Shown here in pieces: positions 1 through 64,000 of a DNA stretch of 64,000 nt; the first letter of the stretch is position 1, and every line of letters begins with the position of its first letter. Position numbers and translations under genes: made by a program. The notes beneath the pieces are model-generated. The model did no database searches. It had not been told where the DNA came from and saw nothing but the letters and a program-made list of their open reading frames with translations. The stretch is from Selaginella tamariscina (Eukaryota; Streptophyta; Lycopodiopsida; Selaginellales; Selaginellaceae). Location of the stretch: contig PUQB01000022.1 of the NCBI GenBank assembly GCA_003024785.1, forward strand, positions 938,001 to 1,002,000, in the 5' to 3' direction.

Positions 1-1391
1 AAGCTAAAACTTACCTTCTAGACGTTCCAGTTAAGTTGATTGGTTAATGCAGATGTTCAACGTGTTAAGTAGGGTTAGGAACACCCCTAGGGTTGCCTAA
101 CCCATGCCCTAAAACCCCCACCCCCTTGGGTAGGGTTTAGGGGTAGGAGTAAGGGTAAGTTATATGTTCATCCTATTAATTTATCTAAGGGGCTGAAATT
201 TGTGTGTTAGCCCACTTACACATGTAGGAAAAGAGGGAGGGGGGCTCCGTCACATAAATAAGGTAGAGTATGTAGGAGTGAGGGTTCATGGGTTCATGAC
301 TGAGTCCGTTATCTTCTCTCGATGCAAGCTCTAGCTTATGTCATCAAGGCATAATCCTCTTTTGTGCCGCCCTAACTTCTAGATGATAAGGGTACGTCCC
401 ACCTTTGGGGTAGCTCACCCTTGAAGGTCTTGTCAGAATGCACGTTCCAAGAGACAGAGGTTGAGGCTTGTCTCTAGCCTCCTCCTCCACATCAAGCTAG
501 GTGTAGCATTCATGGCCAAGCAGGGCATGTTTGTGTCCTTGTCCAACTATGGGCGTGGGATCTTGTTTGACATGTTCACATTACCCAGTTCCTGAGGTGG
601 AAGGCAGTGTCACATGGAGATGTGACACTGGGCTAGACGTCACACGATACAATGCCCGAGGCACACCCTTTAGGGTTGTGTCATGGGTTTGTCACCAAGG
701 GGTTGGATACTTTAGTAAACATGCATGCTTGTGCTTGCACTAGGGTACTTAACCTTGGGCATCCGCTCAAGGGAGGTTAGGTCTCGTAACTAAGTGTGCT
801 TTGGCACACTTGGCTAGGGAATATTCTCCTTAGAATTCAAGGGTTGAACAACTTAAGCTTGTTAACATAAGCCCTTTCGTAAGGTCATGTACTTAGGATT
901 ATCCAAACTTAGCCCTAGGGAGTTTGCTTAACAGAACACTCGTGTCTGTCTACGGTGCACACTAGTGTCCTCATTAAGTACTAGCCCTAGGTCTAGGGTA
1001 TAACTTGACCACTCAAACTCTCAAGGGTTAGTCGTGGTTCATGGTATCGCTTGTTGCCCTAAAAAGTTGTACGCCCAGATGAGGGTGATTCCTCAAGGGG
1101 TAAGTGACGATGCCTTAGCTCTATCATGAGGGTATGTATGAGACACATCTCCTTTGTGGGGTTAGGGCATGAGCCTGTCTAGGTCTACTGGGATAGGATC
1201 CTAAAGTCAACTTGGGATATCCTCTAGGGTTTGGGGGATGGTCATTTTAGGGGACTTAGAGTAAGACTCTAAGTCTTCTGTTTAACTAGGCATCTGAGTC
1301 AGGACTCTTAGGGTCATTAGCGTTGCTCACACATGGTGATGACACCGGATGGCCACTAGGCAGCCACGTGTTGGCCTTTTGGGTTGAAACT
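1..1391 (+). mobile_element. LTR-A fragment (3' part of a long LTR), cut by window edge
   Basis: This is the 3' two thirds of a roughly 2 kb LTR that recurs many times in the window, for example at 4327-6321 and 31737-33452. Shared landmarks are the phrase around 265 (CACATAAATAAGGTAGAG), a GTGTCACAT/ATGTGACAC hairpin near 608-632, and an end resembling GGGTTGAAACTTGACA. No protein-coding capacity is seen. It is an old fossil copy. Confidence 0.7.
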
Positions 1392-1429
1392 TGACATTTG
1401 GCATGCTCACCTCCACACCTACCATCAAT

Positions 1430-1975
1430 GTCAGAGTTTTTACCTGGTGCCACAAAGACGGCTTGCCAAGTGCCAACCCTAGAATCCCCTCTTTGGAAAC
1501 CCCGCGAAATCTGGTATAATAACCCGTATTAGAAACCCAACCCTTAGGAACTTAAGCCCTTAGCTGACCAAATTTACGAACAAGGCTCACCTTGTGAATC
1601 AAGATACACGGACTAGCCAAGCTATAGGTGTCATTCCTAGCTTGGCGTGGTTGAAGCAGTCGAAGCAAGGCCTCAACCACTAGTTCTGTAGAACGTGAAC
1701 TCGAGCAATGCCTTTAAGCTTGCGAGCAGGTTTTTGGCCCAAGGATTTGACTAACTCCTTGGAAGTAACGTACCCCTGTCACAAAGGCGAGATCCTGCCA
1801 ATGATAAGGATAGTCTAACCCAAAGGTGGGATGTACCCCTATCGTGTGGAAATTTGGGTTGCACAACAGAGGGTTGTGCCTTGACAACACAAGCTTAACT
1901 TGCACTGATAGAAGGTTAACAAGCTCTCTTTTGAACCTAGGAAGCCTCACTACACATACTTTACCTTATTTATGT
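1430..1975 (-). mobile_element. LTR-A fragment, inverted
   Basis: The reverse complement matches the middle of the full LTR-A copy at about 4990-5470. The match stops at the CACATAAATAAGGTA landmark, where inverted internal sequence begins. It is diverged and truncated. Confidence 0.6.
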
Positions 1976-4326
1976 GGTTTAGGGACCAAATAAGCTAACA
2001 TACCTTTCTTTAAAAACCAATGTGGAAACCAAGAATCTTAACTAACACATTTATTGTATTCATTCTCCAAAGAGCACAACATACTAGATGCCATTCCATA
2101 ATTCCTAATTCTCATCTCACTAAGTTTAAAATACCAAATTTCAAAACTTAATTTTTATAATAAGAGTCTCCCTGAATTGAAAATACTGCACATCTTCGTA
2201 ACATTATATTCATTTCCAACTCTTAAACTGATTATGCAAATGTCCCTTAACACTATACTAATGTATATATTTCCACTAATTCGAGCAATTAGTGTTTTTT
2301 TTTTTCTTTTTTTTTGACAAACATCTTCAAACTAATCCTTAATCCATAAATAGTTGCAATTTCAATATTGATACTCTCAAATTGATAATGATCGTTTTAA
2401 CGTTCAAATCCTTAAGTTTACCAATTAGTTATTATACTAGCAAATATAACTTTACAAATATATCAATTTAATCAAAATGCTACAACTATAATATAGACAT
2501 GGTCTTAGTTTAAATGAACCAAACTTCAATTTTGAGATGGAAATATAATGTTATGACAGTATTCTGAGGAACTCGTTCAAAGACTAAGAAGAATCATGAG
2601 GTTCATCTAACTGATTTAGTAAGATATCAACCTTCACATAAATGTTATCATAACACTAAAGTGTTATATCAACTTCATGTTTCAGTCATACCTTATAATT
2701 CAATAAATCTCCTCAAACATGAATAAGATATCTAGTTCAGTACATCAAACTAAGATACATTATTCATTCTAAACACATAGCAATCATCACAAGCAATGTA
2801 TTGAGAAACTCCTCATTTCTCAGCTAACTTGAAAATACGTTTCAAGTTACAACACTAAGGTACTTCCTTATCAAAGTGTAGGACTCAAATCCGCTTGAGT
2901 CTTTATATTTTATGATTATGCCGCACTCCAAACTCAATATTAAAGAGATATTATACCATACTTTGATAAGTCATTTATAACCAATCTTGAAAAGATTATC
3001 ACAAATCCTTCCAAAGTCTAACATATGAATATCTTAATGATGATGTGATAGGAAACCTTATATTCTCGAAACAGATATTGGACCATACACTAGGAACATC
3101 ATATCAAGATCATCAAGAAGGGAGACCATCTTCTTAAGTTAATCTCGCCACTTCACTTTCAAGGATATTCCACTAGACTCAAGGAACACCAATATACCTT
3201 GAGATAAAACATGTAATGAACCCAAGGAGCACCATCAACCTTGAGAGAAGAAAGTTCTACTTTTCAATATTCCGAAGGATTAATGATACATACTTTATTT
3301 TTCTTCAAGTGCCCACATTTGCGACCATGATGCAGAGTCAATAAACTATCTTTTGAATAATTGTATTTGACTCTAAAATGAAATTGATATTGGAAACTAA
3401 TACCAACTTTTAATTCTTATCAAATACCAACTCTCTGAGGAGGTACATGCACTTAAACCTCCAATAGAAATCCGACTATTATAAAAAAGTACAAGCTAGG
3501 TTGCGAAAGACGAATGGTAGTGTTGTTCCACTTGGTCATGAATTTGACTAAATTTGATTCTTATCGAAAATAAATTTATGTTAATAACACACCAAGTGAA
3601 TGGCAGTTGGCAAGTTGGCATGACCTTGTTGTATACATGTGTTGCACCTCTGTGATCGCCTCTTGTCAAATTGACATGTTTACGAAGAATGAATAATACT
3701 ATTATATCGGAAAGAGCTTGATTTTAATAAAAGTTTATACTTAGTCTAGGATAGCTATATACTAACAAGGGATAGGTATAATAGCAGACACTTATATAAA
3801 AGGGTAATGAGAAACATCGAGGGATATAGAAATGTGAGGTTATAATACTATAACATGTGAAAATGTGAAACCATTGGAAAATCAAAGAAACACAAAGGCG
3901 TTTGGTCAAGCATTTGAGATTAACTCAAACTGCTTGTTGTGTGTTAAACGATAGAGGTCATCAACAGCATTTAATATTAAGGAATAAAGGAAGCTTTTAT
4001 TTCTTATTAACTAAGGGGCCGGCACTAACTAAAGGCCTCCAATATAAATTTTAGTTAAGTAAAGAAATTAACCACTATGTTGTGTGTGTCGAGTGACAAA
4101 CTTTGCAGACATGCAAAAGGTCTCCAAGTGACTTCATGTGGTGGTGCCTCTGGCAGCTGGGTTTATGACTCAGTGAATGATGATTCTGAAGTACTTGGCT
4201 TCGCATAAATGCAAGGAGAGTAATGAATATTAATGTGAATAGTTAATTTTGGTTAATTTTCTTTAACATTCTCTAGTCTTGGAGTTGGACATCAAGGAGG
4301 ACATTGACATTTTCAAAGGCGGGGAG
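1976..4326. mobile_element. LTR-A family internal region, non-coding, with an internal inversion
   Basis: About 1976-3360 is the reverse complement of sequence at 29411-30835. About 3478-4326 matches 30840-31736 in direct orientation and ends in a purine-rich tract (AAAGGCGGGGAGTG) just before an LTR, which is the expected polypurine tract. No gag or pol similarity is visible, so this looks like a large non-autonomous LTR element. The family is assigned from shared termini only. Confidence 0.55.
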
Positions 4327-6321
4327 TGTATCATAGTTTTTACTATGACTCGACCCTTTACTTTGGGGTTTGACTGTTGTTACTTACCAAGTTGTGTGAC
4401 GAACCCTAGATGTAGTAGAAAACAGGCCCGCTTAGTGCACTTGGGTATCTAGTGATGGTCCGGCCGTGTCACAACCTTTCCCTCTCCCCTTATGCCAACT
4501 AGGCAAAGGGCCAATTGGTGTTTATGAGAGGGCCCCTGGTCATGGTGACTCAGTTACGCTTGAGTCTTTTTGCCCACATATCCCACATATTCCACAATCT
4601 TTACCTAGGTAGTCAACCCACCAAGTTAGAACTATGACACTCACCCATTTGAGAAAGTGGATGCCCTCATCCACAAACTTAAGGGTTGCTACTATGCCTT
4701 CCTCCAGAAGGTGTAGCCAGAGGCATTTACTCATGCCCTTCCTCCTAGAAGGTGCAACTAGAGGCGTTTCTACTCACGCTTGGCTCTACTCTAGGCAAAG
4801 CTAAAACTTATTTTCTAAAAAACTCTCCCCTGGTTTGACGTTAAGTTTTTCCAGTATAGCTTGTCAAAAAAAAGGGTTAGGGACTACCCTAGGGGTTAGG
4901 TTTAAGGTTAGGGTTAGGTATCTCATTTCATTAAGGGCTGGCATTTCCGTGCGAGCCCACTTACTCACTAGGAAAACAGGGGGGTGGGGGGGGGCTCTGT
5001 CACATAAATAAGGTAGAGTGTGTGTAATGAGGCTTCCTAGGTTCAAAAGAGAGTTCGTTAACCTCTTATCGGTGCAAGTTAAGCTTGTGTCGTACCCTCT
5101 GTTGTGCTGCCCAAACTTCCACACGAGAGGGGTGCGTCCCACCTTTGGATTAGACTATCCTTATCGTTGGTAGGATCTCACATTTGTGACAAAGGTACAT
5201 TACTTCCAAGGAATTAGTCAAATTCCTTGGGCCGAAAATCTGCTTGCAAGCTCAAAGGTATTGCTCGAGTTCACGTTCGCAGAACTAGTGGTTGAGACCT
5301 TATTCCGACCACCTCAACCACGCCAAGTTAGGAACGACACCTATAGCTCAGCTAGTCCATGTATCCTGATTCACAAGGTGAGCCTTGTTCGTGGACTTGG
5401 TCAGCTAGGGGCTTAAGTTCTTAAGGGTTAACTAAGGTGTTCTAGAGTTGACATTTAGGAGCCATGTTTGTGGCACTTGATGCAACTCTTGAATCTAAGG
5501 GCTATGGCATGATAGCCCACATCGTGGAAGGCAGTGTCACATGGAGATGTGACACTAAGCTATACGTCACACGATACAACACCCGAGGCACGCCCTTTGG
5601 GATTGTGTCATGGGTTTGTCGCCAAGGGGTTGCATACTCTAGCAAACAGGCATGTTTGTGTTTGCACTAGAGTGCTAAGCCTTGGGCATTTGCTCAAGGG
5701 AGGTTAGGTCTCATAACTAGGTGTGCTTAGGCACACTTGGCTAAGGGAGTGTTCTCTTTAGAATCCAGGGGTTAAACAACCTAAGCTTGTTAGTAAGAGC
5801 CCTTTGTGAAGCATCCGCAAGGTTATGTACTTAAAGTTATTCAAACCTAGCTTTAGGGAGTTTACTTAGTAGAACACTCGTGCCCTCACTAAGTACTAGC
5901 CCTAGGTCTAGGGTATAACTTGACCACTCAAACCCTCAAGGGTTAGTCGTGGTTCAGGGTACCCCTTGTCGCCCTAAAGGGGTTGTATGCCCAAATGAGG
6001 GTGATTCCTCAAGGGGAAAGTGGCGATGCCTTAGCTTTGTCACGGAGGTATGTGTAAGGCACATGTCCTTGATGAGGTTAGGGCATGAGCCTGTCTAGGT
6101 CTACTGGGATAGGATCCTAAAGTCTCCTCTAGGGTTTGGGGATGGTCATTCTAGGGGACTTAGGGTAGGACTTTAAGTCTTTTGTTTAACTAGGCATCTG
6201 AGTTAGAGTCTTGGGGTCATTTTGAAAGGCTTAGCGTTGCTCACACAGGGAATTGATGCAAGAAGGCCAATTGACAGCCACGTGTTGCCACGTGTTAGCC
6301 CTCCGGGTTAAAACTCTAACA
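4327..6321 (+). mobile_element. LTR-A, complete LTR (about 2.0 kb)
   Basis: It begins TGTATCATAG directly after a polypurine tract and ends CTAACA directly before a tRNA-type primer binding site. Compared with 31737-33452 it is collinear throughout, which defines the family's LTR limits. The start base is uncertain by one or two positions because of short TG repeats. Confidence 0.65.
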
Positions 6322-6323
6322 AT

Positions 6324-6335
6324 TGGTACCGGAGC
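6324..6335 (+). other. Primer binding site, initiator-Met tRNA type
   Basis: TGGTACCGGAGC lies two bases after the LTR end. It matches 10 of 12 positions of TGGTATCAGAGC, the usual plant initiator-methionine tRNA primer site. This supports LTR-A as a retrotransposon family even though no proteins are seen. Confidence 0.6.
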
Positions 6336-6339
6336 TGAA

Positions 6340-7097
6340 CTCTCAGGAACTGGATAATGTGAACCTATCAAACAAGATCCCACACCCACAATTTGACAAG
6401 GACATGAATGTGCCTTGCTTGGTCATGAGTGCTACACCTAGTTTGACATAAAGGAGGAGGCTGGAGATAAGCCTCAACCTCTGCCTCTTGAAAAGTGCAT
6501 TTCGACAAGACTTTCCAGGCATGGATTCGCCAACGTTAAGGGTGAGCTACCCCGAAAGTGAGACATACCCCTATCGTGTGGTAGTTTGGGCGGCACAACA
6601 AAAGGTTGCGCCTTGACGACATAAGCTTAGGAGGTTAATGAATTCTCTTTTGAATCCAGGAAGCCGCACTACACATACTTTACCTTATTTATGTGACGGA
6701 GCGCCCTCCACTATTTCCCTAAGTGAGTAAGTAGGCTGGCACGGAAATGCCAACCCTTAATGAAATGAGATGCCTAACCCTAAACCTAAACCTAACCCCT
6801 AGGCGGGGTTTGGGCTAGGGTTAGGTCAACCCTAGGAGTGTCTTTAACCCTTTTTCTTTTACAAGCTATATTGGAAAAATCTAACATCAAATTGGGGGAG
6901 AGTTTTCTAAAAGGTAAGTTCTAGCTTCGCCTAGAGTTTTCTGCAAATACCTAATGACCTAGCTAGACCATCACTAAATATCCAAGTGCACTAAGCGGGC
7001 CTGTTTCCTACTACATCTAAGGTTCGTCACACAACTCAGTAAGTAACAATAGTCAAACCCCAAAGTAAAGGGTCAAGTCATAATAAAAACTATGACA
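6340..7097 (-). mobile_element. LTR-A fragment, inverted (5' part)
   Basis: The reverse complement starts with TGTCATAGTTTTTATTATGA, the LTR-A 5' end, at 7097 and runs to the middle of the LTR. It lies tail-to-tail with the complete LTR upstream. Confidence 0.6.
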
Positions 7098-7420
7098 ATC
7101 AAAGCCCTCACCTGGTGCCATAAGTGCAACTTGCTAGATACCAACTTTGGAAACCTACAAATCTAGTAAGTTAATACATATTAAAGAACTCACACCCATA
7201 AATGGTTAAGTACATAAACAATGCTCACTCTATAAGTTAGAATGCATGACTAGCTAAGCTACGAGTGTTGTTTCTACCTTGGCCTGTGAGGCAATTAGAA
7301 CAAGGCTTTAACCACTAGACTTGCATAATATAAACTCAAACAATGTCTTTCAAACTTGCAAACATGAGTTTGATAACTCGTTTGATGTGACGTACATAGT
7401 CACATAATGTGTATTCGCCA
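7098..7420 (-). mobile_element. Older, diverged LTR-A fragment, inverted
   Basis: The block around 7100-7370 is collinear with 1440-1760, another inverted LTR-A piece, but with many more differences. It is therefore probably an older layer into which later copies inserted. Confidence 0.45.
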
Positions 7421-7424
7421 ATGA

Positions 7425-7755
7425 TAAATGATTATTACTTATATTGTCTTATTTTTTTAATTACTCAAAACAATCCTATAAATACTTCTTGGTATAAGAG
7501 AAGGTTTTGGATTCATAACATTTTATTAATTAAAATAAACATTAAGTTTTAACATAACTTTTAATAATAATTGTTATGTTAAATTATAATTGTAATCTTA
7601 TGAACATGATTAAGTTCACATGATCCACGTGATTCAATTAAATAAAAAAGAGTATAATAGAAGTAAAAGTTAAATTAAAACATATATATATATATTAAAC
7701 GTTAGCACAAAAGGTTACATAAACTCACATTTTTAATGTTCTAAGATAATAAATA
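7425..7755. repeat. Diverged direct repeat, copy 1 (AT-rich)
   Basis: This stretch and 8515-8860 share the same order of landmarks: TGTCTTATTTTTT, TTATGTTAAATTATAATTGT, then CTTACATAAACTCACATTTTTAATG-like sequence. Identity is roughly three quarters by eye. No coding sequence is seen between the copies. They could be a degenerate pair of LTRs or a plain segmental repeat. Confidence 0.6.
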
Positions 7756-8514
7756 CTTTTATATTCAAATTCAAGTGTAATTCATGCGATTATAAGTTTA
7801 TTAATTCAATTTACATTTTAATTTTAAATTAATAATAAGAAATGTTTTTTAATTCACTCTGTAGGAGATTTTAGGAATGTCCTTTTAAACTTATTGAATA
7901 TTATATTATCTTATTTGGAATTATGATAATTCTTACATAGTAATTCAAGTGTGCATCATGTGTGTATGTGTATGTGCGTATTTTAATATGTAATTTTAAT
8001 TAAATATAAATAGTAAGTGGAATATATGTTAATATATTAAGGTTTTGAGATTGTAAATTAAATCATTTTCTTTTAAAATAATATATTTTAAAAATATTAT
8101 TGATGTGTGTTTAATCTTTATTGTTTCATATGACTATTGACCATAATAAAAACATAATGCAAATATATAAAAGAACAAAACTATAAAAGTCTTTATAGTT
8201 AAAAAAATAATAAAAAACACTTAAAAAAACAAAATTATAAAAGCCTTTGTAGTTAAAATAATTAGCTTTATGGTAAGATGATTTAATAATAAGGATATGT
8301 GTATTATATATTGATGTTATAACATGTGGAAACCATGAAAGTTTTTGATATGATATGATTTTATCTACGATTAGACATAATTTTAAATTATTTAATTTAG
8401 ATTTTAAATTAGAAACTTTATATATCAAATGTAGATTCAGTTTTAATCTCATTTAAAAAGAATTTTTTTTTTTTATATATTAAGCTTTTAAACATACTAA
8501 AAAATACTTAAGTA

Positions 8515-8860
8515 GTGTGATTATTATTTGTACTGTCTTATTTTTTTCTTATGAATACTTCTTAATATAAAAAAGGTTTTGAGTATGTAACATTTGGAGT
8601 ATTAATTAAAACAAATCGTTATAATATAGTATTTGTATAATAAGTTTTAACACAGATTTTAATAATAATTATTATGTTAAATTATAATTGTGTGATAAGG
8701 TTAAATGTGTCTTAACATCATTAGTTCACGTGATCAAATAAGAAAGAGTTTAATAAAAGTAAAATTTAAATTAAAACATATATATACACACATTATCTAT
8801 ATTAAACGCTAGCACGAAAGCCTTACATAAACTCACATTTTTAATGCTCTAAGATAGATA
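8515..8860. repeat. Diverged direct repeat, copy 2 (AT-rich)
   Basis: This is the partner of the copy at 7425-7755, about 1.1 kb downstream and in the same orientation. The 760 bases between them are AT-rich and hold no supported gene. Copy 2 ends just upstream of the kinase fossil's first ATG. Confidence 0.6.
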
Positions 8861-8884
8861 AGGGTTTCGGATCGGATTAACAAC

Positions 8885-10468
8885 ATGGACCTCAAGCAGA
8901 GATCCGGCACGGGATTGCTGGGTATACTCCTGTACTTCCAGAGCAAACTGCACCTTCACCACCACACAAAAGAAGACAATGACAAGAGACGAAGGTACGA
9001 GCACCTCACTGCACAGATTTCATTGTCAGGATCCGGATCACCGAAGAGAATCGAGGTCTTTGGTGAGTACGTTGCGAGGCAGATCGCGTGCACACGTGAG
9101 AGTAGTGCTCGCCAAGGTTGCATTTCAGTATCTGTCCGGGGACAAGAGCACTCGGACAAGAGTATGGAAGGTCTGTTACTGTTTCTGAGCCGGATGTGCT
9201 CCTCCGAGGAAGAGATGGTGCGCCTGAGCAGAGAGCTTATACGGGAGTTCGATGCGTGTTTGGTGTCGTATTTTGCGTTTCACTGGAGCCACTCGGCACT
9301 GCTGCTCGACCAGGTCCAGAAGGCAAGGGAACACAAGCTGAAGACTGCAGTAATGGCTGCGACCCGGAAGGAGAGGCTCGAGAGGATCAGTAGCAAACTC
9401 AAGATCAAGCGGACGTTCTCAACGATACTCGAAATGTTCCGTGCTATGCACATTGTGGACAGGGGAGTTCCTCAGGAGGGGCAAGTGGTCGTGCCGGCGG
9501 ACTCCAACGTCAGGAGTCCGGTTCTCCTCCTGATAGGAGGCGGAATGGGCGCCGGCAAGAGTACGGTTGTAAAAGAGATCCTGTCCGGATCTTTCTGGTC
9601 GAGTGCCGCCCACGGAGCAGTTGTAGTTGAGGCGGATGCCTTCAAGGAGACAGACATCATATACCGGACGATAAGCTCCTCCAAGCTCCGTGACGGAGTG
9701 GACATCGCCATGGCATCAGCTGGTTCACAAGTCCTCCACGGATGCTGCTTCTTCTCTGCTCGTGGCGGCTCTCAACGAGGGGCGCGACGTGATATTTGAC
9801 GGAACTATGTCGTGGGAGCCGTTTGTTCTCCAGACTATCTCCATGGCGAGAGACGTACACAACAGGCGGTACCGCCTGGGACGGGGATATGTACAGGAGG
9901 ACAACACCGAGGAGTACTGGGTGCCGGACGGTGAGACCGTACAGTCCGGACCGGCTACCGTACAGGATAGAGCTTGTCGGGGTGACATGCGACCCGCTCC
10001 TGGCGGTTGTACGGGGGATCCGACGGGCGATCATCACGAAACGTGGGGTTCCGATCGAGGGCCAGCTTCGTTCCCACCGGTTGTTTGCGGCGTCCCTGGA
10101 GAAGTACTGCAGTCTTGTGGACCAGGCTAGGATCTACTCGACCAGCAAATCAGGGGAGCCGCCGGAGCTTATAGGATGGAAAGACGGACGCAACAAGCTC
10201 TTAATTGATCCGACAGGTTTTGAGACGGTCAAACAGTTGGGGATTAACGACAAGGCAGGTTCTGTTCTTGAGCTGTTCAAGGACGGACACGAGCCGGACG
10301 TTTGGAAGAGCGTTGTACTTGATCCTGAACGGCCTGCCAGGCAGGAGTACATCAGGAGTATGCTTAGTTCATGTCCGGAGTTGGCCTCGGACTCCGACTC
10401 GAGCTCCACCGGTCCACTTCAGAGTCCGACTCGAGCTCGCACTGGTCCACGTCGGAGTCCGACTTGAG
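8885..10468 (+). pseudogene. Plant zeta-toxin-fold P-loop kinase-like gene, broken (fossil)
   Basis: The deduced protein segments match a conserved plant family of P-loop NTPases annotated with the zeta-toxin fold. The family's own function in plants is poorly known. An N-terminal helical region is followed by a Walker A motif (GGGMGAGKST, near 9535) and an acidic EADAFKE motif. Later come the STDAASSLLVAALNEGRDV and DGTMSWEPFVLQTI regions. The gene is intronless across about 1.6 kb and clearly GC-richer than its AT-rich upstream flank. The frame is interrupted about twice, so it is treated as a fossil. A partial inverted copy lies at 12700-13025. Confidence 0.6.
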
Positions 10469-10470
10469 CT
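10380..10470 (+). repeat. Short imperfect tandem repeat at the 3' end of the kinase fossil
   Basis: Units built on TCCGACTCGAGCTC and GGTCCAC repeat about three times. They would encode a serine/arginine-rich tail. The same repeats are found in inverted orientation near 12720-12790. Confidence 0.5.
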
Positions 10471-10700
10471 TCGTATCGGACTCCGAATTCTCTAAAGCAT
10501 AGTAGTGATGTGTGTATGTGCACGTGTGTACAGTATATATAATATATAAAGATCCGTTGTAATCGATGTTAGCTGTAGATCCGTCAATAATACGACAAGG
10601 GTGGTTGACATTTATATTTTAAAATGGAAGGTATGTTTTCTAGGGCTTTTCAAAATTCAAATTGGGGAATGTTGGGAGGGGTTAGGGTTTATGCACAGGC

Positions 10701-11592
10701 ATGGAGAGGGATGAGACGAGGCGGGCGCCGGGATGGGGCTCGGCGCACAAGGCAGTGCAGGAGCTGCGGATGGCCAAGGAACGAGGCGCTGGATATGGCG
10801 GCATTGTACGCAGATGGAAGAAGCTTAACAGGTAATTAATCACATTCTGAATCTAGATACTGGAACTTAACCTCTTATTTCGGTTGCTAACAGATGCCTC
10901 AGACTCAAAGTTCTTGAGCAGCTTATTGAAATCGAAGATTTAGATATCTCTCTCACGGTTAGTTTTGTATATATACTGTGTAATAAGTAGATAGATATAA
11001 CTGGAATATATATATGTTGTGGAGATTAGTTTACTCTATTAAAACTACACACAGTCACACACACACATATGCTTTCTCTTAACTGTTGAGATTCATCTAA
11101 CAACTTTATGTGTGTATGTATATTCACGCACACTCAAAAAACCAAGCTTATATTGCATGCGTTTGAAGGTGTACAGATGANNNNNNNNNNNNNNNNNNNN
11201 NNNNNNNNNNNNNNNNNNNNNNNNNNNNNNNNNNNNNNNNNNNNNNNNNNNNNNNNNNNNNNNNNNNNNNNNNNNNNNNNNNNNNNNNNNNNNNNNNNNN
11301 NNNNNNNNNNNNNNNNNNNNNNNNNNNNNNNNNAACGAAGGAGGAACAAATGAATGCAAGAATACATGGACGGCTTGCTGCTCTGCTTGCCAAAGCCAAA
11401 GGCAAACAAGAGGCTGATTCCTTCCTTCTTGAACACTGTCAACAGATGCCTAAATCAGACAGAGTTAAACTTGGTTATACGCTCATTCAGTGCTATGCTC
11501 AACGGGGCCTCTGGGATCATGTCCTTGATGAATTCAACCTATTGCAGTCCCTAGGTAAAACACACACACGCATGTATGTTTGTAATAATAGA

Positions 11593-11661
<69 letters not shown>

Positions 11662-12650
11662 CACGTAGGTCTATCCATGTGTTTGTATGTATTAATAGAC
11701 ATTAAACTCTCCATGCAGGTGCAACAGCGTCCAGTTACAGAAGTTTACTCCAAGTACAGGCAAGGCTTGGGGATCCATTCGAGGCAAAGAAAACTCTAAA
11801 CAAAATGGAAGCTCAAGGTATGAAGCCCTCTGCTGAAGATTTCAAGACTCTGGTATATTCGTACGGAAGAGCAGCACTGTACGACAAGGTACATGAAACA
11901 CTCGAGTGCATGAAGCTGAACGGATACAGTATAGAGAGTACATATAATACTATGCTCGTAGTCTACGGTACGCACAGGAAATACACGGAGATTTTAGAGG
12001 TTTGCATTGTATGGAAAAATCTAACGTGGCACCTTCAGTGATGACATGGAATGCAGTGACCAATAGTTGCCCTCGTTTGACTTCTCTAGCGTTGACTACC
12101 ATGGTTGGTCTGCATGGCCTGTGGTCAAAGTTTGACTGCTCCGAAGAACAAGGGTTGTCCACAGACTGACGACTTTGATGCTGCCACGTGGAGCGTCGAG
12201 ATGCTCGGGAGATTGCTGGAAACTTAACATGCATAGTATGACTCTTGGTACTGCATATCTGGTTCTACTGTGTTGGCTCAATGAAGTTAAACAAAAATTA
12301 CTGTAAGTGAAACTTATATAATTTATACTACAATTTCTGTATATATATATATATATTATATGTGTGTGTGAGAGAGAATGTGCCTACCGCATGTACGTAG
12401 ATGTGTGCATATATACACATGTATATGAAACTAATCTTGTATTGTCAGTGTGCATGTTCCGGATGAGATTGAAGTTGTAACAGGCTGGGGGAAGCACAGT
12501 AAAGTGGAAGGGGATTCAGATGTGAAGAATGGGATTATGCTGTGTTTAAGGGGTGCTAAGAGCCCGTTTAGGATTGATAGCCAGAACAAAGGGAGGCTCA
12601 TTAGCCATGGACATAAAGTGAAGCAGTGGTTAGCAAGTTTTTGTGATTAA
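10701..12650 (+). CDS. PPR-SMR protein gene (multi-exon, partly in an assembly gap)
   Basis: The readable exons are 10701-10831, 10894-10957, about 11334-11554, 11719-12302 and 12449-12650, joined by GT-AG introns. At least one more exon may lie in the gap at 11181-11333. The middle exons encode pentatricopeptide-like helices (ATASSYRSLLQVQARLGDPF, MEAQGMKPSAEDFKTLVYSY, MEKSNVAPSVMTWNAVTN). The last two encode an SMR domain, with an LNMHSMTLGTAYLVLL start and the hallmark EVVTGWGKHSKVEGDSDV, then a short C-terminal tail and a stop. PPR-SMR proteins normally act on organelle RNA or DNA. The start at 10701 is preferred because that frame reads through the first splice site and has an upstream stop. 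Within exon 4 the frame changes about twice (near 12000 and near 12160), so the gene is either decaying or mis-assembled. Confidence 0.65.
11181..11333. other. Assembly gap (153 N)
   Basis: A run of 153 unknown bases lies inside the PPR-SMR gene, upstream of the exon that begins ...KEEQMNAR. Any translation across it is meaningless. Confidence 0.99.
11594..11659. repeat. Compound microsatellite (CT)n(CA)n in a PPR-SMR intron
   Basis: About 17 CT units are followed by about 16 CA units, wholly within the intron between 11555 and 11718. Confidence 0.9.
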
Positions 12651-12699
12651 TAACTCTGTGTACACGTAAGTACGTTCTCTCTCTCACACACACACACAC

Positions 12700-13025
12700 G
12701 CACATGCTTTGGGGCCTTCGGAGCCCGATACGAACCTCAAGTCGGACTCCGACGTGAACTAGTGTGGGAGTTCGAATCAGAGTCCGAGGCCAACTCCGGG
12801 CATGACTAAGCACATCCTTGATGTACTCCTACCTGGCAGGCTGTTCAGGATAAGTACAACCCTCTTCCACGTTTCGTGATGATCGACCGCCAGGAGCCGG
12901 CGACAAGCTCTATCCTGCACGGTAGCCGTGGTCCTCTCACTGTCCGGCACCCAGTATTCATCCTGTACATATCCCCGTCCCAGGCGGTACCTCCTGTCAC
13001 GGAGCTTGTTGTGGATCGCGTGAAC
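12700..13025 (-). pseudogene. Inverted partial copy of the zeta-toxin-fold kinase fossil
   Basis: The reverse complement of about 12715-12855 matches the 3' end of the kinase fossil (about 10330-10480). About 12856-13025 matches an inner part (about 9865-10045). The intervening stretch is absent, so this is a broken, internally shortened copy. It lies directly downstream of the PPR-SMR stop codon in the opposite orientation. Confidence 0.65.
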
Positions 13026-13771
13026 TTAAATATAGTAAGTTGTGCCACTTCCACACGCACACGCACGCCCACAGCCACGTGTATACATGTGCTATGGCTA
13101 TAAACAATGTTTTCGTCAGTAATAAACGCTTCCAATCCGAATGAATTTGTATTTCACGCCAGGGTTTATCTGTACGGCACAAAATAACCAAATATTAACT
13201 CTGATATATAATATAAAATATAGAATAAGCTAAACAATTTCCCATCCCTCTTATTGTTTAAACGTCTAGAATGTACTAAACCTTGTTAATGAACGTTGCT
13301 CTGCATAGTATAAACCATTGTGTGTATGTATATGGTATAATAATAGAAAAATATACTCACCTTCTACTTCTTCAAATACAACCTCACGGCTATTTTCAGA
13401 ATCCACATAGTACTCAAGCTTGATAAAAAAACGCATTAATAACTTTAATATTTCATAATATATTGGTTTATGACATGATAAACTAATACATAACACGCTA
13501 AACATGCACTGTAATCCATGAGACTATGAGAGAGAGACAGCCATCCTACTGAGAAAGGACGAGGGTGGACATAATCTGGAATACGTGGGAGCGTAACTTT
13601 GCTAAACACACGCACACACACACACACATACATATATACGTGGAGAACGGGGATGGCTCAAATTGTTCACCAGATACACACAGAGACACGTACTGATAGG
13701 TTTATACACATATACATCTGCGTGTTCATCATATTGATAGCAACGAAGTTATACTCACATATTCGCATGTG

Positions 13772-13821
<50 letters not shown>

Positions 13822-14700
13822 TATATAAAAGAGAGAGAGAACAGTGTATTCATGTTTCTAGAACACAGACAATTTACAGTCTATGGACTGGGATTGAAGT
13901 GTATACTGATATACATGTATTCTACGTAACATGTATGTGTGTATCTACGTGTTGTATAGGTATGGGAAGTCACACATACATATGTTCAGACAACACACAC
14001 ACACACAAGCAGATCATAGAGAGAGAGACGCATAAGCACTATCATCTAGAGTTAAAGTGAAAATTAAAATACAAGTATATCTGTCTCTCTCTCTCACACA
14101 CACAAGCATATAATACATAATCACAAAAAATTCATATATAAATCTCTGCGTGTGTTCAGTCTACATCCAAAAGTTAGTATATTTAAATAAAACATAAACC
14201 TTTCAAATTATCTCTTATTGAACATGTACATATTATGCATGTACTTATACACATGTATACACTATGTATAATACCTTGTTTAGTGAGGAGCTTGAGGAGG
14301 TCCCAAGAACTGTTTTGGGGCTCTCCTGTTTTAGGGTTTCACATACTATATTTAATTAAAGAAAATTTGTATGTACATTTATCTTATTAAGGTGTGATAT
14401 ATAACACCAAAATACAAAAATATTGATATGATATAAAAATGTACGGTTTAGGGGTTAGGGTTACATAGGGTTGTTTTACCGATGAAATAATTAAGTCAAA
14501 TAATTACAGATATTCTAAAACAGCATCATGCAAAACCAAGGATAAATAATAACTTAATATATTTTTATTTGATACTTAATTTGGTTAGGTGTAATAATAT
14601 TATAATTTCTCATCTATTTTTACCTCTGTAACTATTATAGCACAAGAATGACAAACTTATAATATAGAAGGTGGAGTTCACAAATTAATATTCAATAACC
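13026..14700. other. Intergenic region with microsatellites, no gene seen
   Basis: It contains (CA)n near 13607-13630, a long (TA)n at about 13771-13827 followed by (GA)n, and short CT/CA tracts near 14083-14105. Open frames here run through simple repeats and are not credible genes. The last few hundred bases would be the promoter region of the GDSL gene. Confidence 0.6.
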
Positions 14701-14723
14701 ATGTTCACTATCTTTCTTATAAC
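14701..14723 (+). pseudogene. GDSL lipase pseudogene, 5' piece (signal peptide start)
   Basis: ATG at 14701 opens MFTIFLIT. The frame is cut after 14723 by the transposon and resumes at 22659, giving MFTIFLITLVANAHEF, a typical hydrophobic signal peptide. That continuity across the insertion is strong evidence for both the start codon and the transposon limits. Confidence 0.7.
14715..14723. repeat. 9-bp target site duplication, left copy
   Basis: TCTTATAAC at 14715-14723 is repeated exactly at 22650-22658, flanking the Mutator-like element. Nine bases is the usual duplication length for this superfamily. Confidence 0.8.
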
Positions 14724-14879
14724 GGGTCTCGGCGAAAAAGAGGCTCCCGCTGGGGAGGCTTCATATTATTCTAGTATATTCGCCGATATTTCAGGTATAT
14801 TCTAGCATATTCTAGAATATGCTCAAGAATATTCTAGAATATATAACTTAATAAAGCATTATCCTAAACCCTAAACCAT

Positions 14880-17800
14880 TTATCCTTGTAGCACCGGTGG
14901 GTCATGAACTCTGCTGCAATTCACCAGCAAACGGTGGACCTCCATCTCACTGAGCGATCGCCTTTGTAGAAAATATGTGACGTCTAGGTTCAAGCCAAGC
15001 ACACGGCTATAGCGAAGTACATGTGTACACATGGGCTCCAACTTTTGCTCTTCTGAAAGGTAGAACAACTGCATGTAGGATAAGTACTAATAGTCACCTT
15101 TGCAGAGTCATTTCCTGCCGACACAACGAAAGCCTCCTTCCGTCCTTAACTGTCACTTAACATTTCTCACACAACCTAAAAACGTCTTGGCCTTGGAAAT
15201 TCTTCTCTTGTTCCTTAGACATTTTTGTTGGAGTCCGAACCATACGTCCTTCGAAAGGTGGAATTGTTGTAGATCCAGCTCCACGTGGTGGCGATGGTGT
15301 TTTGTCCTTCTGACCCTCATTACTCTTCCTGCCGTCCCTGTAAACCTTCCAGAACAAAGCCTGCATCCTGTAGTTCTCTGACCTCCTCACTTGTCAGCTT
15401 CGTTTCCTTGAGCACAGGCCAAACCGTTGGTGGTGTTGGAATTCGTGAGAAGAATTTTGCCGTTTGGCGCTGAAACACCCTGAATCTTTTGGGCAGAACC
15501 ACATCATCTGTTGTACATACTCCTCATTCCCCAAGGCATCAATGTACATTCGTTTTCCATAGAATCCTGGTGCTGGCACTCTGCTTGGATAACCGATTGG
15601 TTTTCCACACAGAGCAGTTCCTTCCTGATTCATCCCCAAACACTTAACCTTACTAGATGCTCCGATTCGTCTGATGGCCCACTCTGTTTGAGCAATCTCT
15701 CTCTCCAAAACCTCTTCGAACCTTAACCTCTTTCTCCTGTTGTTTTGGACCACCCGCTCTGTGTACTCTACATCATGTCTGTGTGAACGTCGAGCATCAG
15801 ACTGTTCTGTTCCTGTGACTGTTCTCCTAACAGTTTGCACTCGAACGTTAGTGGTACTCGTGAACTCCGGGCTGGTCAAGTGTTCCTCGCCTTCCACCAG
15901 ATTGATAATTGTTGATGGAGATACACTTTTCCCCTCAGAGAGTTTGCGTTGCACTCGTTTCAACAGAGTTTCCTTCGAAGGCCCTGACCCTGTATACCTC
16001 CCTTCTATTGCCGCTTTCACCTTCGCACTCTGCATAACTGCATCGGTGAGGTCTAACATTGTCGCCTCCAGCAGTGGTACTCTTTTGGCCAATCTTGCTC
16101 TTCTTGCTCTCGCGTGAATCACTTCAGCATTGTTTGTAGTTGGAACGCTCGCGAGTCCTTCTTCTGTCATGTCTCCCAGTTCCGCCATGAGATGTGGTCC
16201 TCATGCCTGATCCACCAAGACAGCCATGTCTTCAAAGCTCGAATGTTTGACGCTCGTCCTTCCCAAAAAGACTCGAGAATTGCTAGTTGTTCTTTCTTAG
16301 ATTGTTCATTCAGTGCTGCAGGCCAGGCACGAGCAAGCTTCATGTGTTCTTCGCGATGTTCTTCTGCGATCCATTTCTTTGTCACCTGACACGGATTGCA
16401 TAAAGTGAAACAGACAGCTTCTTTCCCTCCCTTTCATCTTTCTCCGTTGTTGAATACTTGGCGCAAGGCTATCCATATCGCTCCAGCCTCATCCGACATG
16501 AAACCAGCAAAGTTGACATTCTCCAAACCCTGCTTCTTACAAACCTCTAGCATTGTGTTCAAGAACTTCAGCACTGCAACATTATCTTCGCGGCACATAT
16601 CTGCGTAAGCTATAGTCACCATGGATCTGACACTGCAAGAGAGCATTAGATAACGAAGATTAGAAAGTGTTATGAAGAGTTTTACAACTTACAATGGGTC
16701 ATAAAGGTGTATTCCAATTGTCGCCCAGTCTGGTACGGTGCGTGTGGTCCAGAACAACCCATTGATCATGAAGGTCTCCTCCACTTTGACACCTTCTGAT
16801 GTACTCAACTCCTGAACCCGGTCCCTCAACTGTCATTTTGAAGATCAGAGGCTGCTCCTCAGCATGCAGTTCCATCCCTGGAACATGATGCGGATGAGGT
16901 TTTCTTTGTTTCCAGAAGACCCTCGTAACCCTCTCTAAAGTGTGTCTCCTTCTGTCTTGATTGTGTAATCCAGTCCCGAGTCCTAAAGAAAGGTCACGTC
17001 AGTGTGTAGAGATCTAAAGAAAAATACCTTCGATGGTTTGTTAGAGGTTCAAGTTTTGAGAGTAAACCAGTGTACGAGACTTCTCCTTCTTCCTTGAAAA
17101 GTTCTTCAAAGATGAGCTCACGCGCGCTTGAAACTCAATCACTCGTTGATTGGTTCGCGGACTGCTCTTTACCACGTTGCTGACACTAGATCTGGCACGC
17201 TGAACGTTTGAAGCTGACACTGAGGGGCTGACTGGATGCTGATGAACACCTCTGTGAATGAACAACCTTGTAAAAGAAATGTCGTCTGGCAGAATGTAGT
17301 ACACATAAGCCGGACAAGTGTGCACTAGCAATGGCTCCTCTCCACAATGCTTACATTTCATGCCTATTACTTTGCCTGTCTCAGTTGTCTTTGCCTTCTC
17401 CACAGCACCCTTGAAGTGACATTCATTTGCTTTCTTCTCAAAAGCCAAGTAGGGGCAGTAGGATTGATGCATTTGAGATGTCCGACACATGAACTTCGAC
17501 TGACTCGCGCCGGAACATGCCAGTGTGTTGTGCTCGGGTGTGTCCAATGGTAGCAGCCATCCTTGCGATTCATCCCCAAGTACTTCTCTGTGCTTTCTTC
17601 TTTGGGGGAAGTTCGTAAATGACATTTCCATTGTATATCTGCGGTAGTTCAGAGACTCGTTTAACTTCAGACGAACCAATGAGATCCTTCCCTATCCTAC
17701 ATTTGTCTGCTCTTAGAAGACACACCAGCATGGATTCCTCACGCTCCTTGTCCGCAACCTGAACAACGGGCCCTTTGCCGGGCACAATGTGTAAAAGACA

Positions 17801-18003
17801 AACTGGTTTGATGCATTGCCTTCTGGTAACAACTCCACATCTTCTCCAGAACTCGCAGAAACTGACATCAATTGAACCACATGTATATACTGAACCAACA
17901 AGGAATGTTGAAAGCAATGAAGATCATGTTCAAACACAAAAGCATTTCCATCTTCATCGACTGGGAAATCTTTGTCAATGCCTTCATAGGTAACTCTGGC
18001 CAT
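14880..18003 (-). CDS. MULE-like DDE transposase gene, multi-exon, somewhat decayed
   Basis: Reading leftwards from the ATG at 18003, the segments include a zinc-finger-like region near 17250-17480 (GMKCKHCGEEPLLVHTCPAY, FTRLFIHRGVHQHP). A catalytic-core-like region follows at 16434-16820 (MINGLFWTTRTVPDWATIGI, then AGFMSDEAGAIWIALRQVF). After it come a helical stretch (16167-16385), a 260-residue region with further cysteines (15394-16188) and a C-terminal piece ending at 14880. The DEAG aspartate and the P-x-x-x-x-IGIHLYD context resemble Mutator-like transposases, in agreement with the 9 bp duplication. In the first acidic motif Asp appears as Asn (INGLF). Several frame changes exist, some of which may be introns, for example near 16650-16690 where splice-like signals flank the break. 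Confidence 0.6.
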
Positions 18004-18469
18004 GACAACGCAAGGAGAAAGCTCGGTGGTTTAGGAAAGCAAAGCAAAAGATTAAACACACTCTCTCGCCAAAAAAAATTATAATCGTTTAATAAACGTG
18101 AATACACGTTTGTATATAATTAATTCTACGTTGCCCAGCTCACAGTGTTCTTAATGCTGTCCTCTCTAGTATCACCGATTTAATTTAATTACTACCTTTT
18201 ATGATTTGAAATATCTTCACTTTACCAATTATTCACATATTTTAAAATAAACCCTAAATATTAATGTCACATTTATTCCGTAGGGTTCACTGTTTTCATT
18301 GCGGCTAGGGTTTTTTGGTAGATAGGGTTTACTGTTTCCACTGCGGCTAGGGTTTCTTCAATCTCAGATCTGTTTCTGAAATCTCCTCCAAGGGGCTTGA
18401 GAGGAGCGGCGCCATCCATTTCGACTCGATTCGTGCAGCCCAAGTAAATCAATCGAGATTTCTGTGCCG

Positions 18470-18840
18470 ATTTAGATTGTCGGCACCATCCTGCTCAGTC
18501 GGCGGCCACAAGGTATGTGCAATTTCTGTATTTTTAATTTGCGCTCAAATATTTTCTTTTTCAGAGATAAGGGTCTTCCCATTTGTGCCGACTGAGAGCG
18601 ACGGCACCATCCTGGTTCAGTCCACAAGGTATTTTCGATTTGTTTATTTTTTTCTTTGCGGCTCAAGTATCCGTATCACAATGTTTTTTTTTCAGAGTTA
18701 AGGTCTTCCATTTTGACTGAGGACGGCACCATCCTGGTTCAGTGCAGCCACAAGGTATTTTGATTTGTTTATTTTTTTTGCGGCTCAAGTATTTTCTTTT
18801 TTCAGAGTTAATGGGTCTTCCCATTTTGCGTCTGAGAGGG
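18470..18840 (+). repeat. Tandem repeat of mini-exon/mini-intron units in the 5' leader
   Basis: Three consecutive units of about 110-130 bases each contain CGGCACCATCCTG...CACAAG, then GTATxTT, a T-rich tract and TTTTTCAG, then AGxTAAxGGTCTTCC. Each unit therefore carries its own plausible 5' splice site, polypyrimidine tract and 3' splice site. Confidence 0.65.
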
Positions 18841-18861
18841 ACGGCACCATCCTAGCTTAAT

Positions 18862-19150
18862 CGGCACCATTATCTCTTCAGTGCCGTTTGAGAGGGTCGG
18901 CACCAACCTGTCTCAGTCGGCAGGATATGCTCTTCTTCATCTCTGTGCCGTTTGAGAGGGTCGGCACCAACCTGTCTCAGTCGGCAGGATATGCTCTTCT
19001 TCATCTCTGGGCTGTCTAAGAGGGTCGGCACCAACCTGTCTCAGGCAGGATATGCTCTTCTTCATCTCTGGGCTGTCTAAGAGGGTCGGCACCAACCTGT
19101 CTCAGTCGGCAGGATATGCTCTTCTTCATCTCTGTGCCGACTGAGAGGGT
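18862..19150 (+). repeat. Minisatellite, about 64-bp unit, carrying a bipartite GTCGGCA motif
   Basis: Four to five units repeat GAGAGGGTCGGCACCAACCT then GTCTCAGTCGGCAGGATATG then CTCTTCTTCATCTCTG. Each holds GGTCGGCA, a 12-base spacer, and AGTCGGCA. Unit identity is high, so the array expanded recently. Confidence 0.8.
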
Positions 19151-19257
19151 CGGCACCAGCTAGCTTGAGTCGGTAGCCACAAGGTTAGTCATCTTTGTTG
19201 TTTTTTTTTTGTCTCCTAATCAATTGACTTGTGTGTTTGCTTTCCAGAGTTTACAAA

Positions 19258-22200
19258 ATGGTGAGAGCTTCAAAACGTCTACTAGAGACTGCGCCTGATG
19301 AAGAGCCACGGGAAGAGAAGAGGATATCGAAGCAGAAGCGAGGCAAGAGAGGAGAACCATCTAATGTAGCAAAGGAGGATCCTCCAGTGACTCAGTCTGG
19401 AGTAGTACCAATTGAGCAGGAGCAGCCTCCATCAACCATCACAGATTTCCCGGAGAGCTCGTTGCAGTTGCCTCCTTCATCCGCTGAGGTTGCAGTCCTG
19501 AACGAGCAAGTGCAGATGACAGAGGCAGTTGAAGCTAGCGAGGACGACTTGGAGGAGGCAATCAGCAAAAAGAGAGGCCGCAGGAAAGCTGATCCAAAAG
19601 GCAAGAAGGCGAAGAGCGATAAGGAGCCGAAGGAGTTATACAGCATACCGGCTAGCCTGCATTTGGAGAGCTCAGCGAACCTTCTCGACAAAATTACTGT
19701 CAAGGGACTTGGTGATCCTCATGATGTGCCCATCTGTAGAATGCATTTGAATGAGGTGGTTCGATGAGTGAACCCAGGGGACTTGGACATGCTGGTGTCA
19801 TCGTTGAAGAAGACTAGTTATTTATGCAACACGGCCTTGTTCATTCTGTCCATCGGAGATCGACTCACTGCTGAGGAGCTATCGGAGCTGTTGAAGGACA
19901 CGTTCAGTACGAGCAGCACCGGTCTTTCGAGCAAGCTCTTACTCAGCCGGAGTACAAACAGTGGGCTTCAAGGCTCTCAAACCGGAAGTTCAGCTGCTGG
20001 GACGGGAACCATAGGCTACATGCTTTGCAGAAGCTCTACCGGGAGGATGCAGAGGACAACCAGGGATGGGCTATTCGCGTTCGATTGAGTTTCATCTCCA
20101 CGGAGAACCTCGACAATCTTCAACTGGTTTCGATGTTCCAATCGATTAACATGTGAGTATTTTCTTTTCTTTTTGTTAAGAGTCTAAACTTACAGTTTCA
20201 TTGAATAGATCTTCAGCAACATCTATGAAAACAACGCTTACCACATATTCTCCTCGCTATAAAGGCGGTCTGCACTAGTACGAAGGAACTCAGAAAATCC
20301 TGAGTCACTCACGGAGGTTGATCGTCTTGAGGTGCGGAAGTGGAAGGAGAGTTCAACAGGAAAGACGGCTTGGCATCCTCTTCCGAACCTGATCTGCGCA
20401 AAGATCCTTTTCAAGGTAACCTCCGATTTGATTGATAGGAAAGAAGTTTTTAACTTATTCTATGTGCAGAACGAGATCGACGATGATCTCGACAGAGTAG
20501 TCACCAGTGCTAAGGGCAATCCACGTTGAGCTGAACCTGAAGCAGCTAGTGTACAAGAAGCATGACAAGCGTATGCACAAGTTCCTCTCCATCATAGACC
20601 CAGACTTGGGGGAGGAGTGGTTCCAGAAGGTGACGAACATCTCTCATAAGCAGTGTCGCTGGATGGGCATTGAGAAGCTGTACGCGATGTCAAAGGCGAA
20701 GATTCCAAACATGCTACGACTCCGATACTTGAACAAGCTCACCCGTCTCGAATCCAAGGCAGAACAACAGACACTTGGGCTACCAGGCATGCAGGACAAA
20801 GAGTGGATCAAGTGGTTCACCTTGGACTTATATTAGAAGGCTGTGCGCGAGGAAGCCATTCAGATCCTTAAGGGGTTGCGAGAGGATGGTGAAGAAGTTG
20901 GAACGGATTCGACTTCATGAGCTGGTTTGACGAGATGCAAACTCGAAGCAAGTGCCTGGTCTTTCAACCCTTCCATGACTGCATACGGTTCACTTATTCG
21001 ATGGAGCCGAATGAGTTTCTGGAGCATGAGGAGTCTGCACGTCAGATGATATGGAGGTAAGCTTTCATTCCAACATAGCTACTGTCTGACTTTGTGTTAC
21101 AGGTTCATACTGGCGAAGAAATGGCACCGTCTCAGACGATGAAGCTATGGATAGATCATACAAGTGAGCCTCACATGTGGTCGAAGAGCAGAGGAGCTCT
21201 AACACCGTTCGAACGGGAGCATGTTCCATTCTTGCTCGACTATCCATCGCAACAGCCACCAGCTTGGGAGAGCTCACTATTCGACGTGCACGGCAATGAT
21301 CTACCAGCGATTGTTTGGAGCCAAACGAAGTAGAGGCTATCAGAAGAGCAAGATGAAGAAGACGGTGCGGAAGACAACTACACCTGCAAAGGGATCGGGA
21401 GTGGGACCAAGCTCTTCTACAACACCTCTACCGGCAATCAACTTTACACTCAATGAGGTGCAGCCACTTGTAGCTGGTTTGGACATCAAGGACAACCTGA
21501 TGACCTTCATCCTGACCCTGGCTGCATCCCGTGGATCCTATGACCTGGTTGTGTGCAATATGGAGGAGATGAGTAGGTCTTTCTTTGAGCCGGGTGCTTC
21601 CCAAACAGAGGTGTACACCAAGCTCCGACAACAGGTTGACAGACTACATACGGGTGAGTCACAAACGGTGTTCCAGGAAGTGGTAGGTGAATACGGCTTC
21701 AACCTCATCATCCTCGACTTGCCCAATGAGCTTGTATATGGAGGTGCTAGCATCAACAAGGACATTGTGCAGCTAGATCCGGTGAAGTTTGAAGAAGCCT
21801 TGCAGTTCAGTGGAATGCACTTGGCAGCGAGTGGTTTCATGGTTGTCTTTGCGAGTTCTCCTTCTGTTTCGGCGGTGATTCAGGCGGCTGCGGTAATCAA
21901 CTTGGAGGTTGCAGGGACTTACAGCGTCTACCGTGCACGAGGCTGGGGATACCGTGACAAAATTAAGGTAAGCTAGCTATTCAAGTTCAAGTTTAACTCG
22001 GTCTATGTGGATAACTTGTTAGTTCTCTTGGTGCTGCAAAGCTCTAAGAAAAAGTTGAAGAGGCCAAACCCTCTAGCGTTGACGAACACGATCCTCGTCG
22101 ACACCGCCGACCGTTTTCAGGAGGCTTGGTAAGGAAGTACTTTGCTTTGTTTATCCTAATGGAAGTTTGTGCAGGATGATGATTCAACCGAAGAGTGTTC

Positions 22201-22462
22201 GACTCATGCAGCTTTTGATCGAGCATCTTAGTAGACCTGGCGACCTAGTCTGGGATATTGGTTCCGGAACCGGGTCATCGTTGTTAGTTGCCGTCGAGCT
22301 CGGAAGGAATATTATAGGAACCGATAAGAGTTTCAAACTCTCTAGGTTGGCAACAAACAAGCTCACAGAGAACATTAGACTAGAGGAATTACCAACTCAA
22401 ACACCTCCACGTCCAAGCCTAGCGAGAACTGCAGCTTTACTTAAGATGAAGAAGAAACTTTA
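19258..22462 (+). CDS. ParB-like domain plus class-beta amino-methyltransferase, transposon-borne
   Basis: The gene starts at the ATG at 19258 after a spliced leader. It opens with a charged, lysine-rich N terminus (about residues 1-130). Next is a ParB/sulfiredoxin-like domain ending in FSCWDGNHRLHALQKLYRE (near 19970-20040), then helical linkers. The methyltransferase fold covers about 21540-22462. Motif order is IV first (GFNLIILDLPNE, near 21700), then the target region, then X and I (QPKSVRLMQLLIEH, GDLVWDIGSGTGSSLLVAVE, near 22180-22290). This is the permuted order of N4/N6 amino-methyltransferases such as PF01555. Introns with GT-AG ends are visible near 20152-20211, 20416-20469, 21058-21103, 21969-22040 and 22128-22173. 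Damage includes an in-frame TGA at 19765, a stop near 20270 and frame changes. The motif IV tetrad is DLPN rather than DPPY. Target base and activity are unknown. Confidence 0.7.
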
Positions 22463-22544
22463 GCTAATGTATATTGAGTAATAAATTAAGCTAATATAAA
22501 AAAGAATAAGATAGAAATACAACAGTTTTAATAGAATTCTTTTT

Positions 22545-22571
22545 TGCCGACTGGGGCCAATACTGCCGACC
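22545..22571 (-). promoter_or_regulatory. Subterminal bipartite GTCGGCA site
   Basis: Read on the minus strand this is GGTCGGCA, an 11-base spacer, then AGTCGGCA. It reproduces the half-sites and almost the spacing of the central minisatellite, about 80 bases inside the element's right end. It could be a binding site for the ParB-like or transposase protein (inference). Confidence 0.5.
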
Positions 22572-22649
22572 AGAAAGAATATTCTAAAATATTCTAGAAT
22601 ATTCGAGCCCAGGCCTCCTGGGCCCCAAGCCTCCAAAATGGCGGCACTC

Positions 22650-22658
22650 TCTTATAAC
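22650..22658. repeat. 9-bp target site duplication, right copy
   Basis: TCTTATAAC is an exact copy of 14715-14723. Confidence 0.8.
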
Positions 22659-23719
22659 ACTTGTTGCGAATGCACATGAGTTTCCTCCTTGGTTGTGTTC
22701 AACTGTTGTCTTTGGCTTCACATATTCACTTGGTGACACCGACAACTTAAACTTGGAGGCCAACAACACAAAGCCATCATGACATTATCCCTATGGTGTC
22801 ACAATTAGTCACCCATCTGGTCGTTACTCTAATAGTTGGGATCTTGGTTAAGGGGATGTGCTTCCTAGTCTGACATATAATGGTACTTCTTTTCAAAGTT
22901 TGAACGTTGGTTATGCTAGTGCAACTATGGTGATTATTCCTGACAGTACTATCTTTAGCCCACACATCTTCTCCTTCCAAGTTGAAGATTTCATTGAGCA
23001 CAAAAAGAGAATGCAACATCGATTTCCTAAAGAAAGTCAAACAGTGGTTTGAAGAAGCTCTTTACTACATTCAGATTGGAAGGGACGATATCAATGCTAA
23101 CATTTTAAATGGAATTAATTACGTTATTAACTATACTATTTCTGCAGCTATAAACGGTCTTAGATCTAGCATTATTGAGCTTTATAAGGCAGGAGCAAGA
23201 ATTTTTTATTGTTCAATATGCCTGCAATTGATTGTGTTCTGGTTTATCTCCAAGTTAATCGAGTTCCAGAATACGACTCACGAGGATGCATTATCCCTAT
23301 TAACAATCTCGTTTAGTATTATAATTCTTTAATCAAAACATTAGGTGATGAACTTAATAACAACTACACCAACATGGATATATATTATTTTAATTGGTTT
23401 GCAACTACCTTAAAAAATTTAAATAACATGTCTAAGTATAACTTCACCAATGCATGTTGTGGTTTGGGAGGTGGCAAGTTCAATTATGTAGATATGTTTG
23501 TAATATGTGTACACACACACATATATATAATGTGATATATTATAGGTCTAAATGGTTTATGTGGTTGTTCAATGGATGGGTTTATGCTATATGATGATCC
23601 TGAGAATTATATTAGATTTGATGGTGTTCATTTTAATCAACACTTTAACAAGATTATGACCAATTTTATTATGAAACAAAAGTTTGTAATTCCATCTGTC
23701 ATATTGAATTCTGGTTGTT
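22659..23719 (+). pseudogene. GDSL esterase/lipase pseudogene, main body
   Basis: After the transposon the frame resumes with ...TLVANAHEF. The block I region follows as VVFGFTYSLGDTDNLN, where intact genes read FGDSLxDTGN, so the catalytic Ser context is degraded. Then come PYGVTISHPSGRYSN, a mid-protein YKAGARIF...IDCVLVY block, NACCGLGGGKFNYVD, an intron at about 23501-23546, and the terminal IRFDGVHFNQHF block that carries the catalytic Asp-x-x-His. Several stops and frame changes separate these blocks. The family secretes lipid or cell-wall ester hydrolases. The decay after block I is consistent with loss of function following the transposon insertion. Confidence 0.7.
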
Positions 23720-26030
23720 AAGTTTTAAATGTTCTTAGTGATTATTAATGATGTAATTGGACTTTAAATAAGAATTAATTTAAATTGTTTTATTAATATC
23801 ACTTTTGCATTTTATTAAAAAAGTATTGAAATATATAGCTTTTTTTGTGTCCATACACATAATGTGTGTGTATTTGGTTCTAATATGAAGTATGAGAGCA
23901 TATAACTCACACTTTTCAATACATTATTAAAGCACCACACACACTCCTATTAAGCTCTCTATGTGATGTTTTTTAAATATATAATTTTAACATAGTACCT
24001 CTGACAACATTTTTCTTAATCATACTCTTAATCATGTTTAATTTAAAAAAAAAACACATTTTATACACATACATATGTATTATATTTTTATTACATATAT
24101 TTCATCTTCATTTCATATTTGTTCTAATTAACTCACAAGCTTGTTTAATATGTTCTTTGCATTAAGAAGTTCACAAGATAATGCCTTTTGAAAATTTGAC
24201 ATATTTAAAATAAAAGGTATATTATGCTTATTTATAAATTATTTTTTATTTTTAAGTTAGTTATGATTAAATTACATAAAATAATATACTAACATATATC
24301 TATATAAAAATAGTTTTTTTTTAAATTAATTATGATTGACTAGATTCACAATATAACTTAGTCATGCATTAAAGTAATTAATTGGACACTACTCTAAGAA
24401 TTTTATTTTATTTTTTTAATTTTTAAAAGTTTATACAAACTTCTTTTCTTTTAGAATGTATCACTTAGATTCATCAATATTTTTCTAGTTACTTCAATAT
24501 TTAGGTTATTTGTGAGTGTTAGATGTTTATTACTTAATGTTGAAATAAATGTAAAAAGAAAGTTATAAAAGAAAAAAGTTTTTAAATTGGTGATATTATT
24601 TATGTGTATGATTTATGATTTATGATTTTATGATTTATGATTTATGATTTTATGATTTTAAAAACATTTTTATCTTACATGTATCTTATGAGTTTTTTTT
24701 TTTTGTTGTTTTTTTTATAAAACATATGTTTATTCACCAAGAATATTAAATTATACCACCAATTATATATGTATATGCATATACGTATATTGTACATATG
24801 TTCAACATATTATATATGTATAATATATGAATTAATACATATTGTAAGGTCATACATGCATTATATAAATAAATTGTGCACATATATGTTAATGTTATTA
24901 AATTTAATAACTATTTGATATTATAAATGTTTGACATTCAAAGTTTTTCCAATTCAACAACAACATTAAATTAATAATTATATTTTGGTAAAAGTGACTT
25001 TTTATCTTTAAAACATTACTTATATTCTCATCTATAATTATAACTTTTAATATAATCTCTTAATTAATTTATAGCTTATAATAAAAATAAAAGTCTAATA
25101 TGTTTTACAACTTATTTTCTTGTAATGTTTATTTTTTAAAACTTGAAAGGTTTTTTACTTTTAAAAAAATTTATTTTGTGTCTTAATTTTATTCATTTTT
25201 TATATAAATAATTAATTATTTTCAATAACTATTATACATACATAGAGTTATGAAATTTATATCACTATATTAATATATACATAAAATCTTATTACATTTT
25301 AAAACATTATTACATTAAAAAAACTTATTACATTTAAATTTTTTAAGGTAAACGTTAACTTTGCAAGGTTAAATTATTATTTAAGAAAATTCAAATATGA
25401 ATCACTTTATTTTAAAGATAATGAAATATTCTTGTTATGGAAATTAGAATGAAATAATAAAAATTAACTAAATATAAAATTAAATTGATTAACATTAATT
25501 AATCATATATTTAATTTAGAATATATTGAAATGGATAAATAAAATAGTTAAGGAATAGGTTTAGGGTTACGGGGTATGGCGCAAATTAAAGGTGTAATAG
25601 GTATTGAAGGTATTGGCATATGTAGATCTCATACGTGGTTTTTAATGCATACATAACAACATTATATATATATAAATAATGGTACGTGGTTTTTAATGCA
25701 TACATAACAACATTATAATATATAAATAATGGTACGTGGTTTTTAATGCATTTTTAAAATATATTTTAAATTGGTGCACGTAAAAGTTTTTAAATTGGTG
25801 CACGTAAAATCCCATACATAACAACATATATATATATATATAGGTTCTGGAAGATAAAATTAACTAATTTATTCATTTGTGCATTTTTTGTGCTACTATG
25901 AAATTATTTGCAGTAATTATTTGATTAAATTATGACTTTTATAAGTATTACTTTATTAAAACATACACACACTATAATTTAAATTAATTAATGACTAGTT
26001 ATAATATTATAAAATAATTGAAATTCTCAC
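23720..26030. other. AT-rich intergenic region, no gene seen
   Basis: The sequence is strongly AT-rich with homopolymer tracts. A short ATTTATGATTTTATG tandem lies at about 24608-24660 and a CATATATGT-type dyad cluster near 24760-24840. I see no supported coding sequence. Confidence 0.6.
25625..25800 (+). repeat. Short minisatellite (GTACGTGGTTTTTAATGCAT unit)
   Basis: Three units of about 55 bases share ACGTGGTTTTTAATGCAT followed by ACATAACAACATTATA. A last partial copy is fused to a duplicated AAATTGGTGCACGTAAAA. Confidence 0.7.
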
Positions 26031-27198
26031 TCCAAAAAAGTTGGGTCAATTAAAACCTCAAACTCATGCAAATGCCATATGCACAATTACATTAAATAAA
26101 ATTGTTGAACAAGGCCTTTAATTGATTTACTTATCAAAGTCCTAAGTGGTATAGAGAATTCCATGTACAAGTAAATGCCTCTAATACTGTTATAAGAGCC
26201 ATCCTAAAAGGATGGAAAGGATCATTCTATTTATTAATAATATATTAGTCGTAAGCTAACACCTACAAAAGTAAATTATACTACAATAGAGAAATAGAAA
26301 AGGAGCTGGTGTATGCCATCCATAAGTTTAAACACTACCTTTTGGTTAATAAAGTTAAAATATTTGTAGATCAGGCTTTACTATATTTACTAAATAAACT
26401 TGTACTTACAAGAAGATTAGCTAGGTGGTTTTTACTTTTATAAGAATATGATTTTGAGATCATTCATAAGTTAGAACAAGCAGTATGAACAAGTTGACCA
26501 TTTAAGTTGCATTACAACATGTGAAGTTCTTATTCAGAATATAGATGATTTTCTTAATGCAAATGTATTTCAGGTAGATGTTTCATTAAGATGGCTAGAT
26601 CATATAATACCATATATATATACTACAACTGATGAAAATAAACTATTTGTCATGATGACACAACGTTTTTATTTGGTGGGTGGAAAGCTGTATAAATTGG
26701 GAGTTGATGGAGTGTTAAGGAGATGTGTAGACCCTTTAGAAGTCTTGAAGGTTCTTAAAGAGGCCCATTCAAGCCTAGCAAAGATTATTTTGTAGAGGAA
26801 ATAACAGTAAGGAAAATTCTTCAAGCAGGATTATGATGGCCTACCATATGGAGGATGTGAGTAGGTATTGCAGGGCGTGCGATAAATGCCAACATGCACA
26901 ATTACCCCCAAAGAAACAAATCCAACCATATAATTTAGTCCTCCCATTGGAACCTTTATAGAAATGGGGAATGGACTTTATAAGACCTATCATTCTAACA
27001 AGTTGAAAAAGGAACCAATATGTATGAATTATATGACAAAATGATTACCATAACGCACTATTATAGTATTATATATAACTTGTGTTGTATTATATGCATC
27101 AGCCCTTCTCATTGTGAGTGATAGAGGAAAGCATTTCATTAATGAAAAGATAAACATGCTTATGAATGAGTTTGTAATAAAGCATAAGAAATTCACAC
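26030..27198 (+). mobile_element. Ty3/gypsy pol fossil, part 1 (RNase H to integrase)
   Basis: Degraded but recognisable blocks include RNase H (KELVYAIHKFKHYLL, then FVDQALLYLLNK) and an integrase zinc-finger area (YCRACDKCQHAQLPPKKQ). The integrase core beginning is visible as WGMDFIRP and SDRGKHFINEKI. It is heavily broken and old. The integrase region is interrupted at 27198 by the LTR-A insertion and resumes at 44923. Confidence 0.65.
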
Positions 27199-28477
27199 TG
27201 TTAGAGTTTTAACAAAAAAGGCTAACACGTGGCCGCCAAGTGGCCTTCCAGTGTCAATTCCTTGTGTGAGCAACACCAAGTTTTTCAAGACAACCCTTAT
27301 AACTTGACTCAAATGCCCAATGTTAAAGACTAAAAACAGAGCATGTAGGAATTACATTCATTAAACTTTCCTATGGTAGAGGAAAGTCTATAGGAAAGGT
27401 GCAGTAGAAAAAACCCTACGGCAGTAGGAAATATTCTATGCAGGCAGGAGAATCAGATGGTTATGACAGTTGGAGAAGGACATGATTCAGTTAAGGGCAA
27501 GTTAGGGCAAGAAGGGAGAGAGGGGCTATGAAGGCTATGGAGAGCTATGGAGAGGAATGCATGAGAGAGAGAGGATCTCTAGGAGATAAGTAAGTCTTCT
27601 TACTTATTATCTTTGTCATTTAGTAATGCAAGTGTATGATTATATATATAATGAATATATGTTTGTCCTATGAGAAAGCTATTTTATCAATGCTATAACA
27701 TAGCAATAACCAAAGCAAAATCTTATCCTTGACCTTAGAGAGGAGATAAGATACATATATAGAGCTATACTAGGTCGAAATCCCATATCCTTTAAGTAGG
27801 CATAAGACTTAGGGTCCCACCCTAAGTCCCTAGAATGATTATCTTCCGAACCTTAAAGGATAACCCAAGTAGACCTTAGAATTCTATCCTAAAAGACCTA
27901 GACATAATCATGCCCCAACCCTACTGAGGAGACATGCCTTGCACATACCCCATGACAGAGCCAAGGCATCGTGACTTACTCCTTGAGGAATCACCCTCGT
28001 TAGGGAGTACAACCCCATTAGAATGACAAGGGGTGCCCTTAACCACGACTAACCTCTAAGGGTTTGAGTGGTCATAGTCTTAGGGCTAGTACTTAATGAG
28101 GACACGAGGATGCATCACAGGCGAATATGAGTGTTCTGCTAAGCAAACTCCTCAAGACTAGGTTTGGATAACCCTAAGTACATAATTACATAAGTGCCTC
28201 ATGAAAAGACTCCTACTAATGAGCTCAGGTTGTTCACCCATGGATCCCAAGGAGAACACCCCCCCTAGCCAAGTGTGCCCTTAGCACACCTAGTTCTAAG
28301 GCCTAACCTCCCTTGAGCCAATACTCAAGGTTTAGCACCCTATTGTCAGCACATGTACACTTGCTTACTAGAGTATTTAACCCCTCGTGTTAACCCCATG
28401 AGACAACCCCAAAAGGTGTGTCTTAGGTATTGTATAGTGTGCCATCTGGCCCAGTGTCACATATTCATGTGACACTG

Positions 28478-31400
28478 TGTCATAGTTTTTAATATGACTC
28501 GACCCTTTACTTTAGAGGTTGATTGTTGTTACTTACTATACTATGTTGATATACCCTAGATGTAGTAGGAAACATGCCCGCTTAGTGCACTTGGGTATCT
28601 AGTGATGGTCTAGTCAAGTGTCATTAAGTATTTATAGGAAACTTTAGGCAAAGCTAGAACTTATCTTCTAAAAAATCCACTCCCGATTTTGATGTCCTAG
28701 TTAGGCTAATTGTTTAATGTAGATGAATTTGGTGTGTTAAGTAGGGTTAGAAATACTCCTAGGGTTGCCCTAACCCACACCCTTAAATCCCCGTCCCCGG
28801 GTAGGGTTTAGGGTGGGAGTTAGGTTAATTAAACTTGTCTCATTAACTAAGGGCTTGGAATTTCATGCCAATAAGAAAAGAGGGCTGGGGGGGGGGGCTC
28901 CGTCACATAAATAAGGTAGAGTATGTAGGAGTGAGGGTTGATTGAGTTTGTTATTCTTCTCCCGGTGCAAGCTTTAGCTTGTGTTGTCAAAGCACAACCC
29001 TCTATTGTGCCACCTCAACTTCCAAACAATAGGGGTACCTCCCACCTTCGGGGTAGCCTACCCTAATGTTGGCAAATTCGTGCCTAGGAGGTCTTGTTGG
29101 ACTGCACATTCCAAGAGTCAAAGGTTGAGGCTTGTCTCTAGCCTTCTCCTCCACGTCGAGCTAAGAGCAACACTCACAACTAAGTAGGGCATGTTCGTGT
29201 CCTTGTCCAATCATAGTCATGAGTTCTTGGTTGACAAGGTTTCCTTACCGAGTTCTTGAAGGATAAGAGAGGGTTCTAGAGTTGGCATTGAGAGTCACAT
29301 TTGTGGCACATGGTGCAACTCTTGAATTCAAGGGGCTATGGCATGATAGCCCATATCTGGGAAACAATGTCACATCTTCATGTAACATTGGGCTAGATGT
29401 ACGCTTTGTATCATGGTCGCAAATGTGGGCACTCAAAGAACTTATAAAGTAGGTATCTTCAGTTCTTTAGGATATCAAAAAATAAAACTATTCTTGACTT
29501 AAGGTTTGATTGTATTTCTTGAGTTAGTTATCGGTTCTATCTTAAGGTTTGATGGTGTTTTTTGAGTTTGATTTAATATCCTTGAAAGTGAAATATTTAG
29601 CGGTTAGATTAGCTCAAGAAGATGGTTTTCCTTCTTAATGATCGTGATACAATTTTCCTAATGTATGGTCCAATATCTAGTACAAAAGTATCACCTCATT
29701 CATTGAGATATTCACATCTTAAACTTTGAAAGTATTTGTGAGAGTCTTTTAAGATTAATTATAAATGATTTGTCAAAGAATGATATGATATCTCTTAAAT
29801 ATTGAGTTTGGAGCGTTCAATATTGAAACTTGATTATGATTAGATGAGGTGGCCATAAGCATAAAATATAAAGACTCAAGCGGATCTGAGTCCGCATTTT
29901 GGTAAGGCAAGACCTTAATGTAGTAACTTGAAACATGTTTTCAAGTTAGTTGAGAAATGAAGCATTTCTCAATACATTACTTGAGGACCAATGTGGTACT
30001 TTGTGGATGGTTAGGTGTCTAGAATGAATAGTGTATCTTAGTTCAACATTACTGAACTAGATATCTTATTCATGTTTAGATCTACTGAATTATAAGATAT
30101 AACTAAAACATGAAGTTAGTGTGGCACTTCAGTGTCATGATAACATTAATGTGGAAAATAATATCTTACTAAATCAGTTAAATGAATCAAACACTAATTA
30201 ATAATTCCTCTTAGTCTTTAAATAATACCTCAGAATACTGAAGTACCATTATATTTCCATCTCAAAACTGAAATTCAATTAATAAAAAAAGACCATGTCC
30301 ATATTATAGTTGTAGAATTTTGATAAATTGATATGATTGAAAAGTTATATCCGCTAATGTAACAAACTAGTTACTAAACTTGGGATTTGAATGTTAAGAT
30401 AATCGTTATCAATTTAAGAATATCAATATCAAAATTGCAACTATTTATGTAATAAGAATTAGTTTAAAAGTTACTTATCAAAACACTAATTACTTGAATT
30501 AGTGGAAATGCTATACTTCGATATAGTGTTTACATAATCAATTTGAGAGTTGGAAATTGATATAATGTTATGAAGGTATGCAATATTATGAGTTCAATGA
30601 GACTCTTATTGTGGAAACTAAGTTTTAAAATTTGGTATTTTGAACTTAGTGAGATAAAGGTTAGAATTATTGAACGGCATTTAGTATGATGTACTCTTTG
30701 GGGAATAAGTACAATGAGTGTGTCAATTAAGACACATGCTATCTAAAGATTATTGATTGAGGCAGTAAAGATGGATTTAATTTCCTAGTTTCCACATTGG
30801 TTATAAAAAAAGGTATGTTAGCTTATCTGGTCCTTGAACTGGTCGGTGTTATGAAAGAGTACAAAGTTGGTTGCGAAAGACAAATGGTAGTGATATCACA
30901 CTTGGTTGTAAATTTGACTAAATTTAATTCCTATCGGGAATAAATTTATGTTAATAACACACCAAGTGGATGACAGTTGGCATGACCTTGTTGTATACAT
31001 GTGTACAACCATGCGCCTTTATGATCGCCTCTGGCCAGATTGACATGTCTACAAAGAATAGAGTTTCAAGAATAATACTCTAGTATCAGAAAAGTGCTTG
31101 ATTTTGATAAAGTCTCATACCTAGTCTGATATATATATACTAACGGGGGATAGATATAGTAGCAAACCCTTATGTAAAGGGGTAATGAGAAACACTGAGG
31201 GATGCAGAAATGTAAGGCTATAATACTGTAAACATGTGGAAATGTGGACCATTGGAAAATCAAAGAAACGCAAAGGCGTTTGGTCAAGTATTTGAGATTA
31301 ACTCAAAGTGCTTGTTGTGTGCTAGAAACAGAGGTCGTCAACAACGTTTAATATTAAGGAATAAAGCAAGCCTTTATTTTTTGTTAACCAAGGGGCCGGC

Positions 31401-33452
31401 AACAACACTAACTAGAAGCCTCCAATAAAATTCTAGTTAAGTAAAGAAATTAACCATTGTGTTGTATGTGTGGGTGACAGACTTTCAACATGCAAAAGGT
31501 CTCCAGTGACTTCATGTCGCAGGTAGTGCCTCCAATAGTTGAGTTTATGACTCAATGAACAATGGTTCTGAAGTACTTGGCTTTGCGTAATGCAAAGGGG
31601 GTAATAAAAATTATGTGAACTTTTGTTGACTCTACATAGAGTGATATGTTAGTTTTGGTTAATTTTTTCTAACATTATTTAGTCTTGGAGTTGGACGTCA
31701 ATGAGGACGTTGACATTTTCAAAGGCGGGGAGTGTGTGTCAGAGTTTTTATTGTGACTCGACCCTTTACTTTGGAGATCGATTGTTGTTACCTACTATAC
31801 TATGTTGATAGACCCTAGATGTAGTAGGAAACATGCCTGCTTAGTGCATTTGGGTATCTAATGATGGTACTGTCGGTGTCATTAGGTATTTGTAGAAAAC
31901 TCTAGGCGAAGCTAGAACTTACCTTCTAGAAAAATCACCCTCAATTTTGACGTCTAGTTAGGCTGATTGGTTAATGCAGATGAATTTGGCGTGTTAAGTA
32001 GGGTTAGAACACCCTTAGGGTTGACTTAACCCTAGGGTTGGCCTAATCCACGCCCTTAAATCCATGCCCCCTCGGGTAGGGTTTAGGGGTGGGAGTTAGG
32101 TTAATTAAACTCATCTCATTAACTAAGGGCTTGGAATTTTTGTGCCAGCCCACTAACACATATAGGAAAAGGGGGGGGGTGTGCGAGCGGAGGGGCTCCA
32201 TCACATAAATAAGGTAGAGTATGTAGGAGTGAGTGTTTTTGTCATGACTCGGTGCAAGCTCTAGCTTGTGTCGTCAAGGCATAACCCTCTATTGTGCCAC
32301 CTTAACTTCCAAACAATAGGGATACCTCCCACCTTCAGGGTAGCTTATCCTTAACATTGGCAAATCCATGCCTAGGAGGTCTTGTTGAACTGCATGTTCC
32401 AAGAGTTAAAGGTTGAGGCTTGTCTCTAGCCTCCTCCTCCATGTCGAGCTAAGAGCAACACTCACAGCTAAGTAGGGCATGTTCTTGTCCTTGTCCAATT
32501 ATAGTCGTGGGCTCTTGATTGACAAGGTTTCCTTACCGAGTTCTTGAGGAATAAGAAAGGGGTTCTAAAGTTGGCATTGAGAGCCACATTCGTGGCACCT
32601 GGTGCAACTCTTAAATCCAAGGGGTTATGGCATGATAGCCCATATCTGGGAAACAGTGTCACATCTTCATGTGACATTGGGCTAGATAGCACATAATACA
32701 ATGCCTAAGACACACCTTTTGGGGTTGTCTCTTGGGGTTAACACTGAGGGGTTGGATACTCTAATAAGCATGCATACTTGTGTTCACATCAAGGTGCTAA
32801 ACCTTGGGTATTAGCTCAATGGAGGTTAGGTCTCATAACTAGGTGTGTTTTGGCACACTTGGCTAGGGGAGTGTTCTCCTTGGAATCCAGGGGTTCAACA
32901 ACCTAAGCTTGTTAGTAGGAGCCCTTTTGTGAGGCACTTACAAAGTCATGTACTTAGGATTATCCAAACTAGCCTTAGGGAGTTTGCTTAGTAGAACACT
33001 TGTGTCCGCCTACGGCACACACTCATGTCCTCACTAAGTACTAGCCCTAGGTCTAGGGTATGACTTGGCCACTCAAACCCTTAGGGGTTAGTCATGGTTC
33101 AGGTACCCCTTGTCACCCTAAAGGGGTTGTACTTCTGGATGAGGGTGACTCCTCAGTGACGATGCCTTAGCTTTGCCATGGGGGTATGTGTGAGACACAT
33201 CTCCTTTATGGGGTTAGAGCATGAGCATGTTTAGGTCTACTGGGGCAAGATCCTAAAGTCTACTTGGGTTATCCTCTAAGGTTTGGGAGATGGTCATTCT
33301 AGAGGACTTAGGATAAGACTCTAGGTCTTCTGCCTAATTGGGCATCTAAGTCAGACTCTTGGAAGACTTAGCGTTGCTCACACATGGTGATGACACCGAA
33401 AACTTGGCCACTTTGGCAGGCACGTGTTAGCCTTCGGGTTAAAACTTTAACA
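28478..33452 (+). mobile_element. LTR-A retroelement, 5.0 kb, non-coding
   Basis: The limits TGTCATAG at 28478 and TTTAACA at 33452 are flanked by CACTG at 28473-28477 and 33453-33457. The 5' LTR is short (about 28478-29410). The internal region (about 29411-31736) has no gag or pol and ends in a polypurine tract. The 3' LTR (31737-33452) is full length. It sits exactly in the GTGTCACAT hairpin of the surrounding LTR-A. It is a fossil non-autonomous element. Confidence 0.65.
31737..33452 (+). repeat. 3' LTR of the LTR-A element
   Basis: It starts TGTCAGAGTTTTTATTGTGA after AAAGGCGGGGAGTG and ends CTTTAACA. It is collinear with the LTR at 4327-6321. Confidence 0.7.
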
Positions 33453-33684
33453 CACTGTTTCCTAAATGTGGACTATCATGCCATAGCCCCTTAGATTCAA
33501 AGAGTTGCACCAGATGCCACGAATGTGGCTCTCAATGCCAACTCTAGAACCCCTCTATTATCCCTTAGGAACCCTGTCAACTAAGAACTCACAACCTTAG
33601 TTGAACAAGGACATGAATGTGCCCTGCTTAGCTGTGAGTGCTGCTCTTAGTTTGACATGGACTAGAAGGCTGAAGACAAGCCTC

Positions 33685-34244
33685 TGTCACGACCCGATAC
33701 ATGATACAGGATTCCGAATACAGGATACGGGTTGCAGGATTTTTCTACAGGGATTCCGGATACAGGATACGGTTACAGGATATTCCTACAAGATATGCCA
33801 CAGGATATGCCTAGAGGATAAGGGACATGTGGACTCATCTTAGCCTCTGCATGCATGCAACCACTTTTAGCACTCATGCCTAGATTAGCTCTTGGAGTTG
33901 TGAACATAAAAGCTCCGACCTAATTGTTGTACAATCAGTTACTATCAACACCAGTCTTACTACAATTAATCTTATCTTGTCTTGTTCTTGTCTTATTTCT
34001 TGTTCTCTCCTGTCTCGCTCTTGGATCCTGTCCTGCTCCTGTCTTATTCCCGGATCCTGTCCTGTTTCTGTCTTGTTCTTGGATTCTGTCCTGTGCCTTC
34101 CTGTCTTGCTCTCGGATCCTATCCTGTTCCTGTCTTGCTCCTGAGTTCCTGAGTTCCTGTCTTGCTCTCCATCATGCTCCTGAGTCAAGCCTTCTTGTTC
34201 TTGAAATCTTGCTCTCTTCCTGGTTTCTGGATCGTGGCTTGACA
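33685..34244 (+). repeat. 5' LTR of the outer chromovirus
   Basis: It runs TGTCACGACCCGATAC to GGATCGTGGCTTGACA. It opens with ACAGGATA-type short repeats, has a CATAAAAG TATA-like box near 33905, and ends in a CCTGT-rich pyrimidine tract. Confidence 0.85.
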
Positions 34245-35308
34245 GTTTGATAGTAACTGCTTTCATAGCTCTCCGTTTCCCAGTTACTTTTTTTTTTTAT
34301 TCTTTTCCTTCGTTTTCCTCCTTTTCTTTCATAGATTATGGCTGATTTTGAGCACTTCCAACGCGAGCACCAAATGTTGCTTCATGAGCTGGCCACTTTG
34401 CGCCAAGTGGTCACCGATCTGCAAGGTTCCACCAATGCGGCACATGCAGCTGCTGATGCATCCTCCAAGGCTGCTGCACAGGCTTTCTCTCAGGCATCGG
34501 TGGTTCCTTCTTCATCGAACTTTTCTTCGGAACCGAAGATCAGCATGCCCAAAAAGTTCAATGGCAATCGTGCGGATTTCCAAGGTTTCTTGAATCAGAT
34601 TCGGCTCTTGATCCGCAACCATGCCGCTACTCGACTGATGCACAAAAGGTTGGCCTTTTGACATTCTTACTAAGTGGATCTCCATGGGCTTGGGTTGCCC
34701 CCTTGCTGGAGTGTGACGACCCATTGGTGGAAGACTTTAAAGGTTTCGTGGCTGCCTTTGAAGCCTGCTTTGGAGATCCTGATAAGTACCATTCCGCATG
34801 CACGAAGTTACGGAAGCTCTCTCAAGGATCCCGACCAGCTTCCGTCTATGCATCCGAATTTCAGCAACTTTGCACGAACATTCCATAGGATGAGACTGCA
34901 TTGATTGAACACTTCCGTTTTGGGTTGAGGGATGACGTGAAGGACCTTCTCCTTACGTTACCGGATGCCCAAACATTAGCAGAGATCATGCAGCAAGCTG
35001 TTCGTTGTGACAACCGTCTGTTCGAGCGTCGTTAGGAAAGATCCCGTCAACAGTTCTTGCAAATCAATCCTGCAGCTGTGGTAAATGTTCCTACACCACC
35101 TTCTGGAGTAGTTCCTATGGAGGTTGAGAAATCCAAATGTGGCTCTCTTTCCACTGCTGAGAAGTAACGTCGCTGCGGTGAGAAACCTATGCTTGTATTG
35201 TGGTGAAGTAGGACACAAGTGGCAGAATGTCCTATTAAAGCTAGGAAGTTCAAGACGCATGAAGTTGAAGCTGAAGTTCAGTCGGAAAACTTCAATGTCC
35301 ACTTCGTC

Positions 35309-35798
35309 TGTCACGACCCGATACAGGATACAGGATACGACATACAGGATTCAGCCTACAGGATATGCGATACAGGATTTCGGCCCGCAGGATATTCCCA
35401 CAGGATATGCCACAGGATATTCCCGCAGGATATTCTCACAGGATATTCCCGCAGGATATTCCTATAGGATAAGGATGACCAATTTTGGCTAGTGACTAGA
35501 TTAGGCTCATGACCAGATTAGCTTGGAGTTGTGAGCATAAAAGCTCCGACCTAATTGTTGTACAATCAGTTACAATCAACACCAGTCATTCTACGATTAT
35601 TCTTGTTCCTTGTTCTTGTCTTGTTCTTGTCTTACTCTTTGCCTCCTGCTCCTGTCTTGCTCCCGGATCCTGTCTTGTTCTTGGATCCGTCCTGTTCCTG
35701 TTCCTAGTTCCTGTCCTACTCTCGGTCCTGTTCCTGAGTCAAGCCTTCCTGTTCTCGGAATCCTACTTGCTTCCTGGTTCCTGGATCGTGGCTTGACA
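35309..35798 (+). repeat. 5' LTR of the inner chromovirus
   Basis: It starts TGTCACGACC and ends TGGCTTGACA. It contains GCAGGATATTCCC-type tandem repeats at its 5' end, a CATAAAAG box at about 35536-35543, and a pyrimidine-rich TCCTGT tract. Confidence 0.9.
35568..35579 (+). promoter_or_regulatory. Probable mRNA 5' end used as self-primer
   Basis: AGTTACAATCAA lies about 30 bases after the CATAAAAG box, where transcription should start. It is exactly complementary to the 12 bases at 35801-35812, two bases past the LTR. Self-priming of this type is known from Tf1/sushi elements. Confidence 0.65.
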
Positions 35799-35800
35799 GT

Positions 35801-35812
35801 TTGATTGTAACT
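35801..35812 (+). other. Self-priming primer binding site
   Basis: TTGATTGTAACT follows the 5' LTR after two bases and does not resemble a tRNA primer site. It pairs perfectly with LTR bases 35568-35579. The outer copy has TTGATAGTAACT here (34247-34258) and a matching change in its LTR (33937-33948). Confidence 0.65.
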
Positions 35813-35902
35813 CCTTTCATAGCTCTTTGTTTCCCAGCTACCTTTTTTTTTTTTTCCTTGATTCTTTTCCTTCGTTTTTCTCCTTTCTTTCTTTCATACG
35901 AT

Positions 35903-36882
35903 CATGGCTGATTTTGAGCACTTTCAACGCGAGCACCAAATGTTGCTTTCATGAGCTGGCCACTTTGCGCCAAGTGGTCACCGATCTACAAGGCTCCACC
36001 CATGCGGCACATGCAGCTGCTGATGCATCCTCCAAGGCTGCTGCGCAGGCTCTCTCTCAGGCATCGGTGGTTCCTTCTTCATCGAACTTTTCTCCGGAGC
36101 CGAAGATCAGCATGCCAGAGAAGTTCAGTGGCAACCGTGCCGATTTCCAAGGTTTCCTGAATCAGATCCGGCTCTTGATCCGCATGCAACCACGCCGCTA
36201 CTCGACGGATGCACAAAAGGTTGGCCTTTTGGCATCCTTACTAAGTGGATCTCCACGAGCTTGGGTTGCTCCCTTGCTGGAGCGTGACGACCCATTGATG
36301 GAAGACTTTGAAGGTTTCGTGGCTGCCTTTGAAGCCTGCTTTGGAGATCCTGATAAGTACCGTTCTGCATGCACAAAGTTACGGAGGCTCACACAAGGAT
36401 CCAGACCAGCTTCCGTTTATGCATCCGAATTCCAGCAATTGTGCACGAACATTCCATGGGACGAGACTGCATTGATCGAACATTTCCGTTTTGGGCTGAA
36501 GGACGACGTGAAGGACCTTCTCCTTACGTTACCGGATGCCCAAACGTTAGCGGAGATCATGCAACAGGCCGTTCGCTGCGACAACCGTTTGTTCGAGCGC
36601 CGTCAGGAAAAATTCCGTCAGCAGTTCCTGCCAGCCAACCCTGTAGCCGTAGCACATGTTCCTGCGACACCTTCTGGAGCAGTTCCTATGGAGGTTAACA
36701 ATTCCAAGCGTGGCCCACTTTCAACTGCTGAGAAACAACGTCGACGGGGTGAGAACCTATGCTTGTATTGTGGTGCAGCAGGACACAAGGTGGCGGAATG
36801 TCCTAATAAAGCCAGGAAGTTCAAGGCGCGTGAAGCCGAAGCTGAAGTTCAGCCGGAAAACTTCAATGTCCACTTCGTCTAG
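35903..36882 (+). CDS. Chromovirus gag (capsid/nucleocapsid), inner copy
   Basis: The product begins MADFEHFQREHQ with an alanine/serine-rich N-terminal helix region. It continues through a retrotransposon-gag capsid domain (AWVAPLLERDD, SVYASEFQQLCTNI) and ends after a CCHC zinc knuckle (CLYCGAAGHKVAEC). Gag packages the element RNA in cytoplasmic particles. The frame is close to whole and is treated as a fossil. Confidence 0.75.
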
Positions 36883-36893
36883 GAGCCGCGAAG

Positions 36894-39800
36894 TTGGACG
36901 TAGGTGCAGGCTCCATTGGTGCTACTCATACCATTCCATCACTCAAGTTTCCTGTACACATTCGCCTCAATAATCGAGAGCTCAAGGAGTTTGCCCTGTT
37001 AGACACTGGTGCAAATGCATGTTTCATGGATGACACTTTTGCAGCTCAGCATGGCATTCCGGTGGTGAAGTTGAAGCATGCAATTCCTGTAGAGGTGGCC
37101 GATGGTCGTTTGATTGCTTCTGGCGCAGTTACCCACGCTACCACACCTCTCTCTTGCAATCATGGTGCATTCAACTGTTCGATTTCCTTCAACCTGATCA
37201 AGACTCGGTCGACTCCCATCATTTTTGGCATGCCATGGTTCGTTGTTGCAAATCCGCAGATCGACTGGAGGTCTAGGACGCTCACGTTTTCCTCTCCAAC
37301 AGCCAGGATCAACCCTGTACCTTCCTGCGTGCAGGATACATCCTTGGTGTCTGAGGCAGTACAAGCTACAGGATTGACCGTGCCTGTTCCTGTACCAGTG
37401 TTGAAGACTCCTGCTCGACAGGATTCACCTCATGTCAGTTCCTCAGCACATCCGCAGGCTTTCTCCACTCCTGTAAGTTTGCGGTGTCCTGTACAGGGTT
37501 CTTCCAATCCTGTATCAGTGTCGAAGGTTCCTCCTCAACAGGATCCACCTCCTGTTGATCCATCAGCACATTCACAGGCTCTCCTCACTCCTGTGCATCC
37601 ACGGACTTCTGTACAGGATTCTTCCAATCCTGTACACTTGTCAACATCCACATCTGTTTCTTCCAATCCTGCTTCTTTTCATTACTCTGTTTCTATTCCA
37701 CCCCCAAGATCCTTCCTCTTTTTCAATCACAGCTCCTTCCTGCTCCTCTCCGAGTTCTTACCACTACCATGCATGAACTTACCACTGATCCTGCTCCTTT
37801 CCACCTTTTTGCCTTTCAAGTAACTCCTACGTCCTCTTCTACCTTTCCTGTGTCTGACTCTCCTGTTTTTCAATCTCCTTCACCTACTCCTTCTCCTTCT
37901 CCTCCTTCTTCTCTACCATCCAAGTACCACGACTTTAAGGACGTTTTTGACAAGCACAAGGCTACAGTTCTTCCTGTTCACAGGTCCTACGACTGTCCTA
38001 TTGATCTTGCAGAAGGAAAGACCCCACCGTTCGGACCGATTTACGCATTGTCACCCACAGAGTTGGAGGTTCTTCGCCAATACATCGAGGACAACTTGGC
38101 ATCCGGCTTCATTCGTCACTCAAAGTCCCCTGCAGGAGCGCCAATCTTCTTTGTCAAGAAGAAGGATGGGAGCTTACGTTTGGTTGTGGACTACAGGGGT
38201 TTGAATCAAGCTACCATTCGGAATCGGTACCCGTTGCCATTGATCCCGGAACTTCTCGATCGGCTGCGAGGAGCAAAGGTGTTCACGAAGATCGACTTAC
38301 GAGGGGCCTACAACCTTGTACGGATTCGTCCCGGCGATGAGTGGAAGACTGCCTTTCGTACAAGGTATGGACACTTCGAGTACACGGTGATGCCTTTCGG
38401 CCTTACCAATGCCCCAGCCGTGTTCCAACATATGGTGAACGACATCTTTCGTGACTTCTTGGACCAGTTTGTGGTGATCTACCTTGACGACATTTTGATT
38501 TTCTCCAAGGACCAGGCGGCACATGACAAGCATGTACGGTTGGTTCTACAGCGGCTTCGTGAGCATGGCTTGTATGCGAAGTTGGAGAAGTGTTTTTTCG
38601 ATAGGGATTCTGTGGAGTTCTTGGGCTACATCGTCTCTCCTGCTGGCGTTTCCATGGACATGCACAAGGTGAAGACCATCGTGGAGTGGGAGAGGCCCAA
38701 GTCTGTACGAGATGTACAATGTTTCCTTGGCTTTGCAAACTTCTACAGGCGATTCATACAGGACTTCTCCAAGCGTGTACTTCCACTCACGGAACTCACC
38801 AAGCGCACAGAGGTTTTCTCTTGGTCCGACAAGGCGGAACATGCATTCACAACACTCAAGGACACCTTCACGACAGCTCCGATTTTAGCACATCCTGATC
38901 CTTCTCGTCCTTTCTTCGTTGAAGCAGATGCCTCGGATTTTGCAGTAGGATCCGTCCTATCGCAAGTTGGAGAGGACAAGTTGCTTCATCCTGTAGCTTT
39001 TCACTCTCGTAAATTCCTGTCGGCGGAGATCAATTACGAGATTCATGACAAGGAACTCAAGGCCATTGTGGATTCGTTTGAGGAGTGGCGGCATTTCCTG
39101 GAAGGTGCTGCACATCCTGTACAAGTTCTTACGGATCACAAGAACCTGGAGTACTTTCGAACGGCTCGAGTTCTCAGTCGGCGACAGGCTAGGTGGGCGG
39201 AGTTCCTATCACGTTTTGACTTCGTCATCGTCTACAGGCCCGGTTTTCGGAATGGCAAGGCGGACGCATTGTCTAGGCGCTCCTACCTTGCACCAAGCCC
39301 GGGCGATCCTGCATTTGACTGTCAAAGGCAAGTGTTGTTGGGTCCTGATCGATTCCGGCTTGCGGCACTGCAGGTCCATCAGGCTCCAGCAAATTCAACT
39401 CTCCTACAAGACGTCCGTTCGCAGTTGGCTACAGACGACTTGGCAAAGAATGTGTTCTCACACATTCATCCTGACGTTGCAAGTTCCTCTTCCTCCAGTT
39501 CCCGTCCAGACTACAACCTGTTCACCATACAGGATGGACTCCTGTATCGGGAAGGTCTCCTGTACGTTCCTGTTGGTGTTTGCAGGACTCGTGTGGTACA
39601 GGATTGTCATGATACTCCGGCTACAGGACATTTTGGTGTGGCCAAGACAGTTGAGTTGGTGACTCGCAACTATTGGTGGCCTGGGTTGCGGGGTTTTGTG
39701 GAAAGGTTTGTACGGAGTTGTGACACCTGCAACAGGTCGAAGATGCCTCGTCATGCACCTTCTGGTCTTCTTCGTCCTCTTCCTGTTCCTTCTACTCCTT

Positions 39801-40888
39801 GGAGATCCATTTCTATGGATTTCCTCACAGATCTTCCTCCTTCTCGTGGATTCGATGCAGTTCTTGTGGTGGTTGACCGTTTCACCAAGCAGGCTCATTT
39901 CCTACCCTGCAACAAGACAGCTACAGGTCAGACAACTGCCGAATTGGTGATCCGTGAGGTGTTCCGACATCATGGTCTTCCTGAGAGCATTGTTTCCGAT
40001 CGAGGTCCACAATTCATGTCCAAGTTTTGGCGAGAGCTTCTTCGGAGTCTACAGGTTAAAGCGGATCTTTCTTCAGGATATCACCCGCAAACTGATGGAC
40101 AGTCAGAACGCACAATCCAGACCTTGGAGCAATATCTTCGTTGCTTCATCAGTTACCAACAGGATAATTGGTTGGACCTTCTTCCTATGGCGGAGTTTGC
40201 CTACAACAACTCCATTCACGCATCTACAGGCCAGACACCTTTCTTTGCTCTTACAGGTCACCATCCACGTTTTGACTTTGCTCTTCCTGCTTCTCCTTCT
40301 TCCGCTCCTGCAGTACAGGATCGTCTTCAGCATCTTCGGCAGGTACAGGATGATCTCCAGGTTCACCTTCAGCAGGCACAGGAACGGTACAAGCATCATG
40401 CTGATGCTCACCGTCAACCAGCACCTGCATACAAGATTGGTGATCTCGTGTGGCTTCTTCGTCGACACATTCGCACCAACAGGCCTTCTTCTAAGTTGGA
40501 TTTTCAACGATTGGGCCCTTACATGATCGTGGCGGAGGTAAATCCTGTAGCTTTCCGACTCGAGTTACCACCTACGGTGAAACTTCATCCTGTGTTTCAC
40601 ACCTCCTTGTTGGAGCCGTATCATCCTTCTTCTCTTCCTGGTCGTGCTTCTTCTCCTCCCCCTCCTGTGGTCATTGCTGGTGAACCTGAGTACGAAGTTG
40701 CAGCCATCCTTGATTCTCGTCTTCATCGTCGTCAACTTCAATACTTGGTGGATTGGAAAGGTTATTTGCCTACCGATCGCACTTGGGAACCTGCATCCAA
40801 CTTACTCCATGCTTCTTCCAAAGTTGCTGCTTTCCATCGGCGTTATCCTGCTAAACCAGGTCCCAAGACTCGTGGAACTCGTCCTTAG
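36894..40888 (+). CDS. Chromovirus pol (protease, RT, RNase H, integrase, chromodomain), inner copy
   Basis: In order: an aspartic protease (LLDTGANACF, near 37000) and a proline/serine-rich linker. Reverse transcriptase follows (PFGLTNAPAVFQ, YLDDILIFS, near 38395-38505), then RNase H (FFVEADASDFAVG, LTDHKNLEYF). The integrase has an H-H-C-C finger and core (DRFTKQAHF, SDRGPQFMSKFW, HPQTDGQSERT). A C-terminal chromodomain (YLVDWKGYLPTDRTWEP, near 40740) marks chromoviruses and is thought to steer integration to marked chromatin. It looks essentially whole and lies directly downstream of gag. Confidence 0.85.
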
Positions 40889-40899
40889 GGAGGAGGTGC

Positions 40900-41415
40900 T
40901 GTCACGACCCGATACAGGATACAGGATACGACATACAGGATTCAGCCTACAGGATATGCGATACAGGATTTCGGCCCGCAGGATATTCCCACAGGATATG
41001 CCACAGGATATTCCCGCAGGATATTCTCACAGGATATTCCCGCAGGATATTCCCGCAGGATATTCCTACAGGATATTCCTATAGGATAAGGATGACCAAT
41101 TTTGGCTAGTGACTAGATTAGGCTCATGACCAGATTAGCTTGGAGTTGTGAGCATAAAAGCTCCGACCTAATTGTTGTACAATCAGTTACAATCAACACC
41201 AGTCATTCTACGATTATTCTTGTTCCTTGTTCTTGTCTTGTTCTTGTCTTACTCTTTGCCTCCTGCTCCTGTCTTGCTCCCGGATCCTGTCTTGTTCTTG
41301 GATCCGTCCTGTTCCTGTTCCTAGTTCCTGTCCTGCTCTCGGTCCTGTTCCTGAGTCAAGCCTTCCTGTTCTCGGAATCCTACTTGCTTCCTGGTTCCTG
41401 GATCGTGGCTTGACA
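40900..41415 (+). repeat. 3' LTR of the inner chromovirus
   Basis: It is almost identical to 35309-35798, with extra GCAGGATATTCC-type units in the 5' short-repeat tract. It lies 11 bases after the pol stop codon, with GGAGGAGGTGC as polypurine tract. Confidence 0.9.
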
Positions 41416-43631
41416 TCGTCTAGGAGCCGCGAAGTTGGACGTAGGTACAGGCTCCATTGGTGCTACTCATACCATTCCATCACTTAAGTTTCTTGTACAC
41501 ATTCATCTTAATAATCGAGAGCTCATGGAGTTTGCCTTGTTAGACACTGGTGCAAATGCATGCTTCATGAATGACACTTTTATAAATCAACATGGCATTT
41601 CGGTGGTAAAGTTGAAGCGTGCAGTTCCTATAGGGGTGGCCGATGGGCATCTGATTACTTCTGGCGCAGTTACTCATGCTACCGAACCTCTCTCCTACAG
41701 TTATGGCACATTCAACTGTTTAATTTTCTTCAACTTGATCAAGACTCGGTCGACTCCCATCATTTTGGGCATGCCATGGTTCATTGTTGCAAATCCGCAA
41801 ATCGACTGGAGGTCTAGGACGCTCATGTTTTCCTCTCCGACAGCTAGGATCAATCCTGTACCTTCCTGTGTGCAAGATACATCCTTAGTATCTGAGGCAG
41901 TACAAGCTACAGGATTGACCGTGCCTGTTCCTGTACCAGTGTTGAAGACTCCTCCTCGACAGGATTCACCTCACGTCAGTTCCTCAGCACATCCACAAGC
42001 TCTCTCCACTCCTGTAAGTTTGTGTTTTCCTATACAGGGTTCTTCCAATCCTGTATCAGTGTCAAAGGTTCCTCCTCAACAGGATCCACCTCCTGTTGAT
42101 TCATTAGCACATTCGCAGGCTTTCCCCACTCCTGCGCAACCACGGACTCCTGTACAGGATTCTTCCAATCCTGTACACTCGTCAACATCCACACAGGTTT
42201 TTTCCAATCCTGCCTCTTTCTGTTACTTTGCTTCTATTCCACCCCCCAAGATCCTTCCTCTTTTTCAGTCACAGCTCCCTCCTTCTCCTCTCCGAGTTCT
42301 TACCACTACTATGCATGAACTCGCCACTGATCCTGCTCATTTCCACCTTTTTGCCTTTCAAGCAACTCCTACGTCCTCTTCTACCTTTCCTGTATCCGAC
42401 TCTCCTGTTTTTCAATCTCCTTCTCCTACTCCTTCTCCTTCTCCTCCTTCTTCCCTACCATCCAAGTATCACGCCTTTAAGGACGTTTTTGACAAGCACA
42501 AGGCTGCAGTTCTTCCTGTTCACAGGTCCTACGACTGTCCTATTGATCTTGCGGAAGGAAAGACTCCACAATTCGGACCGATTTATGCATTGTCACCCAC
42601 AGAGTTGGAGGTTCTTCGTAAATGTCATAAATGTCGTAAATGTCATAAATGTGAACAGAAGCAGAGTAACAGAAAGAGGCAGGATTGGAAAAACCTGTGT
42701 GGATGTTGACGAGTGTACAGGATTGGAAGAATCCTGTACAGGAGTCCGTGGTTGTGCAGGAGTGGGAAAGCTTGCGAATGTGCTGACAAATCAACAGGAG
42801 GTGGATCCTGTTGAGGAGGAACCTTCGACATTGATACAGGATTGGAAGAACCCTGTATAGGAAAATGCAAACTTACAGGAGTGGGAAAACCCTGTGTGGA
42901 TGTTGACGAGTGTACAGGATTGGAAGAATCCTGTACAGAAGTCCGTGGTTGTGCAGGTCTAGGACGCTCATGCATCTACAGGACAGACACCCTTCTTTGC
43001 TCTTACAGGTCACCATCCACGTTTTGACTTTGCTCCTCTTGCTTTCTCCTTCTTCCGCTCCTGCAGTACAGGATCGTCTTTAACATCTTCGTCAGGTACA
43101 GGATGATCTCCGGGTTCATCTTCAGCAGGCACAGGAACGATACAAGTATCATGCTGATGCTCATCGTCAGCCGGCACCTGCATACAAGATTGGTGATCTC
43201 GTGTGGCTTCTTCGTCGACATATTCGCACCAACAGGCCTTCTTATAAGTTGGATTTTCAATGATTGGGCCCTTACAGGATTGTGGCGGAGGTCAATCCTG
43301 TAGCTTTCTGACTCGAGTTACCATCTACGGTGAAACTTCATCCTGTGTTTCACACCTCCTTGTTGGAGCCTTATCATGCTTCTTCTCCTCCCCCTTCTGT
43401 GGTCATTGACACGGAACTTGAGTACAAAGTTGCAGCCATCCTTGATTCTCGTCTTCATCACCGCCAACTTCAATACTTGGTGGATTGGAAAGGTTATTTG
43501 CCTACTGATCACACTTGGGAACCTGCATCCAACTTACTCCATGCTTCTTCCAAAGTTGCTACCTTCCATCGGCATTATCCTGCTAAACCAGGTCCCAAGA
43601 CTCGTGGAACTCGCCTTTAGGGAGGAGGTGC

Positions 43632-44222
43632 TATCACGACCTGATACAAGATACAGGATTCCGGATACAGGATACAAGTTGCAGGATTTTCCTACAGGAT
43701 ATTCCTACACGGATTTCGAATACAGGATACGGTTACAGGATATGCCTAGAGGATAAGGGACATGTGGACTCATCTTAGCCTCTGCATGCATGTAGTCACT
43801 TTGCATGCATGCAACCACTTTTAGCACTCATGCCTAGATTAGCTATTGGAGTTGTGAGCATAAAAGCTCCGACCTAATTATTGTACAATCAGTTATTATC
43901 AACACCAGTCTTACTACGATCAATCTTGTCTTGTCTTGTTCTTTCCTTGCTTCTTGTTCTTTCCTTGTCCCGCTCCTGGATCCTGTCCTGTTCCTATCTT
44001 GTTCCTGGATCCTGTCCTGCGCCTTCCTGTCTTGTTCCCGGATCCTATCCTGTTCCTGTCTCTCCCGGATCTTATCTTGTTCCTGTCTTGCTTCTGAGTT
44101 CCTAGTTCCTGTCTTGCTTCTAAGTTCCTAGTTCCTGTCCTGCTCTTTATCCTGTTCCTGAGTCAAGCCTTCTTGTTCTTGGAATCCTGCTCTTTTCCTG
44201 GTTCCTGGATCGTGGCTTGACA
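43632..44222 (+). repeat. 3' LTR of the outer chromovirus
   Basis: It follows the same GGAGGAGGTGC polypurine tract and ends TGGCTTGACA before the GCCTC target duplication. It is visibly diverged from its 5' partner. Confidence 0.8.
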
Positions 44223-44922
44223 GCCTCAACCTCTAACCCTTGGAACGTGTAGTCTGACAAGACCTCTCATGCATGGATTTGCCAAATTTAAGGGTATGCT
44301 ACCCCGAAGGTGGATGTACTCCTGTTCTTTGGAAGTTGAGGTGGCACAACAAAGAGTTATGCCTTGATGACACAAGCTAGAGCTTGCACCAGGAGAAAAG
44401 TAATAAACTCAGTCATGAACCCAAGAACCCTCACTCCTACATACTCTACCTTATTTATGTGATGGAGCCCTCCCCCCCTCTTTTCCTATATGTGTAAGTG
44501 GGTTGGCACGAAAATTTCAACTCCTTAGTTAAATTAATGAGATGAGCTTATAACTTACCCTTACTCCTACCCCTAAAAACTACCCAAGGGGGTGGCAGTT
44601 TTAGGGTGTGGGTTAGGGAAACCTTAGGGTTAGTTCAACCCTAGGGTTGTTCCTAACCCTACTTAACACGTAGAACTCATCTGCATTAACCAATCAACCT
44701 AATTGAGATGTCAAAATCAAGGGTGAATTTTCTAAAAGGTAAATTCTAGCTTCGCCTAGAGTTTTCTGTAAATACCTAATGACCCAGCCGAACCATCACC
44801 AGATACCCAAGTGCACTAAGCAGGCCTGTTTCCTATTACATCTAGGGTCCATCAACATAGTAAAGTAGGTCACAACAGTCAACGTCCAAAGTAAAAAAGG
44901 AGTTATAGTAAAAACTATGACA

Positions 44923-45215
44923 CACACCATATTACGCACAAGGTAATGGGCAGGCTAAGTCTACAGACAAAGTCCTTAAGAACGTCTTAAGGAAAGTGGT
45001 ACATGAAAATAGAAAGGATTGGGATGAAAGGTTACTAGAAGTTCTCTAGGCCTGTAGTGCAACTTATAAAGTTACTACATGTATAACACCTTTTAAACTT
45101 GCATATGGAGGCCATAACTCCTATTGAGTATGTTGTGCCATCCTTGAGAATGGCCATTCAATATAATATGGGAGAGAAGGAATCTTTGGCAAGTTGATTA
45201 ATAAGGTTGGAAAAG
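44923..45215 (+). mobile_element. Ty3/gypsy pol fossil, part 2 (integrase C-terminal part)
   Basis: Sequence encoding YYAQGNGQAKSTDKVL, HENRKDWDERLLEVL and TPFKLAYGG continues the integrase begun at 26-27.2 kb. The two halves abut at the CACAC duplication. It is old and broken. Confidence 0.65.
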
Positions 45216-45224
45216 TGGTTGATG

Positions 45225-45838
45225 GTGGTTCGACCACCGTCAAACAATTAGTCGGCGCAAACAAGCGACATGACGGAGTGGCTTTGCAATAAGGGTGCAG
45301 CAGGTACAAACTGACAACGACAATTGTCAAGCGGCGCTTAACCCATGCATAGATCCAATTGTCCGGATCAACTACCAAGGTATTCGGGACAGCACGTGTG
45401 AGGGAGGTGCATAAATGCTATAGGCAGGACGCTGGCATAGGGTGGCAGACCAATGCAAGTGTGCCACCTATACCTAGGGTCTAGCACTAGCCGACCCACT
45501 ATATAAGCAGGAGGGCTTGTAGTGGGTCGGGGTCTTTCTAGTCCGTCTTCTTCTTTGAATCTTGCTCCACCTTCTCTAGGGCAGCTTTGTATTTGTGGCA
45601 GGCAATATATTTATATGTATTTACTCCTTCTGTCCACCACCTTCTCCAGTCATTCTTCTCTGCCCTACTCCTAGTTCGACAATATATAGTCAGAGCAGGT
45701 AAAACACCCCACCTAGGAGAACTCCTTCTCACCTATACACGGACCCTTGCAGTTTTTGGGTAGAGGCCATCTCACACCTTCTAGTGCTCCTCAGGGTAAG
45801 TCCGACTCACCGAGGCAGACCCCTAGGACTAGACACTA
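45225..45838 (+). mobile_element. LTR fragment of another retroelement with a PBS-like site
   Basis: Sequence from about TGATGGTGGTTCGACC to AGTTCGACA (about 45682) contains an ACTATATAAGC TATA box at about 45500. It is followed by ATAGTCAGAGCAGG, close to the TATCAGAGCAGG primer site. It may be the 5' LTR of the gypsy element whose pol lies upstream, or of an unrelated one. The limits are approximate. Confidence 0.4.
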
Positions 45839-45894
45839 CCATAGTGTCCTGGCGACCACTGAGACTTCATAGAACCACCACACTTGCTCTGCGG

Positions 45895-48634
45895 AGTCCA
45901 TGATGACCGTTTGTGGCAACCAACAGCCCAACAACTTTTCAATGAACACAATAAGGGAACGATGGCAACAAACTTTCTGAGCATACATGTGAGAAGCTAA
46001 CAAAAGATCAGTATTTTTAGCTAAGTCGAATGTCATAACCGAGTAGTACCATAAGTTATCTACTAAGTGGGACACTACCAACACCAACCATTACAACAAC
46101 AAAATATGGGAGAAGTTCAAAAACACACGATCCATGTGGGAAACTGTCACAACTCGATACAGGATGCAGAATTTTGGATACATGATACAGGATACATGAT
46201 ACGGGATACAGGATATGCTATAGGATATACCTACATGATATGCTTGCAGAATATTCCTACAGGATATGCCTATGGGATATGCTACAGGATATGCCTAGAG
46301 GATAAGGGTCACCATTTTTAGCTCATGACTAGATTAGGTTCATGACCAGATTAGCTCTTGGAGTTGTGAGCAAAAGCTCCGACCTAATTGTTGTACAATC
46401 AGTTACTATCAACACCAGTCATTTTACGATTATTCTTGTTCCTTGTTCTTGTCTTATTCTTGTCTTGCTCTCGTCTTGATTCCTAGTTCCTTGTCCTACA
46501 GGAGTCTGCTCATGAGTTCCTAGTTCCTTATCCTACTTCTGCTCCTGAGTTCCTAATTCCTTGTCCTACTCCTGAGTTCCTAGTTCATGTCCTGCTCTTG
46601 AGTTTCTAGTTCATGTCCTGCTCCTGAGTTTCTAGTTCCTCGTCCTACTCTTGAGTTCCTAGTTCTTGTCCTGCTCCTTGTCCCACTTCTAAGTCAAGCT
46701 CCCTTGTCCTACTCATGACTCCTAAGTTCCTCATTCATGTCCTACTCCTGCGTCAAGCTCCCTTGTCTTACTCCTGAGTCAAGCTTTCTTGTTCTTGGAT
46801 CGTGGCTTGACAGAAACTCTTGGGCAACCACAAAGAGCTACGGCAGGGAGAGAACAAAGTGCAAAAATATTGGGTAAGGAAATTTTTTTGGCAGGATTTA
46901 TCTCGCTAGCATATTAATCTTTTAATTATTCCATCTGCAAAGAGCTGAAGAAATTGCAATAGTTGATTTTGCTCAGGTGGGCGGGAAGGAAACATCCTTC
47001 CTGATGATGCTAATTTCTTGCCCTAAGGACAAGGTCTTCGCCAAATGGGTGGGGATCATGAAATCCTTTGAAAAAGAAATACTAAAGAAGAAGTAGACAG
47101 GTGAAGGGGAGCCCTCGAAAAAATCTGCAAAGAAACCCAATAAACTCTCAAGGCTAAGAGGCAATTCACATGTGCCCTCACCCTCAAGAATCTTTTTACC
47201 CTCACGAGTCACATGTGATATTTTACCTTCATGAGGGTCTCAAGGGCAAGATTCTAATAAGCCTAGATTTAATAAATTCCCTCACCCTCGTGAGGTAAGA
47301 ATATGTTTTTTCTTGTCACATGTCTCATTATGATAAGTTTAAATAAAGATTTTTAAATATATATATAAATAGTAAAGATTTTTAATTTATTTTATTTATA
47401 TTAAAAATATGATATTAAATGAGAAGCTTACAATTTTAATTTGTATTTATTTTATTTAAATTTTTTTTATTAAGTTTAAATTAACAACATGAGGGTAAAT
47501 AGGTCATGCATATGAGGAGGTCAGCAAATATTTACATGTGAGAAACGATGATATGCTTGTCCAATGGGCAAATCAATTGTAAGATTTAGACAAGAATCCA
47601 CACTAGAAAGGAGAACATCATAATGACGTCCTTTCTTATGGCGGTCCTTTAGTAGTGGAGAGCCAAGTTGAACCTAATAAAGAAAGACGCTATGAATCAT
47701 GACAAGACCTACAAGTACATCATTACCTGTACGAAACCGTTTTAAATGTTTGTGATAGATCGACGAGTGTTAAAAATCCTTCTTTAGATAAGGTGCTAGA
47801 AAATTTGGTGGAGAAGCTTAGCCGTGCAAGCATGTGCAGAGAAGGTATTTATTATTTAATTTTTGCATACTTACCTGATACCTACATTTTTATGTGTATT
47901 CTTCTTGGCGAAGACAAAGGAGAAAGTATTGGTGACATGAGCAAAAATCAATAATAAATACCTACATAACAATGCTGATCTCATGTGTATTGAACAATTG
48001 TTCACTTGGTTATCAGGAATGCACCAAACAAATTTCAAACTTTTAAACAATTGGCCAAGCATCTATTTTCACTTAAACGGGCATGAACCTCTATTTGATA
48101 CACTGATAGCTGAGAGGGACGTATTCGGCAATGTACGTTATCCAAACATTAAAGGTCAGGTTGCACACAACATCGTTAACTTAATTAGGGGTCCTCACAG
48201 TGATGCATGGGTTTTTTATTACTTCACAAGGGGATCTGTCTTGAAGGAGTGTTACCTTCGGGATACATGTGTCTTTGCTATTGAAAAGGATAAGACCATG
48301 GTTGAAGACTTGAACAAGTAGATAGAGAGGTTCTCAACTAACTACCCCAACAAACCATATAAAAGTATTTGGAAAAGTTTCCTCTCGAGAAGTGCAATAG
48401 TTTTAAGAAGGAATCCAGTTCATTATTGGAGTTTGAAGATGATCCTGAACTAGATATCACAACAGAAGTTATTTCAAGAAGCATAGAACATTCAACTACT
48501 CCATTGAGTATGAAAACATCAACAAAATAAACAGAAGATGTCAAACGATCTTCCAAGCTCAAAAGGTAACAGCGAAGATAAATTGATAATGAGTTGATAG
48601 AGTGATAAATAATTGTAAATGAGTGTAACATAAA
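45895..48634 (+). pseudogene. Decayed ParB-methyltransferase copy (third copy), interrupted
   Basis: It is collinear with 57225-59222 of the better-preserved copy: the region after the ParB box, the DFAQVGGKETSFLMML segment, the EKLSRASM segment and the motif X/I region (NVRYPNI, RGSVLKECYLRDTCVFAIEK, near 48120-48290). A chromovirus solo LTR interrupts it at 46145-46812. Unrelated AT-rich sequence replaces about 47160-47510. Stops and frame changes are frequent. The match breaks off at 48634, just where element 2 begins, and the phosphatase gene seen in the other copies is absent here. Confidence 0.7.
46145..46812 (+). mobile_element. Solo LTR of the chromovirus family
   Basis: TGTCACAACTCG to TGGCTTGACA is flanked by GAAAC at 46140-46144 and 46813-46817. 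It carries the ATCAGTTACTATCAAC self-primer sequence typical of the older variant. It interrupts the decayed ParB-methyltransferase copy. It is a fossil left by LTR-LTR recombination. Confidence 0.85.
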
Positions 48635-48636
48635 TA

Positions 48637-48661
48637 CATGTTGTAACTAAAATAGGCATGG
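48637..48661 (+). repeat. Terminal inverted repeat, left end of element 2
   Basis: CATGTTGTAACTAAAATAGG followed by CATGG pairs with the right end at 60962-60986. The next 100 bases on both sides are AT-rich and carry AGGAATATTC-type palindromes but do not align base by base. Confidence 0.6.
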
Positions 48662-49136
48662 CTATAGTCCCATTTCCTAATAATTAGCAATTTTAGCTAT
48701 TTAATTAGCATTTTCTAATATTAAAGGAATATTCTTTAGAATATATATTTGAAAATAGAATATTCTTTATAATATTCTATTTTGTATCGACCCTTTAATA
48801 AATTATAGCATTCATTGAACAAAAATTAAAACATTATAAAAGTAGAAGGTATTAAATTATATAATATATTGCCTAATATAACAATTAAGGAATAGCATAA
48901 GAGGTACATTATATAAATATTGATGTTGTTATTAAAATATTAATATTTAAATATAACATTATTAATTAAAAATTTGTAGTAGTATAATATATAATACAAA
49001 ATCCTATAATAATATAGTCAATCTTCCATATCTTTTTTAAATTTATATAGTTAAGTAAACAATTTGGTACTATTATTAAAGAGTTTATAATAATTATAAT
49101 ATTAAATATACGATATTTTATAATTTTGTAATTGCT

Positions 49137-52100
49137 TTAAGCTTCAGAAAACATACATTCCCTTGCAGTTTTGTTAATCGTGACTTTATCAACGCTTCTT
49201 GACATCCACCCATATCGAATGGATTTAACATTTATAAAACATGCTGGGTCTTTTTGATTGGGAGACCATGTTTTCTCTAGGCATCCATTATATCTTTCGC
49301 TTCCTTCTCGTGTCCCTTTTTTGTGGTTTGAACATGCAACCTTAACAATACTATTTTTTGTGATTACTTCAGTGTGTCGATAATTTGACCCATCCAAATA
49401 GGCTGATTATATGACACATCTGGAGTAATGAGAACCATCATTAATTTTTGAAGATCCTGCACAATCAAAGTATGCTTTAGGTTTTTGGTTCCTTTGTCCA
49501 ACAAAGTGTGGGGTTTGCACTTCCACATCACTACTGGCTTCTATGTCGTTTGTGCTCAGTGATGTCATTTCAATCTCCTCTCGCCACCTTGTTTTAGGCC
49601 AAAAAGGGTGTTGCAATTCTGTACTTGTGACAGTGCCCTTCCAACTCTCGAACAACATTCTCCCAATAGTCGACCACATGCTTATATAGTTTGAGTAACC
49701 ATTGCCTTATCAGAATTCTTTGGCATCGATTTTTGAACCCATGCCACATTTTTTTGATGCCATCAATAATAACCTCTTGTTCCTTGAGCTGGGCACTCAA
49801 TGGAATAGGGTTGGTTGTCCTTCTGGGAGAAGTGGCTTTCCATTCTCTCCACTTTTGAAGAGCATTAACCCTCTTTCGGTAACCACTCTGCTCTGATGGC
49901 CGTAACTTGTACTGCATAATAGTATACCATCTCGTATGGAGAAAAAGAATTGTAGCGGCACAAGGTGACCAACTAAAGAATCACTTCCTTTTATATATTC
50001 CTTGAGAAATTTTTTGAAGTCTAGCACCTCAGTCACAAGCAAAGCACAACTTTTTTTGGAGATGCAGTTTTTAAAAAGATTCATCATATGCGGTAAGGTA
50101 AGTGCACTTGTCCTTTTTGTAGAGTTGGAGACCTTGCTGAAGAACGCATCAATATCTTCATGAGTGTGACCAACCATAAGGAAACTGAGCGTGATTGTTT
50201 CAAACACACCTTTGGCAACAAGCATTGACAAGTATGCTAGCACATATCTAGAAAATAAAAGTAAGTATGAGCTTGAGAAACCCTTAAGTAAAATGATTTA
50301 CCTATTTTTGTTCTCGCCTGCACAATTATCCATCTGTAAAAGCAAATGACGAGGAAGCTTATTTGATGTTGAGGACACATGTACACTATTTGAGCTAGAT
50401 CTCTCCACTGACCAGAACTCTAACAGGGCCATCTGTTTTTTGTGCAGGCTGCTGACAATGCCTCTCATATTCCCAAGTAGCCTCAAGTGCAGACGTGTTC
50501 ATGAGAGCATTATGTAAAGGTTGAAGGTGTTGTTTCTTCACTTTGAGATCACTGATAGGACTTGTCTGTGAGTGGGCTTCAAGGTTTCTGAAACACATGG
50601 CCAATGACCCAATAGTGAAATTGGAGTCGCTAGACCAATGTGGAAGTGAAAAGTGTCCATATGACTCACAACCGTGTCCATGTGTTAGCACACATGTCAA
50701 TAAAATGGAAGTTTCATGACATTTCCAAGGCACTTTGGTGTTGCAACGAGCTTTGGAATGCTGGTCTTTGGAATGATCCATCTTGTCATGGATCAAGCAC
50801 AGGTACTCTGATGGGCGTGACACAGAAAGCATGCAATGTCCATAGTACTGAGACCGACAAGTTTGTTATGCAATCATGTGGGCCTCCATCTTCTTTGGAA
50901 TGGCAGTGATCTCCACCAAGGTTTTTGCACAAGCCTCTGTAGCCTTCAATGATGTACAAGTGTCACACTTGGAAAAAGCTAGAGTGTTTTGCAATCTCCA
51001 CATCCTTAAAATGAATATTCCATATGTTGTTGAAGGTACCAGTAGATTGCTTGGAGCCCCATCAAACTGAGGCACTTCACATGTTCACACAGCTTCAATT
51101 GAGTGTAGATCGAAGGCAAAACCTTGAGATTTTCCTTAACCCCTGCATTTGTGGTTTGGCATTTGTGAGGCATCCTGTCTGCATTTGCTTCCACAAAAGC
51201 CTTGAGTATCTCTATGGCTGCCATAATGTAAGAGGGTTTTGACTAAGCGAGTGTTCCCATGTACTGAGGTTTGCGCTCCATCTAGCCACTCATCCCTCCA
51301 ACAATAGAACATGGTCTTTAGGATCCCGTATATACTGTACCAAGCTTTGAAGCGGATGGCCACCTTATTAAATACCATGGATGTACTCTAATAACCTATG
51401 TCCGAGGCCATTCCATCAATACACTTAGTTAGTGCAGCATATACAAACTCATGCCTTTGCTTTTGGGTGAGCGTACGAAAGATATGTCTACATTGGGTAA
51501 TTTCATTCCGGTCTGCCATCTGACAACACTTCTTCTTGCAGCAGTCAATCATGGAAATGCTCGTAACACTTTCGGAAGATGTAGGATCCATCTTGACCCT
51601 CTTGCTGAAACTTGTAAGGGAAGATCTGCAACTTATGAATCGCCTTTTTCTTACAATAGGACCAATGCAAGGAACCTCTTCAAATATGAGTATTCTTCCG
51701 GGTTGTTATTATTGAAATCCAACACAGAATATGTTGAACCATCTTGCCGTCTTAATTCAGATATTCGCCACCTCACGAGGGATCCAGGATGCAATGTGCC
51801 ATTAGGTGAAACCTCTATCACAACTACACCCACGAAGTCGGACCCTAGTTTCTCTTCTGACACTGCTTCCATTGGATTTATATCTGTTATGATGCCTCTC
51901 CCAACCTCAATCTCATGAAGAAAGAGAATCACCTCATTCATTATAGCAAGCAAGCCATCATCTGGTAAACTCGTGCTACTATTTGTTTGTGACTCTGCAT
52001 ATTCTATGTCAGCCTTGACTTCATCAAATTCTACAATATAGGAGAACCCTCCTCAAATTCCATTCCCAAAACCTCAACATATTTGTAAATGGTGTTCACC

Positions 52101-52200
52101 CATACGTACACACAAGATCCTTGGGTAATATTGTGACATCATGCATTATCATCTCAAACTTCCACAGTTTCAGTGCCAACTATCTCGTTGTTCTGAAGAA
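49137..52200 (-). CDS. DUF7869-like DDE transposase gene, multi-exon, partly decayed
   Basis: Reading leftwards from about 52200, an N-terminal region holds a cysteine cluster (IDCCKKKCCQM, about 51540). A middle domain follows (ILKAFVEANADRMPHKCQ, ENLKVLPSIYTQLKL, near 51080-51200) and then FSKCDTCTSLKATEAC. The catalytic-type core has CLIHDKMDHSKDQHS (near 50790), LLLQMDNCAGENKNR (near 50320) and FLMVGHTHEDIDAFFSKVS (near 50150). The three acidic motifs and the HTHEDID block match an uncharacterised eukaryotic family of transposase-like proteins (DUF7869) from memory. C-terminal pieces run to 49137. Introns are plausible, for example near 50248-50302, and some frame changes suggest decay. 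Confidence 0.6.
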
Positions 52201-52379
52201 GACATACTTTATCTCCAGTATTAAACATATTGTCTTGCACATAAATAATTGTGTTATTTATGATATTTATTTATGTAATATTTCTAAGAAATCTTAACTG
52301 TGGTTGCTTAATAATATGCATGTGCAATAATACATAATTATATATAGAGATAATATCTCATGCTTGATTAATACAACTG

Positions 52380-52620
52380 ATGGGCGGGATTAATCCCGCC
52401 CACAACTCCCTCCGACGAGGAACAGTGGGCGAGATTAATCCCGCCGTTGACTCTACCCCTTCGGAGAGAGTCGGTGGAATTAATCCCGCTGCCGAAGCTA
52501 CCCCTTCGGAGAGAGTCGGCGGGATTAATCCCGCTGCCAAAGCTACCCCTTCGGAGAGAGTTGACGGGATTAATCCCGCCGCCGACTCTACCCCTTCGAA
52601 GAGAGTCGGCAGGATTATTA
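52380..52620. repeat. Minisatellite with GGCGGGATTAATCCCGCC-type palindromes (array 1)
   Basis: Five units of about 57 bases combine CTACCCCTTCGGAGAGAGTC with GGCGGGATTAATCCCGCYG. Each unit holds a near-perfect 16-18 bp palindrome centred on TTAA. The array lies just upstream of the transposase start. Confidence 0.85.
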
Positions 52621-52959
52621 TTTCAAGAATATTTCAGTGTTAAACCTTATTATCAATATTAAATTAATATATATTATTAAAACTATATATGGCTATATAT
52701 TAGATAAAATCATATATTATTATGTATAATTTAAAATATGTTCATAGTGTGTTTATTAATATTATTTTCTTAATTATTCGATGTTTGTTTTGCACACATA
52801 TATAAACACAATCATAAATTTATATATACACGTGCACACGCATTAGAAGCACTTACAGAGACACATATTCACACACATGCACATTGCCCTAAACCAAACT
52901 TGAGATATTATATGTTACTAATATATGCAATGTGTACAATTTTAATTTATTAACACTCT

Positions 52960-53800
52960 CTCTCTTCTCTCATACATACACAGTGTCACCATGCATGATC
53001 CATAATATGTATTGTCTCTCTTCTCAATACATACACACCATACATGATCCATAATATGTAGCTTGTCTCTCTTCTCTCATACATATACACCATGCATGAT
53101 CCATGATATGTAATATTATGTACTATGTATGTATATCTGTGTATAATATGTGTATGTATATATGTGTACTAATATATGCAATGTATACAAAATTAATTTT
53201 TTAACACTCTCTCTTCTCTCATACATACACACCATGCATGATCCATCTTAAACCCTAAACCCTATGTAACACATTGAATTTACACATGTAATATTTAATA
53301 TGTATGTCTGTGTATACACGTGTGTATGTTATATGTGTACTAATATAAGCAATGTGTATGAATTTAATTTGTTAACACTTTCTCTCTTTTTTCATACATA
53401 CACACCATGCATGATCCATGTTAATATGTACTATCTCTCTTCTCTCAAACATACACACCATGCATGATCCATGTTAATATGTACTATCTCTCTTCTCTCA
53501 AACATACACACCATGCATGATCCATAATATGTACTGTCTCTCTTCTCTCATACATACACACCATGCATGATCCATGTTAATATGTACTATCTCTCTTCTC
53601 TCAAACATACACACCATGCATGATCCATAATATGTACTGTTCTTTTCTCTCATACATACACACCATGCATGATCCATGTTAATATGTACTATCTCTCTTC
53701 TCTCAAACATACACACCATGTATGATCCATAATATGTACTGTCTCTCTTCTCTCATACATACACACCATGCATGATCCATAATATGTACTTTGTCTCTCT
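52960..53800. repeat. Minisatellite, about 58-bp unit (CACCATGCATGATCCAT)
   Basis: More than ten units carry CATACACACCATGCATGATC then CATRWTAATATGTACT then a TCTCTCTTCTCTC tract. Each includes the palindrome ATGCAT. The long open frame seen on the minus strand is only the repeat. Confidence 0.85.
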
Positions 53801-54179
53801 AATATTATGTACTAATATGTATGTATGTCTATGTGTATAATACTATGTGTGTATATATGTATTGCTACACATGAAACTTTAACACTCTTATGGACATACA
53901 CATGTTAAACCCTGCATGATTTATATTCTTGGGGTGTATGTGATACACCCACGCACACACACACGCTGATAATATAATGAAAGAATATTCGTTTAGGGCG
54001 AATCTATATTTTATTCTTTTTAGGGTTTAAGTATATTCTTAGAAGGAATATTCGATTAGGGTTAAATATATTCTATTCCTTTTAAGGTTTAGGTATATTC
54101 TTAGGGTTTCAAGAAGAAAGGTGGCGGAGGCAACGGCTGTGAAATTTCCCTCTCTCTCACACACAGGTGAGATTTCTCT

Positions 54180-54790
54180 CTCTCTCACACGCACACTCCT
54201 ATACATATATACATACACACCCACACACACATATGTGTGTGTGTGTGTGTGTGTGTTGCGTATCTATATAATTTTATTAATTTATTAATTTTATCTCTTG
54301 CACACACAAGCACACTCCTATACATATATATATATATATACATACATACATACATCACACCACACACACACACACACATATATATGTGTGTGTGTGTGTT
54401 TGTTTGTTTATCTATATGATTTTATTTGTTTCGCTCACACACATACACACGATATACATATACACATATATATATACCTATGTACATATATACATACATA
54501 TATTATGTGTACCATTATTTGTATAATTTTATTTATTTATCTATCTCTTGCACACACACGCACACTCTTGTATATACATATACATATACATATATATACA
54601 TATATATATATGTGTGTGTGTGTGTGTTTGTGTGTGTGTGTATCTGTATAATTTAATTTATTTAGCACACACATACGATATATATACATATACATATGTG
54701 TGTGTGTATCACTGATTTTATTTGATTTATCTATCTCTGGCACACACACGCACTCTCCTACACACACATATACATATACATATATGTGTG
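54180..54790. repeat. Compound microsatellite block (CA/TG/TA) with a repeated frame
   Basis: Four to five imperfect units each contain TTTATCTATCTCTTGCACAC-like sequence, CACACGCACACTCYT, ATACATATA runs and a (TG)n tract. The block is thus a higher-order tandem array of roughly 130-160 bases. It has no coding value. Confidence 0.75.
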
Positions 54791-54794
54791 TGTG

Positions 54795-55785
54795 TAGCGG
54801 CAGGATTAATCTCGCTGCGATATGGTTAGCCTCGCGGGCGGTAGGATTAATCCACCGCTATATGGTTAGCCCTGTGGGCGGCGGGATTAATCCTGCCGCT
54901 ATATGGTTAGGGCTCGGTGGCGGGATTAATCCCGACACTTATCTGTTACCCTCATGAGCGGTGGGATTAATCCCGACACTTATCCGTTACCCTCATGAGC
55001 GGCGGGATTAATCCGCCGTTGAGGCCCTTCATGCAGGTCATGAGCGGCAAGATTAATCCTGCCGCCCTTCATGCAGGCTATTTGGTTAGCCTTATGAGCA
55101 GTAGGATTAATCCCACCACCCATGAGGCTAACCGAAGAGCGGCGGAATTAATCCCACCTCCCATGGCCTGCGTGCAAGGCCTAGGTGGTGGGATTAATCT
55201 CGCCGCACACCCATGCCCTGTGCGGAATCTGGCGGGATTTATCCCACCGCCAATGGGCCTGTGTGAAGGCCTAGACGGCGAGATTAATCCTGCCGCATTT
55301 TGCATAGGGCATGGGCGTGCGACGGGATTAATCCCGTCGCCCATGGCCTGTGGGAAGGGCCTCGGCGGCGAGATTAATCTCGCCCCCGGGGGGATTAATC
55401 TCGCCGATCCTTCTATGCCTGGTGGAGGGATGAATCTTGCCACCCTTCTTTTTTTCTCCATTGTGAGTCAAACCAATCCCGACCGTCTCTGTCTGAGACG
55501 GAGAAGTTACCAATATACCAATGGAGGGGACTGAGAAGGGTGGCGAGATTCATTTCACCATCCTTTACATGGTGGGCGAGATTAATCCGCCGCCTTTCTG
55601 AAGCCCCTGAAGGGGTGTGCCAAATAAATCCTGCCCAGTTCTTTCTCTAAGCCCGAGAAGGGTGGGGATTAATCCGCACACCCGTTCAGGGCCTCCAGAA
55701 AGGTGGCGAGATTAATCCCGCCCACCTTTCAGGAGGCATTGAAGGGGTGGCGAGATTAATCGCCGCACCTTCCATGTGAATATAT
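54795..55785. repeat. GGCGGGATTAATCCCGCC palindrome array (array 2)
   Basis: About twenty GCGGGATTAATCCCGC-type palindromes, many imperfect, are spaced roughly 40-60 bases apart across 1 kb. Spacers repeat CATGAGG, TGGTTAGCC and CATGGCCTG. The array lies between transposase and methyltransferase genes, about 300 bases before the methyltransferase ATG. Confidence 0.85.
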
Positions 55786-55877
55786 ATGTGTATTAGTATA
55801 TATAAGTTGCATATCTCATTTTATTTACTTTTATCATCTTATCATAATATTTCGAGTAAAAGCCATAAACTATGTAA

Positions 55878-55961
55878 AACTGTCCAAGCTCACATTTGTG
55901 GTGGTTCTAAAACGAAATGTTATCTTTTTTGCACTAGCACAAATGTGAGCTTTGGACAGTT
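55878..55961 (+). other. Long hairpin (23-bp stem, 37-nt loop) in the ParB-MTase leader
   Basis: AACTGTCCAAGCTCACATTTGTG at 55878-55900, written here as two overlapping parts AACTGTCCAAGC and GCTCACATTTGTG, pairs with 55938-55961 with a single bulged T. It lies about 150 bases before the first coding exon. It could be a microRNA-like precursor, a leader RNA structure or a tiny foldback element. Confidence 0.6.
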
Positions 55962-56111
55962 AATCCTCCACTTCTCTCTGTATGTAATTATTAGTGTATT
56001 ATTTTTGTTATTCGGGTTTATACAAGTGTGTGTGCGTTTTTATGATTTGTATTCATAGTGTATTATTTTGCAGAAGGACGATTTGATCAAACAAGGAGAT
56101 CAGTCATTAGT

Positions 56112-59100
56112 ATGGAGTCGTCGTCAAATTCTGGGTAAGAATTAAAATAAAATCTGTTATATCGGATATGTGCTTGAAGAACTAATCATTTTTGTATTCA
56201 GATGTGGAATTGAGGTGACATTGAAGACGAGAGCAGGAGAAGAGATGGGCAGGGGGATTTGGAATCAACTTGGCCATATTTCAAATAAACGGGAAGCGCA
56301 TTGGAGCAACCATGGTTGCTGTCAAACTAACCTCTGTCACATCGCATGGACAAGCAAAACAATGGAAAGTGATTGCTAGTCAAGCATCCGAAAGCATGCT
56401 CGAACCCAGATTGAACGATGCTCGACACATATGCCTTGTTCCATCCAATGTCACGTTCTCGGATCCAGAGGTCGCCAGTTACAACATTAATTCGGGTGGT
56501 CTTGTCGACTTGTGGATAATGATGTTCACGTGTTCACTAATGATGTTGACCGTGGAGTTCTTCTTCAACTCAACGAAAGCCCATCTATGGAGGGGATCCA
56601 ATTAGATGTCTACTTCGAAGATCTTCAGACTCATCGAGTAGGTGTATTCTCAGCAGAGATTGCTTCACAATACAAATCCACAAGTGGAGCAATCGTCCCT
56701 CTTCACATTGAAGAAGAACACAGCGACATCATAAGGAGATTGAGAGGGTGGCTCGGTCTCAGGTTCTTTACAGATCACGTTCAATTTGCTTAGAAAACTT
56801 TGGGAGCTGGAAGAGTGTGCCGAGAACATTAGAACAGCTGCAATCGGGGATCACACATGTTGATTCGGATCGTAAAAAAAATCATCAGTCGTTTTGTCAG
56901 CTGCACCTGTGGCATCCCATGCTGCAATAAGCCACAAGGAAATGATGTTGGATGATAGGATTTAAGTGTAGGGTTAAGTATTGCAGCGTCAACCCAAACT
57001 TCAATTACAGGCCACTCAACCAGGAACGTGTAGCTGAGCTCATGGAGAAGATGAAGGACGACAATTCTTACACCGTTCCACATAATGCTGTTTTGTGCCA
57101 TACTACGAAAGAAACAAAGGCGCTGACAAAGTGTGGATCACAACACCAAACAAATCATGAAGATTCAGACGGAGAATAGAAAATCAATCAAGTACTACAT
57201 CATTAGTGGCCAGCACACAATAACGGCAGCCCAACGACTTCTCGATGAACACAACAAAGGAACGATGGCAACAAAACTTTCCGAGCATACCCGTGAGAAG
57301 CTGACAAAAAGATCGTTTTTAGCTAAGCCGAATCTCACAATCGAGCAGTACCATAAGTTATCGGCGGAATGGGACGCTGCCGACACCAACCACTACAACA
57401 GCAAAATATGGGAGAAGTTCAAACACACGCGAGCCGTGTGGGAATCTCTTCAGCGACCACAAAGAGCTACTGCAGGGAATACACAATGTGCGATACCGGG
57501 TAAGTAAATTGTTTGGGCGGGATTTATCTCGCCGGTATATTAATCTGTCTTTTTTTTCAGAGAGTTGAAGAAATTGTAGCAGTTGATTTTGCCCAGGTGG
57601 GCGGGAAGGAAACATCCTTTTTGATGATGTTGATTTCTTGTCCCGAGGATAGGATCTTTGCCAAATGGTTGGGGATTATGGAATCCTTTTCAAAAGGAAC
57701 ACTGAAGAAGAAGCAGACAAGTGAAGGGAGCCCTCAGAGAAGTCTGCAAAGAAACCCAGTAAGACGCCGAAGGCTAAGTCTGTTCAATCTCATAAAGGAT
57801 GTAGACAACGATTTCAAGCTCACATGGTTGAAGCCTTTAAATGGAACAACGATGGAGGAGATGGAAGTCTTGGCTGATTTGGTGATTGATGGCAAACTAC
57901 AATTAACAACAGCAGCCCCACCTCTCCTTTTCATCTCAAGGCAATGGAGTTGAAGACGGTCAGGCACTTCAAGGAGTGGTTGGGAATACACTGCCACAAA
58001 CTGGGTTGGACCTCGGCTTCAACATACGAAGAGGTCAGCAAATATTTGCATGTGACAAACGATGATATGCTTGTCGAATGGGTGAATCAATCGGAAGATC
58101 TGGGCAAGAATCTATTGCACGCCAACGCCAAAAAGGAGAACATTGCGATGACGCCTTCTCTTATGGCAGTCCTTCAGCAGCGGAGAACCGAGTTGAACCT
58201 TATAAAGGAGGATGCTACGAATCACGACAAGCCCTACAGATGTTTGTTGTTGGATTCGGAGACTTTATGGGGTAACATCACTGCTTGTAGGAAACCGTTT
58301 CAATTGTTCGTGATGGATCGGCGGGTGTCAAAAAATCCTTCGACAGACAGGACACTAGAGGATTTGGTGGAGAAACTTAGCCGTGCAAGCATGTACAAAG
58401 AAGGTATTTATTATTGAATTCATGCTTGCACTCTTCTGATACCTACGTTTTCAGGTATTTATTTCTTGATTCTTGCTCATGTCACCGATACTTTTGCCTT
58501 CGCCTTTGCCAAGAAGAATAACATCGTTGGACAGGATTTTATATGAATGATGCTGATCCAAGTGCATTGATACGGTTGTTCACTTGGTTGTTAGGAATGC
58601 GCCAAACAATTTCAAACTTCCAAATGACTGGCCAGGCATCTGTTTGCACTCCAACGGCCCTGAACCTCCATCCGATACACCGATAGCTGAGAGACGTATT
58701 CGGCAATGTACGTTATCCAAACATTACAAGTCAAGCGGCACGGAGCATCGTCAACTTGATCAGGGGTCCTCACAGTGATGCATGGGTTTTTGACTACTGC
58801 ACTAGGGGGTCCGTCTTGAAGGAGTGTTACCTTCGGGATACATGTGTGTTTGCCGTTGAAAAGGATAAGACCATGGTTGAGGACCTGAACAAGTGGATAG
58901 AAGGTTCTCAACTGACTACCCCAACAAACCCATACAGGAGTATTTGAGAAAGTTCCCTCCGAGAAGTGCGATAGCTCTGAAGACGAATCTGGTTCAATGT
59001 CGGAGTCTGAGGACGAACTTCAATCAGATATTAGACCGAAGTTATCTCGAGGAGTACAGAACATTCACACACTCCATTACCCATGGAAACATCAACAGAA

Positions 59101-59183
59101 GATACGAAGATCATGAACCATCTCACAAGCGGCTAGACCTTCTTCGCCTCACTCAGAAGGTAATAGCGAAGAAGAATTGTTAA
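56112..59183 (+). CDS. ParB-like/methyltransferase-fold protein, element 2
   Basis: Exon 1 starts at ATG 56112 (MESSSNSG) and splices at a GTAAGA donor into the exon at about 56202. The N-terminal 220 residues are unrecognised (INGKRIGATMVAVKL, DARHICLVPSNVTF). A ParB-like domain follows: NYRPLNQERVAELMEKMKDD (near 57000) and YYIISGQHTITAAQRLLDEH (near 57200). A linker contains an intron near 57504-57560 that itself carries a GGCGGGATTTATCTCGCC palindrome. The C-terminal fold has FQLFVMDRRVSKNPSTD where motif IV would lie, and NVRYPNITSQAARSIVNLIR then WVFDYCTRGSVLKECYLRD at motifs X and I. The gene ends with an acidic, serine-rich tail. The catalytic motifs are degenerate, so it may bind without methylating. 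Several frame changes are present. Confidence 0.6.
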
Positions 59184-59395
59184 TGAGTTCTTAGAGTGAC
59201 GAATAGTTGTAAATGAGTGTAACATAAGGCATTTTTGTATATTTCGTTTATATTTGTACAGAAAATAAATTCTCAAGGATTAATGAAGCTTTTAGTTCAA
59301 ACATGGGTCACACATTAACAAGGTAAATAATATACCTTGATAATTATAAGGTCAGCTAACTATCATTTTGCAGATGTAATGAAACAGTTGAGAAC

Positions 59396-60465
59396 ATGGA
59401 TTTTCAGCATTGCATGAGGTAAGAGAGGGGTTTGACAAATTTCTTGTGCCACATGTCAGAATGACAGAGTTCATGCAGGAAATGGATAATAATGCAGCTC
59501 AAAACATCGTTACCATGGGGGCCACTTCAGTTTTTTCATCACATTTCTATTGGCTTCAGTTCCGAAATCACTTTCTTCAGCGCCTACATATCTGAATCTT
59601 GTAAGAATGATGTACAATTAAATGATAAAAGGATAGGCAACGATATAGTGTCGACAGATAAATGTGAAAGGGAGCAAACAAGTGAGTTGCAAAGTATTCA
59701 AGAGGCAACGCTACCCCATGTTACCCATGGCCATATTGTGTTGTTGGATGTCAATGGTGTTCTGCTTCATCGACAAAGGCCCGAGGATAGGAAAAAAGAA
59801 ATCAAACAAGGAGATTTCATTCCTTGTCATAGTAAATTTCGATATGATATTATTTTTCGTCCAGGGTTGAACTGTCTCTTTCAAAAGCTTAAGGAGATGG
59901 GTGCACTTATGGGATTTGGTCATGCATGCAGATTCACAACTTGACACCACAACTGAATTTACTTAAGAAACATTGTAGTGTTGCAAAAGAGGTGATTCGT
60001 AAAAATTGGATTTTTGACCAACGAGTATGTTATAAACCTCTCGAATTTCATAATATAAAAAAGGAAAGCAAGCCATACTTCTTCAAGAATGAAAGATTAA
60101 TTGAGCTTCATGGGGAGATCAATCACTTAAGGATAATGAAGAATGCACATATCTTAGTGGTATACGACTCTCCTCAGAAGGCTATGCTCAACCAAGACAT
60201 TGCTTGTATTCATCCAATCACTTTGGACCCATATTCTGATACCGATACCATGGATGAGTTAGTGAACTACTTGGATACGTGCCTCAGAAAGAAGAATCTC
60301 GAAAACTTTTATGAGCAGTATCCATCATATTAAACATTTCCTGATGCTTTTCTTTCTCATGATTTTGAGTTTTATAAAATGAAGGATAGTAACCGAGCGC
60401 TTTAAAATATTATTCTTAAGGAACGTCATTTTTTAGATGAGAGACCTGGTCTTATCACATCTTAT
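59396..60465 (+). CDS. FCP1/NIF-like HAD phosphatase, element 2 cargo
   Basis: The central frame encodes HIVLLDVNGVLLHRQRPED (near 59735), the HAD motif I with Asn in place of the second Asp, as is usual in a plant subgroup. FRPGLNCLFQKLKEMGALMG leads into the motif II region. HILVVYDSPQKAMLNQD (near 60150) is motif IV. Upstream sequence encodes FLVPHVRMTEFMQEMDN. FCP1-like enzymes remove phosphate from serine, for example on the RNA polymerase II tail. The gene follows the methyltransferase stop by about 210 bases, in the same direction. It shows one or two frame changes and a late in-frame stop, and a second copy lies in the inverted arm. The start is uncertain. Confidence 0.6.
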
Positions 60466-60474
60466 GTATTACTA

Positions 60475-60547
60475 GTTGTGTGCGACATGGAGGAGATGAG
60501 CAGGTCTTCTTCGAGCCGGTGCTTCCCAGACAGAGGTGTACACCAAG
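60475..60547 (+). repeat. 73-bp patch copied from a MULE-type methyltransferase gene
   Basis: GTTGTGTGCGACATGGAGGA through GGTGTACACCAAG is about 90% identical to 21548-21622 inside the methyltransferase gene of the Mutator-like element. The other palindrome arm lacks it (junction near 61437). It therefore arrived after the arms were formed, or was lost from one of them. Confidence 0.8.
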
Positions 60548-60961
60548 GATGGCAACTCCTAACTGCATTCGTGAGAGTGTTAGGTGGTGGCAACAACATC
60601 AAGATATTGACCAAAATGATTAGATTAATCCGGAGAGATGATTTAGACAAAATAAGGAGATTTTCTGTATGGTTAGGAAGAAAGTATTTATAAAAAAATT
60701 AACATGTTGATAAGGAAATGATTTCATTTGTAATTATGTTTGATAGTATTTTTTAATTATTGTAAACTATTTTTAGAACGAAGAATAATATGAATATTCT
60801 AAGATATTTTAGGAATATTCCTTACTAAGTAAGATTATTAAAGGATTAATTTATTAATTAACTAATATTTAAGGCTTAATTATATATTAATTAAATAATT
60901 AATTAATAATTAAAACTTAAGTATTAATTAGTAATTTATTTTATATTCTTATTTTCACGTA

Positions 60962-60986
60962 TCATGCCCATTTTAGTTACAACATG
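60962..60986 (-). repeat. Terminal inverted repeat, right end of element 2
   Basis: On the minus strand it reads CATGTTGTAACTAAAATGGG then CATGA. The facing end at 61010 onward (CATTGTACTAAAGTGGGCAT) belongs to the inverted neighbouring copy. Confidence 0.6.
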
Positions 60987-61438
60987 CATATAAGTATATA
61001 TTTTATGCACATTGTACTAAAGTGGGCATGATACGTGAAAATGGGAATATAAAATAAATTACTAATTAATACTTAAGTTTTAATTATTAATTAATCATTT
61101 AATTAATATGTAATTAAGCCTTAAATATTAATTAATTAATTAATTAATCCTTCAATAACCTTACTTAGTAAGGAATATTCCTAAAATATCTTAGAATATT
61201 CATATTATTCTAAAAATAGTTTACAATAATTAAGAAATACTATCAAACATAATTACAAATGAAATCATTTTCTTATCAACATGTTAATTTTTTATAAATA
61301 CTTTCTTTATCATACAAGAAATCTTCTCATTTTGTCTAAATCATCACTCTCCGGATTAATCAATCATTTTGGTCAATATCTTGATGTTGTTGCCACCACT
61401 AACACTCTCACGAATGCAATTGGGAGTTGCCATCCTTG

Positions 61439-62516
61439 TTAATACATAAGATGTGATAAGAGAAGTCTGCATAAAGGCTCATCTAAAAACTGACGTTCCT
61501 TAAGAATAATATTATAAAGCGCCCGGTTGCTATCCTTCATTTTATAAAATTCAAAATCACGAGAAAGAAAAGCTTCAGGAAATGTTTGATACGGTGGATA
61601 CTGCTCACAAAAGTTTTCGAGATTCTTCTTTCTGAGGCACGTATCCAAGTAGTTCACTAGCTCATCCATGATATCGTATCAGAATATGGATCGAAAGTGA
61701 TTGGATGAATACAAGCAATGTTTTGGTTGAGCATAGCCTTCTGAGGAGAGTCGTCTACTACTAAATCTGTGCGTTCTTCATTATCCTTAAGCGACTGATC
61801 TCCCCATGAGTCCCAATTATTCTTTCATTCTTGAAGAAGTATGGCTTGCTTTCCTTTTTATATTGTGAAATTCGAGAGGTTTATAACATATTCGTGGTCA
61901 AAAATCCAATCTTTACGAATCACCTCTTCTGCAACACTACAATGTTTCTTAAGCAAATTCAACAGCGGTGTTAAGTTATGAATCTGCATGCATGACCAAA
62001 TCCCCACAAGCGCACCCATCTCCTTAAGCTTTTGAAAGAGACGATCCAACCCTGGACGAAAAATAATATCATATCGAAATTTACCATGACAAGGAATGAA
62101 ATCTCCTTGTTTGATTTCTTTTTTCCTATCCTCGGGCCTTTGTCGATGAAGCAGAACACCATTGACATCCAACAACACAATATGGCCATGAGTAACATGG
62201 GATAGCGTTGCCTCTTGAATACTTTGCAAATCACTTGTTTGCTCCCTTTCACATTTATCTGTTGACTATCTCGTTGCCTATCCCTTCATCATTTAATTGT
62301 ACATCATCCTTACAAGATTCAGATATTGCAGGCTGAAGAAATTGATTTCGGAACTGAAGCCAATAAAATGATGATGAAAAAACTGTGGTAATAATGTTTT
62401 GAGCTGCATTATTATCCATTTCCTGCATGAACTCTGTCATTCTGACATGTGGCACAAGAAATTTCGCCAAACCCCTCTCTTACCTCATGGCAATGCTGAA
62501 AATCCATGTTCTCAAT
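61439..62516 (-). CDS. FCP1/NIF-like HAD phosphatase, inverted copy
   Basis: It is the same gene as at 59396-60465, read leftwards. Motif I (HIVLLDVNGVLLHRQRPED) is near 62170, ALVGIWSCMQIHNL (motif II context) near 62000, and the C-terminal part ends LCRLLLSHLMY at 61439. The reading is better preserved than the left-arm copy at motif II and at the C terminus. The motif IV region near 61740 is damaged. Confidence 0.55.
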
Positions 62517-62715
62517 GTTTCATTACATCTGCAAAATGATAATTAGCTGACCTTAAAATTATCAAGGTATATTATTTACCTTGTTAATGTGTGACCCATG
62601 TTTGAACTAAAAGCTTCATTAATCCTTGAGAATTTATTTTTGTACAAATATAAACGAAATATATAAAAATGCCTTATGTTACACTCATTTACAATATTCG
62701 TCACTTAAGAACTCA

Positions 62716-64000
62716 TTAACAATTCTTCTTCGCTATTACCTTCTGAGTGAGGCGAAGAAGGTCTAGGCCGCTTGTGAGATGGTTCAAGATCTTCCGTATC
62801 TTCTGTTGATGTTTCCATGGGCAATGGAGTGTGTGAATGTTCTGTACTCCTCGAGATAACTTCCGGTCTAATATTGATTGAAGTTCGTCCTCAGACTCCG
62901 ACATTGAACCAGATTCGTCTTCAGAGCTATCGCACTTATCGGGAGGGAACTTTCTCAAATAATCCTGTATGGGTTTGTTGGGGTAGTCATTGAGAACCTC
63001 TCTATCCACTTGTTCAGGTCCTCAACCATGGTCTTATCCTTTTCAACGGTAAACACACATGTATCCCAAAGGTAACACTCCTTCAAGACCCCCTAGTGCA
63101 GTAGTCAAAAACCCACGCATCACTGTGAGGACCCTGATCAAGTTGACGATGCTCCGTGCCACTTGACTTGTAATGTTTGGATAACATACATTGCCGAATA
63201 CGTCACTCTCAGCTATCGGTGTATTGGATGGAGGTTCAGGGCCGTTGGAGTGCAAATAGATGCCTGTCCAGTCATTTGGAAGTTTGAAATTGTTTGGCGC
63301 ATTCCTAACAACCAAGTGAACAATCGAATCAATGCACTTCGGATCAGCATCATTCATATAAAATCCTGTCCAACGAAGTTTATTCCTCTTGGCAAAGGAG
63401 AAGGCAAAGGAGAAGGCAAAGGTATCGGTGACATGAGCAAGAATCAAGAAATAAATACCTGAAAACGTAAATATCAGTCAAGAGTGCACGTATGAATTCA
63501 ATAATAAATACCTTCTTTGTACATGCTTGCACGGCTAAGTTTCTCCACCAAATCCTCTAGTGTCTTGTTGGTCGAAGGATTTTTTGACACCTGCCGATCC
63601 ATCACGAACAATTGAAACGGTTTCCTACAAGCAGTGATGGTACCCCATAAAGTCTCCGAATCCAACAACAAACATCTGTAGGGCTTGTCGTGATTCGTAG
63701 AATCCTCCTTTATAAAGTTCAACTCGGTTCTCCACTGCTGAAGGACTGCCATAAGAAAGGCGTTATCGCAATGTTCTCCTTCTTGGCGTTGGCGTGCAAT
63801 AGATTCTTGCCCAGATCTTCCGATTGATTCACCCATTCGACAAGCATATCATCGTTTGTCATATGCAAATATTTCCTGACCTCTTCGTATGTTGAAGCCG
63901 AGGTCCAACCCAGTTTGTGGCAGTGTATTCCCAACCACTCCTTGAAGTGCCTGACCGTCTTCAACTCTATTGCCTTAAGATGAAAAGGAGAGGTGGGGCT
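62716..64000 (-). CDS. ParB-methyltransferase, inverted copy, C-terminal part only
   Basis: It is read leftwards from the window edge. VRHFKEWLGIHCHKLGWTSA is at about 63960 and FQLFVMDRQVSKNPSTNKTL near 63590. NVCYPNITSQVARSIVNLIR lies near 63170-63120, and the tail ends LTQKVIAKKNC at 62716. It matches 57944-59183. An intron-like interval lies near 63462-63512 (a TTTTCAG acceptor on the minus strand). The ParB part would lie beyond the window. Confidence 0.55.

Follow-up and report, generated by a model that had tools for sequence, protein, structure and literature searches.

Structure of the Element

The window, that is, the whole stretch of 64,000 nucleotides that was analyzed, contained a transposon copy at 14724-22649, with a transposase gene on the minus strand and, divergently, a methyltransferase-like (MT) gene on the plus strand. 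As shown in Table 1, this copy was flanked by a perfect 9-bp target duplication, TCTTATAAC, and relatives elsewhere in the genome spanned nearly the whole element. These results agreed with the sequence-only reading of this DNA, which had proposed a mobile element with such a duplication and a divergent gene pair. The terminal inverted repeats were imperfect, with GGAGGC blocks common to both ends near the tips, and the match between the ends was better in the subterminal ATATTCTAG repeats than at the tips.

Table 1. Features of the transposon copy in the window.
Feature	Position	Strand	Description
Left target-site duplication	14715-14723	.	TCTTATAAC; read in the window sequence
Left end	14724-14879	+	Imperfect terminal inverted repeat and ATATTCTAG-rich subterminal repeats; 346 genome matches
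Transposase exon 3	14880-16632	-	FMSDEAGA, CLFHF, NNAE and SWIM-like CxC..CxH stretches; frameshifted in the window copy
Transposase exon 2	16693-16982	-	Contains VVLDHTH; boundaries transferred from L018/L026
Transposase exon 1	17028-18003	-	Cys/His-rich N-terminal part, start codon at 18003; boundaries from L016/L026
Repeat array	18453-19180	+	Between the divergent genes; 49-64 nt repeats rich in GTCGGC/GCCGAC; length differs among copies
MT exon 1	19258-20152	+	Charged tail at the N terminus; behind it a ParB-like stretch, in which CWDGNHRL starts at 19995
MT exon 2	20209-20415	+	Boundaries transferred from L022
MT exon 3	20470-21056	+	Boundaries transferred from L022
MT exon 4	21103-21967	+	Catalytic half, LDLPNE at the motif IV position
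MT exon 5	22010-22128	+	Splice acceptor damaged in the window copy
MT exon 6	22175-22463	+	AdoMet-binding half, GDLVWDIGSGTG
Right end	22540-22649	+	GCCGACT motif, ATATTCTAG repeats, imperfect terminal inverted repeat
Right target-site duplication	22650-22658	.	TCTTATAAC; read in the window sequence

The MT gene extended from 19258 to 22463 including the stop codon, and the coordinates proposed for it earlier were right to within a base. In the window it was broken by an in-frame stop at 19765-19767, nine frameshifting differences from the reference copy and the damaged splice acceptor before exon 5. The transposase gene of the same copy carried 19 frameshifting differences. The window copy was dead. 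An intact MT gene of 992 aa, with five introns and an open frame, was kept in L022 and L025, and an intact transposase of 1019 aa in L026; transposase exon 3 was open in L016, L018, and L026.

Members of the Mutator (MULE) superfamily generate target-site duplications of 8-10 bp, typically 9 bp. Perfect 9-bp duplications were found in 13 of the 22 copies read (the window copy and L009-L029). The VVLDHTH stretch is proposed to contain the first catalytic D of the transposase. A search with the MULE transposase domain PF10551, at E values up to 10, matched neither the single exons nor the spliced protein of 1019 aa. The SWIM zinc finger scored 15.7 bits in exon 3 (E 0.011), below its cut-off of 19.6, and 13.9 bits in the whole protein. 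Among 5967 candidates scored in a search of 5.8 billion proteins, no transposase homologue was found at E 0.1, and single-sequence AlphaFold2 modeling of exon 3 gave a mean pLDDT of 36, too low for use. The 9-bp duplications agree with the superfamily and the transposase looks MULE-like, but membership was not confirmed by the profile. Because the PF10551 match was absent, we call the element MULE-like and do not file it as a MULE.

Joint Amplification of the Two Genes

Pattern counts gave 392 matches genome-wide for the MT gene and 430 for the transposase, with none for the controls. The left end, searched as its first 35 bases as in young copies with up to three mismatches allowed, gave 346 matches (control 0). 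Among the exact matches listed on contigs up to C536, correctly oriented exact transposase matches lay at a distance of 4-9 kb from at least 61 of 89 MT sites. Likewise, an exact match to the MT gene lay 5-9.5 kb from at least 29 of 46 left ends. For MT exon 4, 30 listed matches shared the top score, each identical in protein sequence (100%).

The idea that the MT gene is missing from many ends was examined at six left ends sampled from those with no listed exact MT match, and was not adopted. Two of them (L034 and L039) contained about 1 kb of MT-gene sequence, one (L036) only 135 bp at the edge of its stretch, and three (L035, L037, and L038) none at the expected place, which indicates that some copies were deleted, truncated or interrupted. 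An MT exon with 80% identity in L029 was considered as a possible distant family and rejected; it belonged to an ordinary decayed copy. Copies of the ends that never contain the MT gene had been named as an observation that would refute the sequence-only reading; with MT matches about as many as left ends, this refutation did not occur. The MT gene and the transposase travel together, and both were amplified jointly within the mobile unit. The window element is best read as an old and broken member of a MULE-like DNA transposon that amplified recently and has a high copy number.

Domains of the MT Protein

The Pfam family N6_N4_Mtase (PF01555) matched window positions 22083-22460 with 38.6 bits against a cut-off of 26.7, and the spliced L022 protein with 35.7 bits (E 1.1e-8), the match covering only profile positions 164-219 of 221. 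The MT protein also matched phrog_67 (E 1.8e-10), and the best rows of a phmmer search against the PDB aligned only with its AdoMet half (best E 0.0021). Since LDLPNE precedes GDLVWDIGSGTG, the domain order is permuted, with motif IV before motif I. Pfam placed the C-terminal part inside the amino-methyltransferase superfamily, as had been claimed together with the permuted order, so that the other proposed refutation, a placement outside it, did not occur either. No MT homologue was found at E 0.01 among 7997 candidates scored in a search of 5.8 billion proteins.

The catalytic motif reads DLPN, which is neither (D/N/S)PP(Y/F/W) nor a close variant; the aromatic residue of DPPY is replaced by Asn. 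This bears on whether the MT protein works as an N6-adenine or N4-cytosine DNA methyltransferase and marks the DNA of its own element, either to let the transposase recognize the ends or to keep out host 5mC. The above-cut-off N6_N4_Mtase match argues for such activity, as does a profile alignment to six phage methylases, chosen from hits to the same MT protein, which spans both halves and places LDLPNE on their DIPY/DLPY/DPPF. The Asn at the aromatic position argues against it, and so does the N-terminal half taken alone, which scored 18.1 compared to a best of 15.6 in 40 shuffles, with a probability of 0.8%. We regard an active self-marking enzyme as rather unlikely.

DLPN was found in all four copies readable in frame at this place (the window, L022, L025, and L029), which is consistent with a catalytically dead domain kept solely as a DNA- or cofactor-binding scaffold, in effect a second transposition protein. 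Many two-gene transposons require a second protein, which also speaks for this explanation. However, the AdoMet-binding half is the very part that matches prokaryotic families, and a pure scaffold would not need it; we rate the scaffold as unlikely.

The sequence-only reading had also assigned a ParB-like domain to this protein. ParB gave no match in any profile library searched, and the support that the assignment received, which was weak, came from comparison with phage ParB proteins by hhalign (score 23.4, probability 9%, a score reached by none of 140 shuffles). The score of the second half of the region alone was exceeded by 5 of 100 shuffles, and the single-sequence AlphaFold2 model of the region was too low in confidence for use (mean pLDDT 33).

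Decay and Selection

Older copies decayed mainly by C-to-T changes at CG and CHG sites, a 5mC-type signature which indicates that the host methylated them. The suggestion that the element evades silencing was thus not borne out as lasting protection, and the same decay counts against an active methyltransferase. Transitions at CG/CHG made up 16 of 61 fixed changes compared to 179 of 394 copy-specific changes, significantly fewer among the fixed (p 0.005). Less methylation-driven change would be expected of any active lineage compared to dead copies, which weakens the argument from CG/CHG sites.

Fixed MT differences, defined as those between 7 older and 10 younger copies, were silent in 22 of 48 cases, where their mutation spectrum predicts 27-28% (p 0.005-0.007). 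Copy-specific MT changes showed a silent excess too (167 of 414, compared to 30% expected, p 1e-5), and the ratio of changing to silent differences did not differ between the two classes (26:22 fixed and 247:167 copy-specific, Fisher p 0.54). Because of this copy-specific excess and the similar ratios, selection on the MT gene is not secure. Some 1-base MT deletions were shared by as many as four of the seven older copies. The fixed transposase differences (7 changing, 3 silent) were uninformative on selection.

The alike ratios and the silent excess among copy-specific changes would also suit a captured passenger that is carried without function, and MULEs often capture genes. Against a passenger stand the MT matches, about as numerous as left ends, the five introns and uninterrupted frame of the gene in L022 and L025, and the silent bias of the fixed changes in the spectrum-matched test. 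On balance, we consider a functionless passenger improbable.

A Repeated Heptamer as Candidate Target

Between the divergent genes, and again near the element ends, the heptamer GCCGACT recurred. It occurred 7-24 times per copy in nine copies, whereas 100 base shuffles of each copy averaged fewer than one. In all nine it was absent from both genes and present once at the right end. The targets of the VANC anti-silencing proteins in Arabidopsis, motif arrays in non-coding element DNA, are laid out in the same way. VANC21 is reported to bind a short motif, tandemly arrayed in the non-coding DNA of VANDAL21, and to bring about a loss of methylation (PMC5735166). The likeness to the VANDAL/VANC system of Arabidopsis, as described there, lies in a mobile element with an extra protein gene and in a short motif tandemly arrayed in non-coding DNA, its number varying between copies (PMC5735166). 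Binding of the motif was seen for VANC21 (PMC5735166); the heptamer here is a candidate target. A binder of the heptamer, if there is one, could be the transposase instead of the MT protein. VANC is not known to have a methyltransferase domain, in which it differs from the MT protein.

Proposed Role of the Accessory Protein

Our preferred interpretation, which we hold tentatively and place somewhat short of probable, is that the window contains a dead copy of a MULE-like transposon whose accessory 992-aa protein would act in a VANC-like manner at the GCCGACT repeats on the element's chromatin. The element encodes a transposase and, divergently, this protein, a permuted amino-methyltransferase with a probable ParB-like domain. 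The protein may recognize the GCCGACT repeats that lie in the promoter region common to both genes and close to the ends. Its action on element chromatin at these sites could consist of a methyl mark or, should the DLPN site be inactive, of binding only. In this way new copies might avoid being silenced by the host, or might control how they transpose, comparable to what VANC proteins do for VANDAL elements. In favor of this interpretation count the copy numbers, the pairing of MT and transposase matches, the intact genes in L022, L025, and L026, the silent bias of the fixed MT differences, the heptamer layout, the lower share of CG/CHG transitions among fixed changes, and the VANC21 precedent. 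The DLPN motif, the weak ParB likeness, the missing MULE profile match, the insecure selection on the MT gene, and the shared 1-base deletions stand against it. In a bolder form that we find unlikely, a ParB-methyltransferase fusion of prokaryotic type would have been recruited by a land-plant MULE-like element as an anti-silencing factor with sequence specificity. It would read the GCCGACT arrays of the element's promoter and ends, and there either write 4mC/6mA marks to block 5mC or keep the silencing machinery away by binding, and this would have allowed the element to spread to hundreds of copies.

Relation to Known Elements

The sequence-only reading had regarded a MULE with an N4/N6-type methyltransferase fused to a ParB-like domain as undescribed, and this novelty is reduced by Sola1-1_Ec32 of Ectocarpus, which, in the available text, has a 1104-aa gene of this kind opposite its transposase, with green and red algal cases also cited (PMC12477816). 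By description, the likeness covers the strand of the accessory gene, its size (992 aa here), and the ParB-like and N4C/N6A methyltransferase domains, the ParB likeness being weak here (PMC12477816). Like these algal accessory genes, the MT gene lies inside a DNA transposon, on the strand opposite the transposase, and encodes a methyltransferase domain. Sola1-1_Ec32 is described as a 21.5-kb element of the Sola-1 superfamily in a brown alga (PMC12477816), whereas the present element is about 8 kb long, with 9-bp duplications, a MULE-like transposase, a probable land-plant host and hundreds of matches.

The N4CMT of bdelloid rotifers is likewise a permuted N6_N4_Mtase in a eukaryote, but as far as the available text describes it, it is a host gene with a chromodomain that helps to silence transposons and is not transposon-borne (PMC8885841). 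DNA-modification enzymes are also carried by DNMT-bearing retrotransposons and by TET/JBP DNA transposons; in the available text, the former are retrotransposons with C5-cytosine enzymes (PMC5890265) and the latter fungal DNA transposons with dioxygenases (PMC12730594). Within the literature searched, the MULE-like carrier, the probable land-plant host and the motif array are new.

An active MT protein would amount to a system for DNA marking or anti-silencing that the element itself carries within a plant genome. The element offers hundreds of natural replicates of differing age together with a specific candidate target motif, which makes the use of unusual base marks (4mC, 6mA) by eukaryotic transposons testable. 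These results suggest that ParB-methyltransferase accessory genes are not limited to algal transposons.

A Recently Amplified Two-Gene Transposon

The element is a real, recently amplified transposon with two genes. The genome (300,702,823 bases, 1391 contigs) was searched with patterns from the methyltransferase-like gene (MT), the transposase and the left end. With up to three mismatches, these patterns gave 392, 430 and 346 matches, respectively, compared with none for each reversed control pattern. Moreover, a search with the protein of MT exon 4, in which 135 of 1920 candidates were scored, returned 136 matches, and 30 rows shared the top score with 100% identity.

Twenty-two copies (the window copy and L009-L029, stretches fetched elsewhere in the genome) were examined by reading the sequence. 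Perfect 9-bp duplications were found in 13 of them (window, L009, L012, L014, L015, L016, L018, L021, L022, L023, L025, L027, and L028), and L020 had a direct repeat of 8 bp at its ends. There was no target duplication at L017 and L019, and one end was absent, changed or beyond the fetched stretch in L010, L011, L013, L024, L026, and L029. In L028, one copy appears to have landed within the left end of a second member of its own family.

Coordinates of the element, its versions and nearby features (window = C527:938001-1002000)
Feature	Location	Observation
Window copy	window 14724-22649	TCTTATAAC flanks both sides
23-kb version with nested insertion, including L025	C120:9271 to about 32447	CCCACAAAA at each end
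Two left ends in L028	L028:358-645	288 bp apart
Nested DNA transposon of a different kind (some copies)	L025:162-2425; L033:2418-5311	
Joined flanks of the window copy	window 14702-23060	MFTIFLITLVANAHEFPPW...
Retrotransposon genes	window 35797-42857	Chromodomain-bearing, Ty3/gypsy-type
ORF	window 8858-9796	Weak Zeta_toxin/AAA-type nucleotide-kinase match (E 2.3e-5)

The joined flanks of the window copy could encode a signal peptide. The element may therefore have inserted into a gene or pseudogene for a secreted protein, which looks GDSL-like by eye; a Pfam search of the joined flanks gave no match. The nested transposon carries a DUF7869 protein on one strand (Pfam E 1e-26). Two ORFs run divergently from it: one for a NIF/HAD phosphatase (E 9.4e-13), and a small one whose stretch SDAWVFDYCTRGSVLKECY looks methyltransferase-like by eye and had no match in the Pfam search.

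The six exons of the MT gene are separated by introns of 46-56 nt, and the 992-aa frame of the gene is open in L022 and L025. The transposase has three exons, and its 1019-aa frame is open in L026. Every one of the 22 copies has frameshifting differences in at least one of the two genes, and the window copy is dead. Many of these differences are 1-base indels, some of which may be assembly errors; in MT, 195 of 211 indel events shift the frame.

The transposase holds VVLDHTH, FMSDEAGA, CLFHF and NNAE, an arrangement which we take to resemble that of MULE. Its SWIM-like finger scored under the Pfam cut-off. Pfam did not find the MULE domain, although the spliced protein was also searched, so we use the name MULE-like instead of MULE.

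Joint Travel of the Two Genes

The MT gene and the transposase travel together. Among the exact matches listed (contigs up to C536), at least 61 of 89 MT matches had an oppositely oriented transposase match at a distance of 4-9 kb. Furthermore, a transposase lay at the expected distance from at least 35 of 46 left ends, and an MT gene from at least 29 of them. These counts are lower bounds because only exact matches were listed. Six left ends that lacked a listed MT match were inspected: two held roughly 1 kb of the MT gene, a third held 135 bp of it, and the other three held none.

The MT Protein

The AdoMet-binding half of the MT protein matched N6_N4_Mtase, as well as phage DNA methyltransferases (phrog_67, E 1.8e-10) and PADLOC type II methyltransferases (best E 2e-9). 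The profile alignment with six phage methylases, chosen among hits to the MT protein itself, covered 213 columns and placed LDLPNE on their motif IV. The N-terminal half alone scored 18.1, compared with 15.6 for the best of 40 shuffles. Catalysis by the MT protein is uncertain, because DLPN replaces the DIPY, DLPY or DPPF of the phage proteins at motif IV.

The ParB likeness is based on CWDGNHRL and on the phage ParB match of LDRLVSSLKKAGYLRN (score 23.4, probability 9%), a score reached by 0 of 40 and by 0 of 100 shuffles (best 22.5). The second half of this match alone was outscored by 5 of 100 shuffles.

Selection and Methylation History

Seven older and ten younger copies were separated by 48 fixed MT differences (26 changing and 22 silent), and the silent share exceeded the 27-28% expected from their mutation spectrum (p 0.005-0.007). 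Purifying selection on MT is likely but not proven, since the copy-specific changes were also rich in silent ones (167/414 compared with 30% expected, p 1e-5) and the changing/silent proportions of the two sets did not differ (p 0.54). The transposase half had 10 fixed differences (3 silent) against the 48 of the MT half, which is most simply read as exchange between subfamilies. The widest-shared MT frameshifts occurred in 4 of the 7 older copies, and one 1-base transposase deletion was common to 6 of the 7.

Decay by CG and CHG cytosine methylation is the land-plant pattern. In eight older copies, C-to-T changes were found at 102 of 3854 CG, 77 of 4663 CHG and 59 of 14415 CHH sites, and A/T transitions at 51 of 24857 sites. 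The excess at CG and CHG indicates that these copies were once methylated. CG/CHG transitions were rarer among fixed changes (16/61) than among copy-specific changes (179/394, p 0.005). This deficit fits a less methylated source lineage; any active lineage would show the same.

Precedents and the Heptamer Array

The element is a new variation on the algal ParB-methyltransferase theme, a kind already known from Ectocarpus Sola1-1 (PMC12477816). Searches of open-licence papers brought up no report of a ParB-methyltransferase gene that is carried by a MULE-like element or comes from a land plant. The sequence-only reading had mentioned captured cytosine methyltransferases in retrotransposons, and this was borne out for C5 methyltransferases of dinoflagellates and charophytes by PMC5890265.

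GCCGACT/AGTCGGC was spotted by eye first and counted afterwards. The nine copies with both ends defined carry between 7 and 24 occurrences each, whereas 100 base shuffles per copy gave fewer than one on average. In all nine, it is absent from both genes and present once near the right end. Most occurrences (6-21 per copy) fall between the divergent genes, with 0-3 near the left end, and the array length varies from copy to copy.

In Arabidopsis, the non-coding DNA of VANDAL21 has tandem repeats in which a short motif is arrayed; VANC21 binds this motif and brings about a loss of methylation (PMC5735166). VANC21/VANDAL21 is the nearest working model for the heptamer array. The array provides a direct handle on the mechanism that we infer for the MT and heptamer system.
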